The translations under genes and the position numbers were made by a program. The notes beneath the pieces were generated by a model. The model was not told where the DNA came from. It saw only the letters and a list, made by a program, of their open reading frames with translations, and ran no database searches. DNA of 64,000 nucleotides from NCBI RefSeq assembly GCF_040932005.1, contig NZ_CP162414.1:957501-1021500 (forward strand). The letters are read 5' to 3'. Each line of letters begins with the position of its first letter. Position 1 is the first letter of the stretch. The DNA is from Aestuariibius sp. HNIBRBA575. Lineage in GTDB: Bacteria; Pseudomonadota; Alphaproteobacteria; Rhodobacterales; Rhodobacteraceae. This document shows, one piece after another, positions 1 through 64,000 of the stretch.

Positions 1-843
1 ATGCCATTGCATCAGCGTAGCAAGGGAATCGGTCAACGCTTGGGGGGCGAATTTCAAATAACCGCCCCAATAAAACCCAATGACATCGACGTTTTTAACC
101 AACAGATGGTTTGCCGGCACCTGAGGCACGTCCCCACCGGCAAATCCGATGGCCAGAATACGGGCTTCGCGGTTACAGGCCCGCAGGGCGGTTTTGAACA
201 AATCCCCCCCAATCGCCTCATACACCACGTCCACGCCCCCAAGGTCCTTTAACTTTTGCAACAAATCCGGATCGCCACTGTCAAAGACGTGATCCGCACC
301 GGCCTGTTGGGCGATGGCGCATTTTTCCGCGCCCCGTGCCAGACCAATCACGCGCGCCCCCATCCGTTTTCCGATTTCAACCGCAGTCAGACCCACACCG
401 CCCGCTGCCCCCGTGACCAGCAATGTTTCCCCCGGTTGCAATCGCGCACGCCGAGACAACGCAAGGTGGGATGTGCCATAAGCCACCATAAACCCGGCGG
501 CTACGGTGGATGACATGCTATCGGGCACAGGCACGCAGCGGGAGACGTCAAAACACCCCTGTTCCGCCAGACCACCCTGACCGCCAAAAATAGCCACCCG
601 GGTTCCAATGGCGGGGCCTTTTGTGTCGGGTCCCAGTTGCGCAACCGTCCCGCAAATCTCTAGGCCGAGGGTAAAGGGCGGCTCTGGGGTGTCTTGGTAT
701 TGACCACGCGTCATCAGCAAGTCAGCGAAATTCAAACCGCAAGCCTCGACGTTAACCAATACCTCTCCTTTGACGGGAATGGTTAACGGAACATCGACGA
801 GCTGTGGAGGAGTGTCAAAAGACAAGGTCTGATAGGCGCGCAT
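1..843 (-). CDS. Zinc-independent quinone oxidoreductase / NADPH:quinone reductase family (3' end cut by window edge)
   Basis: Hand translation from the ATG at 843 gives 281 residues with no stop before the window edge; the family is about 325 residues long, so only the C-terminal end is missing. It begins MRAYQTLSFDTPPQLVDVP. The N-terminal GroES-like half carries GLNFADLLMTRGQYQ near residues 36-50. The Rossmann NADPH-binding motif GAAGGVG lies at 145-151. These are typical of the MDR superfamily quinone oxidoreductase branch, which reduces quinones or enones with NADPH in the cytosol. No structural-zinc cysteine cluster is visible. Exact substrate cannot be told. Confidence 0.85.
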   Translation of the reverse strand, partial: MRAYQTLSFDTPPQLVDVPLTIPVKGEVLVNVEACGLNFADLLMTRGQYQDTPEPPFTLGLEICGTVAQLGPDTKGPAIGTRVAIFGGQGGLAEQGCFDVSRCVPVPDSMSSTVAAGFMVAYGTSHLALSRRARLQPGETLLVTGAAGGVGLTAVEIGKRMGARVIGLARGAEKCAIAQQAGADHVFDSGDPDLLQKLKDLGGVDVVYEAIGGDLFKTALRACNREARILAIGFAGGDVPQVPANHLLVKNVDVIGFYWGGYLKFAPQALTDSLATLMQWH

Positions 844-1124
844 TTGGGGTATTTGTCCATTCTTAGTAGTCTTTATGGGTTATTAGCATGATTTTGCCGA
901 CGGGTCTGCGGGATTTCGCCACGCTTCGAAATGATATTTAACAAACTTGTGACGCATACCTGTCCTTAAGGGTAGGTTGGGCACTGCAACCGTTGCGTGT
1001 TTTTGTTTCATCCTGTCAATGATAGGTCAGAGACCGACACGAGTCGGATGGGAGAGGGCCGATGCCCGGCTGCGTAACGAATGAGACTTCGGCGCGCACA
1101 ACGTGACTAGTAAAGGAAACGAAC

Positions 1125-1493
1125 ATGAAACACCCAGTTGATGTCCATGTGGGAAAACGCATTCGCCACCGCCGCTGGATGATCGGAACGACACAACAAC
1201 AGCTTGCTGAAAAAGTTGGGATCAAATTCCAGCAGATTCAAAAATACGAAACCGGCATGAACCGCGTCAGCGCGTCTCGGCTCTGGGATATTGCGCACGC
1301 ATTGGATGTGCCTGTGTCCTTCTTCTTTGAAGGTTTGGCCGCCGGTGACATGCCCCAGACTGATGGCTCTATGCCCAGCGATATCCTGTCAGATCGCGAA
1401 GCGCTTGAACTGCTGCGGTCCTATTACGCGATTCCTGAAAATCAACGCCGCCGCCTGTTTGATCTGGCGCGTGTTCTGTCAGAAGCCGCTTAA
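1125..1493 (+). CDS. XRE-family helix-turn-helix transcriptional regulator
   Basis: A 122-residue protein with a Cro/C1-type HTH across residues 10-70: TTQQQLAEKVGIKFQQIQKYE gives the two DNA-reading helices, followed by the usual hydrophobic FFFEGL. The C-terminal part, rich in Glu and Arg (EALELLRSYYAIPENQRRRL), resembles the short XRE proteins common in Rhodobacterales. A purine-rich AAAGGAAA sits just before the ATG. It is monocistronic, with a hairpin right behind it. Target genes are unknown. Confidence 0.88.
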   Translation: MKHPVDVHVGKRIRHRRWMIGTTQQQLAEKVGIKFQQIQKYETGMNRVSASRLWDIAHALDVPVSFFFEGLAAGDMPQTDGSMPSDILSDREALELLRSYYAIPENQRRRLFDLARVLSEAA

Positions 1494-1505
1494 TCACACA
1501 TAATT

Positions 1506-1537
1506 CAAGCCGCCGGGGACATTGTTCCCGGCGCTTG
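1506..1537 (+). terminator. Terminator-like hairpin after the XRE gene
   Basis: Arms CGCCGGGGA (1511-1519) and TTCCCGGCG (1525-1533) pair with one G-T wobble around a 5-nt loop. They are extended by CAAG/CTTG with one bulged C. No T-run follows, so it may stop transcription poorly or only protect the 3' end of the mRNA. Confidence 0.4.
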
Positions 1538-1613
1538 ACCGACAGGTGCGGGACCGCTACCGCTTTGGTAACTTTATCAGAGGCAGGAGCGCGCCAAGCT
1601 GCGCAGCGATTTT

Positions 1614-2447
1614 ATGACACGCACCGAAATGTCCCCAAAACCACCCCTGACAACCATCGAACAAAACCAAATTGTGCTGGTGGCGCATCGGTTGGCGGAT
1701 GCGGCTCGTGTTGAAACACTGGCCCATTTTCGCAACCAAGCCCTGACCGAAGACAACAAACTGGCCAAAGGGTTTGATCCCGTAACCGTTGGGGATCGCA
1801 ACGCCGAACGTGCCATGCGCGATATTCTAGATCGTGACCGCCCGGACGATGCCATTCTGGGCGAAGAGTTCGGCGCCAAGCCGGGAAAATCCGGTCTGAC
1901 CTGGGTGTTGGACCCGATTGATGGCACACGTGGGTTTATATCGGGCACGCCGACTTGGGGCGTTTTGATTTCGATCGCGGATGAAACAGGCCCGCTTTAT
2001 GGGATCATCGATCAGCCCTATATTGGCGAACGTTTTGAGGGTGGCTTTGGCCGTGCTGATATGAACGGACCGCAGGGACCGCGCAAATTATGCAGCCACG
2101 CGCCGCGGGATTTATCCGACGCGATTGTGTTGTCGACCTTTCCCGAAATCAACACGCCGCGTGATCAGCAAGGGTTCCAAGCCGTTGCAAACAAAACGAA
2201 ATTAACCCGCTATGGGATGGATTGTTACGGATATGCTTTGATCGCGACCGGGCAGGTGGATCTGGTGATCGAGGCAGGATTGCAGGCCTATGACATCCAA
2301 GCGCCCATCGCCGTGGTGCAGGCCGCAGGGGGCGTGGTGACCAATTGGCGCGGCGACCCCGCCCACCAAGGCGGTCAGGTGATCGCTGCGGCCAATGCCC
2401 AAATTCACGCACAAGCCTTGGCGCTTTTGGCCCCGTTTGCTGACTAA
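1614..2447 (+). CDS. hisN: Inositol-monophosphatase-family phosphatase, probably histidinol-phosphatase HisN
   Basis: A 277-residue IMPase-fold enzyme, the usual family size. Metal-binding motifs are present in order: GEE at 83-85, DPIDGT at 100-105, and the C-terminal AYDIQAPIAVVQAAGG, where the Asp is the last metal ligand. The DPIDGTRGF form and overall length match the histidinol-phosphate phosphatase (HisN) branch, used in alphaproteobacteria for the penultimate step of histidine synthesis. No other his gene is nearby, so a role in inositol phosphate or other sugar phosphate hydrolysis stays possible. The start is uncertain: the ATG at 1629 is an alternative, and neither has a good ribosome-binding site. 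Confidence 0.8.
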   Translation: MTRTEMSPKPPLTTIEQNQIVLVAHRLADAARVETLAHFRNQALTEDNKLAKGFDPVTVGDRNAERAMRDILDRDRPDDAILGEEFGAKPGKSGLTWVLDPIDGTRGFISGTPTWGVLISIADETGPLYGIIDQPYIGERFEGGFGRADMNGPQGPRKLCSHAPRDLSDAIVLSTFPEINTPRDQQGFQAVANKTKLTRYGMDCYGYALIATGQVDLVIEAGLQAYDIQAPIAVVQAAGGVVTNWRGDPAHQGGQVIAAANAQIHAQALALLAPFAD

Positions 2448-2468
2448 ACATCGCATTTGGCGGCGGCA

Positions 2469-2500
2469 GGGGGACCGGTGCGACGGTTTCCCCCTTTTCT
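2469..2500 (+). terminator. Rho-independent terminator after hisN
   Basis: GGGGGACCG and CGG-TT-TCCCCC form a G/C-rich stem with a 2-nt bulge, directly followed by TTTTCT. It separates hisN from the permease gene behind it. Confidence 0.6.
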
Positions 2501-2528
2501 AAATCACACCAGCAAGGCACAAACAGGC

Positions 2529-4316
2529 ATGACCCAAGATCAAATCCTGCTGTTCACCCTATTCGCTGTTGTCTTTGGCATGTTGCTATGGGGGCGCTAT
2601 CGCTATGATCTGGTGGCGTTTTCTGCGTTGATGATCGCCGTCGTTCTGGGCTTGGTCCCGTCCAAAGACGCCTTTGCCGGGTTCGGCCACCCCGCGACAT
2701 TGGTGGTGGCTTTGGTCTTGGTTGTGTCGGCTGGGCTGGTGCGGTCCGGGGCGGTGCATTTGATCACCCGCACATTGGTGTCGCCCAACACGCCGCTGGG
2801 TGGGCATATCACTTTGATGGGTCTGATCGGTGGGGTTCTGTCGGCGTTTATGAACAATGTCGCAGCGCTGGCGCTGTTGATGCCGGTTGATATGCAAACC
2901 GCCCGCAAAGCAGGCCGCGCACCGGGGCTGAGCCTGATGCCGCTATCCTTTGCCACCATTCTGGGCGGCATGGTCACGTTGATTGGCACGCCGCCCAACA
3001 TCATCATCGCCGCCATCCGCGAGGACCAATTGGGCGAACCATTTGGGATGTTTGATTTTGCCCCCGTGGGCGGGATCGCGGCCATCACGGGGCTGATTTT
3101 TGTGGCATTGATCGGCTGGCGATTGATCCCCAAAGCCGCCACCGAAAACGACGCCGCCAAAAAGCTGATGGAAACATCTGCCTATATCGCGGAATTGGCC
3201 GTGCCTGAGGGGAACAAGAAACTGGGCCAGAAACTGTCTGATCTGGACGAAGACGCCGCTAAGGCGGATGTGGGCATTTTGGGGCTCATTCGGGATGGCA
3301 AACGTCGGTTTGGGGCAGGGCGCAATGTGACGCTAAAGGCGGGGGATATTTTGATCCTAGAGGCCGCGCCAGATGCGTTGGACGAATTTCGCGTGGCCCT
3401 AAACCTTGAATTCATTGATGAAAGCCGCAAAGAAATCGTAGCCGGTGAGGCAGACGGTCTGTCCCTGATCGAAGTGGTTGTGCCGCGTGATGCGCGGATC
3501 GCTGGCAAAACATCCCAAGCGGTGGGGCTGCATTGGCGGCAGCGATCCATATTGGTCGGCATTTCCCGTCAGGGCAAACGGATCACATCGCAATTGCGCC
3601 GCACCATCATCAAACCCGGTGATATTTTGCTGCTTTTGGCCCCGTCTGACCGGGCTGATGCGGTCGCGGATTGGCTGGGCTGTTTGCCATTGGCGGATCG
3701 CGGTCTGACGGTGACGGAAAACTCAAAAATCTGGTTGGCCATTGGGTTATTTGCAGGTGCTGTGGCCGCGGCGTCGTTCGGGTTCATCTACCTCCCGGTC
3801 GCCTTGGGCTTGGTGGTGGTGGCGTATGTTTTGACGCGCATTGTGCCGCTGGCAGAACTCTATGATCACATCGAATGGCCGGTGGTGGTGTTGCTGGGAT
3901 CAATGATCCCACTTGGCGCCGCCCTAGAGGCATCGGGCGGCACCGAATTGATCGCCGGTGGCTTGCTAAACCTCACGGACGGCTTGCCCGCTTGGATGAT
4001 CCTGACATTGCTGATGGTGGTGACCATGACCCTGTCGGATGTGTTAAACAACACGGCCACGGCCATTGTCGCCGCGCCAATCGGCATCCAAATGGCACAG
4101 AACTTGGGCGTGTCACCCGATCCGTTTTTGATGGCTGTGGCCATTGCCGCTTCGGCGGCGTTCCTCACCCCAATTGGCCATAAAAACAACACCTTGATCC
4201 TTGGCCCCGGCGGCTATCGGTTCGGCGATTATTGGCGAATGGGGCTGCCGCTGGAAATCTTGGTTGTTGCGGTTTCGATCCCATCCATACTGGTTTTTTG
4301 GCCGCTATCAGGCTAA
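2529..4316 (+). CDS. SLC13/DASS-family permease with internal RCK_C (TrkA-C) domains
   Basis: A 595-residue membrane protein. Hydrophobic helices fill residues 1-200 and 410-595. Between them lies a soluble stretch with two repeats of the TrkA-C type (GRNVTLKAGDILILEAAPD and RTIIKPGDILLLLAPSD). The halves carry the duplicated DASS signatures, GGMVTLIGTPPNIII and LTPIGHKNNTLILGPGGY. Family members import di- or tricarboxylates or sulfate with sodium; the substrate is not readable here. The reading frame extends to a TTG at 2457, but that start would span the terminator, and MTQDQILLF at 2529 fits the family. The downstream amidotransferase starts 9 nt after the stop. Confidence 0.85.
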   Translation: MTQDQILLFTLFAVVFGMLLWGRYRYDLVAFSALMIAVVLGLVPSKDAFAGFGHPATLVVALVLVVSAGLVRSGAVHLITRTLVSPNTPLGGHITLMGLIGGVLSAFMNNVAALALLMPVDMQTARKAGRAPGLSLMPLSFATILGGMVTLIGTPPNIIIAAIREDQLGEPFGMFDFAPVGGIAAITGLIFVALIGWRLIPKAATENDAAKKLMETSAYIAELAVPEGNKKLGQKLSDLDEDAAKADVGILGLIRDGKRRFGAGRNVTLKAGDILILEAAPDALDEFRVALNLEFIDESRKEIVAGEADGLSLIEVVVPRDARIAGKTSQAVGLHWRQRSILVGISRQGKRITSQLRRTIIKPGDILLLLAPSDRADAVADWLGCLPLADRGLTVTENSKIWLAIGLFAGAVAAASFGFIYLPVALGLVVVAYVLTRIVPLAELYDHIEWPVVVLLGSMIPLGAALEASGGTELIAGGLLNLTDGLPAWMILTLLMVVTMTLSDVLNNTATAIVAAPIGIQMAQNLGVSPDPFLMAVAIAASAAFLTPIGHKNNTLILGPGGYRFGDYWRMGLPLEILVVAVSIPSILVFWPLSG

Positions 4317-4325
4317 GGCAGGCCC

Positions 4326-5060
4326 ATGAAAAAGTTTTTGATCCTGCAATTGCGCCCCGAGGCCGAAGTTTCGGACGATGAATTTACCGCCATCCTCAGA
4401 AAAGGTGGTCTGACGGCGGATCAAACCCATCGGATTCGGTTGGATATCGAAGATATTCCATCATCGTTGAACGTGACGGATTATGCCGGTGTGATTGTTG
4501 GCGGCGGGCCGGGCTGTGTGTCTGACAGCCCCGCGCAGAAAACCCCGATGGAGGCCCGGATCGAAGCCGAAGTCCTGGGACTGATGCCGCAGATTATTGA
4601 ACAAGATCATCCCTTTATGGGCTGTTGTTACGGGATCGGCATTCTGGCGCATCATCTGGGGGCCGATGTCAATAAATCCCAATACGGCGAATCTGTCGGC
4701 CCGACGATCTGTCAGATGACCGATGCAGGCGCGCAGGATCCGATGTTGGCGAATATGCCGTCGACGTTTTCGGCCTTTGTTGGCCACAAAGAAGCGGTGC
4801 AACACCTGCCAGACGGCTGCGTGCATTTGCTGGCCTCTGATCCGTGCCCGTTTCAAATGATCCGCCATGGTCAGAACGTCTATGCCACCCAATTCCACCC
4901 CGAAGCGGATGCAGACGGGTTTGAAACGCGCATTAAGTTCTACAAAGACAAAGGCTATTTCGACCCCGCTGATGCAGGCAAGTTGATCGATATGTGCCGC
5001 GCTTCGGATGTGGTTGAGCCAGAAAAAATCCTACGGAATTTTGTGCAGCGCTATCGCTAA
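4326..5060 (+). CDS. Class I glutamine amidotransferase (GuaA-type GATase domain protein)
   Basis: A 244-residue stand-alone GATase-1 domain. The nucleophile elbow GCCYGIG puts the catalytic Cys at 101, and QFHPEAD gives His191 and Glu193 of the triad. An oxyanion-type GGGPGCVSD segment lies at 59-67. Such proteins are annotated as GMP-synthase-like amidotransferases, but no synthase domain is attached, so the acceptor of the ammonia is unknown. It follows the SLC13 permease by 9 nt and is probably cotranscribed with it; it converges on a second SLC13 permease. Confidence 0.85.
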   Translation: MKKFLILQLRPEAEVSDDEFTAILRKGGLTADQTHRIRLDIEDIPSSLNVTDYAGVIVGGGPGCVSDSPAQKTPMEARIEAEVLGLMPQIIEQDHPFMGCCYGIGILAHHLGADVNKSQYGESVGPTICQMTDAGAQDPMLANMPSTFSAFVGHKEAVQHLPDGCVHLLASDPCPFQMIRHGQNVYATQFHPEADADGFETRIKFYKDKGYFDPADAGKLIDMCRASDVVEPEKILRNFVQRYR

Positions 5061-5094
5061 GCCCTTGGCGAGAACCTTTGGCCCAACAACACCG

Positions 5095-6876
5095 CTATAG
5101 CGACCATAAAAACGGGATCGCGGCCGAGGCAAGCAACCCAATGCTGAGGTTCAGCGGGATGCCCACGCGCATGAAATCGCTGAATTTATAGCCGCCGGGA
5201 CCGTAAACTAACGTGTTGGTCTGATAGCCAATTGGCGTGGCAAAACTGGCTGATGCGGCCACCATCACCGCCACCACCAACGGCCGTGGATCAAGCCCAA
5301 GAGCGGTTGCCAAACCGATGGCAATGGGCGTCACCACCACGGCAACGGCATTGTTGGACACCAATTCGGTCAACACGGATGTCAGCAAATACACCGCCCA
5401 AACAATCAGGAACGGCGGCAACATGCCCACATAGGGCGCGACGGCATTGACCAGCATTTCAACGGCGCCCGACGATTCCAGCCCGGCCCCAATGGCCAGC
5501 ATGGAAAAAATCAGCGCCAATAGGCGGCCCTCGACAAAGGAAAACGCCTCTTCTGCGTCGATGCAGCGGGTGATCAGGACCAAGGTCACGGCCAGCACTG
5601 ACAGCGCAAAAATCGGCGCGACACCCAGCGCGGCCAACACCACAATCCCGATCAGCGCTGCGATCACAATCGGCGCATGGGCACGGCGAAATGCCCGTGC
5701 GGATGGGTGCGAAACGTCGACCAGATCCATATCGCTGGCCAGCCGCTGGATGTCCTCTGGGGACCCTTCCAGCAACAATGTGTCGCCCACGCGCACGGTC
5801 AGATCATCCAATTGGCGACCGATGTTTTGATTGCGCCGATGCACCGCCAAAACATAGACCCCAAATCGACGCCGCAATCGCAGTGCGCCCAATGTGCGCC
5901 CCACCATTTTACAGCCCGGTGTGATCAAAACTTCAACGGTTTGGGTTTCAACCGCGCTGACTTGGTCGACGCGTTTCAGGGATTTATTGCGTTGCAAGCT
6001 CAGCAATTCGGTCATCGCGGTGCGCAAAACCACCCGGTCGCCGACCTGCAATTGCACCGCCTTCAAATCGCGCCGCAGGGATGTATCGCCGCGCACCACA
6101 TCGACCAGCCGCACGCCTTCGCGTTTGAACAATTGCACGCCAATCGCGTCGCGTCCGATCAGGTTGCTGTCGGGGGGGATCACGGCCTCGGTGAAAAACC
6201 GCATTTTGGATCGATCCGACAATAGGTTCGCCATGCTGTCGCGATCAGGCAGCAGGCGTGGCGCAATAAAGCGCAAATAAATCATGCCCCAGATCACCAA
6301 AATGATCGCCAGCGGCGTGACCTCAAAGATGGAAAAACCGTCCAATCCCTGCGCGCGCGCAACCCCGTCCACCAACAGGTTAGTTGACGTCCCGATCAGC
6401 GTCAATGTCCCGCCCAGAATGGCCGCATATGACAGCGGTATCAACAACTTAGAGGCCGACAAATCCATCGTGCGCGCCAGCTGCACAAAGACTGGGATCA
6501 TCACCACAACCACCGGCGTGTTGGACACAATCGCCGAGCTGAGGACGACAAATCCCATCAATCCCCCCAGCGCCAATGCCGGGCGGGTTTTGGCATGCCG
6601 CGTGGCAAAGCTGGTCAGGTTTTCCAACGCGCCGGTGCGCACCAAGGCGCCCATGATCACAAACATCGCCGCAATCGTCCACGGCGCGGGGTTGGCCAAA
6701 ACCGGCAACGCCAATTCATAGGGCAGCACCCCGGTGATCAGCATCATCGACACGCCTGTCATCGCCACAACTTCGGTTGGGAATGTTTCGCGCAAAAACA
6801 GAATGAACATCACCAAAACGATGGTCAGGGCCAACACGGCCTCGCCGGTTTGGGAAAGTGCAAAAATATCAGTCAT
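5095..6876 (-). CDS. Second SLC13/DASS-family permease with RCK_C domains
   Basis: A 593-residue membrane protein with the same architecture as the gene at 2529: N-terminal helices, GGTLTLIGTSTNLLVDG, a soluble middle with two TrkA-C-like repeats (DLKAVQLQVGDRVVLRT and DLTVRVGDTLLLEGS), then a helical half ending in TPIGYQTNTLVYGPGGY. The two genes are clearly diverged paralogs, not a recent duplication. Predicted sodium-coupled anion or organic acid uptake at the inner membrane; the regulatory middle may sense nucleotides or ligands. It converges on the amidotransferase with 34 nt between the stops. Confidence 0.85.
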   Translation of the reverse strand: MTDIFALSQTGEAVLALTIVLVMFILFLRETFPTEVVAMTGVSMMLITGVLPYELALPVLANPAPWTIAAMFVIMGALVRTGALENLTSFATRHAKTRPALALGGLMGFVVLSSAIVSNTPVVVVMIPVFVQLARTMDLSASKLLIPLSYAAILGGTLTLIGTSTNLLVDGVARAQGLDGFSIFEVTPLAIILVIWGMIYLRFIAPRLLPDRDSMANLLSDRSKMRFFTEAVIPPDSNLIGRDAIGVQLFKREGVRLVDVVRGDTSLRRDLKAVQLQVGDRVVLRTAMTELLSLQRNKSLKRVDQVSAVETQTVEVLITPGCKMVGRTLGALRLRRRFGVYVLAVHRRNQNIGRQLDDLTVRVGDTLLLEGSPEDIQRLASDMDLVDVSHPSARAFRRAHAPIVIAALIGIVVLAALGVAPIFALSVLAVTLVLITRCIDAEEAFSFVEGRLLALIFSMLAIGAGLESSGAVEMLVNAVAPYVGMLPPFLIVWAVYLLTSVLTELVSNNAVAVVVTPIAIGLATALGLDPRPLVVAVMVAASASFATPIGYQTNTLVYGPGGYKFSDFMRVGIPLNLSIGLLASAAIPFLWSL

Positions 6877-7080
6877 CTAAGCTCTTGCCCATCGCTGTGA
6901 TCAATCCAAGGTTCCAATGAACTTCGGTGATTTTACGCGGCTGGCCCCCAAGAACAAGCACAAGATCACACCGGCCCTGCATTCCCGGTTTCCTGTGACT
7001 TAAATCAGTTAAATTTTGGCGAAACCGCGTTTTTTGTTGGCAGAAATACGCATCGGTAGAAAAACGCCGGGATCAAAGCC

Positions 7081-7896
7081 CTAATTCGGCCCCGCGGGGG
7101 CCAGTCGGCCACCTTGGCGCACCATTTCCACTCGGGTGGCTTTGCCGGTGCGATCATCGGTTTCCACATACAAGCCAGACAATGTGGCATCCCCCAGTGC
7201 GGGGCTGAACCGATCCTTTGGCATGCCAGTGATAAACCGGCGCAATGGTTCGGTTTTTTCCATACCGATCACGGAATTATAGTCGCCACACATGCCAGCA
7301 TCGGTCTGAAACGCCGTGCCACCGTTTAGGATCTGCGCATCACCCGTCGGGACATGGGTATGCGTGCCAACCACGATGCTGGCGCGGCCATCGCAATAAT
7401 GGCCCATGGCCATTTTTTCAGATGTGGCTTCGCAATGCATGTCGATCAGGCTGGCCTGCACCATGCCACCCATGGGATGGGCTTTCATCACGGTATCAAC
7501 CGCTGAAAACGGATCATCAAACGGGCGTTTCATGAACACTTGGCCCAAAACCTGCGCGACCAGAACCTTGCGGCCATTGGTGGCGGCAAACACGCGCGCG
7601 CCTTTGCCCGGTGCAGATTTGGAAAAATTCAGCGGACGAATGATGCGCGGTTCCTGTTCGGAAAACTGCAGCATGTCCTTTTGATCAAAGGCATGATCGC
7701 CCAGCGTGATCACATCGGCGCCTGCTTCTAGGATAAGTTTGGCGTGATTGCCCGACAGGCCCATGCCGCCGGTGGCGTTTTCGCCATTGACCACAACAAA
7801 ATCCAGCCGCCATTCCTGCCGCAGCTTAGGAAGGTGGTGGGTAATGGCAGCGCGCCCCGCGCGGCCCATGACATCGCCTAGAAACATAATACGCAT
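7081..7896 (-). CDS. ymdB: YmdB-family metallophosphoesterase (2',3'-cyclic nucleotide phosphodiesterase type)
   Basis: 271 residues, normal for the TIGR00282 family. The N-terminal MRIMFLGDVMGRAGR supplies the first metal ligand (Asp8). VVNGENATGGMG carries the Asn-Glu pair, and VVGTHTHVPTGD gives the late His ligands. The characterised Bacillus YmdB hydrolyses cyclic nucleotides with a di-iron centre and affects development and biofilm; a similar cytosolic activity is inferred here. It is followed by the SLC13 permease on the same strand after about 200 nt, with no clear terminator between them. Confidence 0.88.
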   Translation of the reverse strand: MRIMFLGDVMGRAGRAAITHHLPKLRQEWRLDFVVVNGENATGGMGLSGNHAKLILEAGADVITLGDHAFDQKDMLQFSEQEPRIIRPLNFSKSAPGKGARVFAATNGRKVLVAQVLGQVFMKRPFDDPFSAVDTVMKAHPMGGMVQASLIDMHCEATSEKMAMGHYCDGRASIVVGTHTHVPTGDAQILNGGTAFQTDAGMCGDYNSVIGMEKTEPLRRFITGMPKDRFSPALGDATLSGLYVETDDRTGKATRVEMVRQGGRLAPAGPN

Positions 7897-7979
7897 GCAG
7901 GGCGTTTAATTCGGGTTGTGACCGGGGGCAAGGGGGGCGCGTGTCGCAGGCTGGATTGCCGCGCGGCTGTGCCCAAAGC

Positions 7980-8537
7980 TTAGCTGAATTCGATGATTTC
8001 ACGTTCGGTGATCATCATATCCAGCGGCTGATCGGTGGGTTCCAGCGGCAAATCCTCTGCCTCTTGGGCCGCAAAGGCAAACCCGATCGCCAGCGCTGGA
8101 CCATTGGCGCGCAGGCCCTCCAAGGTGCGGTCATAGAACCCACCGCCATAGCCCAAACGGCCGCCATTGCGATCAAACGCCACCAGAGGCACGATCAGGA
8201 TTTGCGGCGTGATCAGGGTTTCCGTGGCGGGAATGCGCGCCCCAAACGGACCGTCGATCAATTCACAGCCCGGTTCCCATTGCGAAAACACCAATGGCTG
8301 GCCTGCACCGCGGATAACGGGGATGCCAACGGGGCCGTGGGCGGCGGCTTCTTCCATGGCGGGCAGGGGGGATATTTCGGTGCGGATCGGCATGAACCCC
8401 GACAGGGGCACGCCGCGATAGCCGGCCAAAACCGACGACAACAGCGCCGCAGAGCCCAGCCCGGCATCAAAGGCACCTTTGCGCCGTTCAAAGGCAGCCT
8501 TGCGGGCGGCGTTTTTTATTTCGATCAGATCATTCAT
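7980..8537 (-). CDS. 5-formyltetrahydrofolate cyclo-ligase
   Basis: 185 residues, typical for the family. The hallmark GGRLGYGGGFYDRTL motif binds ATP/folate, and an N-terminal basic helix KNAARKAAFERRK is present. The enzyme converts 5-formyl-THF to 5,10-methenyl-THF with ATP in the cytosol. Its ATG overlaps the stop of mgtE by 4 nt (8534-8537), which implies translational coupling. The YmdB gene follows on the same strand after 83 nt. Confidence 0.9.
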   Translation of the reverse strand: MNDLIEIKNAARKAAFERRKGAFDAGLGSAALLSSVLAGYRGVPLSGFMPIRTEISPLPAMEEAAAHGPVGIPVIRGAGQPLVFSQWEPGCELIDGPFGARIPATETLITPQILIVPLVAFDRNGGRLGYGGGFYDRTLEGLRANGPALAIGFAFAAQEAEDLPLEPTDQPLDMMITEREIIEFS

Positions 8538-9934
8538 AGCAACACCATCGCGGCCAGTCCCAGAAAGGCAAAGAAACCAACGACATCCGTGACCGTTGTC
8601 ACAAACGCACCTGATGCCAGCGCCGGGTCGATTTTCAATTTTTCAAGCGCCACCGGGATGATTGTCCCGGCTAGGCCAGCAATCACCAGATTAACGACCA
8701 TGGCGACGCCAATGACCACCCCCAGCATGGGCGCGCCAAACCAGATCATGCCAACAATGCCCATCACAATCGCAAAGATCAGCCCGTTGACCAGCCCGAC
8801 CATCACTTCGCGGCGGATCACGCGCCAGACGTTGGATCCGGTCAAATCCTTCGTGGCGATGGCGCGCACGGCCACGGTCAGGGATTGGGTGCCCGCATTG
8901 CCGCCCATGGACGCCACAATCGGCATCAATACCGCCAAGGCCACAAACCCGGCAATCACCGCTTCGAATTGGGCAATCACCAATGAAGCAAGGATCGCGG
9001 TGACCAAATTGACCGCCAACCAAGGAAAGCGCCGCCCGACTGTGTCCCAGACCCGATCTGACAGCGACCCGTCGCCAACACCGGCAAGCCGCAGAATGTC
9101 TTCTTCGTGTTCTTCGTCCAGAACCACCATCGCATCATCGATGGTAATCACACCCACCAGCCGGTCATTTTCATCCACAACCGGGGCGGAAATCAGGTGG
9201 TATTGATTGAACGCATAGGCCACTTCGCCTTCGTCCTGATCCACGGGAATGGTTTGAAAAACCTCTTCTTTGATATCCGTCAGCTTGACGTCTCGATGGG
9301 ACCCCAGCAACCGACCCAGGGTGACATTGCCAATGGGCTTCATCCGGGGATCAACCAGAATGACGTGGTAAAATTGTTCGGGCAATTCGTCGGTTTGTTC
9401 GCGCAGAAAATCAATGGTTTCGCCGACGCTCCAGTGATCTGGCGCGCGCACGACCTCCACTTGCATCAAGCGTCCGGCGGATTCCTCGGGATAGGCCAGG
9501 GATTTTTCAACCGCGACCCGGTCCAACGGTTCCAGATGTTCCAGCACCGCCTCTTGCTGGGTTTCGTCCAGATCTTCGAGCAGATCAACGACGTCATCGC
9601 TTTCCAGATCACGGACCGCTTCGGCCAGTTGATCGGGGTTCAGCGCATCCAGAACTTCTTCGCGCAGGGATTCATCCAGCTCTGACAGAACGTCCCCTTC
9701 CAGGGTGCTCTTCATCAGGCCAAGCAGGTCGGCGCGGTGTTTTTCGTCGGTTTGTTCTATGACATCGGCGATGTCGGCCGCGTGCAGCGGTTCAAACAGT
9801 GCGGCCAATGCCAGCGAATCACGATCTTTGACGGCTGATTTAACCTCATCCATCAAATCGCGGCTTAGGGCATATGAAACATCGTCTGTTTCTTCATAAT
9901 CGGGTGGGGGATTTTCCGCGAAATTGTCCGCCAT
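8534..9934 (-). CDS. mgtE: Magnesium transporter MgtE
   Basis: 466 residues from the ATG at 9934, which has AGGGGG a few bases ahead. Domain order is as in the family: acidic helical MgtE_N domain (about 40-150, with ALFEPLHAADIADVIEQ), two CBS domains (about 150-280), and a five-helix transmembrane channel domain. That channel domain contains the conserved PIVASMGGNAGTQSLTV near residue 345. It is a Mg2+-gated inner membrane Mg2+ channel; the cytosolic domains close it when Mg2+ is plentiful. The reading frame stays open far upstream, but that part is antisense to guaD and lacks family similarity, so it is excluded. Confidence 0.93.
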   Translation of the reverse strand: MADNFAENPPPDYEETDDVSYALSRDLMDEVKSAVKDRDSLALAALFEPLHAADIADVIEQTDEKHRADLLGLMKSTLEGDVLSELDESLREEVLDALNPDQLAEAVRDLESDDVVDLLEDLDETQQEAVLEHLEPLDRVAVEKSLAYPEESAGRLMQVEVVRAPDHWSVGETIDFLREQTDELPEQFYHVILVDPRMKPIGNVTLGRLLGSHRDVKLTDIKEEVFQTIPVDQDEGEVAYAFNQYHLISAPVVDENDRLVGVITIDDAMVVLDEEHEEDILRLAGVGDGSLSDRVWDTVGRRFPWLAVNLVTAILASLVIAQFEAVIAGFVALAVLMPIVASMGGNAGTQSLTVAVRAIATKDLTGSNVWRVIRREVMVGLVNGLIFAIVMGIVGMIWFGAPMLGVVIGVAMVVNLVIAGLAGTIIPVALEKLKIDPALASGAFVTTVTDVVGFFAFLGLAAMVLL

Positions 9935-10057
9935 GTGATCGCCCCCTATCTGCCTATCGCGTTGCGGCGCAGCATAGAGGATTGCAACGCTACGGCAAGC
10001 GTTGAGCCCCCCCCGGCGACGATTTACGCCCCAGTTTAAACCCCCTAAGATGGCTGG

Positions 10058-11359
10058 ATGAATGAACATCTGATCCTTGGCCAGACCTTGCGGTTTTCTG
10101 GCGACCCGTTTGACGCTCCGTTTGAAACCGTGACCCATATTTCCACATCTGGCGCGGTGTTGGTGCGCGATGGGCGCATTGCGGAAATGGGCGAGGCACA
10201 AACCCTGCGCCAGAAATATCCGCAAATCCCGGTGACGGATTATGGGTCCGACCTGATCACCGCCGGGTTTGTGGATGCCCACATGCATTATCCCCAAACG
10301 GCGATGATTGCGTCCTGGGGCAAACGGCTGATTGATTGGCTGAACACCTATACATTCCCAGAAGAGAAGCGTTTTGCTGATCCCGATTACGCCGCTGACA
10401 TCGCCGGGCGGACGCTGGATCTGGCGCTGGCCCATGGGACAACGACGCTGACGTCGTTTTGCACGATCCATCCGCAATCGGTGGATGCGTTGTTTCACGC
10501 GGCGGACATGCGCGGCATGGCGGTGGTTGCGGGCAAAACCTGTATGGATCGCAACGCGCCAGACGGTCTGCGCGATGATGCGAAATCGGCCTATGATGAC
10601 AGCAAAACGTTGATAGATCGCTGGCATGGGACGGGCCGTGCGACCTATGCGATCACGCCGCGGTTTTCGCCCACATCCACGCCGGATCAACTGCGCGCAT
10701 TGGGGGATTTGTGGGCCGAACATCCCGATTGTCTGATGCAAACCCATCTCAGCGAACAGGTCGATGAAATTGACTGGGTGCGCGGGCTATATCCAGATGC
10801 GCGTGATTATCTGGACACTTACGAAGCCTTTGGTTTGCTTGGACAAAAGGGGCTTTATGGGCATGCGATCCATCTGGAGGCGCGTGAATTGGACCGCCTG
10901 TCTGAACTGGGCGCTGGCGTGGTGCATTGCCCCACATCCAACACGTTCATTGGGTCGGGGCTGTTTGATATGGCCGGCCTAAAGGCACGCCAAATCCCGG
11001 TTGGTTTGGCCACGGATACGGGCGGCGGATCCAGTTTTTCGATGCTGCGCACCATGGCTGCGGCCTATGAAATCGCGCAATTGCGTCACGTGCCCCTGCA
11101 TCCAGCGCAATTGATGTGGCTCGCTACCGAAGGATCGGCACAGACATTGCACAAAGCGGGCGAAATCGGGTCACTGAATGTAGGGGCGATGGCGGATATC
11201 ACCGTGTTGAACCTGCAATCCACACCCGCGATCGCCCAACGCAGCACCCGTACCACTGATCTATGGGAGGCATTGTTCCCAACCATTATGATGGGGGATG
11301 ACCGGGCCATTCGCGATGTCTGGATCGCCGGAAACCGGCATCAGCCGCGGTCGGCTTAA
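10058..11359 (+). CDS. guaD: Guanine deaminase
   Basis: A 433-residue amidohydrolase. Metal ligands are seen as HMH at 75-77. Others are in HLSEQVDEIDWV and GLYGHAIHLEARELD, with a late Asp in GLATDTGGGSSFSM. The MHYPQTAMIASWGKRLIDWLN region is specific to guanine deaminases, which turn guanine into xanthine in the purine catabolic path. The gene diverges from mgtE and its stop directly abuts the stop of the CAP lipoprotein. Together with the 8-oxoguanine-deaminase-type gene at 11849 it suggests a local purine-base scavenging cluster. Confidence 0.93.
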   Translation: MNEHLILGQTLRFSGDPFDAPFETVTHISTSGAVLVRDGRIAEMGEAQTLRQKYPQIPVTDYGSDLITAGFVDAHMHYPQTAMIASWGKRLIDWLNTYTFPEEKRFADPDYAADIAGRTLDLALAHGTTTLTSFCTIHPQSVDALFHAADMRGMAVVAGKTCMDRNAPDGLRDDAKSAYDDSKTLIDRWHGTGRATYAITPRFSPTSTPDQLRALGDLWAEHPDCLMQTHLSEQVDEIDWVRGLYPDARDYLDTYEAFGLLGQKGLYGHAIHLEARELDRLSELGAGVVHCPTSNTFIGSGLFDMAGLKARQIPVGLATDTGGGSSFSMLRTMAAAYEIAQLRHVPLHPAQLMWLATEGSAQTLHKAGEIGSLNVGAMADITVLNLQSTPAIAQRSTRTTDLWEALFPTIMMGDDRAIRDVWIAGNRHQPRSA

Positions 11360-11830
11360 TCAGCAGCCATTGGCAAAAACCATCACACGGTAGGACCCGC
11401 TGACGCCATATCCATATTGCGTGACATTGCGGTTCAGGAGGTTGCGCTGATGGCCGGGGCTGTTGGTCCAGGCCTGCATGGCCTGCGCATCAGAACTGTA
11501 ACCGCCGGATATGTTTTCGGCGCCATGTCCACCAAAACAATAGCCCGTATCCCGAATACGGCGGCTAAAATTCGACCCACCAGCACCGGTATGAGACAAC
11601 GTATCGGTCTGCGCCATATAGGCCGCGTGACCGGCCGCTGCACGATCCAATGCTGCATTGCGCGTCAATGCCCCCAGCCCATTGGACGCACGATAGGCAT
11701 TCAGGCTCTGCCCAATCGAGGACGTATCCGGAATGGCGGCGTTTGACGCACTGGATGATCCGGTTTGCGATGTGGTCACACAGGCGGTTAGGGCGGCGCA
11801 GGTCAGAATGGCGGCAAGTGCGGCTTTCAT
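11360..11830 (-). CDS. CAP/SCP-domain lipoprotein
   Basis: 156 residues. The signal peptide MKAALAAILTCAALTAC ends in a lipobox (LTAC) with Cys17 as the lipidation site. A Ser/Thr-rich linker follows, then a bacterial CAP domain: LNAYRASNGLGALTRNAALDRAA, HAAYMAQTDTLSHTG, a GAENISGGY segment, and the closing WTNSPGHQRNLL. Function of bacterial CAP proteins is mostly unknown. It is probably cotranscribed with the deaminase upstream (18 nt apart), though no functional link is evident. Confidence 0.88.
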   Translation of the reverse strand: MKAALAAILTCAALTACVTTSQTGSSSASNAAIPDTSSIGQSLNAYRASNGLGALTRNAALDRAAAGHAAYMAQTDTLSHTGAGGSNFSRRIRDTGYCFGGHGAENISGGYSSDAQAMQAWTNSPGHQRNLLNRNVTQYGYGVSGSYRVMVFANGC

Positions 11831-11848
11831 TGGGGGATCTCCGTTTGG

Positions 11849-13186
11849 CTAGTCCACCAAAGCATGGGCCAGTGTGTTGGTGCGGTCAATGATCGCGTGT
11901 TCTGACGCTGTTTTTAGCACGCCGTCGCGCACGATCTGGCGTCCCTCGACCAACAAATCCCGCACTTTTCGCGGGCCGGATAACAGCATGGCCGCTTTGT
12001 CCCATGATCCGGCGGCTTCAATCCCGGTGGTGTCCCAGATGGCAATATCGGCGCGTTTTCCCACCATCAATCGGCCGCAATCCGGGCGGTTCAACACGTC
12101 AGCCCCCCCGCGCGTGGCGATTTCCAGCGCTTCGCGGGATGACATGCTGTCGGCCCCGCCTGCGACGCGCTGCAACAGCATGGTTTGGCGGGCTTCATCC
12201 ATCAAATTGGCCATGTCATTGCTGGCCGATCCATCCACGCCCAACCCCACATTCACACCGGCATCCCGCATGGCGCGCACCGGTGCAATGCCGGACCCAA
12301 GCCGGCAATTGGAACAGGGACAATGGGCAACACCAGTGCCTGTTTTGGCAAATAGATCAATCTCTTGCCCGTCTAACTTCACGCAGTGCGCATGCCAGAC
12401 ATCATCCCCGACCCAGCCCAAATCTTGGGCATATTGGCCTGGACGACAGCCGAATTTTGCCAACGAATAGGCAATGTCTTCGTCGTTTTCAGCCAAATGC
12501 GTGTGCAGCATCACGCCTTTGTCGCGCGCCAATAGCGCTGCATCCCGCATCAGATCGCGGCTGACGGAAAATGGCGAACAGGGGGCCAGACCAACCCGGC
12601 ACATGGACCCTTCGGATGGGTCATGGAACTGATCCACGACGCGGATACTGTCGTTTAGGATGTCACACTCTGCCTCGACCAACGCATCCGGTGGCAGGCC
12701 ACCATCGCTGACCCCAATCGACATCGCCCCGCGGGTTGGATGGAACCGCAACCCGATATCGGCGGCGGCGGCGATTGTGTCATCCAGCCGCGATCCGTTG
12801 GGATAGAGATACAGATGATCAGATGTCAGCGAACAGCCCGACAGGGCCAATTCGGCCAGCCCCAATTGGGCGGACACATACATTTCCTCAGGCCCAAAGC
12901 GCGACCAAATCGGATACAGCGCCTGCAGCCAGCCAAATAACAGCGCATTTTGCCCACCGGGCACGGCACGGGTCAGGGATTGGTATAAATGATGATGCGT
13001 GTTGACCAAACCGGGCGTCACTACACAGCCGCGCGCATGGATGATTTCCGCATCCGGGGCATGTAAATTAGGGCCAATTGCCTTGATCACACCGCCTGAT
13101 ACATGAATGTCGGCATCCGTCAATTCGCGCCGCGTGTCATCCATGGTCAAAATGGTCTGCGCGCCCTGAATAAGCCAGTCCGTCAT
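11849..13186 (-). CDS. 8-oxoguanine deaminase-type amidohydrolase (TRZ/ATZ family)
   Basis: 445 residues from the ATG at 13186, which follows a strong GGAAGGAGG. Metal ligands: the HHH cluster at 64-66 (NTHHHLYQSLTRA), THLAE, AHCVKL and GLGVDGSASND. The ALYPIW and APCSPFSVS segments agree, from memory, with characterised 8-oxoguanine deaminases of Pseudomonas rather than triazine hydrolases. The predicted reaction is 8-oxoguanine to urate, a salvage or detoxification step that meets purine catabolism beside guanine deaminase. A longer start at 13252 has no better support. Confidence 0.8.
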   Translation of the reverse strand: MTDWLIQGAQTILTMDDTRRELTDADIHVSGGVIKAIGPNLHAPDAEIIHARGCVVTPGLVNTHHHLYQSLTRAVPGGQNALLFGWLQALYPIWSRFGPEEMYVSAQLGLAELALSGCSLTSDHLYLYPNGSRLDDTIAAAADIGLRFHPTRGAMSIGVSDGGLPPDALVEAECDILNDSIRVVDQFHDPSEGSMCRVGLAPCSPFSVSRDLMRDAALLARDKGVMLHTHLAENDEDIAYSLAKFGCRPGQYAQDLGWVGDDVWHAHCVKLDGQEIDLFAKTGTGVAHCPCSNCRLGSGIAPVRAMRDAGVNVGLGVDGSASNDMANLMDEARQTMLLQRVAGGADSMSSREALEIATRGGADVLNRPDCGRLMVGKRADIAIWDTTGIEAAGSWDKAAMLLSGPRKVRDLLVEGRQIVRDGVLKTASEHAIIDRTNTLAHALVD

Positions 13187-13326
13187 CGACGTCCTCCTTC
13201 CCTTTCGGTGAACAATGGACGCCGCCAGAAAGGGAAAGGACGCGAGCGCCATCCTAGGCTAACGCACCGCACGCATGGGTCAAGGCAGAACCGCTTGCAG
13301 GGACCCCGGCCGATGCAGTATTAAAC

Positions 13327-13358
13327 CCCGAACTCAAATTCGCCCGAACTCAAATTCG
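13327..13358 (+). repeat. Perfect 16-bp tandem repeat before yebC
   Basis: CCCGAACTCAAATTCG occurs twice back to back (13327-13342 and 13343-13358). It ends immediately before the GTAGGAGC ribosome-binding site of yebC. Each unit has CGAA...TTCG ends that could pair. It may be a slippage product or a regulatory element in the 5' leader. Confidence 0.9.
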
Positions 13359-13370
13359 TAGGAGCATCCC

Positions 13371-14111
13371 ATGGCAGGCCATAGTAAATGGGCAAACATT
13401 CAGCACCGCAAAGGCCGTCAGGACAAATTGCGGTCCAAGCTGTTTTCGAAACTGTCCAAAGAAATCACCGTGGCCGCCAAAATGGGCGACCCGGATCCGG
13501 AAAATAACCCGCGTTTGCGCATGGCTGTCAAAGAAGCCAAATCCAATTCTGTCCCCAAGGACGTGATCGACCGCGCGATTAAAAAATCTGCCGCCGGAGA
13601 AGGCGACGATTACGAAGAAATCCGCTATGAAGGTTATGGCCCCAACGGCGTGGCGGTGATCGTCGAAGCGATGACCGACAACCGCAACCGCACTGCGTCC
13701 ACTGTGCGGTCCACGTTTACCAAAAACGGTGGCAATCTGGGGGAAACCGGGTCGGTTGGGTTCATGTTCAACCGCACGGGTCAGATCACCTATCCGGCGG
13801 ATGTGGGCGACGATGACACGGTCATGATGGCCGCATTAGAAGCGGGTGCCGACGACGTCGAAAGCAGCGAAGAAGGCCATGTGATTTTCTGCGAAGGCAC
13901 TGAATTACATGCAGTTTCCACCGCGCTTGAGGCGGAGCTGGGCGAATCTGAATCAACCAAGCTGATCTGGAAGCCAAACATCACAACCGAAATGGACCTG
14001 ACAGGCATGGAAAAGCTGATGAAGCTGATCGATGCGCTGGAAGACGACGATGACGTGCAGACCGTGACCACGAATTTTGAAGCCTCAGACGAAGTTTTGT
14101 CGCAGCTTTGA
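13371..14111 (+). CDS. yebC: YebC/PmpR-family protein (translation/regulatory factor)
   Basis: 246 residues, full family length. The start [18 protein letters not shown] and the block [19 protein letters not shown] are diagnostic. [19 protein letters not shown] and [11 protein letters not shown] follow in the usual order. Members were named as DNA-binding regulators, and more recently have been implicated in helping ribosomes through proline-rich or otherwise stalled stretches; either role is from family knowledge. An AGGAGC site lies 8 nt before the ATG. A strong terminator follows the stop. Confidence 0.95.
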
Positions 14112-14128
14112 TTCGATCCGGATGAATT

Positions 14129-14167
14129 AAAACGCCCTCGCATCCGCGGGGGCGTTTTGCGTTTTTG
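14129..14167 (+). terminator. Rho-independent terminator after yebC
   Basis: AAAACGCCC (14129-14137) and GGGCGTTTT (14150-14158) form the outer stem around a CG-rich inner part. A T-rich tail follows (GCGTTTTT). Confidence 0.8.
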
Positions 14168-14333
14168 GGGGCAGTGAACAGGGCACCTTTGAGGGTACGT
14201 TTGTCAGGCACTTTGGCCACAGAAATCTGCAAATCTGACCTGAACCAAGGTCAGCGGGACGGAGCAGCACTTTTCCACCGACGCGGATAATGACCGCTTT
14301 TAGAAAGTCACCTGAAGTTGTATTGCTCTTCAA

Positions 14334-14987
14334 ATGGCAAACCGTGATGATTTTAGAGCACCCGTAGTAAGAACAATTGCGCAACGTGCAGGATTTCGTT
14401 GTTCAAATCAAACTTGTTTGCGTCCAACCATCGGACCGGACGGTGCCAACGAGACCGCTAGCATTGGTGTTGCAGCGCACATTACTGCCGCTGCCGAGGG
14501 CGGGCCGAGGTATGATCCTACTTTGACCCCCGAGGAACGATCCGCTGCCGGAAATGGAATTTGGCTCTGTCAAACCTGCAGCAGGCTGGTGGACGTTGAT
14601 GTCCCCAGTCATTCCATTGATCATCTTAGGGAGTGGAAAACCCTCGCTGAGATGCGGGCATATCTGGGTATTCGCGGCTTTGCGATTGTAGTGTCTAGGA
14701 GTTTTCAAAGTCTTGAAAACAAGATGCCGGACCTCGTGGCGGAAATGCGGGACGATATGAAAACGGAACCATTTGTCCGAGAGTTCATAGTTTTCTCGAG
14801 AAAATGGTCCTACACTGGCGACCCAGAGAAACCAGTTTTCTCCTACTTCTTTGAAGACCACGACAACTTGAAGCCGAAGCTGAAAGTTATGCAAAATTAT
14901 GGTGCGATTATTGAAACGACGCACAACAATACTGACCGCTTTGAGTTTACAGAAGATTTTTCTGAATACCTTCAGTTGCCCGTTTAA
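14334..14987 (+). CDS. HNH-like zinc-binding nuclease-fold protein with unknown C-terminal domain
   Basis: 217 residues, not assigned to a named family. The N-terminal 110 residues look like an HNH module: CSNQTC (Cys23, Cys28), AAHITAAAEGGPRYD with His49, GNGIWLCQTC with Asn74, Cys79 and Cys82, then DHLREWKTLAE. The third classical HNH histidine is not obvious. The C-terminal half (about 125-217) begins MPDLVAEMRDDM, ends in FEFTEDFSEYLQL, and looks like a small alpha/beta or winged-helix fold. Base and codon use are visibly more AT-rich than in the neighbours. It stands alone between the yebC terminator and the Tad locus. From memory, similar HNH halves occur beside varied effector domains in defence loci; that role is inference. 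Confidence 0.65.
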   Translation: MANRDDFRAPVVRTIAQRAGFRCSNQTCLRPTIGPDGANETASIGVAAHITAAAEGGPRYDPTLTPEERSAAGNGIWLCQTCSRLVDVDVPSHSIDHLREWKTLAEMRAYLGIRGFAIVVSRSFQSLENKMPDLVAEMRDDMKTEPFVREFIVFSRKWSYTGDPEKPVFSYFFEDHDNLKPKLKVMQNYGAIIETTHNNTDRFEFTEDFSEYLQLPV

Positions 14988-15101
14988 CCCCCTCACTCAA
15001 GGTTTGGATTTGAGCCGAGTTGTCTGTGCGCGATGTCGTGTTCCCTTAAAGTGAACTTTAGCTACACGCAAAAAACCAATCTTTCTGACCAGTCATCCGG
15101 A

Positions 15102-15629
15102 TCAGAGCAGGGCGCCGCGGGCTAGTTGGATCAGGTAGATCGACAGTGCACCGGCGAGGGGTAATCCCATGGGGAAGCGTTTGCCAGCGACCCAGCTTTC
15201 CCATGTGGGGACCAGGTTTTTGATGGCAGTGGCGCGGGCGGTGCGGTGCACAACCAACCCGGCAATAAACGCGCCCGCCAGCAGTAGAAACACAAATTGC
15301 AGATCGGATTTGGCGATAAAAGGCGAGGCGGCGGCGATGAATTTGGCATCCCCAGCCCCCATAATCCCGCCCGCGTTCAAAAACATCCCGATGATCAGCA
15401 CAATCGGCAGATGCCCCAATTGCCACAGATAGGTTTCCCAAGACATCACAAACGGACCGATCAGGATGAACACCATCGCCATGGATTGCACATTCCAATC
15501 GCGAATCTTCATGTATTTCATGTCGCTATAGGCCGTGTGCAGGCAAAGCGGCAGGATGAAGGGCAAAAACCAAAGCGCCGCAAGCGGCGGCATTGGTTCT
15601 GCCAACGGGGCGAAAAACTGCGCCATCAT
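15102..15629 (-). CDS. cpaA: Prepilin peptidase CpaA/TadV (A24 family)
   Basis: A 175-residue polytopic membrane protein with the two catalytic aspartates of aspartic prepilin peptidases: Asp36 in YSDMKYMKI and Asp94 in the GAGDAK motif (GxGD type). It lacks the N-methyltransferase domain of PilD, as expected for the Tad branch. It should cleave Flp prepilins after the glycine of their leader at the inner membrane. It is the last gene of the minus-strand tad run; the ATG two codons in (15626) is an equal start candidate. Confidence 0.9.
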   Translation of the reverse strand: MMAQFFAPLAEPMPPLAALWFLPFILPLCLHTAYSDMKYMKIRDWNVQSMAMVFILIGPFVMSWETYLWQLGHLPIVLIIGMFLNAGGIMGAGDAKFIAAASPFIAKSDLQFVFLLLAGAFIAGLVVHRTARATAIKNLVPTWESWVAGKRFPMGLPLAGALSIYLIQLARGALL

Positions 15630-15660
15630 GTCAGATCAGACCTGTCTGCGGGGACCATGT

Positions 15661-16518
15661 TTAGTTGGTCACGTTGTCTTCTAGGGCGCGCAAGGACCGC
15701 ACGGCGGCCTCAAAATGCTGAGGATGTGTGTCGATGGCTTCGCGCAACAGACCTTTGCCGGTGGACACATCGCCATGACGCACGGCGGCCAAGGCCAGAG
15801 TGTGTAGCAATTGCGCGCGTTCGGTCTGGGTCATGGGAATGACGGGCAGATCATAGTTGCGCTGGGCACCACGGGCCAAAACAAGGTTGTTTTTCGCGGT
15901 AAACAGCTGTGGATCATGACGAATGGCATCCACAAACAGACGTTCCGCGGCGGTATAATCGCCCCGTGTCAGATTGGAAAAACCCCAATTGTTCAGAACG
16001 CCTGCTGGTTTGGTGGTCAGGCCAATGGCGGTTTCATAGAAACTGTCGGCGCGGTCCCAATCTTCGTTGCTGTCGGCGACCATTGCCTCTAGGCGATAAC
16101 GCTTAAACGTTTCGTGGGTCGGGGGAATGGTGTTCAGCACGCCTTCGGCGTCTTCCCATTGATTGGCGCGGATCATGGCATCGGCCAGATCAACACGGTC
16201 ATCATTGTTGGCTTCTTCGTGATCCACCACGGCCTGCCATGCAGCCACCGCATCAGGGCCCCGGCTTGCGCGCACCATGGACGACGCCAAGCCACGCATC
16301 AAATCAATCCGTCCCGGTTCATTGTTGCTGGCACGGGTGAAATAGGTGACGGCTTCGTTGGGATCCGCAACCGTGAGCATCACGTCATTGAGGTTGCTTT
16401 CATCAACAACGTTCACGTCCTGAAGGGCGCGGTTAACTTGGGCTTCGCCGGATTGATCACAGGCGGACAGGGCAATTACCCCGGCAACGCCGATGGAAAT
16501 AAGAAGGGGGTGGCGCAT
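15661..16518 (-). CDS. Tetratricopeptide-repeat lipoprotein of the Tad locus (TadD-like)
   Basis: 285 residues. The signal peptide has a lipobox (LSAC, Cys20). It then carries TPR-like helices (DPNEAVTYFTRASNNEP, GVLNNWGFSNLTRGDYTAAERLFVDAI and others). It directly follows tadD with 29 nt between and is a second, longer TPR lipoprotein. It probably acts in the periplasm or at the outer membrane as a pilotin or assembly factor for the Tad secretin. The repeat signature does not say more. Confidence 0.78.
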   Translation of the reverse strand: MRHPLLISIGVAGVIALSACDQSGEAQVNRALQDVNVVDESNLNDVMLTVADPNEAVTYFTRASNNEPGRIDLMRGLASSMVRASRGPDAVAAWQAVVDHEEANNDDRVDLADAMIRANQWEDAEGVLNTIPPTHETFKRYRLEAMVADSNEDWDRADSFYETAIGLTTKPAGVLNNWGFSNLTRGDYTAAERLFVDAIRHDPQLFTAKNNLVLARGAQRNYDLPVIPMTQTERAQLLHTLALAAVRHGDVSTGKGLLREAIDTHPQHFEAAVRSLRALEDNVTN

Positions 16519-16547
16519 GTTTTGCGTCCTTTACTGCTCTTGCCTCA

Positions 16548-17102
16548 CTACGGCACGGTCTGAAGCAGGAAATCCCCCGCACCACGTTGTACCAATCGGA
16601 ACTCTTCGTTCTCATTGGTTTCACCGTAGTTAGGATCATCGTATTTTGCGAGTGCCAAGCGCAGATTGTCGCGAATCTGGTCGCTTTGACCGCTATCCGT
16701 TGCAAAGGCGCGACGGAAAACCTCGACCGCTTCGCCAATTTTGCCGCGTTCCATCAGGATCACGCCCAAATTGTTCCATGCGGGCGCAAAGGCTGGGTCG
16801 GCTTCAACGGCGCGGCGCATCAGGGCTTCGGCTTGGCCCAAACGGCCCAATCGCAGGTTGGCCGATCCCAGTGCGGACAGCGTATCGACGTTCAATCCCT
16901 GTTGGGCGGCGGCGCGGGTATACGCTTCTAGGGCGAGTTCATATTCGCCGTTGGCCATCATGCGGTGGCCGATTTCCAGCCCGTCCATTTCCATCAGGCC
17001 CGACACGCCCGGCGCAAAGGTTCCGTCCCCACGATTAAGGCCGTCCTGCGCGCAAGCGGCAAGAACGGCCAAAGTCAGTGTCATTCCGATTAGTCGCATC
17101 AT
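16548..17102 (-). CDS. tadD: TadD: tetratricopeptide-repeat lipoprotein, Tad pilus assembly
   Basis: 184 residues from the ATG at 17102 (a second ATG follows directly at 17099). The lipoprotein signal is MMRLIGMTLTLAVLAAC (Cys17). Three TPR units follow, including the textbook AFAPAWNNLGVILMERGKIGEAVEVF. TadD family proteins help the outer membrane secretin assemble. The longer frame up to 17168 would run through tadC's end and lose the signal peptide. It lies 28 nt behind tadC. Confidence 0.85.
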   Translation of the reverse strand: MMRLIGMTLTLAVLAACAQDGLNRGDGTFAPGVSGLMEMDGLEIGHRMMANGEYELALEAYTRAAAQQGLNVDTLSALGSANLRLGRLGQAEALMRRAVEADPAFAPAWNNLGVILMERGKIGEAVEVFRRAFATDSGQSDQIRDNLRLALAKYDDPNYGETNENEEFRLVQRGAGDFLLQTVP

Positions 17103-17130
17103 TCGCCCATAGCTGAGGGCAAAATGCCCC

Positions 17131-18108
17131 TTAGAAATTCGCGCCTTGCAGGGTTTCGTAGATCCCATAGACCGAAGGCCCGATCAAAATGATCAACAGG
17201 GGCGGAACCGTCAACATCATCGTGGCCAATGTCATCTTTGTGGGCAATGTATTGGCCTTTTCTTCGGCGCGCATGACCCTTTTGTCACGCATTTCTTCGG
17301 CATAGACCCGCAACGCATCGGCGATGGATGTCCCGAATTTCTGAGATTGCACCAAAACGGTCACAAAACTGCGCACATCATCGACGCCGGCCCGCTCTGA
17401 CATATCCTTCAGAACTTGTTGGCGATCTTTACCGGCTTTCATTTCATGGGCGACGATATCGAATTCTTCGGCCAGGGCAGGGTGCCCGGCCTTCAACTCG
17501 ACCGCAACCCGCACGATGGATTGATCCAGCGATTGACCGGCCTCAACACAGACCAGCAGCATATCCAGACTGTCGGGGAAACCGTTGATAATTTCCTCTT
17601 CGCGTTGACCATGGCGTTTGTTGACCCAATATTTGGGCGCCATATAGCCAACCACGCCGGGCAGCAGGATCGACAGGATTGTGTTTTGCGGCGTTGGATC
17701 GCCGGTGCTGGAATTGTAGATCGCATAAGCAACCCCCAGCAATAACAGGCCAGACCCCAGCGCAAATTGCGCAAAGTGATACATCCGCACCGCGTTTTTG
17801 CTGCGATAACCGGCTTGGATCAGTTTCAGCCGGATTGCGGAATATTCTTCGTCATCCTGTGGCTCCAAAAAGTTTGAGTATTTCTCAAGCTTGTCATGGC
17901 CATCATTCATCCGCAGCTTGTCAGCTTTGTTGGGTTTGCTGACGCGGTTGGCTTCGCGCAGCTTATCCAGCGGATCCTTTTCCTTTTTCAGCATGACCGG
18001 CAGGGTCAGCAGGATCAGGACCACGCCCACAAAGCCCAACACAAACAGCGGACCCAGCGGGCCAAGCAAATCGGTGATCTGGGTGTTGATCTGGTTCAGA
18101 AATTCCAT
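17131..18108 (-). CDS. tadC: TadC: inner membrane platform protein (T2SS F domain)
   Basis: A 325-residue membrane protein. A helix pair near the N-terminus and another around residue 130 precede a cytosolic T2SSF domain (FPDSLDMLLVCVEAGQSLDQS, a typical GspF/TadC segment), followed by C-terminal helices. It forms the inner membrane base of the Tad machine with TadB and couples the CpaF ATPase to pilus assembly. Spacing to tadB is 7 nt. Confidence 0.93.
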   Translation of the reverse strand: MEFLNQINTQITDLLGPLGPLFVLGFVGVVLILLTLPVMLKKEKDPLDKLREANRVSKPNKADKLRMNDGHDKLEKYSNFLEPQDDEEYSAIRLKLIQAGYRSKNAVRMYHFAQFALGSGLLLLGVAYAIYNSSTGDPTPQNTILSILLPGVVGYMAPKYWVNKRHGQREEEIINGFPDSLDMLLVCVEAGQSLDQSIVRVAVELKAGHPALAEEFDIVAHEMKAGKDRQQVLKDMSERAGVDDVRSFVTVLVQSQKFGTSIADALRVYAEEMRDKRVMRAEEKANTLPTKMTLATMMLTVPPLLIILIGPSVYGIYETLQGANF

Positions 18109-18115
18109 AACCGCC

Positions 18116-19084
18116 TCACACTTTGATATTCACGAGCCGCTTCATGACGATCATGTTCGTCACAAGGAAGCCAGCAACGACAAGACAGGCCGGGATAAAG
18201 GCGGATGTCTCTTTGACGTCGTCATAATAATTGGGTTGGATCACGTTGATCATCACCAATGCGCCCAATGGGAAAATGGACAGGAACATGCCGGACCACT
18301 TGGCCTCGGCGGTGATGGCTTTGACGCGGCGGAACAATTTGAACCGCGCCCGGATCACTTTGGCCAGACCGTGCAGAATTTCGGCCAGGTTACCACCGGC
18401 CTGCTGTTGAATGGTCACAGCCACGGCCAAGAACCGCAAATCCTGCATGTCCATACGTTCGGCCAATTGTTTTAGCGCATCACCCATGTCCCGCCCATAG
18501 GCGGCCTCATCCGCGATGAACCCCATTTCGGTGCCCAGTGGATCAGGGACCTCTTCGGCGACCGATGCCACCGCGAACGAAAACGGGTTCCCGACGCGCA
18601 ACGATCGCACCATCAGTTCCACCGCATCGGGCAGTTGTTCTTCGAGTAGGGCAATGCGTTTTTTCGCCTTGCCGTTGACCCAGACGTAAACACCGCCCAC
18701 GCCCATCGCGACGGACACCACGGCCCGCACGGCCACACCGGTTGCGGTGCCAACGGTCAACCCAACAAAGGCCACACAGGCCAACAAGGCCATGATCATA
18801 ATCAGCTGAGACGGGGAAAACGCGATATTCGCCTTTTGCGCCTTTTCGGCCAGCATCGCATAAAGCGGCAGGCCCTGCGATTTCATATGCTGGCCCATTT
18901 CTTTGCGCAGCTGTTCCATCACGTCTTCGCGCTGGCCACCCTTTTGCATCAATTCCAGACGGCGATTGACCTTGGAATTCAGGCTGATGGATTTGCCAAA
19001 GATCGTCAGATAGATGCCTTCGACCATGACCAGAATGGCGACAAAAATCAGGCCATAAATGATTGGTTCTGGTGAAATACCCAT
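18116..19084 (-). CDS. tadB: TadB: inner membrane platform protein (T2SS F domain)
   Basis: A 322-residue membrane protein with an N-terminal anchor, paired helices near 110-145, a T2SSF domain (LPDAVELMVRSLRVGNPFSFA and QQQAGGNLAEIL, the classic F-domain signature), and two C-terminal helices. It is the partner of TadC in the inner membrane platform. Six nucleotides separate it from cpaF and seven from tadC, so the three are surely one operon. Confidence 0.93.
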   Translation of the reverse strand: MGISPEPIIYGLIFVAILVMVEGIYLTIFGKSISLNSKVNRRLELMQKGGQREDVMEQLRKEMGQHMKSQGLPLYAMLAEKAQKANIAFSPSQLIMIMALLACVAFVGLTVGTATGVAVRAVVSVAMGVGGVYVWVNGKAKKRIALLEEQLPDAVELMVRSLRVGNPFSFAVASVAEEVPDPLGTEMGFIADEAAYGRDMGDALKQLAERMDMQDLRFLAVAVTIQQQAGGNLAEILHGLAKVIRARFKLFRRVKAITAEAKWSGMFLSIFPLGALVMINVIQPNYYDDVKETSAFIPACLVVAGFLVTNMIVMKRLVNIKV

Positions 19085-19090
19085 GTTCGA

Positions 19091-20518
19091 TTACTCCGCA
19101 GCAAAGGGTTCAAAAATCGCAGGCGGCAGATCGTAGCCCCACAATTTGAACCGTTCTGAATAGTGGCTTCGCACGCCGGTCGCGGTGAAATGACCGATGA
19201 TTTTGTTGTCCGGCGTCAGACCAACGCGCTGATAACGGAACACTTCCTGCATCGAAATCACGTCGCCTTCCATGCCGGTCACTTCGGTGATCGACACCAT
19301 GCGCCGCGACCCGTCCTGCAGACGCGAAGCTTGCACGATCAGGTTCACCGCCGATGCGATCTGGGCGCGCATGGCTTTGATCGGCATTTCGATCCCGGCC
19401 ATGGCAATCATGTTTTCCAAACGGCTGATCCCGTCACGGGCGCTGTTGGCGTGAATTGTGGTCATCGATCCGTCATGGCCGGTGTTCATGGCCTGCAACA
19501 TATCGATCACTTCTTCGCCACGGGTTTCCCCCACGATGATCCGGTCCGGACGCATCCGCAGCGCGTTTCGCAGACAATCCCGCTGGGTCACAGCGCCTTT
19601 GCCTTCGACGTTGGCGGGTTTGGATTCCATCCGGCCCACATGGGTCTGTTGCAGTTGAAGTTCCGCCGTATCCTCAATCGTCAGGATACGTTCGTCATCG
19701 TCAATAAACGACGACAACGCGTTCAACGTGGTCGTTTTACCAGACCCCGTACCACCCGACACAATCACGTTCAGACGTGTGGACACAGCGGCCTGCAAAT
19801 AAGCGGCCATTTCTTCGGTAAAGGCGCCAAATTTGACCAGATCGTCGATGGCCAGTTTGTCTTTCTTAAATTTCCGAATGGACACCAGGCTGCCATCCAC
19901 GGCAACCGGCGGCACCATGGCGTTGAAACGTGACCCATCGGCCAATCGCGCATCCACATAGGGGTTGGATTCATCCACCCGACGCCCAACGGCCGATACA
20001 ATTTTGTCGATGATCCGCATCAGATGGCGTTCATCTTTGAACGTGATGTCGGACAATTCCAACTTACCGGCGCGTTCGATGAAAATCTGCTGCGGGCCGT
20101 TGATCAGAATGTCGTTGACGGTGTCATCTTTCAGCAGCGGTTCCAGCGGGCCAAGGCCCGTCACTTCGTTATAAAGATCCTGATTGAGGGTGGTGCGTTC
20201 TTCGCGGTTCAGCACCACACCCATTTCTTCTAGGGATTCCGCCGAAATCGCGGTGATTTCCTGACGCAATTCGTTTTCTGTGGCTGTTTCCAAGGCCGCA
20301 AGGTTCAAATTGTCCAAAAGCGATTTGTGCAGCTCCAGCTTAATCTCGCCGAGCCGCTCTTTGCGCTTTTTCTCTTTGTCCATTGGGGCTGCCTGCGCCG
20401 CCTTTTTGGGGGCGGGTGCGACGGGTGTTGCGACCTTGTCGGCGACTTCTGTGGCTTCCCCATTGGTGGGTTGGGGGGGCGCCGCAGCGGGTGCAGGCTT
20501 TTTATACTTGGAAAACAT
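19091..20518 (-). CDS. cpaF: CpaF/TadA: secretion ATPase of the Tad pilus
   Basis: 475 residues. An Ala/Pro/Lys-rich N-terminal 60 residues precede the ATPase. Walker [10 protein letters not shown] is at 255-263 with Lys261. An Asp box ([12 protein letters not shown]), the Walker B/His box region ([17 protein letters not shown]) and TTIHANS follow, as in GspE/VirB11-type hexameric ATPases. It powers pilin polymerisation from the cytosolic face. CpaE lies 15 nt upstream. Confidence 0.95.
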
Positions 20519-20533
20519 ACTCTTACCTCTCTA

Positions 20534-21775
20534 TCAGCTGCCGGTCGCGGTGCTGAGGTTCACGTCATGGACCGATTTGGCCAACTTCGCGATTTCTTTG
20601 CGCAGCGGATTTTTGGCAATGCCTTCGGCCATGGGGACCCCGTGGTCGGCGTTTTGTGCAACAGGCTTGCCGCCATCCGGCAGTTGAATTTCGATGCCAA
20701 TCCCCAGGCTTTCGGCCAAGCGTTTTACGCGGGCCTTGCCATTGAGATCTGTGAATTTCGGGGCGCGGTTCAACGTGAACCGCAGTTTTTCAAACGGCAG
20801 ATCTTCGGCCTGAAGGGCGCGTTTGATCCGAACGGTGTTGTTGGCCGATCGCATATCCATTTCGATGGTCGCAAACCCGATGGCCGCATGTTCCAGCACA
20901 TTCTGGGTCCATTCCACCAAGGCGGATGGCATGTCGATCACCACGTAATCAAAATTGGCTTTGGCCATATTGATCACACGATCCACGTCTTCTGGGGTGA
21001 TCAGGTCCAGCGGAATCAATTCCGTTGGTGCGGTCAAAACGTGCAATTTCTGTTCGTAGGTCAACAGCGCCTGCATAAAGCTTTCGCCGTCCATGCTTTC
21101 TGTGTCGGACAGCAATTCAAACACCGCCTCGCGCCGTGGCAGATCGAGGAAGGTCGACACAGACCCGAATTGCAGATCCAGATCCAAAATGCAGACCCGA
21201 GGGGGCTCTGTTTTGTCCTGCAAACACAATTCCCAAGCCAGATTGACCGCCAAGGTCGTGGCACCCGTGCCCCCGGCCATGGAAATCACCGGGATCACAA
21301 CCCCGTTGCGATCATCTGTGGGTTTCAACGTGTTTTGATGTTCGGCGGCCAGCGGTGGCTCTTCGACCGGGGTTAGCACCCGTTCGATGGCTTTGGCCAA
21401 TTCGCCTTCTGGCAGAGGGTAGGGGACAAATTCATCCCCCCCTTCGTTCAGCAATTGGCGCAATGTGGCCGGCATCAAATCTTCGGCGATCAAGACGACC
21501 TTGATCCCTTTGGATTTGGCGGCCGAAATGATGTTGATGATCAGCGTTAGATCGCTCTCATCTTCTTCGTCCAGCGCGACGGCGACGAATTGCAGCTCTT
21601 CTGCGTCGGGTTGATCAAGGAACGCAAGCGCGTCCTCAAAGCTCAGGTCTCCCCAGCTTTCCCCAAGATTCGCCTCCATGTCTTCGATCAACAGATCGAA
21701 AATCTGCACGTCACGACTGATCGTGCATGCCCGGAGCGGCTGCGGTTCTGGTCTCAATACGGCGTTACTGCTCAT
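20534..21775 (-). CDS. cpaE: CpaE/TadZ: MinD/ParA-like localisation protein of the Tad system, with degenerate Walker A
   Basis: 413 residues from the ATG at 21775, which has GAAGG just ahead; a TTG at 21793 is possible but less likely. An N-terminal receiver-like domain (about 20-135) with acidic DEEDESDL and KVVLIAEDLMP is followed by a MinD-type ATPase domain. The P-loop reads AGGTGATT at 167-174: both the signature lysine and the GKS/T lysine are Ala, so nucleotide hydrolysis is doubtful. TadZ/CpaE proteins place the pilus apparatus at the cell pole. It heads the cpaE-cpaF-tadB-tadC-tadD-TPR-cpaA unit; a terminator lies between it and the OmpA-like gene. Confidence 0.9.
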   Translation of the reverse strand: MSSNAVLRPEPQPLRACTISRDVQIFDLLIEDMEANLGESWGDLSFEDALAFLDQPDAEELQFVAVALDEEDESDLTLIINIISAAKSKGIKVVLIAEDLMPATLRQLLNEGGDEFVPYPLPEGELAKAIERVLTPVEEPPLAAEHQNTLKPTDDRNGVVIPVISMAGGTGATTLAVNLAWELCLQDKTEPPRVCILDLDLQFGSVSTFLDLPRREAVFELLSDTESMDGESFMQALLTYEQKLHVLTAPTELIPLDLITPEDVDRVINMAKANFDYVVIDMPSALVEWTQNVLEHAAIGFATIEMDMRSANNTVRIKRALQAEDLPFEKLRFTLNRAPKFTDLNGKARVKRLAESLGIGIEIQLPDGGKPVAQNADHGVPMAEGIAKNPLRKEIAKLAKSVHDVNLSTATGS

Positions 21776-21993
21776 TGCCTTCAGGTCCTTCAACGACAGG
21801 GATTGGCAGAAATGCCAGTTTGGTATTTCCGAGATCCCTTCTGCGATCTCAGCCCGGAATCATCCGAGTGCTTTTCCCGTTGAAGCTAAATTCGCTGACA
21901 ATCGTGACGAGATTGGGGCCAAAAGATCGTAATTGTGCGGTTTCTTGCGACGATCACGGTCTCAGAGGGCGGTTGTTCACAGATTGGAAAGGC

Positions 21994-22020
21994 AAAAGCC
22001 CGCGAAAATCGCGGGCTTTT
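21994..22020 (-). terminator. Rho-independent terminator between the OmpA-like gene and cpaE
   Basis: AAAAGCCCGCG (21994-22004) and CGCGGGCTTTT (22010-22020) form a perfect 11-bp stem around a 5-nt loop. On the minus strand it ends in TTTT and sits 24 nt after the OmpA-like stop. It marks a transcript end inside the Tad cluster, so cpaE needs its own promoter in 21776-21993. Confidence 0.82.
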
Positions 22021-22043
22021 GTAAAAATCGTGGATTTTCCGGC

Positions 22044-22697
22044 TTATTGCAGGGTGTCGGACACTTCTGCTGTGGTCAAAGCGGATTGTGGTTCGCCGCT
22101 GGTGACATATTCGCGGAAGATCACCTCCGCATATTTGCCATCCAGCACCGTCGGGTGGTTCTGAACAAAGCCTGACACCTCGGTCACGGTCCGGCGGTTG
22201 CGCCGTTCGCGGCCCTCGGTCACAACCAATGGCTGGGTTTCACCGTGGGATACGACCGCTTCCAGACGGCTGCGGTCAATCCCTTGGCTGGTCAAATACA
22301 GAACAACCGCCTGGGCACGGCGCAATCCAAGACGACGGTTATAGGCCGTCCCCCCAACCAGATCGGTGTGACCGTAAACGGTGAACCGGATTTCTGGGAA
22401 TTGCTTGATCCAATCAGCCTGTTGACGCAGAACCGCGCGGGCCTCTTCGTCTAGGGCTGTGGAATTGAACGGGAAGTTGATCGTTGTGTTCACTTCGGCT
22501 GCGAACCGATGTGCCAGATTGACCGTGTAATCCCGTTCGCCCGATTGAACCAACGTGTTGTTCATCGTGGAATTGCCGAAATCGGTGGATCCCAGAATGG
22601 TCCCTGTGGTTTCCGAATTTGTGCCAAAGCCCACTTCGGAGGTGCTACAGGCGGCAAGGGTTGCAGCCATAACAGTCATTGTAATTAGACGTTTCAT
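22044..22697 (-). CDS. OmpA-family peptidoglycan-binding lipoprotein of the Tad locus
   Basis: 217 residues from the ATG at 22697. The signal peptide MKRLITMTVMAATLAAC ends in a lipobox (Cys17). The C-terminal OmpA-like domain has FTVYGHTDLVGGTAYNRRLG and RRAQAVVLYLTSQGI, the residues that hold peptidoglycan meso-DAP. It should tether the Tad secretin to the cell wall from the outer membrane. An ATG at 22715 overlaps the secretin stop (ATGA) and could be used instead, adding six residues. The inner start is preferred for its GGGGACAGG site and the clean signal peptide. Confidence 0.85.
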   Translation of the reverse strand: MKRLITMTVMAATLAACSTSEVGFGTNSETTGTILGSTDFGNSTMNNTLVQSGERDYTVNLAHRFAAEVNTTINFPFNSTALDEEARAVLRQQADWIKQFPEIRFTVYGHTDLVGGTAYNRRLGLRRAQAVVLYLTSQGIDRSRLEAVVSHGETQPLVVTEGRERRNRRTVTEVSGFVQNHPTVLDGKYAEVIFREYVTSGEPQSALTTAEVSDTLQ

Positions 22698-22711
22698 CTG
22701 CCTGTCCCCAC

Positions 22712-24124
22712 TCATTCCAGCACGTAGCCATAAGACCCGCTAAAGTCCTGACGTGCAACCTCTCCTGCGCCGCCATCGGTCGACGCGACCCGACCAAACA
22801 GGAACAAATCACGCTCAGATGGTGGGCGCACACGATCCGTTGGCAGGGCCAGAGCCTCGCCACGGGTTGGCGTCACCAGATGCGGTGTTACGATGATGAC
22901 AAGTTCGGTTTGTTCACGCGCATATTCAGCGGACCGGAACAAAGCGCCCAGAACCGGGATGTCACCCAGCCATGGCACCTGACCGTTCAGGTCGCGGAAA
23001 TCATCCATCAGCAAACCAGCGATCGCAAAGCTTTCGCCATCACGCATTTCAACCGTGGTGGATGTTTTGCGCGTTGAAAAAGAGCTGACCGTAAAGCCGT
23101 TTTGAACGATGCCGTTGCTGGTATCCAAGGCCGAAACTTCGGCTTCGAGTTCCAGATTGATGATATCACCGTCCACAACACGTGGCACAAAGTTCAGAGC
23201 GATACCAAAGGGTTTGTATTCAATTGTGGTGGACCCAGATTCCTGTGTCACAGGGATCGGATATTCCCCACCTGCCAAAAACCGCGCCTCTTGGCCGCTG
23301 AGTGCGGTCAGGTTTGGTTCGGCCAATGTGCGTACAACGCCTCGGCTTTCCAGTGCTTCCAACAGGATGCCCACTTCGACCGCGCCGGCGTTAAAGCCAA
23401 ACATGATCGCGCCGTTATTGTTACCAGCGCCCACATTGTCACCCGAAAGGGCGGATGTGATTGTTTCCGCAGTGGTAAATGCGCCACCGCCGCCGTTTAC
23501 GCCCAGATCACCGCCCAATGTGGTGCCTTGCAGCGCCAACGAAGAAGACAGGGATTTGGAAACCGACCGCTGCATTTCTGCAAAACGGACCCGCAGCATC
23601 ACCTGCTGTGTGCCGCCGACAACCATCAGGTTGGAAACGCGATCAGGTGCGTAACGCTGTGCCAGATCCAAGGCGCGATCCATACGCGCGGTTGAACTGA
23701 CGGTGCCTGACAGGACAATCCCGTCATTGGCGGTGCGCACTTCGATGCTTTCACCGGGTAGGATCTGTTCCAGACGTTCCTTAAATTCAGCAACGTCGGG
23801 GGTGACATGCACCTCAACGTTGGTGATCAGCCGCCCATCCGCGCCCAAAAGCGTCAGCGTGGTCCGCCCCGGCTCTTTGCCCAGCACATAGATTGTGCTT
23901 TCGGAGAGCGTGGAAATATCCGCGATCCCTGGGTTTGCGATGGAAACCTGTGCAAATGGCGCGTCACTTTCGACGACCACCGCGCGGTTCATGGGAACAG
24001 CCAACGCCCGAGAAGGAGCGCCGCGTGTCACTTGCAATGTTTCCGCGGGGACAGATGTCGCCGTGGTGGAAAGCGCAAGTGTAAAGCCGACAAGTGCGGC
24101 CTTTATAAATCTACTATGTTTCAT
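22712..24124 (-). CDS. cpaC: CpaC/RcpA: outer membrane secretin of the Tad pilus
   Basis: 470 residues with an N-terminal signal peptide of about 28 residues. It then carries a pilus/BON-like periplasmic region (ESTIYVLGKEPGRTTLTLLG; EVRTANDGIVLSGTVSS) and the secretin domain (about 240-430). That domain contains ALSGQEARFLAGGEYPIPV, FSTRKTSTTVEMRDGESFAIAG and LVIIVTPHLVTP. It forms the outer membrane ring through which the Flp pilus leaves. A strong terminator between cpaB and this gene implies its own promoter in 24125-24270. Confidence 0.95.
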   Translation of the reverse strand: MKHSRFIKAALVGFTLALSTTATSVPAETLQVTRGAPSRALAVPMNRAVVVESDAPFAQVSIANPGIADISTLSESTIYVLGKEPGRTTLTLLGADGRLITNVEVHVTPDVAEFKERLEQILPGESIEVRTANDGIVLSGTVSSTARMDRALDLAQRYAPDRVSNLMVVGGTQQVMLRVRFAEMQRSVSKSLSSSLALQGTTLGGDLGVNGGGGAFTTAETITSALSGDNVGAGNNNGAIMFGFNAGAVEVGILLEALESRGVVRTLAEPNLTALSGQEARFLAGGEYPIPVTQESGSTTIEYKPFGIALNFVPRVVDGDIINLELEAEVSALDTSNGIVQNGFTVSSFSTRKTSTTVEMRDGESFAIAGLLMDDFRDLNGQVPWLGDIPVLGALFRSAEYAREQTELVIIVTPHLVTPTRGEALALPTDRVRPPSERDLFLFGRVASTDGGAGEVARQDFSGSYGYVLE

Positions 24125-24270
24125 GTGACCTGCCTCTGTGCCACGACCAAATTATGGGTCTTATTGCCCTATACTTTGGCCAAGCTGCCCTAATTAATAG
24201 TTTTTTGCAAGAATCAGTTGCTTGGAGGGTGAAGTTTGTGTGGATAAGTGGCAACAAAGGCGTTTTTTGA

Positions 24271-24302
24271 AACGCAAAAACGCCCGGATGAACCGGGCGT
24301 TT
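24271..24302 (-). terminator. Rho-independent terminator after cpaB
   Basis: AAACGCCCGG (24278-24287) and CCGGGCGTTT (24293-24302) make a perfect 10-bp stem with a 5-nt loop. On the minus strand it is followed by TTTGCGTTT. It lies 19 nt past the cpaB stop and separates cpaB from the secretin gene. Confidence 0.86.
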
Positions 24303-24320
24303 GAGGTGTTTCATGGTTTA

Positions 24321-25169
24321 TTAGTTTGTGCAGGGAACCGGGATTTCGATGATATCTGCACCACGACGGTTGACGATGGTACAAACCCGTTCTTCTTCTA
24401 CAATTTCTGGCGCCTGTTCGGTCACACCCAGCAACGAGGCCTGATTAACGGCGATGGCGTCATTGACAATTGAATCGTCCTGCGCGCCCACCAATGCCAA
24501 TGACAAACGGCCACTGGATTGCGCCTGAGCCAAGGCGGCCACCTGATGTGGGCTGGCCTCAACTGTGACGGTCCGTGCGATGGATGCTTCGGTCACACCA
24601 CTATCTGCAGATTGGTCCACCGCAATAATGCGGATGCTGGTTTCGATCAGCTGCGTGATATCATTGCCGCGTTGGTCCTGGGCCTGACCGGACCAATAAA
24701 CGTCGACACGGTCCCCTGGGCGCAAAAATCCGGACACACCTGATGTGGCATCCACACGGATCGCAAAGGCACGCATGCCGCGAGTCAGGTGGGACGTAAT
24801 CCCCACAACTTCGCCGGGATCGGACACTTTGCTGGCCAAAACGGGTTCCAGCGGTTCCATTCGACGGGTCACAACCCGCAATTCTTCGTCACCCTCTGGA
24901 AACAGCTCTTCTTCGGTGCGGTACACACCTTCGGGCAGGGCGGCTTCTACATATCGGATGATTTGCACATCGTCTTTGGTCAATTGTTCGCCGTAATTGA
25001 TCGTCCGCTTTAGTGCAAAGACATCAACTGTGGGAACGATCGCCGCTGCCTGTGCGCGTTCATGATCCAGAGCAAGTTGCTGCTGCTGGAAGTAACCCTT
25101 GGCCATGTAGACGGCAAAGCCGGCAAGCCCCATCCCAATAACCAAGACCAATCCAAACACTGCTCGCAT
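24321..25169 (-). CDS. cpaB: CpaB/RcpC: periplasmic Tad pilus assembly protein with SAF domain
   Basis: 282 residues from the ATG at 25169, which has AAAGGAAAG ahead of it. One N-terminal membrane anchor (AVFGLVLVIGMGLAGFAVYM) is followed by a SAF domain (VDVFALKRTINYGEQLTKDD through LASKVSDPGEVVG) and an RcpC-type domain with GFLRPGDRVDVYWSG. CpaB supports the secretin and periplasmic channel. The C-terminus ends in a Cys-containing IIEIPVPCTN; a second Cys lies in ERVCTIVNRRG, so a disulfide is possible. Confidence 0.9.
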   Translation of the reverse strand: MRAVFGLVLVIGMGLAGFAVYMAKGYFQQQQLALDHERAQAAAIVPTVDVFALKRTINYGEQLTKDDVQIIRYVEAALPEGVYRTEEELFPEGDEELRVVTRRMEPLEPVLASKVSDPGEVVGITSHLTRGMRAFAIRVDATSGVSGFLRPGDRVDVYWSGQAQDQRGNDITQLIETSIRIIAVDQSADSGVTEASIARTVTVEASPHQVAALAQAQSSGRLSLALVGAQDDSIVNDAIAVNQASLLGVTEQAPEIVEEERVCTIVNRRGADIIEIPVPCTN

Positions 25170-25304
25170 ACTCTTTCCTTTCGACCTGTACTGACTTTTT
25201 GACGTCAGATGAAATTCACTGTTTCGATTCCTGACACGAAATTGCGGCAAAAACAGGACAAGGTTTGGTCGCTGCCGGGGCGATTAGACGGCCCCAACGC
25301 ATTT

Positions 25305-25493
25305 TTAGTTATATTGAACCAAAGCCTGATTTTCGACGCGATTTCCCACGCCTTTTGATCTGTCTGTTGCTGTCACAGAAATCATCGTAACCACACCAAT
25401 ACCTAACCCAACAATGGCGGCCGTTAACACGACCCAATCAACCGTTACAGCACCTGTTTCGTCACCGCGAAACCGCTGAAAAAAATTATACAT
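25305..25493 (-). CDS. flp: Divergent Flp-type pilin
   Basis: 62 residues from the ATG at 25493, with GGAG six bases upstream. It shares the leader pattern and core with the three tandem pilins (Gly14 before AVTVDWVVLTAAIVGLG), but its tail differs strongly (VVTMISVTATDRSKGVGNRVENQALVQYN) and its leader is MYNFFQRFRG. CpaA should cleave after Gly14. It lies between cpaB and the triple flp array, 252 nt from the latter across a terminator. It may be a minor pilin or a diverged paralog. Confidence 0.85.
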   Translation of the reverse strand: MYNFFQRFRGDETGAVTVDWVVLTAAIVGLGIGVVTMISVTATDRSKGVGNRVENQALVQYN

Positions 25494-25693
25494 TGGGATC
25501 TCCAATTATTTTACCCAGGCTTAGGGCATTGGACGCCGACAATGTGTCAGCAATCTGGTGCCTGATGGGTAAAACCGCGCCGTTGTGTTTGGTATTAGAC
25601 AGAGTTTTACTCAAATTGCGCTGGATGTGTCGTCTGATCGTGGCATGTTTTGCCGTGATATGGTCCTGACGGAGAACGTCATATCCGGGTAAA

Positions 25694-25722
25694 TGAAAAG
25701 GACCGCATCAGGGATGCGGTCC
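25694..25722 (-). terminator. Rho-independent terminator after the flp array
   Basis: GGACCGCATC (25700-25709) and GATGCGGTCC (25713-25722) form a perfect stem with a 3-nt loop. On the minus strand it is followed by TTTTCATTT. It ends the transcript of the three tandem pilin genes, 23 nt after the last stop. Confidence 0.8.
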
Positions 25723-25745
25723 CGTTCAATTCGTGCCGTCGAAAC

Positions 25746-25934
25746 TTAGTTATAAGTTACGATGGTTTGGTTGGCCAACTGGCTGGATACTTTGGAACCC
25801 AGGGCTGTTGTCCCGTTACCAACGGATGTCAGAACTGCGATGCCGAGGCCAACGATTGCGGCTGTCAGAACAACCCAGTCAACAGTTACAGCGCCGTCTT
25901 CGTCGTTGCGGAAGTTTTTGATGAAGTTAAGCAT
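25746..25934 (-). CDS. flp: Flp pilin, tandem copy A (promoter-distal)
   Basis: 62 residues, protein identical to copy B. Basic leader MLNFIKNFRNDEDG ends at Gly14. The mature pilin starts AVTVDWVVLTAAIVGLG, with Asp at +5 and Trp at +6 where canonical Flp has Glu-Tyr. It then has one hydrophobic helix and a short Ser/Thr/Asn/Gln-rich tail. It differs from copy B by only two silent bases across the 213-bp unit. It encodes the major Tad pilus subunit, secreted by the machinery encoded next door. Confidence 0.92.
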   Translation of the reverse strand: MLNFIKNFRNDEDGAVTVDWVVLTAAIVGLGIAVLTSVGNGTTALGSKVSSQLANQTIVTYN

Positions 25935-25958
25935 GTGTTTTATCCTTCGGATCGAGAA

Positions 25959-26147
25959 TTAGTTATATGTTACGATGGTTTGGTTGGCCAACTGGCTGGA
26001 TACTTTGGAACCCAGGGCTGTTGTACCGTTACCAACGGATGTCAGAACTGCGATGCCGAGGCCAACGATTGCGGCTGTCAGAACAACCCAGTCAACAGTT
26101 ACAGCGCCGTCTTCGTCGTTGCGGAAGTTTTTGATGAAGTTAAGCAT
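25959..26147 (-). CDS. flp: Flp pilin, tandem copy B
   Basis: 62 residues with a protein sequence identical to copy A and the same spacer and GAAGGA ribosome-binding region upstream. Predicted cleavage is after Gly14, mature start AVTVDW. The near-total nucleotide identity with copy A points to recent duplication or ongoing gene conversion. It probably raises pilin dosage rather than adding a new subunit type. Confidence 0.92.
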   Translation of the reverse strand: MLNFIKNFRNDEDGAVTVDWVVLTAAIVGLGIAVLTSVGNGTTALGSKVSSQLANQTIVTYN

Positions 26148-26171
26148 GTGTTTTATCCTTCGGATCGAGAA

Positions 26172-26360
26172 TTAGTTATATGTTACGATGGTTTGGTTGG
26201 CCAACTGCGAGCTAACTTTGGAGCCCAGAGCGGTTGTACCGTTACCAACGGATGTCAGAACGGCGATGCCCAGACCAACGATTGCGGCTGTCAGAACAAC
26301 CCAGTCAACGGTCACGGCGCCGTCTTCGTCTTGACGGAAGTTTTTGATGAAGTTCAGCAT
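26172..26360 (-). CDS. flp: Flp pilin, tandem copy C (promoter-proximal)
   Basis: 62 residues, the first gene of the array, with its own strong AGGAGGGAC site before the ATG. The protein matches copies A and B except for the leader (MLNFIKNFRQDEDG, Gln for Asn10). At nucleotide level it has several more differences, mostly synonymous. It is probably the ancestral copy from which the other two were amplified, since it alone is joined to a distinct promoter region. Confidence 0.92.
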   Translation of the reverse strand: MLNFIKNFRQDEDGAVTVDWVVLTAAIVGLGIAVLTSVGNGTTALGSKVSSQLANQTIVTYN

Positions 26361-26724
26361 TTCGGTCCCTCCTAGGGGTGTTCGCTCAGTTTATGTTACC
26401 TTGCCGGGGCAGTTGCGAACCGGCCTCTCAATGGCCCGCTCCCCGTCTTGGATGAACATATATAGCCCCCACAATGGGGCGAGACTTGGGCCGGTTTGGT
26501 TCAATTTTCGTGCAATGCGTTTTTTTGTCGAAAAATTTATAAGTTATTGAAAATTAACGAATTACAAACGAATCCCGCCCTATGACCAAAGGTAAATAAA
26601 GGGTTAATGGGGCGTTTTTGCCCCGTTTTCCTGCTAAATTGGACCTGGATTTGCGTGCCCACTGGCCTGATCACCGGTTTTCTGCAATATATGTCTTAAC
26701 AATAATGAGGCAGGGCAGACGCGA
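26361..26724. other. Divergent intergenic region between flp array and lytic transglycosylase
   Basis: 364 nt without a gene. The first 20 nt hold the AGGAGG site of flp copy C. The stretch 26505-26625 is clearly AT-rich, in contrast to its surroundings, and is the likely site of the two divergent promoters. I cannot assign -35/-10 boxes with confidence. No stem-loop or repeat of note was seen. Confidence 0.5.
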
Positions 26725-27561
26725 ATGACGCGCAGCTCATCAAACATGGCACTATATATACTGTATGGGCTCTCACTTGCGGTGGGCCTGTCTTCGGCTG
26801 CGTTGGCAGACAGTCACCGTTTGCAACCTGATTTCACCTTTCGCAGCGTCGGGGTCCCGGAACCGGGATCAACTGCGCCGCGGATCACCGTGCAAATCGC
26901 GCCTTCCGCGCCCAGCGGTCCCGCTGCGCCCAATGCGGCCGGGCAGGGGGGCGCCACCGCTGCTGCCCCTCAGCAACGTCCACCGGGCGAATATGATTGG
27001 TTCTGGGAAACGATTTCACCTGATGTGTCTGAATCCGGTCCGGGCCGATTGGACCCGGCCTTGGCGGCGATACGTGCAGGATCGGTCCCACAGCCGCGTC
27101 TGGCCACGCTGCAGGGGATTGCCAGCACTCATGGTCTGGACATTTTGCGGGCCACGGTGGGCACGGATGTGTCCCCAGCGCTGGCTCTGGCGGTGATTTC
27201 CGTCGAAAGTGCGGGCCAAAGCGATGCGGTCAGCGGTGCCGGGGCAGCGGGATTGATGCAATTGATGCCCGCCACTGCGGAACGGTTCGGTGTGACGGAC
27301 CGTATGAACAGCGCTGATAACATCAAAGGCGGCGTGGCCTATCTGGCATGGCTGATGGACCATTTCGACAAAGACCCGATATTGGTGCTGGCCGCCTATA
27401 ATGCAGGCGAAGGATCGGTGCGCGACAATTCCGGCGTGCCGCCTTATGCTGAAACGCGCGCCTATGTACCCAAAGTTCTGGCTGCGTGGTCTGTCGCCCG
27501 CGGTCTGTGCATAACCCCCCCGCAGCTGATCACCGATGGCTGCGTCTTTTCCGTGAATTGA
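26725..27561 (+). CDS. Lytic transglycosylase (SLT domain), secreted
   Basis: 278 residues. An N-terminal signal peptide of about 29 residues is followed by a Pro/Ala-rich linker (55-90). The C-terminal SLT domain has the catalytic Glu161 in VISVESAGQSDAVSGAG, then GLMQLMPATAERFGV and VLAAYNAGEGSV. It cleaves peptidoglycan glycan strands in the periplasm. Divergent from the flp array, it may open the wall for the Tad machine, as dedicated transglycosylases do for other secretion systems; that link is inferred from position. The next gene starts 11 nt after its stop. Confidence 0.88.
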   Translation: MTRSSSNMALYILYGLSLAVGLSSAALADSHRLQPDFTFRSVGVPEPGSTAPRITVQIAPSAPSGPAAPNAAGQGGATAAAPQQRPPGEYDWFWETISPDVSESGPGRLDPALAAIRAGSVPQPRLATLQGIASTHGLDILRATVGTDVSPALALAVISVESAGQSDAVSGAGAAGLMQLMPATAERFGVTDRMNSADNIKGGVAYLAWLMDHFDKDPILVLAAYNAGEGSVRDNSGVPPYAETRAYVPKVLAAWSVARGLCITPPQLITDGCVFSVN

Positions 27562-27572
27562 GGGATATTACC

Positions 27573-29015
27573 GTGACGAAACGCCCGCTGGTATTAGATG
27601 TGGACGGGACGCTGCTGCGCACCGATATGTTGTTGGAATGTTTTTGGGCCGGGCTGGGCAAAGATCCCATGGCGACGCTCAAAGCATCGCTGTTGCACTG
27701 GCGTGACCGCGCGCGGCTGAAATCGGAACTGGCCCAGATCGCGCCGCTGCGCACGGATTTGCTTCCGGTTGAACCCGAAGTCATGGAATTGGTCGAAACT
27801 GCCAAATCTGAAGGCCGCGAAGTGGCCTTGGCGTCAGCCTCTGACATGTCTTTGGTTGAACCGCTGGCCAAACATCACGGCATCGAACGGGTATTTGCGT
27901 CCGATGGCGATGTGAACCTCAAAGGCGACGCCAAGGCAGACGCGCTGGTCGCCGCCTACGGAGAAGGCGGGTTTGACTATGCCGGTAACGACATTTCCGA
28001 CCTCAAGATCTGGCAGCGCGGGGCGGGGGCCATTGTGGTCACCGATCCCGGTGATAGCGTCGCGAAACTGCGCCGTGATGGCCATGAGGTCACAGACATC
28101 AAAGGTGGCTGGGAACCACGCGATCTGATCCGCGCTATGCGGCCCCATCAATGGGTGAAAAACATCCTGTTGATCCTGCCGATGATTGCGTCGCATCATT
28201 TTGGTTTGGGGACATTGATGTTGGTGCTGTTGGGCATGGCCAGTTTTTCGGCCGCTGCATCCTGTATCTATTTGGTCAATGACCTGCTGGACCTAGAAGC
28301 CGACCGCCTGCACGTCAAAAAATGCAAACGCCCTTTTGCCAGTGGGGCGGTGCCCATATCGGTGGGCATGGCGGCCACATTGGCGCTGGGCGCAATCGCT
28401 ATTGGGCTGGGCGCATTTCTGGGCGGGCCGTTTTTGGTGGTGGTAATCACCTATATGACGCTGTCGCTGGCCTATTCGCTGAAACTGAAACGCATGCGCT
28501 GGGTCGATATCATGGTGCTGGCATCGCTGTATACATTGCGCGTTGTCGCCGGGGCGGCGGCCAGTCGGGTGGATGCGTCGATCTTTATGCTGATCTTTAT
28601 CTTCCCGATCTTTATCTCGCTGGGCTGTGTGAAACGCCTGACCGAATTGACGCTGGCGGTGGATGATGAACGTCTGCCGGGGCGCGGCTATGGCCGCCCG
28701 GATCGCCCGGATTTGTTGAATATGGCCGGGATCGGCATGGCGGGGGCCTTGGTGATCTTTTTCCTGTATTCATTGTCGGATCAGGCGCAGGTTCTCTATC
28801 CTGATCGCTGGCTTTTGTGGGTGGCGCTGTTGCCGATTGGCTGGTGGCTGTGGCGGATGATCCGGCTGGGCTGGTACGGAAAACAGGATTACGACCCAAT
28901 TGTTTTTGCGCTCAAAGACAAACGCGGCATGGGCCTGTTGCTGATCACATTGTCGCTGATGTTCTACGCCGCTGGCCTATGGGAGGTCTGGTTCGCCCGC
29001 ATTGGCGTGCTGTAA
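27573..29015 (+). CDS. HAD-phosphatase / UbiA prenyltransferase fusion, candidate decaprenyl-phosphate phosphoribosyltransferase
   Basis: 480 residues from a GTG at 27573 preceded by TTGAGGGAT. The first 180 residues form a HAD domain: VLDVDGT (Asp9, Asp11), ASASD (Ser88/Ser90 region) and YAGNDISDLKIW. The rest is a UbiA-type prenyltransferase with eight to nine helices, the first Asp motif NDLLDLEAD at 236-244 followed by KKCKRPFASG, and the second YSLKLKRMRWVD. In mycobacteria a UbiA enzyme (Rv3806c) makes decaprenyl-phosphoribose-5-phosphate and a phosphatase removes the 5-phosphate. This fusion could do both. That inference rests on the DprE1/DprE2-like genes converging on it. Confidence 0.75.
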   Translation: MTKRPLVLDVDGTLLRTDMLLECFWAGLGKDPMATLKASLLHWRDRARLKSELAQIAPLRTDLLPVEPEVMELVETAKSEGREVALASASDMSLVEPLAKHHGIERVFASDGDVNLKGDAKADALVAAYGEGGFDYAGNDISDLKIWQRGAGAIVVTDPGDSVAKLRRDGHEVTDIKGGWEPRDLIRAMRPHQWVKNILLILPMIASHHFGLGTLMLVLLGMASFSAAASCIYLVNDLLDLEADRLHVKKCKRPFASGAVPISVGMAATLALGAIAIGLGAFLGGPFLVVVITYMTLSLAYSLKLKRMRWVDIMVLASLYTLRVVAGAAASRVDASIFMLIFIFPIFISLGCVKRLTELTLAVDDERLPGRGYGRPDRPDLLNMAGIGMAGALVIFFLYSLSDQAQVLYPDRWLLWVALLPIGWWLWRMIRLGWYGKQDYDPIVFALKDKRGMGLLLITLSLMFYAAGLWEVWFARIGVL

Positions 29016-29034
29016 CAAAGACGACATAAACATC

Positions 29035-29075
29035 AAAACAGGGCGCGGAATAATTCCCGCGCCCTGTTTTGTTTT
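29035..29075. terminator. Bidirectional Rho-independent terminator
   Basis: AAAACAGGGCGCGG (29035-29048) and CCGCGCCCTGTTTT (29057-29070) form a perfect 14-bp stem. A T-rich tail follows on the plus strand (GTTTTGCC) and TTTTGATG on the minus. It separates the convergent UbiA-HAD and dprE2-like genes. Confidence 0.88.
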
Positions 29076-29093
29076 GCCTTTATGTCGGATGTG

Positions 29094-29831
29094 TCAGAAC
29101 GACATCTTCTTAAAGATCGGTTCGGGAACACAGCGGATTACGGTCATCACGATGCGCCAAATCCCGGCCGTATAGATCGTGTTGCGCTTTTTGCGCACCC
29201 CTTTGAGGATATCGTTGGCCACAGCATCGGCGGTGGTCATAAACGGCATTTTACCAAGTCCCCAGGTCATGGCCGTGTCCACAGGGCCGGGTTTGACGGT
29301 CATCACATGGACGCCTGAACGTCCCAAACGATTGCGCAGACCAGATAGATAGGTGGCAAAGCCGCCCTTGGCCGCACCATAGACGTAATTCGCGATACGT
29401 CCGCGATCCCCGGCAACGGATCCAACGCCGACGACCACACCTGCGCCGATTTCTTCCATCTGGGGGGCTATCATTTGCAGGAACCGGGCCGGGCCGGTCA
29501 AGCTGTCGATGACAACGCCGTCGATCAGCGACGGGTCCGCGTCGATGTCAGATTGATCCGGCATCGAGCCAACAAACACCGCTACATTGACGATGCTGTG
29601 CAGCCCAACAGCGCGATCAATTATGGGTTGGAACGTGTCCGCATTGCGCACATCCAGCGCGGCGGCTTCGGCAAATGTGGCCCCACGCGCCATGGCATCT
29701 GTGCAGCTGGCGTTCAAATCGTCCATATCGCGCCCGGCCAGGATCAGGGAATGACCCGCCGCGGCCAGTTTGCGCATAAAGGGGCGCGCCATTGAGGACG
29801 TCGCGCCGAGAATGATCCATGTTTCGCTCAT
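29094..29831 (-). CDS. dprE2: DprE2-like short-chain dehydrogenase (2-keto reductase of prenyl-phospho-ribose epimerisation)
   Basis: 245 residues, SDR fold. The cofactor loop is a variant (ILGATSSMARP, without the last Gly of the classical motif). The catalytic residues are Ser138, Tyr151 and Lys155 within GSVAGDRGRIANYVYGAAKGG, a block that I recall as typical of the DprE2 family rather than of general SDRs. DprE2 reduces the 2-keto intermediate to decaprenyl-phospho-arabinose with NADH. Its start overlaps the DprE1-like stop by 4 nt (ATGA), so the two are translated together. Confidence 0.8.
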   Translation of the reverse strand: MSETWIILGATSSMARPFMRKLAAAGHSLILAGRDMDDLNASCTDAMARGATFAEAAALDVRNADTFQPIIDRAVGLHSIVNVAVFVGSMPDQSDIDADPSLIDGVVIDSLTGPARFLQMIAPQMEEIGAGVVVGVGSVAGDRGRIANYVYGAAKGGFATYLSGLRNRLGRSGVHVMTVKPGPVDTAMTWGLGKMPFMTTADAVANDILKGVRKKRNTIYTAGIWRIVMTVIRCVPEPIFKKMSF

Positions 29832-31132
29832 TGTTCGTTCCTCAATTGCAGGCGGCGGACCATGTCGGTCTCATATGTTTTTGTGGGGTCGGCTTTGGCG
29901 ACTTCGGCGGCCCATTGGCCATATTCGGTGTACATCGCTTTGATGTTGTCGCCGCGCGACAGGGCGTCTTTGGCCAGATAAATCCGCCCGCCCGCCTTTA
30001 GGCATTTATCCTCAAGTTGCTGGATCAATGATTGCGCAGCGTCCCGCGCCGGGAAATCGACGGCCAATGTGTAGCCTTCCATCGGGAAAGACATATATCC
30101 CGCACGCCCCGGTCCCATCCGTTTCAGAACCGCCAACGGTGACGCGAGCCCGGAATGGGCGATCTTTTCCAGTATTTCCTTCAGGGCGTCGGCCTGATCC
30201 AACGGGACCACGCATTGAAACTGATGAAATCCGCGTTTGCCATAAAGCCGGTTCCAGTCATGGATTTTGTCCAGCGGAAAAAAGAATTCCTGGATCGGTT
30301 TGACCACAGTCCGCCCCGCCGCAGGCACCCGGCGATAATAGGCATTGTTGAACATTTTAACGATCGGGGCAGAGAGCGCGAAATTCGGCGCATCCATCGG
30401 AATGGTGCGCGATTTTTTCGGCTTGGTCACCAGACCCGCGCCGGTTTCGCCCTCTTCGACGATCCCACGGCCCAGTGCCGCGCCGCGCGCAGTTGCATCA
30501 ATCCAGCCCACCACATAGGTCGCATCGGATGCGTCCAGAATGGCCAGATGATCATCCCAGTTTTCGGCCCGCCGTTCCGTGACCATCATCACGTCGCCTT
30601 TGCAGGATTTTAACTGCATCGTCGCGCTGGCGATGATCCCGGTTTGGCCCAAGCCCCCAATCGTGGCCCGCCACAGCGCGTCATCGTTGGGGGTCACATC
30701 GCGCGACACACCGTTCTGGATCAGGGTGATCTGGGTGATGTGTTGACCAAAGGATCCTTCGTTATGGTGGTTTTTGCCGTGCACATCCATCGCAATGGCA
30801 CCGCCCACTGTGCAAAACCCGGTGCCGGGCATCACCATCGGCAGCCAGCCTTTGGGGGCGAACATTTCGGCCAATTCGCCCAATGTCATGCCAGCCTCGA
30901 CCTGCAAAAGACCGGTTTTGTCATCAAAGGACAGGATGCGGTCCAGCCGGGTCATATCGGTGATTTTGCCGCCGGAATTCAGCGATGCATCCCCATAGGA
31001 CCGGCAATTGCCCATGGCAGGCCCCTCTTTAGACAGGGCGGTCAGGGCGCGGGCGCGTTCGGGCCGGGCGGCATCGCCTTTGGCTTTGCGGGCGCGGCCC
31101 CAGCCAGCATATGTGATATTATTCCAAGTCAT
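29828..31132 (-). CDS. dprE1: DprE1-like FAD-dependent oxidase (decaprenyl-phospho-ribose 2'-epimerase subunit)
   Basis: 434 residues. The FAD-binding half shows GNCRSYGDASLNSGG (42-55) and VMPGTGFCTVGGAIAMDVHG (100-119), then KNHHNEGSFGQH and a GGLGQTGIIASATM segment, matching DprE1 closely. GGRIYLAKDA contains Lys388, which I align with the essential Lys418 of Mycobacterium tuberculosis DprE1. The position aligned with its drug-binding Cys387 is Ala357 (the spacing is 31 residues in both). It should oxidise the ribose 2'-OH of the lipid-linked sugar; the DprE2-like partner then reduces it to arabinose. The UPF0104 gene lies 9 nt upstream. Confidence 0.85.
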   Translation of the reverse strand: MTWNNITYAGWGRARKAKGDAARPERARALTALSKEGPAMGNCRSYGDASLNSGGKITDMTRLDRILSFDDKTGLLQVEAGMTLGELAEMFAPKGWLPMVMPGTGFCTVGGAIAMDVHGKNHHNEGSFGQHITQITLIQNGVSRDVTPNDDALWRATIGGLGQTGIIASATMQLKSCKGDVMMVTERRAENWDDHLAILDASDATYVVGWIDATARGAALGRGIVEEGETGAGLVTKPKKSRTIPMDAPNFALSAPIVKMFNNAYYRRVPAAGRTVVKPIQEFFFPLDKIHDWNRLYGKRGFHQFQCVVPLDQADALKEILEKIAHSGLASPLAVLKRMGPGRAGYMSFPMEGYTLAVDFPARDAAQSLIQQLEDKCLKAGGRIYLAKDALSRGDNIKAMYTEYGQWAAEVAKADPTKTYETDMVRRLQLRNEQ

Positions 31133-31141
31133 TCTACTACC

Positions 31142-32155
31142 TTAGCGGGCGAATTTGAGGGACATGCGTTCAGCAAAAGGAAAGACCAACAGGCCGATCC
31201 CAATGGCGAACCAAAGCGTGGTCACACGGATAATGGCCGTGGCCGGGATAGAGGTTTCAAGCGGTACCCCTTCGAGGGACAAAAGCGCGATCATCGCGGC
31301 TTCGGCACCACCAACACCGCCCGGCGCGCCCGTTAGGCCGCCTGCCAACGTGGAAAAGGTGAAGATGGCCAGCGCCATGGCGAAATGCACATCCGCCCCC
31401 AGCCAGACCAACAACAGATGAAACGCCCAGCCTTCGGCAGCCCAACCGATCAGGCCCAGCACAATGGCGGTGATCATCACAGGGGCCGAGGTAAAGGCGG
31501 TCAATGACCGCGCAGCGCTGCGAATGCGCGCCATCAGCCGGGGAAACAGCCCCGTGGCGCGATAGGTCAATGTGGTCAGCCCCGCCAACAGGCGTGGGCG
31601 TGTGGCAATCACCGCCCCCAACAGGGCCAGCGCGGCCACAGGAACCGCAAAACTGATGCCGCCTGTGCCCAGTGCAATCGACAGTGCAAGGATCAGCGCC
31701 ATTGCGGCCAAATCCGATGCGCGGTCCACCAAAACCAACGGGGCAGTGCGTTCGACCGGCCAACCGGTTTCGCGACGAAGCCAGCGCATGCGGATCAATT
31801 CACCCACCCGGCCCGGCGTGACGGACATGGCGAACCCACCCAGAAAATGGCGCAAATCCTGGATCAGTCCCGTTGGCAGGCCCAGTCGGCGGGCAAATAA
31901 ATGCCACCGCGCACCGCGAAACAGGTAATTTACCAGCGACAGCGCAAACAGGATCACAACTTGTGTCATGTTCAGTTTCATCAACTGCGCTTTGGTTTCT
32001 TCCCAGCCAGTGGCCAGTGCCAGACTGATCAATCCGGCCAAAACAAACCCAAACAACACTGCCAATAGGGCAATGTCACGCCAGCGCCGGTTTTTTTCGG
32101 ACGCGGCGGGCTGAGGCGCATGGGGCGGGGTGCTATGCAGGCTACTTGTGGTCAT
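31142..32155 (-). CDS. UPF0104/LPG-synthase-TM-family membrane protein, candidate lipid-sugar flippase
   Basis: 337 residues from the ATG at 32155 (a TTG at 32188 is less likely). After a Pro/Ser-rich cytosolic start it has about eight helices and the family motifs NYLFRGARWHLFARRLG, FAMSVTPGRVGELIRM and GGLTGAPGGVGGAEAAM. The domain occurs in the membrane half of lysyl-phosphatidylglycerol synthases, where it flips the lipid; no synthase domain is attached here. Cotranscribed with dprE1 and dprE2, it is a good candidate for moving the arabinosyl lipid across the membrane. This role is inferred. Confidence 0.75.
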   Translation of the reverse strand: MTTSSLHSTPPHAPQPAASEKNRRWRDIALLAVLFGFVLAGLISLALATGWEETKAQLMKLNMTQVVILFALSLVNYLFRGARWHLFARRLGLPTGLIQDLRHFLGGFAMSVTPGRVGELIRMRWLRRETGWPVERTAPLVLVDRASDLAAMALILALSIALGTGGISFAVPVAALALLGAVIATRPRLLAGLTTLTYRATGLFPRLMARIRSAARSLTAFTSAPVMITAIVLGLIGWAAEGWAFHLLLVWLGADVHFAMALAIFTFSTLAGGLTGAPGGVGGAEAAMIALLSLEGVPLETSIPATAIIRVTTLWFAIGIGLLVFPFAERMSLKFAR

Positions 32156-32219
32156 TGCGCTATGATTAGCGACAAAATGGGGCAACAATGTGAAGCTGTT
32201 TCGATTTTGGAAACGATTT

Positions 32220-32942
32220 TTAGGCTGGTTTTTGCCATTCTGACAGCATCAGATAGGCCGTATTGTTGTATTGGTCGCGAATTGCGGCATCCGGATGGGT
32301 CGATGGCGGTTCGTCAAAATGGGTTAGAATCAGGCCTTCGTACAGGAAAGCCTGAAAATAGGCGGTCAGGGGACGATGCCAATTATGGACCCTTATGCCG
32401 TTCCATTCGGCCCAATACACGTCATTTTCCAGATACCCGCGCAGGTGGATATCTGCGGTATTGGTTTTTGTGACGGTCCACCCGGTTTGTCGCGCTGCGG
32501 TAAAGAAGCCGGACAAATTGCCCATCAGGATATGCCCGCCGGGCCGCAATACGCGCTTTGCCTCGGCGATGGCGGCAGGAAAATCGGGGATGTCGATCAG
32601 CGACAGATAAAACACCACCAGATCGGTGCTGGCATCGGGCAGGGGCAGGTTTTCGCCAAAGGCAGATAGATATGTGCCCACAGGATCAAGCGCCCGGGCC
32701 TGTTCCAAAAGGGCCGGAGTGGGATCAATGCCAAGTGTTTGCAGCCCCGCATTCCGGGCCATCCGGCAAAACCTGCCTTCTCCGCAACCGACATCAACCA
32801 GATGTTTGGCCCCGCTGGCCCGCACCCGCGCCATCATCGGCTGATCCAACACATAGGCGCGGCTTTGATCACCAATGTCGCCCAATGTGGTGATCCAGGC
32901 ATCAGCCGATTTGGTCCAGCCATCATCATTTTGGTGTGTCAT
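32220..32942 (-). CDS. Class I SAM-dependent methyltransferase
   Basis: 240 residues. SAM-binding motif I is HLVDVGCGEGRF (DVGCGEG at 50-56), the acidic loop TLGIDPT follows, and motif III is KRVLRPGGHILMGN. The C-terminal part (WHRPLTAYFQAFLYEGLILTHFDEP) is typical of small-molecule methyltransferases of the UbiE/Methyltransf_11 type. It lies 64 nt upstream of the UPF0104 gene on the same strand and may be the first gene of the arabinosyl-lipid operon. The substrate is unknown. Confidence 0.8.
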   Translation of the reverse strand: MTHQNDDGWTKSADAWITTLGDIGDQSRAYVLDQPMMARVRASGAKHLVDVGCGEGRFCRMARNAGLQTLGIDPTPALLEQARALDPVGTYLSAFGENLPLPDASTDLVVFYLSLIDIPDFPAAIAEAKRVLRPGGHILMGNLSGFFTAARQTGWTVTKTNTADIHLRGYLENDVYWAEWNGIRVHNWHRPLTAYFQAFLYEGLILTHFDEPPSTHPDAAIRDQYNNTAYLMLSEWQKPA

Positions 32943-33067
32943 GAAATTCCGCCACGCCTAAGGTTACCTGTTGATAAGAATGTTTTTACCAACAAAAAGC
33001 AACCAAGTGGGGGGGAGGAAAAAGGGCCGGAAAATGCGGCCCCTTTTGGGATCTAAGTGGTCTGGAA

Positions 33068-33691
33068 TTAAACAATGGTTGCCTGTGTGGCGGCCCGCAA
33101 TTCATCCTCGGTCACGCCATCGGCGGTTTCGACGATTTTCAAACCACCCTCAACAACATCCAGCACACCAAGGTTGGTGATGATGCGATCCACAACGGAT
33201 TTACCTGTCAACGGCAGGGTGCATTCGCGCAGAACTTTGCTGTCGCCATGTTTGTTGGTGTGATCCATGACCACCACAACGCGGCCAACACCTGCGACCA
33301 GATCCATCGCGCCGCCCATGCCTTTGACCAGCTTGCCGGGGATCATCCAATTGGCCAGATCGCCGTTTTCGGCCACTTCCATCGCGCCAAGGATCGCCAT
33401 GGCGATTTTGCCACCCCGGATCATCGCAAAGCTTTGGGCGCTGTCAAAATACGCGGTTTGGGGCAATTCGGTGATGGTCTGTTTGCCCGCATTGATCAGG
33501 TCGGCATCTTCTTCACCTTCGATCGGAAAGGGGCCCATGCCCAGCATGCCGTTTTCCGATTGCAGGGTCACTTCGACACCTTCGGGGATGTAGTTGGACA
33601 CCAAAGTAGGGATGCCGATCCCCAGATTAACGTACCAGCCGTCTTGCAGTTCTTGTGCGGCGCGGGCCGCCATTTGATTACGATCCCACAT
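33068..33691 (-). CDS. scoB: 3-oxoacid (succinyl-CoA:acetoacetate) CoA-transferase subunit B
   Basis: 207 residues. The catalytic glutamate sits in [10 protein letters not shown] (Glu46), and the N-terminal [18 protein letters not shown] and later [18 protein letters not shown] are diagnostic for subunit B. With subunit A it activates acetoacetate to acetoacetyl-CoA at the expense of succinyl-CoA, or a similar exchange, in ketone body or PHB breakdown. It follows scoA by 1 nt. Confidence 0.9.
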
Positions 33692-33692
33692 A

Positions 33693-34388
33693 TTATGCGC
33701 TCCTTGTGGTGCGTTGTTCGATGCGTTTTTCGTGATCGCCCTGAATGATCCGGTTCACATAAATACCGGGCAGGTGGATCGCATCTGGATCAAGCGACCC
33801 TGTGGGGACGATTTCCTCAACTTCAGCGATGCAGACTTTGCCACATGTGGCCGCGGGCGCGTTGAAATTGCGCGCGGTTTTGCGGAAAACCAGATTGCCC
33901 GTTTCGTCCGCTTTCCACGCCTTTACAATGGCCAGGTCGGCAAAAATGCCTTCTTCCATGATGTAGGTTTCGCCGTTGAAATCGCGGTGATCTTTGCCGT
34001 CGGCGATCACAGTGCCCACACCGGTTTTGGTGAAAAAGCCCGGAATGCCAGCACCACCAGCGCGCATGCGTTCGGCCAGCGTGCCTTGGGGGTTGAATTC
34101 CAGCTCCAGCTCGCCTGACAGGTATTGGCGCATAAATTCGGCGTTTTCCCCAACATATGAGCTGATCATTTTTTTGACCTGTTTGGTCTGCAACAAAATG
34201 CCGATGCCAAAGTCATCAACGCCCGCATTGTTGGACGCAAATGTCAGATCCTTGGTGCCCGCATCGCGGATCGCATCCAGCAGCAATTCGGGAATACCGC
34301 ATAGGCCAAATCCGCCAGCTGCAATAAACATGCCGTCCTTCAGCAGCCCGTCCAGGGCAGCGGCGGCATTGGGATAGATTTTCTTCAT
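33693..34388 (-). CDS. scoA: 3-oxoacid CoA-transferase subunit A
   Basis: 231 residues. Glycine-rich CoA loop [12 protein letters not shown] at 23-34, and the conserved block [29 protein letters not shown] site lies just before the ATG. The pair scoA-scoB forms one transcript. A long inverted repeat lies between this gene and topA upstream. Confidence 0.9.
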
Positions 34389-34439
34389 GGTGCCTCCTCA
34401 GAGTATCTGCATCTTTGATACGCTGAGAAGGGCGCGAGT

Positions 34440-34493
34440 CAACGGGTCACACAGGCGCTACGTATTCCTACGTAAGCCCCGTTTGACCCGTTG
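34440..34493. repeat. 54-nt nested inverted repeat between topA and scoA
   Basis: Outer arms CAACGGGTCA (34440-34449) and TGACCCGTTG (34484-34493) match perfectly. Inside, GGC..TACGTA (34454-34464) and TACGTA.GCC (34469-34478) form a second stem around TTCC. No T-run follows on either strand, so a simple terminator is unlikely; an operator upstream of scoA or a structured 3' end of topA mRNA are options. Confidence 0.7.
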
Positions 34494-34511
34494 AAAATCA
34501 GGGTGTGAAAA

Positions 34512-37127
34512 TCAGGCTTCGTCGGTCTTTTTCGCGGCAGTTTTCTTCGCCGCTGTCTTCTTGGTCGCGGGCTTCTTTGCGGGGGCCTTTTTCTTAGCTG
34601 CAGGCTTCTTGGCTGCGGCTTTGCGGGCTGGCTTCTTCTTGGCGGTTTTTTCTGCGATCAAGGCCACCGCCTGATCCATTGTGATGTTGGCGACGTCGAT
34701 GTCTTTGGGGATCGTCGCGTTGACTTTGCCCCATTTCACATAAGGCCCGAATTTGCCGTCCATGACATTTACCGGCCCGCCCTCATCGGGGTGTTCGCCC
34801 ATTTCTTTCAACGCTTTGGCTGCCGTGCGGCCACGTCCGGGATTGGCACGTTTATGAGCCAGCAATTCCACCGCGTGGTTCATGCCCACTTCGAACATTT
34901 CGTTATATTGTTTGAAGTTCACATAGACGGGTTTTTCATCCCCAGGCAATTTATGCATCAAATAGGGGCCAAACCGCCCCAGATTGGCACTGATCCGGCC
35001 GCCATCAGGATGTTCACCCACATTGCGTGGCAAAGACAGCAATTGCACCGCCAATTCCAGCGTGGTTGCATCCTTTTCCCAGCCGCCATGTCGGGCTTGG
35101 GGCAAAGATGTCCGTTTGGGTTTTTTGTTTTCAGGCGTGACATCGCCGCGCTGAACATACGGCCCATAACGTCCTGATTTCAGGTGGATTTCATCCCCTG
35201 CATCTTCGCCCAGAACCCGTTCTTCGCCATCAGCACCTTCGCCCGCGATGGGGCGCGTATAGGTGCATTCGGGGTAATTGCCGCAGCCGACAAACCCGCC
35301 GGTGCGCGATGTTTTCAAATGCAGGCTGCCATTGCCGCATTTCGGACAGACCCGTGGATCGGTGCCATCGTCGCGGGGCGGGTACAGCTGTGGCGCCAGC
35401 GCGTCATCCAAAATGTCCAGCACTTCGGAAATGCGCAAATCAGACGTTTCATCGATGGCTTTGTGGAAATCGCTCCAGAACCCATGCAAAACCGTCTTAT
35501 AGTCGCGATCCCCGGCCGATACTTCGTCCAGCTCGCTTTCCAAATTCGCGGTGAATTCATAGCCCACATATTTGCGAAAGAAATTCATCAAGAAGATGGT
35601 GACGATCCGGCCTTTATCCTCTGGGAACAGGCGGTTTTTGTCTTTGCGCACATATTCGCGATCTTGGATCGTGGTGATCACCGACGCATAGGTGGACGGG
35701 CGGCCAATGCCCAATTCTTCCATCTTTTTCACCAAAGTCGCCTCGGTGTAGCGCGGCGGCGGCTGGGTGTGGTGCTGTTCAGGTGTCACGGTTTTCTTGG
35801 CGGTTGGTTCACCCTGGCTCAGGGCTGGCAGACGTTTGTCATCGTCATCCACCACGTCATCGCGGCCTTCTTCGTAGACCTTCATAAAGCCGTCAAACAT
35901 CACCACCTGACCGGATGCGCGCAGGCCAACCTGACCATCAGCAGATCCGATTTCGACCGTTGTACGTTCAAACCGGGCCGATTCCATCTGGCTGGCAATC
36001 GTGCGTTTATAGATCAGATCATAGACTTTGTGCTGATCGGCATCCTTGATGCTTAGATCATCGGCGGATTTCATCATATCCGTCGGGCGGATACATTCAT
36101 GCGCCTCTTGGGCGTTTTTAGCTTTGTTTTTATAGATACGCGGCGATTTGGGCAGATAGCTGTCGCCGAATTTCGTGCCAATGGCGTCGCGTGCGGCGGT
36201 GACCGCTTCGGGGGCCATGTCGATCCCGTCGGTCCGCATATATGTGATATATCCAGCCTCATACAGACGCTGCGCCGCGCTCATGGTTTGGCGCGCGCCC
36301 ATGGAAAATTTGCGGCTGGCCTCTTGCTGCAACGTGGACGTCATGAACGGTGCGGCCGGGTTGCGGGTTGCTGGTTTGGCCTCAACGGATGTCACCGACA
36401 AATCGCGGCTTTGGACGGCGGCGACGGCCAATTCGGCCTTGGTTTGATCGCCCAGATCAAATTTATCCAGCTTATCGCCCGCCAATGTGACCAGACGTGC
36501 CTCAAAGTCTTGGCCGCGCGGGTTGGTCAGCAGGGCTTTGACGGTCCAATATTCTTTGGCGTCAAAGGCTTCGATTTCAGTTTCGCGTTCCACGATCAGG
36601 CGCAGGCACACGGATTGCACCCGTCCCGCGGACCGCGCACCGGGCAATTTGCGCCACAACACCGGCGACAATTTGAACCCAACTAAATAGTCCAGCGCGC
36701 GGCGGGCCAGATAGGCTTCGACCAATGGCGCATCCACTTGGCGTGGGTTTTTCATCGCCTCGGTGATGGCGGATTTGGTGATCGCGTTGAACACAACCCG
36801 GCTGACCGGAGTGTCCTTTTTGATGGATCGGCGTTTGGTCAGGGTTTCCTGCAAATGCCACGAAATCGCTTCTCCTTCGCGATCCGGGTCAGTTGCGAGG
36901 ATCAGTTCGTTGTCCTCTTTTAGGGCGTCTGCGATCGCTTTGACGTGTTTGCGGGAATCATTCCCGACCTCCCAAATCATCGAAAAATCGTCTTCGGTGT
37001 CGACCGAACCGTTTTTGGCAGGCAGGTCACGAACATGGCCATACGACGCTAAAACCGTATAGTTAGAGCCCAAATACTTGTTAATTGTCTTAGCTTTAGC
37101 GGGGGACTCGACGACGACAACGGGCAT
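34512..37127 (-). CDS. topA: DNA topoisomerase I (type IA)
   Basis: 871 residues. TOPRIM domain starts MPVVVVESPAKAKTINKYLG with acidic ATDPDREGEA. The catalytic Tyr lies in GYITYMRTDGID near residue 300. A four-Cys zinc ribbon follows (CPKCGNGSLHLKTSRTGG and C/C after it), then topoisomerase C-terminal repeats, and a Lys/Ala-rich tail of about 45 residues (KKPAAKKKAPAKK and similar). It relaxes negative supercoils. The basic tail, frequent in alphaproteobacteria, probably binds DNA. Confidence 0.97.
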   Translation of the reverse strand: MPVVVVESPAKAKTINKYLGSNYTVLASYGHVRDLPAKNGSVDTEDDFSMIWEVGNDSRKHVKAIADALKEDNELILATDPDREGEAISWHLQETLTKRRSIKKDTPVSRVVFNAITKSAITEAMKNPRQVDAPLVEAYLARRALDYLVGFKLSPVLWRKLPGARSAGRVQSVCLRLIVERETEIEAFDAKEYWTVKALLTNPRGQDFEARLVTLAGDKLDKFDLGDQTKAELAVAAVQSRDLSVTSVEAKPATRNPAAPFMTSTLQQEASRKFSMGARQTMSAAQRLYEAGYITYMRTDGIDMAPEAVTAARDAIGTKFGDSYLPKSPRIYKNKAKNAQEAHECIRPTDMMKSADDLSIKDADQHKVYDLIYKRTIASQMESARFERTTVEIGSADGQVGLRASGQVVMFDGFMKVYEEGRDDVVDDDDKRLPALSQGEPTAKKTVTPEQHHTQPPPRYTEATLVKKMEELGIGRPSTYASVITTIQDREYVRKDKNRLFPEDKGRIVTIFLMNFFRKYVGYEFTANLESELDEVSAGDRDYKTVLHGFWSDFHKAIDETSDLRISEVLDILDDALAPQLYPPRDDGTDPRVCPKCGNGSLHLKTSRTGGFVGCGNYPECTYTRPIAGEGADGEERVLGEDAGDEIHLKSGRYGPYVQRGDVTPENKKPKRTSLPQARHGGWEKDATTLELAVQLLSLPRNVGEHPDGGRISANLGRFGPYLMHKLPGDEKPVYVNFKQYNEMFEVGMNHAVELLAHKRANPGRGRTAAKALKEMGEHPDEGGPVNVMDGKFGPYVKWGKVNATIPKDIDVANITMDQAVALIAEKTAKKKPARKAAAKKPAAKKKAPAKKPATKKTAAKKTAAKKTDEA

Positions 37128-37263
37128 GGGAATCCTTTGAATACAAACGAAGTGCTATGGCCGCGCAAAATGTGGGCGCTTGGGTAGGAATGTCAATGCG
37201 CTGGTTTAAGGGAGTGGCAAATTGACATGATATTATGCCACAGAATTTACAAAGGGGGCTGAA

Positions 37264-37695
37264 ATGCGTTGGATTTATTCGATGATATTGATTGTGATCG
37301 GTGCCGCACAGGCGTGGGGCTGGACCGAACCTGAACGCGGCAGCGACACCCGTGCGGCGCTGATGGATGCGATGCGCCCCCATGCAGAGTGGGTTTTTTG
37401 CGCGCCGGTTCAATTCGTGGTGCGTGACCTGCGGGTTTCGGGGGAATATGGGTTTGCGATGTTATCGGCCCAGCGCCCGGGCGGTGGCGCCATTCATGTA
37501 CCATCCACGCCGGGGTTCGCGCGTGGGACGATTGATACGGTCATCAGTGATCCAACCCAGATCGAGGTTTTGTATCGATTGTCAGGGCAGACATGGGTTG
37601 CGGTGCATTTCGGTATGGGATCCACAGATGTTTGGTTTTCTTGGACGCCTTATTGCGACGAATACGGCGCTGTGATCGCGGATTATTGCAAATAG
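37264..37695 (+). CDS. Secreted protein of unknown function
   Basis: 143 residues with a Sec signal peptide (MRWIYSMILIVIGAAQAWG). The mature part starts WTEPERGSDTRAALMDAMRP, which recalls a small family of proteobacterial periplasmic proteins with an EP..G...R..L.DA.RP start. It carries three Cys (FCAPVQF, PYCDEYG, DYCK). No enzymatic motif is seen. It diverges from topA and converges on dprA. Confidence 0.65.
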   Translation: MRWIYSMILIVIGAAQAWGWTEPERGSDTRAALMDAMRPHAEWVFCAPVQFVVRDLRVSGEYGFAMLSAQRPGGGAIHVPSTPGFARGTIDTVISDPTQIEVLYRLSGQTWVAVHFGMGSTDVWFSWTPYCDEYGAVIADYCK

Positions 37696-37711
37696 GTATG
37701 GTTGCGATTGT

Positions 37712-38881
37712 CTAAGAGGCCAGCGATAGCAACCCGCCGGGTTGACGATGCAGGCTGCCGTCAAGCTCTAGCTCTAGCAGGATCGCAGATAATTGATCCG
37801 CGGAACTGTTCAGATCGCGGATCAGCTGATCCTCTGCGACGGGGGATGGGCCCAGTCTGTTCAGGATTTGTTGATGCAGATCGGCGGTTTCCCTTAGGCT
37901 GCGGCGTGGTTTTTTGGGGGGGCTTTGGGATGAGGGGGCGTCAAATTGCAGATCAGGTTGATCGGGAACCGTGTTTTCGACGTCCCTGGCTGGGCCAACC
38001 GCCTCGGTGACGTCAACAGCGCCCCGGATCAGCGTTGCCCCATCGCGCAATAACATATTGCAGCCAGCCGCGCGTGCATCAAAAGGATGGCCGGGCACCG
38101 CAAAGACATCGCGCCCTTGGTCCAAGGCATTTCGTGCGGTGATCAGGCTGCCGGATCTGGCGGCGGCCTCTACCACAACAACGGCCCGAGACAGGCCCGA
38201 AATGATACGATTGCGGATCGGAAAATGGCGCGCCTGTGGTTTTAACCCCATCGGTTGTTCAGATATACGTAACCCGGACTTTTCTATTTTCTGAGCGATT
38301 TCAGTGTTTTCCAGCGGGTATATAACGTCGACCCCTCCGGCTTGAACCGCGATTGTTCCCGATTCAAGCGCCGCAGAATGGGCGATCGCGTCGATCCCGC
38401 GCGCCAATCCTGACACGATGGCGAACCCTTCGGCCGAAAGGTCAGTCGCCAATTTACGCGCCATTCGGGTGCCCAGCGAGGATGCGTTGCGCGCGCCCAC
38501 CATCGCAATGGCGGGGCGGTTTAACAGCGATACATCCCCCAAACACCACAAAAACGGCGGCGCATCCGGCAGATCGTTTAACATCAAAGGATAGTGTTGC
38601 GTCCCGCGAAAGATCAGCTGCGCGCCTGCGCGATCACCATTGCGCATTTCAGCGTCGATGACGCCAGTTGGGCAGATGGTGTAATCTGATACACCAGCGG
38701 ATCGCGCAACATGGGGCAGGGCCGCCAATGCGGACTGGGCGGAACCGTGTTCGCGCAACAATCTGTAATAGGTTGAGATGCCAACACGTCGAGAGCGCAA
38801 CAAGCGAAGGCTAGCGAACCTATCGTCTTCCGTGGTGGGTGGGAGTGGGGGGTGAGTGGAAGAAGTGAGTTCCTCTGTCAT
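37712..38881 (-). CDS. dprA: DNA processing protein DprA/Smf
   Basis: 389 residues. The Rossmann-like core carries AMVGARNASSLGTRMA, IVSGLARGIDAIAHSAAL, FPIRNRIISGLSRAVVVVEA and SGSLITARNALDQGRDVFAVPG, which form the single-stranded DNA binding region. The C-terminal DprA winged helix is present (NRLGPSPVAEDQLIRDLN). DprA loads RecA on incoming DNA during transformation; most bacteria carry it without known competence. A Tad pilus is in the same window, but no other com gene is. Confidence 0.95.
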   Translation of the reverse strand: MTEELTSSTHPPLPPTTEDDRFASLRLLRSRRVGISTYYRLLREHGSAQSALAALPHVARSAGVSDYTICPTGVIDAEMRNGDRAGAQLIFRGTQHYPLMLNDLPDAPPFLWCLGDVSLLNRPAIAMVGARNASSLGTRMARKLATDLSAEGFAIVSGLARGIDAIAHSAALESGTIAVQAGGVDVIYPLENTEIAQKIEKSGLRISEQPMGLKPQARHFPIRNRIISGLSRAVVVVEAAARSGSLITARNALDQGRDVFAVPGHPFDARAAGCNMLLRDGATLIRGAVDVTEAVGPARDVENTVPDQPDLQFDAPSSQSPPKKPRRSLRETADLHQQILNRLGPSPVAEDQLIRDLNSSADQLSAILLELELDGSLHRQPGGLLSLAS

Positions 38882-39133
38882 CCTGGTCTCCGCTTGTTGC
38901 AGAATCAGGTTTACGCCGTCGAGGTTAACGGAAGGTTTACAATGGATATGACCCGCATTCTAAGGGCCGCAGCCACCAAGGTTTCACGATATTTTGCGCG
39001 ATACATGTGCAGGAACTGCACGAGAGGCGCGTTGCCTGATTATCCGACCAGTCGTTAACGTCTTGGAAAGGGATACGAGGCGATGATGCCTTAGATTTTA
39101 ATGGATATTTGACAACAAAAAGGAAATATCGCT

Positions 39134-39358
39134 GTGATTTGGTTCTTTTTGATGATTGGGGCAACGCTGGCCACCCTGAGCGGTGTTATCGCATATTGGG
39201 CAATGGATTGGGGCCTGTGGATGTCGATTGGGACCTATTTTGTTGTTGGATATGGCAGCGTCGGGTTGATGATGGCCGCCTCTATGCGGCCAACGGATCA
39301 GACCTCCATGCCCGATCCGATCAGGGATGGGCATGCTCGAAACAGCAAACTGGTCTAG
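39134..39358 (+). CDS. Small membrane protein, unknown
   Basis: 74 residues from a GTG at 39134, with AAGGAAA 8-10 nt upstream. Two hydrophobic stretches (residues 1-24 and 27-49) with a short hydrophilic tail predict a two-helix membrane protein. It lies alone between dprA and tldD. Codon choice looks normal, but no family is recognised. An internal ATG at 39152 is an alternative start. It may be real or chance. Confidence 0.45.
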   Translation: MIWFFLMIGATLATLSGVIAYWAMDWGLWMSIGTYFVVGYGSVGLMMAASMRPTDQTSMPDPIRDGHARNSKLV

Positions 39359-39406
39359 CTAAGGCACAGCCGAACAGGTTTGAGAGTTAGCAACGGTGGC
39401 CGCGGA

Positions 39407-40828
39407 TCAGGCCGCTGCACCACCCACCGTCAAACCACCGATCATCAGGCTGGGCTGCCCCACACCAACAGGCACCCATTGGCCGGCTTTGCCGCAATTG
39501 CCCACACCCGGATCCAGTGCCATATCATTGCCGATCCCGCGGATTTGTTTCATTGCCGTTGCGCCATCGCCAATCAGCGTCGCGCCTTTGACCGGTGCGC
39601 CCACTTGACCGTTGATCACCCGATAGGCTTCGGTGCAGGAAAACACGAATTTGCCGTTTGTGATGTCAACCTGACCACCGCCAAATCCAACCGCGTAAAT
39701 CCCATCCTTTAGATCGGCCACCAAATCCTGCGGGTTCGTATCGCCGCCTAACATATAGGTGTTGGTCATGCGTGGCATGGGCGCATGGGCAAAGCTTTCG
39801 CGGCGACCGTTCCCGGTCGGGTCCACACCCATCAACCGCGCGTTTTGGCGGTCTTGCATATAGCCAACCAGAACACCGTCTTCGATCAATGTGTTTTTCC
39901 GGCTGGGCGTGCCTTCGTCATCGATCGTGATCGATCCACGGCGATCGGGAATCGTGCCATCATCCAGCACAGTCACCCCTTTGGCGGCCACCTGTTGGCC
40001 CATCAACCCCGCAAAAGCAGAGCTGCCCTTGCGGTTAAAATCACCTTCTAACCCGTGCCCCACCGCTTCGTGCAGCAAAATCCCGGGCCAGCCATTGCCC
40101 AGCACCACGTCCATCACGCCGGCAGGGGCGGCTTCGGCGCTGAGATTGACCAACGCCACCCGCAACGCTTCGCGTGCAACGGGTTGCCAGTGATCCGGGC
40201 CAATCAAACCGATCAAACCAGCACGACCCCCGCCGCCAAAACTTCCCGCTTCGCGTTTGCCATTCTCTTCGACAATGACGGAAATGTTCAGGCGCGACAT
40301 GGGGCGTGTATCCGTCACTAACGTGCCTTCGGGACGCAGAATCGCCACTTCTTGGTGTGAGGCGGCGATGGTGGCTGTGACCTGAACCACGCGTTTGTCC
40401 AACCCGCGCGCAAAGTTATCAATTTCCCGCAACAGATCGATTTTGGCCGGGAATGTCGCCTCGGCCATTGGATCGGCATCCGTATAAAGCTGTACATTGG
40501 TGCGCACCGGCCCATCAGCCATCGTGCCGCCACCGGCCCCGACGGCCAGCCGGGTTGTCGAAACCGCACGGCGCAGGGCCTGTTCGGTCAGGGTGGTGGA
40601 ATGGGCATAACCGGTGGTTTCCCCGCGCACAGCCCGCAGGCCGAACCCCTCTGAGGCGTCATATGACGCGGTTTTCACCCGGCCATCATCAAACGAAATC
40701 ACCTCGGATCGGCGTCGTTCGAGGAATAATTCACCGTCATCCGCCCCCGCTGTGGCATCGCGCAGCGCCGCAAGCGCGGTTTCTTGGTCCAAATTCGTGT
40801 CGAATGGGCGGAAAGGATCGTGATTCAT
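39407..40828 (-). CDS. tldD: Metalloprotease TldD
   Basis: 473 residues from the ATG at 40828; the frame is open to 40852, but MNHDPFRPFD is the family start. The zinc-binding motif HEAVGH (253-258) followed by GLEGDFNRKG marks the catalytic TldD subunit, as opposed to PmbA/TldE. TldD/TldE process ribosomally made peptides and degrade CcdA-type antitoxins. The partner pmbA is not in the window. It diverges from ctaC. Confidence 0.93.
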   Translation of the reverse strand: MNHDPFRPFDTNLDQETALAALRDATAGADDGELFLERRRSEVISFDDGRVKTASYDASEGFGLRAVRGETTGYAHSTTLTEQALRRAVSTTRLAVGAGGGTMADGPVRTNVQLYTDADPMAEATFPAKIDLLREIDNFARGLDKRVVQVTATIAASHQEVAILRPEGTLVTDTRPMSRLNISVIVEENGKREAGSFGGGGRAGLIGLIGPDHWQPVAREALRVALVNLSAEAAPAGVMDVVLGNGWPGILLHEAVGHGLEGDFNRKGSSAFAGLMGQQVAAKGVTVLDDGTIPDRRGSITIDDEGTPSRKNTLIEDGVLVGYMQDRQNARLMGVDPTGNGRRESFAHAPMPRMTNTYMLGGDTNPQDLVADLKDGIYAVGFGGGQVDITNGKFVFSCTEAYRVINGQVGAPVKGATLIGDGATAMKQIRGIGNDMALDPGVGNCGKAGQWVPVGVGQPSLMIGGLTVGGAAA

Positions 40829-41018
40829 CGGGGGTGAATTCCACTTTTGCATTGATCTGGGTCAAAAAAGGTCAGTTTGCCGCAACTCACCTTCTTGTCT
40901 GTTGAGGTAGGATATGGGAAACCCATCAGCGGATACAACGGGATTCCGTTGGAGGGAGGCATGTGCCCGCCGAATGGCAGGGTCGGACCCCCTTCGCGAG
41001 TGAGAGACAGGGAAAGAC

Positions 41019-41858
41019 ATGCGATTGACCAATATTGCCAAAGCTGTTGCTGCATTGACGTTGGGGGCCACGGCGGCCACCGCACAAGAAGCAGGTGAAA
41101 TCATCGGTGCACCAACACCGGGCGCGCTGGGATTTCAGCCCGCTGCAAGTGAACTGGCGCGTGACCTGCAATGGCTGGACGGAATGATTCTGGTGATCAT
41201 CACCGCCGTCACGCTGTTTGTGGTTGGCCTGCTGGCCTATGTGATTTTGCGTTTCAACAGCAAAGCGAACCCAAAACCTGCGGGTTTCACCCATAATTCT
41301 CCGCTGGAAATCGCCTGGACTGTGGTGCCAATCGTTATTCTGGTCTTTATCGGGTCGTTTTCACTGCCGATTCTGTTCAAACAGCAGGAAATGCCAGAGG
41401 CGGAACTGCACATCAAAGTCACTGGGTATCAGTGGTATTGGTCCTATGAATATGTCGATGATGCGGTTTATTTCGAAAGCCGGATGATCGGTGCCGGGTC
41501 TAACCTGAACGACGCAACTATTGCTGAGCTGGAAGCTGCCGGTTTCACAGAAGACGAATGGCTGCTGGCGACTGACACTATTGTGGTTGTGCCTGTGGAT
41601 ACTGTGGTTGTGATGGATGTCACCGGTGCGGACGTGATCCACGCCTGGACCATCCCAGCGTTCGGCGTGAAACAGGATGCGGTTCCCGGTCGTTTGGCGC
41701 AGCTGTGGTTCGCCGCCGAAGAAGAAGGCATCTACTTTGGTCAGTGTTCCGAGCTTTGCGGCAAAGACCACGCCTATATGCCCATCACCGTCAAAGTTGT
41801 GAGCCAAGAAGAGTACGACGCTTGGTTGATCAATGCCAAAGACGAGTTTGCGGCCTAA
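41019..41858 (+). CDS. ctaC: Cytochrome c oxidase subunit II
   Basis: 279 residues with a signal peptide (about 22), two transmembrane helices (55-80 and 97-120) and a periplasmic cupredoxin domain. All CuA ligands are present: His208, Cys243, Glu245 (backbone), Cys247, His251 and Met254 within [27 protein letters not shown] (134-145) is the aromatic electron-entry patch. It accepts electrons from cytochrome c for the aa3 oxidase. It leads the ctaC-ctaB-orf-ctaG-ctaE run; subunit I is not nearby. Confidence 0.97.
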
Positions 41859-41880
41859 ATCGGCCTGATCCGAACCTGAG

Positions 41881-41904
41881 GCGGGCCCAGAGGGGCCCGC
41901 TTTG
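41881..41904 (+). terminator. Hairpin between ctaC and ctaB, possible attenuator
   Basis: GCGGGCCC (41881-41888) and GGGCCCGC (41893-41900) form a perfect 8-bp stem with a 4-nt loop, followed by TTTGTT. Within an operon it may lower transcription of the assembly genes relative to the structural subunit. Confidence 0.6.
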
Positions 41905-41958
41905 TTCCAAACTGCACCCAGACATGCATTGCCTTTTTGATGATGCGCTAGGACCAAG

Positions 41959-42897
41959 ATGACCGATCTGAATTATCAGGACAGCACCACGCAAGAGGCG
42001 GGCATGGGCGACTATTTTGCCTTGCTGAAACCCCGCGTGATGTCGCTGGTTGTTTTCACGGCTCTGGTTGGGATCCTTGTCGCCCCCGGCGCATCCCTGC
42101 ATCCGTTTGAGGCCTTTGTGTCGATCCTGTGTATCGCTGTTGGCGGCGGGGCGTCCGGGGCGCTGAACATGTGGTGGGATGCGGATATCGACCGTATCAT
42201 GAAACGCACCGCCAACCGGCCCATCCCGTCGGGCCGCGTCCAACCCCAAGAAGCGCTGGCCATTGGTCTGGCCTTGTCCGGTTTCTCGGTCATTCTGTTG
42301 GGGCTGGCGTCAAACTGGCTGGCGGCGGGCATTCTGGCCTTTACCATCTTCTTTTATGCCGTGGTCTATTCCATGTGGCTGAAACGCTCGACCCCGCAGA
42401 ACATCGTGATCGGTGGCGCGGCGGGCGCGTTTCCCCCCATGATCGGTTGGGCCGTGGCAACCGGATCAATCAGCATCGAAAGCGTGCTGATGTTTTCGCT
42501 GATCTTTATGTGGACACCACCGCATTTCTGGTCGTTGGCGATTTTTGTGAAATCTGATTACGGCAATGCGGGCGTGCCGATGTTGACCGAAACCCATGGT
42601 CGCCGCGTGACCCGTAACCATATCCTTGGCTATATGATCTGCCTGATCCCTGTTGCGCTGGGCCTTGCGTTCACATCCATTGGCGGGCCGATCTATCTGG
42701 CGGTTTCGATGGGTCTGAACCTGTGGTTCCTGCAGGCCTGTATCGTGGTTTGGCGCCGGAACGAAGACGCCGCCGAAGCCGACAAATTCGCCGCAGAACG
42801 CCGCGCCTTTAAGGTATCGCTGGCCTATTTGTTTGGCCATTTCACCGCATTGCTGGCCGAGGCCGCATTGACCCCTTGGGGGCTAGGAGGCTGGTAA
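41959..42897 (+). CDS. ctaB: Protoheme IX farnesyltransferase (heme O synthase)
   Basis: A 312-residue UbiA-fold membrane enzyme. Asp-rich motif 1 is NMWWDADIDRIMKRTANRP, and the second region is MWTPPHFWSLAIFVKSDYG, specific to heme O synthases. It transfers a farnesyl group to heme b, giving heme O, the precursor of heme A for the oxidase. Its TAA overlaps the next ATG (TAATG). Confidence 0.96.
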   Translation: MTDLNYQDSTTQEAGMGDYFALLKPRVMSLVVFTALVGILVAPGASLHPFEAFVSILCIAVGGGASGALNMWWDADIDRIMKRTANRPIPSGRVQPQEALAIGLALSGFSVILLGLASNWLAAGILAFTIFFYAVVYSMWLKRSTPQNIVIGGAAGAFPPMIGWAVATGSISIESVLMFSLIFMWTPPHFWSLAIFVKSDYGNAGVPMLTETHGRRVTRNHILGYMICLIPVALGLAFTSIGGPIYLAVSMGLNLWFLQACIVVWRRNEDAAEADKFAAERRAFKVSLAYLFGHFTALLAEAALTPWGLGGW

Positions 42898-43142
42898 TGG
42901 CGATCAAAGTAGAACACGAATTGCACACCCGTCGCAAAGGCCGCAACAATGGTGTTGGCCTGCTGCTGGTTGGGTTTGTGGCCATCGTTTTTGGCCTGAC
43001 GATTGTTAAGGTTCTGAACCTCGAACATATCGCGGAATTTGAACGTACCGATCACGCACTGCGGCCACAATTGCTGCCCACAGATGCCGAAGTAGAGGCC
43101 CAAACCAATGCGGCCCCCGCAACGACTGAGGACAGCGAATGA
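42897..43142 (+). CDS. Small single-pass membrane protein of the cox operon (CoxF-type)
   Basis: 81 residues from the ATG overlapping the ctaB stop. Basic cytosolic start (MAIKVEHELHTRRKGRNN), one helix (VGLLLVGFVAIVFGLTIV), and an acidic tail. A small gene at this position between ctaB and ctaG is usual in alphaproteobacterial cox operons. A role in oxidase assembly or stability is likely but not shown by sequence. Its stop overlaps the ctaG start by 4 nt. Confidence 0.75.
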   Translation: MAIKVEHELHTRRKGRNNGVGLLLVGFVAIVFGLTIVKVLNLEHIAEFERTDHALRPQLLPTDAEVEAQTNAAPATTEDSE

Positions 43143-43735
43143 AGCTTTTCCCAAATATCCAAGGCCCCCAACGCACGGTGATCCAATTGGTCAGCGTTGT
43201 GTTGTTGATGGGCGGGTTGTCCTGGGCCTCGGTGCCGTTTTACGACTGGTTCTGCCGGGTCACCGGGTTTGGCGGGGCCACCAATGTGGCTGAATCTGCC
43301 AGTGATCTCATACTGGATGAAACCATCACCATCCGGTTTGATGGATCTATCGCCAGCGGATTGGCCTGGGAATTCAAGCCGGTTGTGCGCGAAATGGACC
43401 TGCGCATCGGCGAAACCGGATTGGCGTTTTACACAGCCACCAACATTTCTGACCGCCCCATTGCCGGGCAGGCCAGCTATAATGTCACGCCTTATGAGGC
43501 CGGTGGTTTTTTTGATAAAATCGATTGTTTCTGTTTCACCGAACAGGTTTTGATGCCCGGTGAATCCGTTGACATGCCTGTGTCGTTCTTTGTGGACCCC
43601 GCGATTGTGGATGACCGCGAAGGCCAGTACGTGCACACAATCACGCTAAGCTACACGTTTTACGAAATTGACCTGCCCGAAGAGATCGCGCAGGCCGACA
43701 TCATTGGGGCGCAACCCGCCTCTGACTTGAATTAG
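43139..43735 (+). CDS. ctaG: Cytochrome c oxidase assembly protein CtaG/Cox11
   Basis: 198 residues with one N-terminal membrane anchor and a periplasmic immunoglobulin-like domain. Copper-binding CFCF is at 130-133 (Cys130, Cys132), with an additional Cys39 in [13 protein letters not shown]. Cox11 delivers copper to the CuB centre of subunit I. Overlap with the gene ahead is ATGA. Confidence 0.95.
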
Positions 43736-43758
43736 ACCATCCTTGGGGAGCAATCGAA

Positions 43759-44595
43759 ATGGCGCATGAAAAGAACCATGATTATCACATCCTGAACCCC
43801 TCTATCTGGCCGTTGACCGGCGCAGTTGGGGCCTTTTTTATGCTATTCGGAGCGGTGCTCTGGATGTCACCAAATGTAGAGAATAACCAACCCTACATGT
43901 TCATCATCGGCTTTATCGCTGTGCTGTACACTATGTTTGCATGGTGGAGCGAAGTGGTGGTCGAAGGGCAGGGCGAAATAGACCACACACCGGTTGTGCG
44001 CATCGGTCTGCGCTACGGCTTTATCCTGTTCATCATGTCCGAAGTGATGTTCTTTGCCGCTTGGTTCTGGTCGTTCTTCAAACACGCGCTGTATTCCATG
44101 CACACCTATTACGGCACAGAATACACGTTGCCTGATATCCACGTGGTTGACCCGTTCCACCTGCCGCTGATCAACACTTTGGTGTTGTTGCTGTCGGGTT
44201 GTGCGGTGACTTGGGCGCACCACGCGCTGGTCCACGGCACAGGCACAGAACAGGAACGCAAAGACGTGTCCACAGGTCTGGGCATCGCGGTGGTTCTGGG
44301 CATCATCTTTACCATCCTGCAGGGCTACGAATATCGTGAACTGATCCTGCATGATGATTGGACATTTGGTGGCAACATCTTCTACTCCAACTTCTTTATG
44401 GCAACTGGGTTCCACGGGTTCCACGTGATCATCGGGACGATCTTCTTGGCGGTGTGCTGGTATCGCGTTGCGCGCGGTCACTTCACCGCTGAAAAACATG
44501 TCGGTTTCGAAGCGGCAGCTTGGTACTGGCACTTCGTTGACGTGGTGTGGTTGTTCCTGTTCGTTGCGGTCTACATTTGGGGCCAGGGGGCATAA
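43759..44595 (+). CDS. ctaE: Cytochrome c oxidase subunit III
   Basis: A 278-residue protein with seven predicted helices. Family blocks include [38 protein letters not shown] and HHALVHG, with [14 protein letters not shown] and the closing [19 protein letters not shown]. It stabilises the catalytic core of the aa3 oxidase in the inner membrane. A GGGGAG site precedes the ATG. A strong hairpin lies between it and the SURF1 gene. Confidence 0.97.
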
Positions 44596-44652
44596 AGCGG
44601 CATAATTCGCCCGGGCGGGTCTTGACCCTCCTGCTCAATCAGGATGAAACAG

Positions 44653-44680
44653 ACGCGCGGGGTTTTACCCCGCGCGTTTT
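44653..44680 (+). terminator. Rho-independent terminator after ctaE
   Basis: CGCGCGGGG (44654-44662) and CCCCGCGCG (44668-44676) form a perfect 9-bp stem around TTTTA, followed by TTTT. The SURF1 start is only 20 nt further on, so read-through or a separate promoter must serve SURF1. Confidence 0.75.
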
Positions 44681-44699
44681 CGCATTTCGGAAGGCTTTC

Positions 44700-45368
44700 A
44701 TGCGCAAACTTATCTTCCCGATCTTGCTGGGCCTGTCTGGCTGCGCTGTGCTGATGTCGCTTGGATTTTGGCAGGTGGATCGCTTGGGCCAAAAACAGGC
44801 CTATCTGGCCGAAATAGAAGCCCGCATTATCGATGCGCCTGTGGCCTTGCCCGATGACACCGACGAAAGCCGCGATAAATATCTGCCCGTCACTGTAACC
44901 GGCCAAATCACCGACGAACATGTTTACATGCTGGCCCCTGTGCGCGGCACATCGCCGGGCTATCGGGTGGTATCCGTGATGCTGGTTGAGGGACGCCGCC
45001 TGTTGGTGGATCGCGGGTTTATCACCGCTGATCTGCGTGGCAATCTGGCGGATGCAGGGCAGGTGACCTATCGCGGCAATCTGCACTGGCCCCAAGAGGC
45101 CGACAAATGGACCCCGGCCCAAGACGGTGATCTGATTTTTGCGCGCAATGTCGGACCGTTGGCCGCAGCGCTGAACGCCGAAAACGTGATGATTGTTGTA
45201 GCCGATCATGGCGGCACCGATCCGCAATTGACCCCGATGCCGGTGGGCACATCGGGCATTTCCAACGATCACAAAGAATACGCAATCACCTGGTTCATGT
45301 TGGCGGCCGTTTGGGCCCTGATGACCGGCTATCTGATTTTTCGAACTCTTCAGGCGAAGGAGTCCTGA
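44700..45368 (+). CDS. SURF1-family cytochrome c oxidase assembly protein
   Basis: 222 residues from the ATG at 44700, with GGAAGG 6 nt upstream; a longer frame from 44547 would overlap ctaE and cross the terminator. Two terminal helices (6-26, with LGFWQVDRLGQKQAYLAEIEAR directly after, and 198-218) flank a periplasmic domain, with RVVSVMLVEGRRLLVDRGF and NDHKEYAITWFMLA as family marks. SURF1 helps place heme A in subunit I. thrC begins 3 nt after its stop. Confidence 0.9.
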   Translation: MRKLIFPILLGLSGCAVLMSLGFWQVDRLGQKQAYLAEIEARIIDAPVALPDDTDESRDKYLPVTVTGQITDEHVYMLAPVRGTSPGYRVVSVMLVEGRRLLVDRGFITADLRGNLADAGQVTYRGNLHWPQEADKWTPAQDGDLIFARNVGPLAAALNAENVMIVVADHGGTDPQLTPMPVGTSGISNDHKEYAITWFMLAAVWALMTGYLIFRTLQAKES

Positions 45369-45371
45369 TCC

Positions 45372-46760
45372 ATGAAATATATCTCAACCCGTGGTGGCGC
45401 CGAAGCGCTGAGCTTTGAGCAGGCGATGATGACCGGGCTGGCCCGCGATGGGGGGCTATATGTGCCCGAAACCATCCCAACCCTGTCCCATGAGGACATC
45501 AAAGCCATGGCAGGTCTATCCTACGAAGAGGTGGCGTTTCGGGTGATGAAACCGTTTATCGGCGACACGTTCGCGGATGCGGAATTCAAGGATCTGATCG
45601 CCAAAGCCTATGCCGGTTTTGGTCACGCGGCCCGCGCGCCAATGGTGCAACTGGCCCCCAACCATTTCCTGTTGGAATTGTTCCACGGGCCGACGCTGGC
45701 GTTCAAAGATTTCGCCATGCAATTGATCGGCCAATTGTTTCAGGCATCGCTGACCCGTTCGGGCGATCGTATTACCATCGTTGGGGCCACATCGGGCGAC
45801 ACAGGATCCGCCGCGATCGAAGCGTTCCGCGGCCTGTCCAATGTCGACGTGTTTATCCTCTACCCCCATGGCCGCGTATCCGAAGTGCAGCGCCGCCAAA
45901 TGACCACCCCATCGGAATCCAACGTGCATGCGCTGGCGATGGATGGCGATTTTGATGATTGTCAGGCCGCACTCAAAGACATGTTCAACGATTTTGAGTT
46001 CCGCGATGGCGTGCGTCTGGCCGGGGTCAATTCTATCAACTGGGCGCGGGTTCTGGCGCAGGTGGTGTATTATTTCACCTCGGCTGTGTCGCTGGGCGCG
46101 CCGGACCGTCAGATCAGCTTTACCGTGCCCACCGGCAATTTCGGCGACGTGTTTGCCGGCTATATCGCCAAACGCATGGGCCTGCCCATCGACCGTCTGG
46201 TTGTGGCAACCAACCAAAACGACATCCTGCACCGGTCTTTGTCCACGGGCGATTACACCACCGGCACGGTGACACCATCGATCAGCCCGTCGATGGATAT
46301 TCAGGTCAGCTCTAACTTTGAGCGGGCTTTGTTTGATGCCTATGGCCGCGACGGGGCAGCGGTCGCTTCACAGATGGACGATCTGAAATCCAACGGGGGG
46401 TTCACCATCAGCCAAGGCGCCATTCAGGCCCTGCGTGACCATTTCGATTCTGATCGCGTTTCTGAGGAAACCACCAGCGCCACAATCACATCCGAATTGG
46501 CCAATAGCGGCGAATTGCTGTGCCCGCACAGCGCGGTCGCGGTGAATGTCGCCCAGTCCCGTTTGGGCGCAACCCCAATGGTCACATTGGCCACCGCGCA
46601 CCCGGCCAAATTCCCGGATGCGGTTGAGGATGCGACCGGCACTCGTCCCCCCCTTCCATCCCGGATGGCGGACCTGTATGACCGGCCAGAACGCGTCACA
46701 CGGGTCCCCAATGACCTGAAAGCGCTGCAAACCCTAATCAAAGAACGGATCAACGCTTGA
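45372..46760 (+). CDS. thrC: Threonine synthase
   Basis: 462 residues, the long bacterial/fungal type. The start MKYISTRGGAEALSFEQA is typical. The PLP lysine is Lys112 in HGPTLAFKDFAMQ. The phosphate-binding GATSGDTGSAAIEAF and PTGNFGDVFAGYIAKRMG follow. It makes threonine from O-phosphohomoserine. The stop overlaps the start of the M16 peptidase. Confidence 0.97.
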   Translation: MKYISTRGGAEALSFEQAMMTGLARDGGLYVPETIPTLSHEDIKAMAGLSYEEVAFRVMKPFIGDTFADAEFKDLIAKAYAGFGHAARAPMVQLAPNHFLLELFHGPTLAFKDFAMQLIGQLFQASLTRSGDRITIVGATSGDTGSAAIEAFRGLSNVDVFILYPHGRVSEVQRRQMTTPSESNVHALAMDGDFDDCQAALKDMFNDFEFRDGVRLAGVNSINWARVLAQVVYYFTSAVSLGAPDRQISFTVPTGNFGDVFAGYIAKRMGLPIDRLVVATNQNDILHRSLSTGDYTTGTVTPSISPSMDIQVSSNFERALFDAYGRDGAAVASQMDDLKSNGGFTISQGAIQALRDHFDSDRVSEETTSATITSELANSGELLCPHSAVAVNVAQSRLGATPMVTLATAHPAKFPDAVEDATGTRPPLPSRMADLYDRPERVTRVPNDLKALQTLIKERINA

Positions 46761-48022
46761 CGGTTCAACAACACCAGCTTTCCAATGGTTTTCGTGTCGT
46801 AACAGAACATATGCCGGGTCTGAAATCCGCGTCGATTGGCGTCTGGGTAATGGCCGGTGCGCGGCACGAACGTGTGGAACAGAACGGGATTGCGCATTTT
46901 CTGGAACATATGGCGTTCAAAGGCACGGCCCAGCGGTCTGCCCTGCAAATCGCCGAAGAAATCGAAGATGTGGGCGGCTATCTAAACGCCTATACCAGCC
47001 GCGAAACCACGGCCTATTACGCGCGTGTGTTGGAAAACGACGTGCCGCTGGCGGTGGAATTGCTGGCGGATATCCTGTTGAACCCGGCCTTTGATCCCGA
47101 AGAGATCGAGATTGAGCGCGGCGTGATCCTGCAGGAAATCGGCCAAGCGTTGGACACGCCGGATGACGTGGTGTTTGACTGGCTACAAGAGGCGGCGTTT
47201 CCCGATCAGGCGCTGGGCCGCACTATATTGGGCCCAACCGAACGGGTGCAGAATTTCGGCCAATCCGATCTGCGCACCTTTGTGGATGAACATTACCAGT
47301 CCGGCGAAATGATTCTATCTGCCGCAGGATCCGTGGATCATGACCAAGTGGTGGCCATGGCCGAACGTCTGTTTGGCCAGATGCCCGCCAAAGGCGCCAA
47401 CACCCTGTATCAACCCGCAGATTTCCGCGGTGGTGAACGGCGCGAAGGCAAAGATCTGGAACAGGTGCATTTTGCGCTGGCCCTGAACGGCCCGAATTAT
47501 CGTGACCCCGAAATCTACACGTCGCAAATTCACGCAGTGGCCATGGGGGGCGGCATGTCATCCCGGCTGTTTCAGGAAATCCGTGAAAAACGTGGGCTGT
47601 GCTACACGATATTTGCCCAAGCGGGCGCCTATGAGGATACCGGCCTGACCACAATCTATGCCGGCACATCAGCCGAGCAGATTGATGAACTGGCCCATGT
47701 GACCATGGACGAATTGAAACGCGCCGCCGACGACATGAGCGAGGTCGAAATCGCCCGTGCCCGCGCCCAGATGAAGGCCGGAATGCTGATGGGATTGGAA
47801 AGCCCGTCCAGCCGCGCAGAGCGACTTGCCCGGATGGTGTCGATCTGGGGCCGGGTGCCACATATCGACGAAGTGGTGCAGAAAGTGGACGCCGTGACGC
47901 TGGCCGATGTACGCAGCTTTGGTGGCAAACTGGCCCAGGATGCGGCCGCCGCGATGGCCGTTTACGGACCCATCGATCACGCCCCCACATTGGATGCCTT
48001 GCGTCAAAGGCTGTCTGGCTGA
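46757..48022 (+). CDS. M16-family zinc peptidase (mitochondrial processing peptidase-like)
   Basis: 421 residues from a TTG that overlaps the thrC stop (TTGA). The inverted zinc motif is HFLEH (47-51) within GIAHFLEHMAFKGT, with the more distal Glu in EIEIERGVILQEI. Two M16 halves are present; the C-terminal one carries GGGMSSRLFQEIREKRGLCY. Rickettsiales and Rhodobacterales homologues resemble the beta subunit of mitochondrial processing peptidase. Gene order after thrC is common in this order. Confidence 0.92.
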   Translation: MTVQQHQLSNGFRVVTEHMPGLKSASIGVWVMAGARHERVEQNGIAHFLEHMAFKGTAQRSALQIAEEIEDVGGYLNAYTSRETTAYYARVLENDVPLAVELLADILLNPAFDPEEIEIERGVILQEIGQALDTPDDVVFDWLQEAAFPDQALGRTILGPTERVQNFGQSDLRTFVDEHYQSGEMILSAAGSVDHDQVVAMAERLFGQMPAKGANTLYQPADFRGGERREGKDLEQVHFALALNGPNYRDPEIYTSQIHAVAMGGGMSSRLFQEIREKRGLCYTIFAQAGAYEDTGLTTIYAGTSAEQIDELAHVTMDELKRAADDMSEVEIARARAQMKAGMLMGLESPSSRAERLARMVSIWGRVPHIDEVVQKVDAVTLADVRSFGGKLAQDAAAAMAVYGPIDHAPTLDALRQRLSG

Positions 48023-48615
48023 TGCTGCGGGCGCGCAAAAAGGTCCGGATTGAGACCGAACGCATGACCCTGCGCCCCCCGGTGCATTCCGATTTCCTCG
48101 GATGGTCGACCTTGCGACGCGAAAGTGCTGCGTTTTTGCAAACCTGGGAACCCACCTGGGCAGAAGATCACCTAAGCCGCAAAAGTTTCACCAATCGGGT
48201 CTATTGGGCGCAGCGATCCATTGGCAATGGCAATGCGGTGCCGCTGTTTTTGGTCCGCCGGTCGGACAATGCTCTGCTGGGGGCGATCACGCTTGATAAT
48301 ATTCGGCGTGGTCCGGCACAGGCTGGCACGACGGGCTATTGGATCGGCGAACGCCACGCGCGCAACGGCTATATGCGCGAAGCGGTGCAGGCAGTGGTGC
48401 ATTACGCATTCCACACGCTGGACCTCAGCCGGATCGAAGCCGGGTGTTTGCAGGAAAACACACCGTCACGCAGTTTGCTGGAAAAGTGCGGCTACAAATA
48501 CGAAGGCGTCGCCCAAAGCTATCTGCAGATTAACGGGCGTTGGCGCAATCACGTGCTTTATGCCAATTTACGATCTGACAGACGCGGCCGCACCGATGTG
48601 GGGCTGGCCGTCTAA
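48022..48615 (+). CDS. GNAT-family acetyltransferase (RimJ/RimL type)
   Basis: 197 residues. N-terminal VRIETERMTLRPPVHSDF is typical of RimJ-type enzymes. The acetyl-CoA loop region is GYWIGERHARNGYMREAVQ, then LDLSRIEAGCLQENTPSRSLLEKCGY. It probably acetylates protein N-termini or a small molecule. Its ATG overlaps the M16 stop (TGATG), so it is coupled to it. Confidence 0.9.
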   Translation: MLRARKKVRIETERMTLRPPVHSDFLGWSTLRRESAAFLQTWEPTWAEDHLSRKSFTNRVYWAQRSIGNGNAVPLFLVRRSDNALLGAITLDNIRRGPAQAGTTGYWIGERHARNGYMREAVQAVVHYAFHTLDLSRIEAGCLQENTPSRSLLEKCGYKYEGVAQSYLQINGRWRNHVLYANLRSDRRGRTDVGLAV

Positions 48616-48632
48616 GGCGCAGGAGGCCAGAC

Positions 48633-50045
48633 ATGGCACTAAACCCGGTTGATGCGGATGTCGAAGCCCACTTGCGGGGCCTGCTGCCTGACGCTTGTTT
48701 TCGGCAGGGCGACGGATATCTAACAGAACCGCGCCGCCGGTGGACAGGGCAGGGATTGGTGATCGCACCTGGATCCACAGCCGAAGTTTCGCAGGTGGTC
48801 AAAGCCTGCGCCAAGGCCAAGGTGGGCATCGTGCCCTATGGCGGCGGCACCGGTCTGGTGGGGGGGCAGATCATGCCTGACGGCCCCAAACCGGTGATCC
48901 TCAGCCTTGAACGGATGCGGTCCATCCGCGCGGTTTACCCGTCCGAAAACGTGCTGGTGGCCGATGCAGGCTGTGTTCTGGCCGATGTTCAGGCTGCAGC
49001 CGCAGATGTGGACCGGTTGTTTGCGCTGTCACTTGCGTCAGAAGGCACAGCGCAAGTGGGTGGCGTGTTGTCCACCAATGCGGGCGGCGTGAATGTGCTG
49101 CGCTATGGCAATGCGCGCGCGCAATGTCTGGGGCTAGAGGTGGTGCTGGCCAACGGCGATATCTGGAACGGGTTGACCCGCCTGCGCAAAGACAACACCG
49201 GCTATGATCTGCGCGACCTGCTGATCGGCGCCGAAGGCACGCTTGGCATCATCACAGGTGCTGCGTTGAAATTGATGTCGCAACCGGCCGTGGTCGGCAC
49301 GGCGATTTTGGCCGTGGCGTCGCCGCAGGCCGCGCTGGATTTGCTGGCTTTGGCTGCGGACCAACTGGGGGACAACATTTCAGGGTTTGAACTGATGTCA
49401 CGCCAAGGCGCAGATTTTATTGTGGAAACTGGCGTGGATGTCACGCTGCCCTTTGCGGATATGCCCGATTGGTCCGTGCTGATCGACGTGGGATTACCGG
49501 CAGGAATGTCTGCGCAAAATGCGTTGGAACACGTGTTCGAAACCGCCTATGAGGCCGGGTTGTGCAGCGATGGCGTGATCGCCCAATCCCTGACGCAGCG
49601 GCAGGCCTTTTGGGCGTTGCGCGAAAACATCCCCGAAGGCAATCGGCGCATCGGATCGATTTCCAGCCACGATATTTCACTACCTTTGTCCAAAATCCCG
49701 GCCTTTATCCCCCATGCCATGACGGAATTGGCCAAGCTGGACGATTTTCGGATCAATTGCTTTGGCCATTTGGGCGACGGAAACCTGCACTATAACGTGT
49801 TCCCCCCCAAGGGGCGTGACCGTGCCGATTATACGCATCTGAGCAAAGACATTCAGCGCATCGTGCATGATCTGGTTCAGGAAAACGGTGGCTCGTTCAG
49901 TGCCGAACACGGGGTCGGACGTCTGAAAACCACGGATTTGCAACGCTACGGCGATCCAGCGAAGTTGCAGATGATGCAAGCGGTCAAAGCGGCCCTAGAC
50001 CCGAACGGAATCCTAAATCCCGGCGCGGTTTTGGCGACCGGGTGA
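48633..50045 (+). CDS. FAD-binding oxidoreductase, D-2-hydroxyglutarate/D-lactate dehydrogenase family
   Basis: 470 residues of the GlcD/D2HGDH type. FAD domain: PYGGGTGLVGGQ, SEGTAQVGGVLSTNAGG and GYDLRDLLIGAEGTLGIIT. The substrate/cap domain has the conserved NCFGHLGDGNLHYNV and FSAEHGVGRLK. It oxidises a D-2-hydroxyacid (2-hydroxyglutarate, lactate or glycolate) and passes electrons to a quinone or electron-transfer protein. Which acid is not decided by the sequence. Start follows the GNAT gene by 17 nt, with AGGAGG present. Confidence 0.9.
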   Translation: MALNPVDADVEAHLRGLLPDACFRQGDGYLTEPRRRWTGQGLVIAPGSTAEVSQVVKACAKAKVGIVPYGGGTGLVGGQIMPDGPKPVILSLERMRSIRAVYPSENVLVADAGCVLADVQAAAADVDRLFALSLASEGTAQVGGVLSTNAGGVNVLRYGNARAQCLGLEVVLANGDIWNGLTRLRKDNTGYDLRDLLIGAEGTLGIITGAALKLMSQPAVVGTAILAVASPQAALDLLALAADQLGDNISGFELMSRQGADFIVETGVDVTLPFADMPDWSVLIDVGLPAGMSAQNALEHVFETAYEAGLCSDGVIAQSLTQRQAFWALRENIPEGNRRIGSISSHDISLPLSKIPAFIPHAMTELAKLDDFRINCFGHLGDGNLHYNVFPPKGRDRADYTHLSKDIQRIVHDLVQENGGSFSAEHGVGRLKTTDLQRYGDPAKLQMMQAVKAALDPNGILNPGAVLATG

Positions 50046-50064
50046 TTTGAGTATTTGAGCCAAC

Positions 50065-50109
50065 AAAAAGCCGTCACCTGTGTTAAACGTCAGATACCTA
50101 TGGCTTTTT
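50065..50109 (+). terminator. Possible terminator after the hydroxyacid dehydrogenase
   Basis: AAAAAGCC (50065-50072) and GGCTTTTT (50102-50109) can pair, but the loop is 29 nt. A short CTG/CAG inner stem is the only inner pairing. Weak candidate. Confidence 0.35.
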
Positions 50110-50220
50110 CGTCAATAACTAACACAGACAACGAGAACCGTTCGTTCGACAGAACGCAGCGAATGTCCGGTTTGAGCCCAAAAACCACTGATGCTGCAAA
50201 GCGCACGAATGGCCGGTTTT

Positions 50221-50958
50221 CTACTTCAATAGTACATTCCCTTCGAGGGGTTGCGCGAAGCTTGCCCGCGGCAATGTCCGAAATCTAGTGCTGGTAAGTT
50301 CAGCACTCAGGATACGGTCGCAACGGAATGTTCGCAGAGCGCCGCGGAAGTGGTCAACCGCAAGCACATACCAAATCGGATAGTTCAGCAGAAGGTAATG
50401 CGCCTCAATCTCTCGGGTGGTTACTTTGCTGCGTTCGTCTTCATATAGAATGGTCAGATTGGTCTGATCCAGAAAGCCTTGGTGCAGTTTCTGAACTGCT
50501 TTTCCATTGGTCGAAACAACAGACGTTTGAACGAAAGTCGAAGCCGTTTCTCCGATCAGTATTCGGGACTTCAACCGATCAACCCTTTCCCGCTTCTCTG
50601 CTGAGAATGAGGCAACGAGCTGCCGCCTGATGGACGCGAGACTCGCAAGAAAAATTGGGGACTTCATTTGTTCGGCAACGGAAATACTGATCAGCAGATC
50701 AACCGCTTCCGCATAGCTTAGATTGAGGCGCCCGATACCCCAGTGGCGATCCAGCCGGACGCCACCGCCGCGCCCACGATCCGCTTCGATGGGAAGGCCT
50801 TGCTCTCGCATCAGCTGTAGATCGCGTGCGATCGTGCGCTCGCTCACGTCATGACTTAACGCCAGATCCTTGATAGTGCAAAAGCCCTCCTGCTTGAGCT
50901 GTGCAGCAAGAAGTTCAAGCCGTCTTAGCCGATCATGTGAATTCGAGCGCGCCATCAT
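50221..50958 (-). CDS. WYL-domain transcriptional regulator (HTH_11 + WYL, YafY type)
   Basis: 245 residues. The N-terminal winged HTH (RRLELLAAQLKQEGFCTIKDLA, then HDVSERTIARDLQLM) is followed by a GRGGGVRLDRHWG wing. A helical linker leads to a WYL-like domain, with NYPIWYVLAVDH in place of the exact Trp-Tyr-Leu triplet (here WYV) and RTFRCDRI. WYL domains sense small ligands or nucleic acid. It diverges from the ABM-like gene, and a 19-nt palindrome sits in front of its start. Confidence 0.85.
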   Translation of the reverse strand: MMARSNSHDRLRRLELLAAQLKQEGFCTIKDLALSHDVSERTIARDLQLMREQGLPIEADRGRGGGVRLDRHWGIGRLNLSYAEAVDLLISISVAEQMKSPIFLASLASIRRQLVASFSAEKRERVDRLKSRILIGETASTFVQTSVVSTNGKAVQKLHQGFLDQTNLTILYEDERSKVTTREIEAHYLLLNYPIWYVLAVDHFRGALRTFRCDRILSAELTSTRFRTLPRASFAQPLEGNVLLK

Positions 50959-50963
50959 AGAAA

Positions 50964-50982
50964 TACGACATAAAATGTCATA
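50964..50982. promoter_or_regulatory. Palindromic operator candidate
   Basis: GACAT-aaa-ATGTC flanked by TA on both sides (7 of 8 positions symmetrical per arm). It lies 6 nt ahead of the WYL regulator's ATG and about 48 nt ahead of the divergent gene, where a self-repressing regulator would bind. Confidence 0.5.
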
Positions 50983-51030
50983 TTAAGCAATAGAAACCCT
51001 CCTGACACGACAACCATTGAAGGAGATAAT

Positions 51031-51345
51031 ATGTCACCCGTTACCGTTCTTGCACCAATCAAACTTGCTGAAGGCAAAACAGAGGCCGATTTGATCGCGG
51101 CCTCGGCGGCTTTCCAAAGAGACTTTGTCGCGCACGAGCCAGGCGTTTTGCGCCGTGAACTTGTTCGCAAGCCCGATGGAAGCTACCTCGATATCATACA
51201 GTTTCGCAGTCACAATGACTACGTAGACGTAGTCAAAAAAGAGATGGAATCGCCCGTCTGTGCGATGTTCTTCTCAGTTATGGACCTCAGCGACTTCGAC
51301 CCTGAAGCAGAGATGGATGTCTTCGTCTCGCTTGAAACACATTGA
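51031..51345 (+). CDS. Small ABM-like (dimeric alpha/beta barrel) protein
   Basis: 104 residues. Pattern of strand, helix (AAFQRDFVAHEPGVLRREL), strand (SYLDIIQFRS), helix and strand (AMFFSVMDLS) fits the dimeric alpha/beta-barrel superfamily of antibiotic-biosynthesis-monooxygenase type. An AAGGAGA site lies just before the ATG. It diverges from the WYL regulator and is its likely target. The substrate is unknown; the protein may be an oxygenase, isomerase or simple binding protein. Confidence 0.7.
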   Translation: MSPVTVLAPIKLAEGKTEADLIAASAAFQRDFVAHEPGVLRRELVRKPDGSYLDIIQFRSHNDYVDVVKKEMESPVCAMFFSVMDLSDFDPEAEMDVFVSLETH

Positions 51346-51502
51346 ACGAGGGTTTGCGGTCTTACCTGAGGCCGCACCCCCCAGTAGCAGACCTTCATTC
51401 GAAAACAGTTAACTGCAACTTCGTCCCGCTCACCGGACATCGAAGCGGGGCGCGCCAGTTGTTCGATCTGGGCAAGATACTAAAAAATCAGTGATACGCG
51501 GC

Positions 51503-52045
51503 TTACAGCCCTTCGAAGTCACACAAAACATGCACTTCCATCCCCATATCTTCTAGCTTTTTGCGGCCGCCCAGTTCGGGCAGGTCGATGATAAAGGCGC
51601 AGCCGATGATTTCGCCGCCCAGCCGTTCGATCAGCTTGATCCCGGCCTCGGCTGTGCCGCCCGTGGCCAGCAAATCATCGACCAACAACACCTTTTCACC
51701 GGGCTGGATCGCATCATCATGCAACTCTACCACGGCCTCGCCATATTCCAGCGTATAGCTTTCCGAAATGGTGGTGCCGGGCAATTTGCCCTTTTTGCGG
51801 ATCGGTACAAACCCTTTGGTCAACTGATGCGCAATCGCGCCGCCAAGGATAAATCCACGCGCCTCAAGCCCGACAACTTTGTCGATCTGCATCCCCGCAT
51901 AGGGGTGCAGCATCTGATCAACCGCCATGCGAAACCCGCGTGGATCGGCAAATAGCGTGGTGACATCCCGAAACATAATCCCTTCGTGGGGGAAATCCAC
52001 GATGGTGCGAATGTAATCCTTAACGGATATAGTTTTGGGGGCCAT
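51503..52045 (-). CDS. apt: Adenine phosphoribosyltransferase
   Basis: 180 residues from the ATG at 52045 ([19 protein letters not shown]), with AAGG upstream; the longer frame to 52090 is not family-like. The PRPP-binding motif is [17 protein letters not shown] and a [12 protein letters not shown] segment is typical. It converts adenine and PRPP to AMP. It follows mtnP by 83 nt on the same strand, and thus recycles the adenine that MtnP releases. Confidence 0.95.
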
Positions 52046-52128
52046 GAGATGCACCTTTGGTTCTGTGTTCACGATTGGGACATTGCCCAAGCCGCCCTAT
52101 TTTGCAAGAGGGCGCATTGCGCGGCCTG

Positions 52129-52998
52129 TTAGGCCACCCGCGCGATGATCGCATCCAGTTTGGCCAGCAAGGCCGGGTCCCGTTTGGCGGGCGCGGTCAT
52201 AATCGCATGTTCCAACGCGCGATCACATTCATGCGGGCAGGGGGCGCGATCGGGGGATAGCAGCGTGGTCAATTGGGCGATTAGCGCGCGGGCATTTGCC
52301 GAATTGGCGCCCAATGTGGCGATCACATCGCTGACATCGACGCTGTCATGGTCGGGGTGCCAGCAATCAAAATCGGTGATCATCGCAACCGAAGCGTAGC
52401 AAAGTTCCGCCTCTCGGGCGAGTTTGGCCTCGGGCATGTTGGTCATGCCAATCACGTCACAGCCCCAGACTTCGCGGTAGAGTTTGCTTTCGGCGAGGGA
52501 CGAAAATTGCGGGCCTTCCATGGCCAGATAGGTGCCGCCATTATGGACCGTGACACCCACATCCTGCGCCGCCGTCAAACAGGCCGCACCCAGCCGCGGA
52601 CAGGTTGGATGTGCAACGCTGACATGGGCCACACAGCCCGATCCAAAGAACGATTTTTCGCGCGCAAACGTTCGGTCAATGAATTGATCTACAACGACAA
52701 AATCCCCCGGCGCCATGTCAGCCCGTAGGGATCCACAGGCCGACACGCTGATCACATCCGTCACACCCAAACGTTTCAACGCATCAATGTTGGCACGATA
52801 CGGTACATCGGTCGGGGAATGCACGTGACCCCGACCATGGCGGGGCAGAAACGCCATGTCGATCCCGTTTAATTGCCCGGTCAAAATCTGATCAGACGGC
52901 GCGCCCCAGGGGCTATCGACCTGAACCCATTCAGCATTTTCCAGCCCGTCAATGTCATACACACCCGACCCGCCAATAATCCCGATTTTGGTTTTCAT
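52129..52998 (-). CDS. mtnP: S-methyl-5'-thioadenosine phosphorylase
   Basis: 289 residues. Phosphate site GIIGGSGVYDIDGL at the start, GRGHVHSPTDVPYRANIDALK and the purine-binding AMEGPQFSSLAESKLYR with MTNMPEAKLAREAELCYA. It splits methylthioadenosine into adenine and methylthioribose-1-phosphate. No other methionine-salvage gene is in the window. Paired with apt. Confidence 0.95.
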   Translation of the reverse strand: MKTKIGIIGGSGVYDIDGLENAEWVQVDSPWGAPSDQILTGQLNGIDMAFLPRHGRGHVHSPTDVPYRANIDALKRLGVTDVISVSACGSLRADMAPGDFVVVDQFIDRTFAREKSFFGSGCVAHVSVAHPTCPRLGAACLTAAQDVGVTVHNGGTYLAMEGPQFSSLAESKLYREVWGCDVIGMTNMPEAKLAREAELCYASVAMITDFDCWHPDHDSVDVSDVIATLGANSANARALIAQLTTLLSPDRAPCPHECDRALEHAIMTAPAKRDPALLAKLDAIIARVA

Positions 52999-53571
52999 GT
53001 TGCGTGCCCCTTGATGATGCGCGTTTAGGTTGAAACTAATTCAGGACATCGCGGCATACAATGCAGATTAGGGCAGAGAAAGGTCGATCCCGAGCCCTTT
53101 TTGACAGTCAAAATACTATGCGTCGATACTGTGGGCTAGCGAAACAGCGAGAGAAACAACAGAGTGTTTAAGCGCGTGTTCGCAGTTTTGGCGTTATTCC
53201 AAATTGGTCCAGATCCAAATAGTCGTTTGGACTTTTGGTTGTTACTCGCATCTGTCATCATTTTGGTCGCAGTCACAACCTACCTTGGACTGTCTCCATT
53301 CTAGTGGCAAACCCAAGTAATTCGACCTTTTCAAGGCATTCGGCTTGTGCCGAAGCGTGCCCACCCTAAGAAATTGAGGGCGCATTTTTAACCGGCACTA
53401 TCGTCGCGGGTGCCGGGTGAAAACCCTACCAATTTCGTGCGCAGCGCGTATGGCATTCGACGTCACGCCCCTGTTTGATCCGCAAAGCTCCAACGGCGCG
53501 GTTGCGGGGTGACAATCGCCTGAAAATACGCTAATGCGGCGCTAACATTTCCCATATACGCAGGATATCTC
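52999..53571. other. 573-nt intergenic region before the SulP gene
   Basis: The region has visibly lower GC than both flanking genes. It holds one possible small gene (53164-53304, listed separately). It also holds a short hairpin TTCGGC-ttgt-GCCGAA (53339-53354) without a T-run. No RNA gene is recognised. The last 50 nt should contain the SulP promoter region. Confidence 0.5.
53164..53304 (+). CDS. Possible small membrane protein (46 residues)
   Basis: Hand translation from a GTG gives MFKRVFAVLALFQIGPDPN, continuing to a hydrophobic helix WLLLASVIILVAVTTYL and ending LGLSPF before TAG. A GAGAGAAAC stretch lies 10-15 nt ahead. The basic start and single helix fit a small membrane protein. 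However, the length is within chance and there is no partner gene. Confidence 0.3.
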   Translation: MFKRVFAVLALFQIGPDPNSRLDFWLLLASVIILVAVTTYLGLSPF

Positions 53572-55200
53572 ATGCGCCGTGCCCTCATGGCGGCTTTTGC
53601 CGACCGTTTGAATTTGAATGACCGTCCCGGAGCGGAAAAAATCACCATTGCGGGCATCCGCATCGAAGTGCTGTCCGGCCTGACCGTCGCGCTGGCCTTG
53701 GTCCCCGAAGCGGTGGCCTTTGCCTTTGTGGCAGGGGTGCATCCGTTGGTGGGGCTTTATGCGGCGTTTATCGTCGGGTTGATCACCGCGTTGATCGGTG
53801 GCCGTCCGGGGATGATTTCGGGGGCAACCGGCGCGTTGGCCGTTGTGATGGTCAGTTTGGTGGCGCAGCACGGCGTGGAATACCTGTTTGCCACGGTGCT
53901 GGTGATGGGGGCCATTCAGATTGCCGTCGGGATTTTGCGCTGGGGCAAATTTATCCGATTGGTGCCACATCCGGTGATGCTTGGCTTTGTGAACGGGCTG
54001 GCGATTGTGATTTTCCTTGCTCAGATGAGCCAGTTTCAGGTGCCCGGATCGGCCGAAGCATCTGGCCATGGCATGTCGGGCGGCGAATGGCTGGCCGGGG
54101 GGCAGATGGTGCTGATGTTGGGGCTGGTGGCCCTGACGATGGCGATCATTTGGGTGATGCCAAAGCTGACCAATCTGATCCCCGCGCCTTTGGCCGGGAT
54201 CGGGATTGTCGCGATCATCGTGATTGCCTTTGGACTGGATGTGCCGCGCGTGGGTGACATGGCATCGATCCAAGGCGGGCTGCCGACATTCCACATTCCC
54301 AACGTGCCGTTTAACTGGGAAACGCTGGAAATTGTGCTGCCCTATGCGGTGATTTTGGCGGCGATTGGCCTGATCGAAAGCTTGCTGACGTTGAACTTGG
54401 TCGGGGAAATGACCGGCAAACGGGGCGGATCATCCCAGGAATGTGTGGCCCAAGGCGTGGCCAACACGGTGACCGGTTTCTTTGGCGGCATGGGTGGTTG
54501 CGCGATGATTGGCCAGTCGATGATCAACGTGAAATCCGGCGGTCGCACCCGGATCGCGGGCGTTGTTGCGGCGCTGTTTCTGCTGAGCTTCATCCTGTTT
54601 GCCTCTGGTTTGATTGAACAAATCCCGCTGGCCGCATTGGTGGGCGTGATGTTCATGGTGGTGATCGGCACGTTTGCGTGGAATTCGATCAAGCTGTTGG
54701 CGCGGGTCCCGCGCACGGATGCATTTGTGACCATTTTGGTGACGGTTGTGACTGTGGCGACCGATCTGGCGACGGCTGTGGTTGTTGGTGTGATTGTGTC
54801 CGCGCTGGCCTATGCATGGCAAAACGCGTCGCGCATTCACGCCATCACCCGCGATTCTGATTCCGAAAAAGGCGCACGGGTTTACGAAATCCAAGGCCCG
54901 CTATTTTTCGGGTCCGTCGAAGGGTTCATCGAATTGTTCGACGTCGAAAACGACCCGGACACAGTGATCATTGATTTCGCTGGCAGCCGTGTGGCGGATC
55001 AATCCGCATTGCAAGCCATCGAAGCCATGGCCAGCAAATACGAAGCGGCGGGCAAACGGATCCAGCTGCGCCACCTCAGCCGTGACTGCCATCAATTGCT
55101 GTCCAAGGCCGGGCATCTGATGGTGGATAGCGACGACGATCCTGATTATCAGATCGCCGCAGAATATTCTGTGCGCACCGGGATCATCGGCGGTCACTAA
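53572..55200 (+). CDS. SulP-family anion transporter with STAS domain
   Basis: 542 residues. N-terminal membrane region with the SulP signature ALALVPEAVAFAFVAGVHPLVGLYAA and GATGALAVVMV, and about 12 helices to residue 425. A cytosolic STAS domain follows (about 440-530; DTVIIDFAGSRVADQSALQAIE). The family imports sulfate or, with sodium, bicarbonate; the sequence alone does not decide. ATG at 53572 follows a weak site. A strong terminator is placed right behind the stop. Confidence 0.92.
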   Translation: MRRALMAAFADRLNLNDRPGAEKITIAGIRIEVLSGLTVALALVPEAVAFAFVAGVHPLVGLYAAFIVGLITALIGGRPGMISGATGALAVVMVSLVAQHGVEYLFATVLVMGAIQIAVGILRWGKFIRLVPHPVMLGFVNGLAIVIFLAQMSQFQVPGSAEASGHGMSGGEWLAGGQMVLMLGLVALTMAIIWVMPKLTNLIPAPLAGIGIVAIIVIAFGLDVPRVGDMASIQGGLPTFHIPNVPFNWETLEIVLPYAVILAAIGLIESLLTLNLVGEMTGKRGGSSQECVAQGVANTVTGFFGGMGGCAMIGQSMINVKSGGRTRIAGVVAALFLLSFILFASGLIEQIPLAALVGVMFMVVIGTFAWNSIKLLARVPRTDAFVTILVTVVTVATDLATAVVVGVIVSALAYAWQNASRIHAITRDSDSEKGARVYEIQGPLFFGSVEGFIELFDVENDPDTVIIDFAGSRVADQSALQAIEAMASKYEAAGKRIQLRHLSRDCHQLLSKAGHLMVDSDDDPDYQIAAEYSVRTGIIGGH

Positions 55201-55220
55201 TCCGCCCGTTTAACCGATAC

Positions 55221-55250
55221 AAAAAAGCCACCCAACCGGGTGGCTTTTTC
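55221..55250 (+). terminator. Rho-independent terminator after the SulP gene
   Basis: AAAAAAGCCACCC and GGGTGGCTTTTT pair perfectly around AACC; the T-run is part of and follows the stem. The A-run on the other arm would also let it work on the minus strand. Confidence 0.88.
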
Positions 55251-55384
55251 CGTTTTAGTGAGTGGTGGTCGTGGTTTTCAGAAAACGTTTTGGGTGTTCA
55301 TGAAGTCCATTAAACAACCATAGGGTGAAGTTAACGATTTTAGAAGAGAAAAGTTGCCCTAACGTCAAAAGACCTGTTTTGCGC

Positions 55385-56419
55385 CTATGAATCCACGCGT
55401 TGTTGTGTTGTGTTATCGAAATAATGCACCAGCTCTGGTTTGGCATCAAAGTAGAGGATCGTCCCTTTGGGTTCAGTCGGGGCATGTTCCATTTTAACAA
55501 TGAAATCAGCACCCTGTGGGCCGGTCATATGCACCAACGCATATTCCCCCAATTGTTCGACCAGTTCAATTTTCCCGCTGACAATGGCCCGTTCTGGATC
55601 ACAAACCCGCAAATGTTCCGGGCGGATACCGATGAAGTCATCCCCCCCCAAAGCACGCGGCGGTTGGGCATTTTCAGCCATATCGGCCGGCTGGAAAAAG
55701 TTCATTTTGGGGCTGCCAATGAACTGCGCGACAAAGGCGTTCTTTGGCCGTTCATAGAGTTCAAGCGGGCTGCCCACTTGTTCGATACGTCCATCCCGCA
55801 ACACCACGATTTTATCCGCCAGCGTCATCGCTTCGACCTGATCATGGGTCACATAGATCATCGTAGCACCCAACCGTTCATGCAATCGGGCGATTTCCAG
55901 ACGGGTCTGCACGCGCAGAGCGGCATCCAGATTGGACAGGGGTTCGTCAAACAAAAACACCTCTGGATCGCGGACAATCGCCCGGCCAATGGCGACACGT
56001 TGACGTTGACCGCCCGACAGATTGCGCGGGCTGCGGTCAAGATAATCGTTGATTTGCAACACTTCGGCGGCTTCTTTGACGCGGCGGTCAATTTCATCGG
56101 GCGGGGTTTTGATCTGTTTCAGCCCAAAGGACATGTTTTTATAAACCGACATATGCGGGTACAGCGCATAGGTCTGAAACACCATCGCCACGCCGCGTTT
56201 GGAGGGGTCGACATCATTGACCACTTTGTCCCCGATGGACACATCGCCGCTGGTGATTTCCTCTAGCCCGGCGATCATGCGCAGCAATGTCGATTTCCCA
56301 CAGCCTGACGGGCCGACAAACACGACAAATTCACCATCCTCGATGTCCAGATCGACCCCGTGCATCACCTGAACAGAGCCATATGCTTTCTTTAGGTTTC
56401 GGATTGTTAAACCGGCCAT
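55385..56419 (-). CDS. smoK: Polyol ABC transporter ATP-binding protein (SmoK/MalK type)
   Basis: 344 residues. Walker [10 protein letters not shown] at 36-44, signature [14 protein letters not shown], Walker [16 protein letters not shown], and a C-terminal TOBE-type domain ([13 protein letters not shown]), as in MalK/UgpC. It drives the importer made by SmoE, SmoF and SmoG. It is the last gene of the operon and overlaps mtlK by 13 nt. Confidence 0.93.
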
Positions 56420-57828
56420 TGTGTTTCTACCTCTGTAATGCTGGCGCGCAGTGTGCGTGCGAATTCTGGATAAGTTTCAGGAAGGTCGCCCCAAAGTTTT
56501 GTTGATAAAACAAAGCGATCCATGCTGGGATCCTTGATGAGATGCACAATTTCATCCCAGCCCGGTTCGACATATTTGAAAGGAATGCGCCCGGCAGCCA
56601 CATGTTTTGCAAACACGTACCATGATGCCACAGACCGCAAACCATGCCGGGGGATATGCCCCTGACGCAGACAATCGCGCAAGGTTGGGCGAATAAAGAT
56701 CGGGAATTTGACCATCCCATCCGCACAGATCCGTGCAATCGTGTCACCAATGGCCTGATTGCCAAATCGTGCAGTGATATCAGCCAGATAGGCGGATTTA
56801 TCAAACGGCAAATCAAAGGTGATCCCAAACAGCACCTCTTGGGTTTCGTAGGCGGTGAAATGGGCGCGCAATTCTGGATCACACATGGCGGCGTCAAAGG
56901 TGTCCATGCCTTTGAGTGCGGCCAGATAGGTCAGGCAGGTATGCCCGCCATTCAGGATGCGAATTTTGGCTTCTTCAAAAGGATGCACATCATCGGTCAC
57001 GATCACACCCACTTGGTCCAATTGCGGCATCGGCCCGGCAAAGTTGCGTTCCAGAACCCAATGGCTGAACGCTTCGGCGATGATCGGTGCGGCGGATTGA
57101 GGGCCTAGATCAGCCTCAATTTGGTGGCGCATATCGGCCGTTAGGCGTGGGGTAATCCGATCCACCATGGAACAGGGAAACGTCACGTGATTGCGCATCC
57201 AGTTCAGCAATTTATCCTGCCCTGTAATCGACAGATAAGACATCATATTATCGCGCAGCTTCAGGCCGTTTTGCTGGATATTATCGCAACAAAGAATGGT
57301 AATCGGCTGATCAATCTGGATGCGTCGCAGGTTTAGCGCCGCAGACAGATAGGCATAAACAGACCGACTGGGACCGCCAGCGATTTCAGTTTTTATGGTT
57401 TCGGCATTTGGGTCCAAAACACCGGCCGCATCGCCGTAATATCCGCTTTCGGTGACGGTGAGGGTGACCATATGCACATCCGGGTTGCACAGCAGGTTTT
57501 CTGCGTCCACCGGATCAACGGCCCAATCATGAAAACTAAGATGCGCGCGAACTTGTCGTAGTTTTTCAGCCCCATCCGGCGCAAATGATTTTACGATATA
57601 TCCGTTTTCGACATCAGCATTTGTCGCGAAATCATTGCTTTCACCGGCGCGTAAATTGACCGCAGCCACGCCCCAGCGCAGATCACCACTGACCTGCATG
57701 TAATCATCCAGATAGACCGCTTGGTGGGCACGGTGAAACGCGCCATACCCCAAATGAACGACACCGATTTTACAGGCGTTTCGATCATAAGATGTTGAAT
57801 ATAAATCATTTTGCATAGGCGCGTTCAT
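56407..57828 (-). CDS. mtlK: Mannitol/polyol 2-dehydrogenase (long-chain polyol dehydrogenase family)
   Basis: 473 residues, family-typical. N-terminal Rossmann motif [20 protein letters not shown]. The catalytic region is [18 protein letters not shown], with the Lys-Asn-His arrangement of polyol-specific long-chain dehydrogenases. It oxidises mannitol to fructose or arabitol to xylulose with NAD. Which polyol is not clear from sequence. Its start overlaps the AraC stop by 4 nt, and the stop overlaps smoK. Confidence 0.9.
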
Positions 57829-58718
57829 TGTAATGTCTCCGGTGAACGCATCAGTTCGCGTTGGGCTGTATCGCGGTATTGGGATGGGGTCATGCCCTTC
57901 ATTTTGCGGAAATGGCGGTTGAAATTGGCCAGATTCTGAAACCCAACCTGATAGCAGATCGACGTGATTTGATCGTCTGATGCCAGCAAGAGCGCGCAGG
58001 CTTGACCCACACGCACACGGTTCACAAAGCCAACAAAACGATGCCCGGTCATGGTTTGAAAATTTCGGCTGAAACTGGCAGGGCTCATCCCGGCCATGTC
58101 GGCGGCGGTTTCCACAGAAATGTCATCGGCATAGTTTTGCAGAATATGATCCACAACTTCGCCAATACGGGCCTGACGCGACCCGCCTGAGGGCTGGATC
58201 AATCGCGCAACTGACAGGGTTTTCTTTTCTGCATGTTCATTCAGGCGCACCAGAAACCGGATAAAGGCCAGAATGCGTTCCGGGCCAGTATTGTCGCGGA
58301 TGGATTCCATGTGACCGCGGGCAAAGGTCGGATTGAAGCCGACAAATTCGATGCCCGATTGCGCCATGTTCAGCATTTCAGTGACTTCGCCAAATTCGGG
58401 GAACCCTTGGGCCAACGCCTCAATCGAGGAATGTGAAAACTGCACCAGCATATCGCGTACATCGACGGGCTGGGTTTGGACCGTGTCAGTGATCCAATTA
58501 TGGGGCAGGTTGGGGCCGGTCAGATATAGCGTTCCGGGGGTGAATTCACCGATATAGTCGCCGATAAACGCCTTGCCTCGGGTGCTGGTGATCAGGTGCA
58601 ATTCGTATTCTTCGTGGTAATGCCACCGGCACAGATCAGACGGCCAGCCATGTTCCAGATAGCGGATGGACCGGGTGGTGCGGTCAACAAATTCAAGTTC
58701 GGGTTGGATGATGGACAT
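57825..58718 (-). CDS. AraC-family transcriptional regulator embedded in the polyol operon
   Basis: 297 residues. N-terminal cupin sensor domain (LCRWHYHEEYELHLITSTRG, FTPGTLYLTGPNLPHNW) and a C-terminal double HTH (about 200-285: ISVETAADMAGMSPASFSRNFQ and ITSICYQVGFQNLANFNRHFRKM). It probably senses a polyol and activates the transporter operon. It is unusual in lying inside the operon: 2 nt from smoS and overlapping mtlK by 4 nt, so its level should rise with the operon (positive feedback). Confidence 0.92.
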   Translation of the reverse strand: MSIIQPELEFVDRTTRSIRYLEHGWPSDLCRWHYHEEYELHLITSTRGKAFIGDYIGEFTPGTLYLTGPNLPHNWITDTVQTQPVDVRDMLVQFSHSSIEALAQGFPEFGEVTEMLNMAQSGIEFVGFNPTFARGHMESIRDNTGPERILAFIRFLVRLNEHAEKKTLSVARLIQPSGGSRQARIGEVVDHILQNYADDISVETAADMAGMSPASFSRNFQTMTGHRFVGFVNRVRVGQACALLLASDDQITSICYQVGFQNLANFNRHFRKMKGMTPSQYRDTAQRELMRSPETLQ

Positions 58719-58720
58719 GT

Positions 58721-59500
58721 CTACCTCAGCACATTTCCGCCATCCACGCAGAGCGTTTGGGCTGTCACATAAGAGGAAAGATCCGATGCCAGATAAAGTG
58801 CTGTGCCGGCCACATCGGAGGGGGATCCCATATGGCCCAGCGGCACGGCTTCGCCGACTTCGCGCTTTTTCTGGCCCGGGGCTTTGTTTTCAAACTTGGC
58901 AAATAACGCGTCCACGTCCTGCCACATGGGTGTGTCGATCACGCCGGGGGAAATGGCATTGACCCGGATATGATGAGGGGCCAGCGCCAATGCGGCGGAT
59001 TGTGTATAGCTGATGACGGCGGCTTTGGTGGCGCAGTAATGGGCGACCAGCGCTTCGCCGCGATGGCCCGCTTGGGACGCCAGATTGATGATGGACCCGG
59101 CGCGATTTTGCGCAACCATGGATTGGGCGGCGGCCTGCATCACCGCATAAAAGGACCGGACATTCAGGCCAAATAGACGGTCATATTGCGCCAGATCCGC
59201 ATCCAGTACTGTGCCCATGTCAAAAATCGCGGCATTGTTGAACAACACGTCCGGGTCAGCGGATTTGATCCAAGCGAGGCAGTTGATTAGCCCGTCTGCG
59301 TCCAACAGGTTAAACGCCTGATATGAAACCCGATCAGCGCCGTCGAAATCGCCAGTAAATTGCGGCCCCAGATCGGTGGCAAAGACTTGAGCGCCTTGGG
59401 CGGCGAAATGTTCCACGGCGCTGGCACCGATGCCGCCATTTGCGCCCGTGACGATGCAGGTTTTTCCCGTCAAATCGGTTGGAATTGGGTGGTTTGTCAT
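58721..59500 (-). CDS. smoS: Sorbitol dehydrogenase-like SDR (SmoS type)
   Basis: 259 residues from the ATG at 59500, which overlaps the smoG stop by 4 nt; the longer frame to 59749 is antigenic noise through smoG. Cofactor loop TGANGGIG (18-25); catalytic Ser142, Tyr155 and Lys159 (HYCATKAA). The segment DALFAKFENKAPGQKKREV, then GEAVPLGHMG, agrees with SmoS from Rhodobacter. It oxidises sorbitol or galactitol to a ketose with NAD. Confidence 0.85.
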   Translation of the reverse strand: MTNHPIPTDLTGKTCIVTGANGGIGASAVEHFAAQGAQVFATDLGPQFTGDFDGADRVSYQAFNLLDADGLINCLAWIKSADPDVLFNNAAIFDMGTVLDADLAQYDRLFGLNVRSFYAVMQAAAQSMVAQNRAGSIINLASQAGHRGEALVAHYCATKAAVISYTQSAALALAPHHIRVNAISPGVIDTPMWQDVDALFAKFENKAPGQKKREVGEAVPLGHMGSPSDVAGTALYLASDLSSYVTAQTLCVDGGNVLR

Positions 59501-60327
59501 TTCACCGCCCCAAATGTCAGGCCTTGGACCAGTTGTTTTTGCGCCAGCCAGCCAAACACCACGATCGGCGCACAGGCCAGCGTGGACACGGCGGACACCT
59601 TGGCCCAGAACAGGCCTTCTGGGGCTTGAAATGACGCCACAAAGGCGGTCAACGTGCTGGCTTCGGTGGTGGTTAGCACGATGGACCAGAACGCTTCGTT
59701 CCAGCAAAGAATGATAGATAACAACGCTGTAGACGCGATGCCGCCCCATGCCAGTGGCATAACAATCTGACGGATTTCGTTATAGGTCGATGTGCCATCC
59801 ATACGGGAGGCTTCTAAAATTTCCTTGGGGATTTCGCGGAAATAATTGAACAGGATCAACATCACGATGGGCAGGTTCATCAGCGCATAGATGACCACCA
59901 GCAGGATTTTAGTGTCAAAGATGTTCAAGTTCTGCGCCAACAGATAGATCGGCATCAACACCCCCACAGCGGGCAGCATTTTGGTCGACAACATCCACAT
60001 CAGGATGTCTTTGGTGTATTTTGTGGTGTTGAACGCCATGGCATAGGCCGACGGAATGGCGATCAGCAGGGCGATGGCCGTGCCCCCAAAGGCGGTGATC
60101 ACGGAATTGATCGCGAATTTGGTGTAATTCGTGCGTTCCTGAATTTCGAGGTAATTGTCCAACGTGGGTTCAAAGAACAGCAGCGGCGGCACGGCGATGG
60201 CTTGGGCTTCGGTTTTGAAACTGGTCAGGACCATCCAGAAGATCGGGAAAAAGAAGATACATGCGGCGATCCAGGCACCGGCGACGGCCAGACGGTTTTT
60301 CAGAGTTTTCAGTTGCTTATCTGTCAT
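59497..60327 (-). CDS. smoG: Polyol ABC transporter permease (SmoG/MalG type)
   Basis: 276 residues with six helices. The EAA loop, EASRMDGTSTYNEIRQIVMP, contacts the ATPase. The end IVVFGWLAQKQLVQGLTFGAVK is standard for MalG-type permeases. It partners with SmoF. Start is 4 nt after the smoF stop. Confidence 0.93.
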   Translation of the reverse strand: MTDKQLKTLKNRLAVAGAWIAACIFFFPIFWMVLTSFKTEAQAIAVPPLLFFEPTLDNYLEIQERTNYTKFAINSVITAFGGTAIALLIAIPSAYAMAFNTTKYTKDILMWMLSTKMLPAVGVLMPIYLLAQNLNIFDTKILLVVIYALMNLPIVMLILFNYFREIPKEILEASRMDGTSTYNEIRQIVMPLAWGGIASTALLSIILCWNEAFWSIVLTTTEASTLTAFVASFQAPEGLFWAKVSAVSTLACAPIVVFGWLAQKQLVQGLTFGAVK

Positions 60328-60331
60328 GAGC

Positions 60332-61192
60332 TTACACCGTCAGGGTTTTGCCAACCGCGCGGATCAGGAAAATCGCGACAATATTGGCAAGGATAATTGC
60401 AAAGACACCACCGGCCGAGGCCACACCAACATCAAAGGCCTGTTGGGACTGGATGTAGATCAGGTAGGTCAGGTTGGTTGACGACACGCCGGGACCACCG
60501 GATGTGGTCACAAATATTTCGGCAAAGATCGACAGGTGAAAAATCATCTGGATCAGCAGCACGATAGAAATAGGGCGGGCCAGATGCGGCAGTGTCAGGT
60601 TGAAAAACTGCGCCCAGAACCCGGCGCCGTCCAGTGTGGCGGCTTCTTTTTGTTCCTGGTCTTGGGATTGCAGGGATGTCATGAAAATCAGGATCGCAAA
60701 GGGGGTCCATTGCCAGCTGACCATGATGATTATCGACAACAACGGCACCGATTGCAGCCATTCGATTGGCGTAAATCCCAGTGCGTTAGCAAAGGCGGCG
60801 AACAGACCATTATTGGGGTCCATCATCATGTTTTTCCACACCAAAGCCGACACAGTGGGCATGATGAAAAACGGCGAAATTAGCATCACACGGGCAATGC
60901 CACGGCCCCGAAATGGGCGATCAATCAAAATGGCAATGGCCAGCCCCAACACGATGGTGATCACCAAAACCGACCCGACCAAGATCAACGTATTCAGCAG
61001 GGCGGGAAAAAACGCAGCATCGGTCCAGAAAAATTCGTAATTCTGTAGGCCAACAAATCCGGTGCGTTCTGGGTAAAACAGATTGTAGCGGATGGTTGAG
61101 AAATAGATCGTCATGCTGAGCGGGACGATCATCCACAGAAACAGAACAATGATGCTGGGGGCTTGGAGCCATCTGACAAGTGTCGGATTCAT
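60332..61192 (-). CDS. smoF: Polyol ABC transporter permease (SmoF/MalF type)
   Basis: 286 residues from the ATG at 61192 (seven codons inside the longest frame), with GAGG upstream. Six helices, EAA loop EAATLDGAGFWAQFFNLTLP. With SmoG it forms the transmembrane channel for a sugar alcohol. It follows the binding protein by 72 nt. Confidence 0.92.
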   Translation of the reverse strand: MNPTLVRWLQAPSIIVLFLWMIVPLSMTIYFSTIRYNLFYPERTGFVGLQNYEFFWTDAAFFPALLNTLILVGSVLVITIVLGLAIAILIDRPFRGRGIARVMLISPFFIMPTVSALVWKNMMMDPNNGLFAAFANALGFTPIEWLQSVPLLSIIIMVSWQWTPFAILIFMTSLQSQDQEQKEAATLDGAGFWAQFFNLTLPHLARPISIVLLIQMIFHLSIFAEIFVTTSGGPGVSSTNLTYLIYIQSQQAFDVGVASAGGVFAIILANIVAIFLIRAVGKTLTV

Positions 61193-61264
61193 GGCGTTGA
61201 ACCTCGGGGGCAAAAGGAAAAGTCTGAGGCGACCGAAGTCGCCCCAGTGGAGGAAGGTCCGGGT

Positions 61265-62581
61265 TTAGTAGTAACCGGCCTTGCGCATTTCACGGTCGGC
61301 CGCTTCTTGGGCGGCTTCCAGTGCCTCTTCGACGGTTACGTCACCGGCCAATGCGGCTGACATTTGCTGACCGACGGCTGTCCCAATTGCTTGGAATTCC
61401 GGAATGGCGGCAAACTGAACCCCGACATAAGGCGATGGGTTCTGGGTCGAATTTTCTGGATCCGCAGACAGGATCGCCGCCAGTTCAGCATCGGCAAAGA
61501 CCGCTGCATCCTGGAAATTCGGGTTGTCATAGGTGGATTGACGTGTCCCGGTTGGAACCGCGCCCCAGCCATTGGTTTCAGCCACCAGTTCGATGTAATC
61601 CGCAGATGTGGCCCATTCGATGAACTTCTGTGCGTCTTCGGCTTGGTTTGTCCCGGCAGGGATGGCCAGCGACCACGCCCACAGCCAGTTGGCGCCACGT
61701 GTTGTCACCGCTTGCGGGGATTGTGCAAATGCGATCACGTCGGCCACTTGGGATTGGTCAGGATTGGACACAAAAGAGGCCGCGATGGTGGCGTCGATCC
61801 ACATGCCGCATTTGCCTTCGTTGATCAGGGCCAGAATTTCGTTGAACGAATTGCCGGATGATCCCGGAGGCCCGTAATTGTTCAGCAGATCCACATAGAA
61901 ATGCACTGCGTGGTTCCAGGCGGCGCTGTCCAACGCGGGGGTCCAGTCTTCGTTGAACCATTGCGCACCAAAGCTGTTGGCCATGGTGGTCAGGAACGCC
62001 ATGTTGTCGCCCCAGCCCGGTTTGCCGCGCAGACAGATGCCATAAACACCGTTGTCTTTGTCGGTCATGGCGGCGGCTGCATCTGCCACATGGCCCCAGC
62101 TTGGATTGTCGGGCATGGTCATGCCAGCCGCATCCAACAGGTCCTTGCGATACATGATCATCGAGCTTTCGCCATAGAACGGTGCCGCATAAAGGTTGCC
62201 GTCATGGGACAGACCGTTGCGCATGGCAGGCAGGATGTCGTCGACGTTATAGTCTTCGCCAAATTCCAGCGCCTGCAACCAGCCGCGTTCGCCCCAGATT
62301 GGCGCCTCGTACATGCCGATTGTCATAATGTCGAACTGACCGCCACGTGTGGTGATGTCGGTGGTCACGCGGCTGCGCAATGTGCCTTCGTCCAGGGTCA
62401 CCCAATTGACGGTGATGCCGGGGTTGGCTTCTTCGAATACAGGGGTCAATTTCTGCATTTCGATCATGTGGCCGTTGTTTACGGTGGCGATTGTCAGCTC
62501 ACCCGCACTGGCCATGCTGGCCATCGATGCACCGGCAACCCCAAGGGTCAAGCCGAGAGCCGTGTTACGTAAAGATTTCAT
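61265..62581 (-). CDS. smoE: Polyol ABC transporter substrate-binding protein (SmoE type)
   Basis: 438 residues from the ATG at 62581, preceded by GGGAGGAAACC. Sec signal of about 26 residues (ending ASMASMASA) and a mature part starting GELTIATVNNGHMIEMQKLT. Family I binding protein blocks such as APFYGESSMIMYRKDLLDAAG and GKCGMWIDATIAASF match sorbitol/mannitol receptors. It binds the polyol in the periplasm. It leads the operon; the 260 nt upstream should hold the promoter. Confidence 0.92.
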   Translation of the reverse strand: MKSLRNTALGLTLGVAGASMASMASAGELTIATVNNGHMIEMQKLTPVFEEANPGITVNWVTLDEGTLRSRVTTDITTRGGQFDIMTIGMYEAPIWGERGWLQALEFGEDYNVDDILPAMRNGLSHDGNLYAAPFYGESSMIMYRKDLLDAAGMTMPDNPSWGHVADAAAAMTDKDNGVYGICLRGKPGWGDNMAFLTTMANSFGAQWFNEDWTPALDSAAWNHAVHFYVDLLNNYGPPGSSGNSFNEILALINEGKCGMWIDATIAASFVSNPDQSQVADVIAFAQSPQAVTTRGANWLWAWSLAIPAGTNQAEDAQKFIEWATSADYIELVAETNGWGAVPTGTRQSTYDNPNFQDAAVFADAELAAILSADPENSTQNPSPYVGVQFAAIPEFQAIGTAVGQQMSAALAGDVTVEEALEAAQEAADREMRKAGYY

Positions 62582-62785
62582 GGTTTCCTCCCAGAAAGTA
62601 CGGATTGTTTTGATCCAGTGCATTTACATTGGGGCGGAAAGGGGCGGCGCGGCTTATACCTTTCTTCCAATGGATGATACAAATCTACGCATATTTTCGT
62701 ATTTTTCCTAATTTTACCGTGATTTTGTATGTCCGATGGTTAGTGACCATCTGTAGATGATTGGATTCGCACGGCCAGAATCAGC

Positions 62786-62817
62786 AAAAACCGGCGCGTT
62801 CAAACGTACCGGTTTTT
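62786..62817. terminator. Bidirectional Rho-independent terminator
   Basis: AAAAACCGG (62786-62794) and CCGGTTTTT (62809-62817) form a stem extended by CGTT/AACG across a 2-nt mismatch. T-runs occur on both strands. On the minus strand it ends the flavin reductase transcript before the polyol promoter region. Confidence 0.82.
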
Positions 62818-62843
62818 GGGGGATCTAACTTGATAGGGTCCGT

Positions 62844-63446
62844 CTATTCGTCTGGGCGTGTCAGGCTAAATGTGTCGGTGACAGACGTGTAATCCCGATA
62901 TCCAAGCCGCGCGAGCGGGCGAAATTTAGTGACATCAAACAGGCCATCCGTCAGGCAATCGTCGCGCAGATGCACACCCGTGACGGTGCCGAAAACCACA
63001 AAATTGGTCGCGCCGGGCAATTGCACGATCTGGGTCATTTTGCATTCCAGCGTGGCAGGCGCATCCGCCACGCGCGGGCAATCAATGGTGTCACATTCCG
63101 CTTTGTTGATCCCGGCAAGTGCAAATTCATCCTGCCCTGCTGGCCAGGCCCCGGATGATTTATTCATGGCATCGCGCGCGGCAAATTCCACGATGTTCAC
63201 CGCAAAACACCCGGTTTCACGGATTTGGGCCATGCTGTCTTTGGTGTCGTCCCGATCCGGTTTGGCGCTGGTAGAGGCAAACATAACCTGCGGCGGTTCA
63301 TAGGCCACAGCATTAAAAAACGAATAAGGTGCCAGATTGTCACCCAATGCGCCGCGGGTGGAAATCCAGCCAATCGGGCGGGGGGTGACAATGGCGTTAA
63401 ACGGATTATGGGGCAGGCCATGCCCGTTTTCTGGCTGATAGAACAT
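62844..63446 (-). CDS. Flavin reductase-like FMN-binding protein
   Basis: 200 residues. PF01613-type: FNAIVTPRPIGWISTRGALGD, NLAPYSFFNAVAYEPPQVMFAS and DTKDSMAQIRETGCFAVNIV are the FMN-binding landmarks. Family members reduce FMN with NAD(P)H, often for a partner oxygenase. No oxygenase is next to it. A terminator follows. Confidence 0.88.
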   Translation of the reverse strand: MFYQPENGHGLPHNPFNAIVTPRPIGWISTRGALGDNLAPYSFFNAVAYEPPQVMFASTSAKPDRDDTKDSMAQIRETGCFAVNIVEFAARDAMNKSSGAWPAGQDEFALAGINKAECDTIDCPRVADAPATLECKMTQIVQLPGATNFVVFGTVTGVHLRDDCLTDGLFDVTKFRPLARLGYRDYTSVTDTFSLTRPDE

Positions 63447-63516
63447 ATCGCGACTCCAAGCGTTTGCACGAGATTTAGGCGCATGTTAGGTCGGCGGCCA
63501 GTGAAAAGGATCGGGC

Positions 63517-64000
63517 ATGGATCAGATCAGGCAAGAGAATGCACAGGATTGGTGGGACGTTGAGGCGCTCTATGATCTGTGTTTTGCACCGGGCCGCGAA
63601 GCGTTGTCGTCTTATCGGCTGCGCGATGGGGTTACGGCGGTGCCTGAATTATGTCTGGTCATGCGCGACGACGCCGACATTCTGGGCGGCGCGATCCGGG
63701 TCTGGCCAGTGGATATATCCGGGCATCCCACATTGCTGCTGGGGCCTGTGGCGGTGCATCCCACCCGCCAAGGCGAAGGGCTGGGGGGGGCATTGATCGC
63801 CCAAGTCCAGGACCGCGCGCGCAAATTGGGCTGGGCGCGGATTTTGCTGGTTGGGGACGCACCTTATTATGAGCGGTTTGGGTTTATGCCCGTTTCAGGT
63901 GTGATCATGCCCCCGCCCACCAATCCAAATCGGGTTTTGGGCTATGCGCTGACCGCCGGTGCCTGGGATGGAATTACAGGGCAGGTGGCGCGCGCAGATC
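63517..64000 (+). CDS. GNAT-family N-acetyltransferase, 3' end cut by the window edge
   Basis: Hand translation from the ATG at 63517 gives 161 codons and no stop before the edge. Start MDQIRQENAQDWWDVEALYD; the acetyl-CoA motif is VHPTRQGEGLGGALIAQVQ; then YYERFGFMPVSG. It resembles the YhbS-type group. It diverges from the flavin reductase gene. Most of the domain is present, so only a short C-terminus is missing. Confidence 0.85.
   Translation, partial: MDQIRQENAQDWWDVEALYDLCFAPGREALSSYRLRDGVTAVPELCLVMRDDADILGGAIRVWPVDISGHPTLLLGPVAVHPTRQGEGLGGALIAQVQDRARKLGWARILLVGDAPYYERFGFMPVSGVIMPPPTNPNRVLGYALTAGAWDGITGQVARAD

Follow-up and report, generated by a model that had tools for sequence, protein, structure and literature searches.

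A candidate polyprenyl-phospho-D-arabinofuranose donor cassette in Aestuariibius and other Rhodobacteraceae

Background

The mycobacterial decaprenyl-phospho-arabinose pathway comprises Rv3806c, Rv3807c, DprE1, DprE2 and Rv3789. Donor pathways of this kind are already known in Gram-negative bacteria, where they serve the pili of Pseudomonas paraeruginosa and Nod factors. The D-arabinofuranosylation of P. paraeruginosa pilin involves PSPA7_6245-6251 and TfpW, the acceptor being the type IVa pilin and the transferase being encoded with pilA (PMC12369383). In rhizobia the arabinosylation of Nod factors involves noeCHOP or noeCNHOP, with the transferase NoeP inside the operon and a separate suspected phosphatase, NoeN, and in IRBG74 these genes are carried on the symbiosis plasmid (PMC5080398). 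A three-component pentofuranose system has been described for Citrobacter youngae O1/O2, consisting of a HAD-UbiA fusion (ORF15), a MATE protein (ORF14) and a GT136 protein (ORF12). A Citrobacter fusion of this type has been shown to make polyprenyl-phosphate ribofuranose, NDxxDxxxD of ORF15 being needed and RxxE tolerating alanine; the same study describes a different epimerase used for Xylf in O2, reports DprE1/E2 homologues in Araf-containing systems, and points to a P. syringae candidate in which UbiA carries a C-terminal HAD domain (PMC11127046).

No DprE or arabinofuranose system of the Rhodobacterales was found among the leading search results in the open-licence literature. A sequence-only reading of the locus considered here had implied that such a pathway would be a novelty in a Gram-negative; its presence is supported, but it is less novel than implied, given the systems of P. 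paraeruginosa, rhizobia and the Citrobacter type (PMC12369383, PMC5080398, PMC11127046).

Organisation of the locus and predicted enzymes

The window, i.e. the whole 64,000-nucleotide stretch of Aestuariibius sp. HNIBRBA575 that was analysed, holds a cassette at 27573-32188 in which a HAD-UbiA fusion is convergent with a UPF0104-DprE1-DprE2 operon. The five genes that had been proposed (the fusion converging on a DprE1-like/DprE2-like pair, UPF0104 and a methyltransferase) were all confirmed in position and strand. The fusion (27573-29015, forward strand; position 27573 is a GTG and the longest frame runs from 27486) is a predicted bifunctional polyprenyl-phosphate 5-phosphoribosyltransferase and 5'-phosphatase. 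Its single chain holds both PF12710 (35.5 bits, cut-off 27) and PF01040 (67.3 bits, cut-off 34.2) and scores 502.1 bits against NF006088, over the cut-off of 351, 138.7 bits against the DPPR synthase model for Rv3806c (NF008978), under the curated cut-off of 207, and 95.6 bits against PDB 8j8j. The motifs are intact (DVDGT at nucleotide 27597, NDLLDLEAD at 28278 and KRLTE at 28632), the HAD nucleophile aspartate, the UbiA NDxxDxxxD and RxxE all being present by comparison with the residues listed in PMC11127046.

Between the convergent units a consensus scan recognised a bidirectional, intrinsic-terminator-like stem-loop (29034-29071) of 15-17 pairs, 10 of them GC, with T-rich tails on both strands. 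On the reverse strand lie the genes of a DprE2-like SDR (29094-29831), a predicted 2-keto-pentofuranosyl reductase, and a DprE1-like FAD oxidase (29828-31132), a predicted polyprenyl-phosphoryl-ribose 2'-oxidase, which overlap by 4 bp, and, at a spacing of 9 bp, that of a UPF0104/LPG_synthase_TM membrane protein (31142-32188), a candidate lipid-linked sugar flippase (PF03706, 148.7 bits; TIGR00374, 91.9 bits, over its cut-off of 43.2). The UPF0104 start is likely to be the ATG at 32155, whose methionine is kept in at least 90% of 20 aligned relatives; L062 and L086 were omitted from this 20-row alignment because the chosen stretch contained a stop, and L077, L097 and L101 by choice. The cassette is flanked by a lytic transglycosylase gene, slt (26725-27561, forward strand; PF01464, 91.4 bits), 11 bp upstream of the fusion on the same strand, which adjoins Tad genes both with and without a cassette and is a flank marker rather than a pathway enzyme. 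On the other side are a class I SAM methyltransferase gene (32220-32942, reverse strand; Methyltransf_11, 71.7 bits) and atoA/atoD-type CoA-transferase genes (33068-34388, reverse strand, named by eye), which form the other flank of the cassette site.

DprE1 and DprE2 are the closest solved relatives of the oxidase and the SDR, with near full-length alignment. When the two proteins were compared with DprE and generic models, as had been suggested, the oxidase separated clearly, scoring 388.5 bits against NF053785 with the next-best model at 48.8, and 257 bits against solved DprE1 in the PDB with no generic FAD oxidase above 32. The SDR did not: it reached 150.1 bits against NF053786, less than the 243.1 bits of the unnamed SDR model PRK07102, itself below its own cut-off of 267. 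Its best PDB match is nevertheless DprE2 (78.3 bits, the next being 52.8), as it is for a 16-sequence profile of the SDR (125.3 versus 69). The shortfall of both DprE models from their curated cut-offs (500 and 250) and the higher score of PRK07102 count against a donor pathway. The oxidase keeps the residues that align with Y60, H132, K134, Q334 and K418 of M. tuberculosis, which we take to be active-site residues of DprE1, and the position of C387 is occupied by Ala357. A protein search with this DprE1 scored at least 7,998 candidates, at least 7,772 of them at E ≤1e-20, which shows a family that, judged by such matches, is large.

The enzyme identities rest on these homologies and motifs; the product, the flippase role and the GT87 role discussed below are inferred. 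The UbiA domain would transfer ribose-5-phosphate from PRPP to polyprenyl phosphate, the carrier probably being undecaprenyl phosphate, and the fused HAD domain would remove the 5-phosphate. DprE1 would then oxidise C2 and DprE2 reduce the product to the arabino epimer, UPF0104 (or GtrA in a second cassette type) would flip the lipid-linked sugar to the periplasm, and a GT-C transferase, for which two GT87 proteins are candidates, would pass D-Araf to an envelope acceptor. The predicted reactions follow the same order as in mycobacteria and DprE1 and DprE2 are homologous over near full length, but the 5'-phosphatase is a fused HAD domain instead of Rv3807c, the proposed flippase belongs to another family, and C387 of DprE1 is replaced by alanine. 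C. youngae shares the fusion, with its HAD aspartate, NDxxDxxxD and RxxE, and the lipid-linked pentofuranose donor predicted here, yet it lacks an epimerase in O1 and has that of ORF13 in O2 where DprE1/DprE2 are found here, and MATE in place of UPF0104; moreover the GT-C candidate here is an unlinked GT87, and no O-antigen cluster lies beside the cassette in the examined stretch. P. paraeruginosa likewise has a D-Araf donor gene set in a Gram-negative, though its UbiA is not HAD-fused, and the rhizobial noe genes are alphaproteobacterial D-Araf donor genes.

Distribution and neighbourhood

A survey of 295 family genomes from 294 genera found DprE1 in 106; outside the family, 24 whole genomes were covered. 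DprE1 was accompanied by a HAD-UbiA match in 99 genomes and stood without one in 7, while 19 had a HAD-UbiA match only and 170 had neither, part of these matches spanning the UbiA portion alone and one of the 19 genomes (G019) being at a contig edge. Approximately the best five to six first-look candidates were scored per genome, and some copies may therefore have escaped detection. On a tree of 29 genomes built from one gene the cassette changed state at least six times.

Neighbourhoods were compared in 62 named Rhodobacteraceae loci, counts taking only those whose contig spans the tested place. DprE1 has DprE2 behind it in 59 of 59 loci and UPF0104 ahead of it in 55 of 59 (in one, L105, as a fragment only), and because of this constancy the gene grouping is not chance. 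HAD-UbiA is found at the cassette site in 28 of 51 loci. The methyltransferase, which the sequence-only reading had listed with these genes, is at its place in only one of 56 loci, the near-identical L047, and is probably a strain-specific neighbour outside the pathway. In five relatives other genes separate DprE2 from HAD-UbiA; these were rejected as pathway members, as by eye they looked unrelated: cardiolipin-synthase-like in L052, CoA-transferase-like in L053 and L109, radical-SAM-aminomutase-like in L055 and transposase-like in L056. In a second type of cassette HAD-UbiA, GtrA, DprE1 and DprE2 share one strand, and GtrA lies between HAD-UbiA and DprE1 in 18 of 20 (20 fetched of 30 genomes). 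The candidate flippase component would be UPF0104 or GtrA, in place of the MATE or SMR of three-component systems.

The transferase step

No arabinosyltransferase is visible in the window, as the sequence-only reading stated, but other parts of the genome offer a candidate: two GT87 genes between carB and aspS (Pfam GT87, 60.4 and 73.8 bits, cut-off 25). The GT87 gene that tracks the pathway usually adjoins carB, judging from a set of 20 and a set of six among its 51 carriers. DprE1 is present in 50 of these carriers, the 51st having DprE2 and HAD-UbiA at a contig edge, and GT87 occurs in none of the 18 genomes that have a HAD-UbiA match and lack DprE1 (G019 left out); 56 of the 106 DprE1-positive genomes lack the carB-type gene, and the DprE1-negative G004 holds two other GT87 genes. 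In Fisher tests that ignore phylogeny the odds ratio for association with DprE1 was 168 for GT87 versus 1.85 for PMT_2 (p 0.017), and PMT_2 was set aside as the transferase on account of its weak association (49 of 106 DprE1-positive versus 60 of 189 DprE1-negative genomes). A tree-aware test on 29 genomes, using a single-gene (RcpA) tree with G019 scored as DprE-positive, gave only three supported pairs, too small a number, with none contrary and none significant. Residues aligned to Y92, K195 and W319 of PimE are invariant in the seven GT87 sequences aligned, the essential Q163 is one column off an invariant glutamine, and the H321 position is not invariant, in an alignment that spans neither of the PimE residues D58 (catalytic) and Y62. 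No GT-C was recognised by eye among the 45 largest ORF clusters from 72 loci, nor within the stretches examined around the stand-alone HAD-UbiA genes of G007 and G024. A PMT_2 gene of G024 is situated some 10 kb from the fusion, just past the examined stretch. The phylogenetic profile links GT87 to the pathway and makes it the best candidate for the transferase, a role for which the chances seem a little better than even.

Alternative explanations

An important consideration is whether the same genes could make something else. It is conceivable, though improbable, that another lipid-linked pentofuranose is made, DprE1 and DprE2 acting on polyprenyl-phosphate ribofuranose to give a different epimer or a keto-sugar, or the Ribf donor being used as such. 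The sub-threshold DprE scores and the nearness of the SDR to PRK07102 are consistent with this, as is the Citrobacter O2 precedent of Xylf made through another epimerase (PMC11127046), and the 19 genomes with a HAD-UbiA match but without DprE1 (G019 at a contig edge, part of the matches partial) suggest that Ribf-only use may exist. Against it stand the retained DprE1 residues, the unbroken succession of DprE1 and DprE2, and the DprE1/E2 homologues reported for Araf-containing systems (PMC11127046). That an ordinary UbiA prenyltransferase, an FAD oxidase and an SDR of unrelated metabolism became neighbours by accident is strongly disfavoured and would be most surprising: all three proteins come from large superfamilies, but the specific matches of DprE1 and HAD-UbiA lie far over the generic ones and co-occurrence across the 295 genomes is strong. 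The cassette is taken, with good though incomplete confidence, to be a predicted donor pathway for polyprenyl-phospho-beta-D-arabinofuranose, as the sequence-only reading had proposed from the window; homology, motifs and co-occurrence uphold that proposal, and its hint at a Tad pilin and its inclusion of the methyltransferase were not upheld.

A Tad (Flp) pilin as the target of an otherwise correct pathway is suggested by Tad markers near the cassette (among testable loci, CpaB in 37 of 42 and RcpA in 33 of 40) and by D-Araf on P. paraeruginosa pilin, but TfpW modifies a type IVa and not a Tad pilin (PMC12369383). One single site either holds the cassette or lacks it: in 10 of 16 stretches from DprE1-negative genomes atoA and slt lie 18-387 bp apart (16 fetched of the 20 such family genomes with an RcpA match, G019 aside; G004, G008, G017 and G023 omitted). 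The identical Tad-slt-atoDA order thus exists without a cassette, so the proximity of Tad genes does not speak for pilin; moreover second-type cassettes have no Tad marker in the stretches examined, up to 19.5 kb (n=20), and the GT87 candidate usually adjoins carB. A Tad pilin target accordingly seems very unlikely. UPF0104 might instead be an unrelated lipid transporter retained in the operon, a rather unlikely case to which several observations lend weight: DprE1 occurs without UPF0104 in four of 59 testable loci, matches to MprF and the glucosaminyl-phosphatidylglycerol flippase model (30.5 and 24.9 bits, far below cut-off) weakly hint at phospholipids, and a search by sequence gave no solved relative at E <0.07, matches to PomA being taken as chance. 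Counted against the main reading are also a fragmentary UPF0104 in G036 and an in-frame stop in two of its matches. However, the search for a UPF0104 orthologue gave 10 positives among 61 genomes, each of them DprE1-positive, and the UPF0104 gene is only 9 bp from DprE1 in this genome. GtrA is a proposed flippase family, and its occurrence in second-type cassettes supports UPF0104 as the flippase for the lipid-linked sugar, a role that appears reasonably probable.

Implications

It is tentatively suggested, at somewhat less than even likelihood, that about one third of the sampled Rhodobacteraceae genera make polyprenyl-phospho-D-arabinofuranose, and that in about half of these the system is divided between two loci, with UPF0104 or GtrA flipping the lipid-linked sugar and a usually carB-linked GT87 acting as the arabinofuranosyltransferase for an undescribed envelope glycan. 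If so, UPF0104 would be a new flippase family for lipid-linked arabinofuranose, and GT87, whose solved relative is a mannosyltransferase, would supply an arabinofuranosyltransferase, both candidates being testable in harmless marine strains. A native DprE1 in which alanine takes the place of C387 is useful for comparison. D-arabinofuranose would be predicted in the envelope of carriers, e.g. species of Octadecabacter, Celeribacter and Pacificibacter, and a pathway familiar above all as a target of tuberculosis drugs would be common, though patchily distributed, in a major family of marine bacteria.

Locus and protein identity

All the genes on which the sequence-only reading had built a polyprenyl-phosphate-arabinose pathway were found in the window (C1:957501-1021500, C1 being contig NZ_CP162414.1 of a four-contig genome of 3.52 Mb), and an uncultured Rhodobacteraceae isolate (locus L047) carries the same genes at 99 - 100% protein identity. 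The HAD-UbiA fusion (27573-29015, plus strand) starts 11 bp after slt (26725-27561, plus strand), and minus-strand genes for a methyltransferase (32220-32942), a UPF0104 protein (31142-32188), a DprE1-like oxidase (29828-31132) and a DprE2-like SDR (29094-29831) converge on it, with a strong stem-loop that has T-rich tails on both strands (29034-29071) between the converging units. Three tandem Flp-pilin-like genes, named by eye and encoding 62 aa each, lie at 25746-26360 on the minus strand, on a 213-bp repeat unit with 94% matches; two of the three proteins are identical, and there is also a related 66-aa ORF (25305-25505).

The oxidase scored 388.5 bits against the DprE1 model (next model 48.8) and 257 bits against solved DprE1, compared with 31.6 for xylitol oxidase. 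Alignment to M. tuberculosis DprE1 revealed that the counterparts of the active-site residues Y60, H132, K134, Q334 and K418 are kept and that of C387 is an alanine, residue 357 of the window's native marine enzyme. The best solved relative of the SDR is DprE2, at 125 versus 69 bits with a 16-sequence profile. The DprE1 assignment of the sequence-only reading thus stood up to comparison with other models, but the DprE2 model was outscored by PRK07102, a model of an unnamed SDR, and since, in addition, neither protein reaches the curated cut-off of the DprE models, the labels "DprE1-like" and "DprE2-like" are used. The fusion scored 502 bits against NF006088 (cut-off 351) and 139 bits, under the cut-off of 207, against the decaprenyl-phosphate phosphoribosyltransferase model, the name also borne by both of its solved relatives (E <= 0.001). 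It keeps the HAD aspartate, the NDxxDxxxD motif and the RxxE pair. Citrobacter ORF15, also a HAD-UbiA protein, is reported to convert PRPP and farnesyl phosphate to farnesyl-P-Ribf, requiring the HAD aspartate and NDxxDxxxD for full activity and tolerating alanine at the RxxE residues (PMC11127046).

Distribution and genomic context

DprE1 orthologues (at least 280 bits) occurred in 11 of 61 genomes, all of them Rhodobacteraceae (11 of 37), and the other 12 genomes with DprE1 matches all scored below 33 bits; full-length HAD-UbiA was present in the same 11 and in G019, a genome whose contig begins within or just ahead of DprE2. A survey of 295 family genomes from 294 genera (E <= 1e-30 for DprE1, E <= 1e-20 for HAD-UbiA), in which the searches for DprE1, GT87 and HAD-UbiA scored only about 5 - 6 first-look candidates per genome, gave matches to DprE1 in 106, to HAD-UbiA in 118 (some to the UbiA part alone) and to both in 99. 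Seven genomes had DprE1 and no HAD-UbiA match at that threshold (G103, G141, G175, G182, G184, G241 and G293); in these the synthase is expected to be divergent or its gene to have been missed.

A common order in 62 named loci is topA-atoD-atoA-UPF0104-dprE1-dprE2, then HAD-UbiA (reversed), slt, cpaB and rcpA. Counting only loci whose contig extends far enough, the flanking genes topA (43/47), atoA (49/55) and slt (40/45) and the Tad genes cpaB (37/42) and rcpA (33/40) accompany DprE2 (59/59) and UPF0104 (55/59, the L105 copy being a fragment); HAD-UbiA is at the site in 28 of 51 and a methyltransferase in one of 56. Where HAD-UbiA is missing from the site in G007 and G024, it lies elsewhere in the genome. 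DprE1/DprE2 lack an adjoining UPF0104 in L074, L095, L096 and L106, three of which are from Celeribacter.

Thirty of the 106 DprE1-positive genomes carry a more distant DprE1 (259 - 319 bits). The 20 of these that were fetched have HAD-UbiA, DprE1 and DprE2 together on one strand, with HAD-UbiA and DprE1 separated by a GtrA-like gene in 18 of the 20 cassettes; the GtrA-like copy in a 21st such genome, G011, scored 48.4 bits against PF04138. At L157, a cassette of this second type, DprE2 is present in fragments only. Because GtrA, which has been proposed to flip lipid-linked glucose (PMC11127046), sits in the second cassette type, UPF0104 plausibly fills its slot in the Tad-site cassette as a candidate flippase.

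The cassette is a presence/absence module within a stable stretch of chromosome. Among 16 Tad neighbourhoods, taken from 16 of the 20 DprE1-negative family genomes with an RcpA match, none contained a cassette gene at E <= 1e-8. The atoA-slt alignment gap was 18 to 387 bp in 10 of the 16 (at most 109 bp in eight of these), and the other six, two of them short, lacked the atoA and/or slt marker. Since the same site is found without the cassette, proximity to the Tad genes is uninformative on its target, and the earlier hint of a pilin target falls away.

A candidate transferase

At E <= 0.001, PMT_2 is matched once in the window's genome and GT87 twice, the two GT87 genes (C1:771958-773226 and C1:775070-776299) both lying between carB and aspS, neighbours named by eye. 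A profile of seven such proteins (alignment A1), searched against the 295 family genomes at a cut-off of E 1e-10, identified 51 carriers, the weakest E among the matches listed being 1e-37; the gene adjoins carB in 17 of 20 carriers fetched. DprE1 is present in 50 of the 51, and GT87 in one of 189 DprE1-negative genomes, namely G019, where DprE2 and HAD-UbiA sit at the edge of a contig. Fisher tests, which ignore phylogeny, gave an odds ratio for association with DprE1 of 168 for GT87 against 1.85 for PMT_2 (p 0.017), and a 29-genome tree test found three supported independent pairs and none contrary, which is not significant. The association does not stem from linkage to a single cassette, as six of the carriers have the second type. 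Setting G019 aside, 18 genomes match HAD-UbiA yet are DprE1-negative, and none of them carries the carB-type GT87, which hints at Araf rather than Ribf as the donor.

Only one solved structure is related to the profile at E <= 0.001: 9dm5 (E 6e-6), which bears the name mannosyltransferase and whose residue numbers agree with those of PimE, a polyprenyl-phosphomannose-dependent enzyme (PMC12041525). A1 is invariant at the positions of the essential PimE residues Y92, K195 and W319, Q163 sits one column from an invariant Gln, the H321 position is variable and D58 is left uncovered by the alignment.

The carB-type GT87 is missing from 56 of the 106 DprE1-positive genomes, and another transferase must therefore serve in those; other GT87 proteins occur in G004, a DprE1-negative relative. 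G024, DprE1-positive and without the carB-type gene, has a stand-alone HAD-UbiA (C38:7881-9272) and, about 10 kb off, a PMT_2 GT-C gene (19610-20089) that is a possible alternative transferase. At L131 (G019:C69, 7639-11617) genes for GT87, a HAD-less UbiA protein, a small transporter of the EamA type and an NAD-dependent epimerase lie side by side, and together they appear to form another three-component pentofuranose system of a different kind.

Relation to known systems

The window cassette is real and well identified, and it likely encodes a donor pathway, with the same reactions predicted as in mycobacterial decaprenyl-phospho-arabinose synthesis and the same entry enzyme, HAD-UbiA, as Citrobacter-type three-component systems. 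Araf-containing systems have been reported with DprE1/E2 homologues (PMC11127046), and both P. paraeruginosa (PMC12369383) and rhizobia (PMC5080398) have established D-Araf pathways; Gram-negatives are thus already known to possess this type of pathway. Among the open-licence matches listed, no paper dealt with such a Rhodobacterales system. The proposed flippase and transferase are candidates that can be tested. The system here departs from known ones in its candidate flippase, UPF0104, in a candidate transferase, GT87, that is unlinked, and in its distribution across the Rhodobacteraceae.
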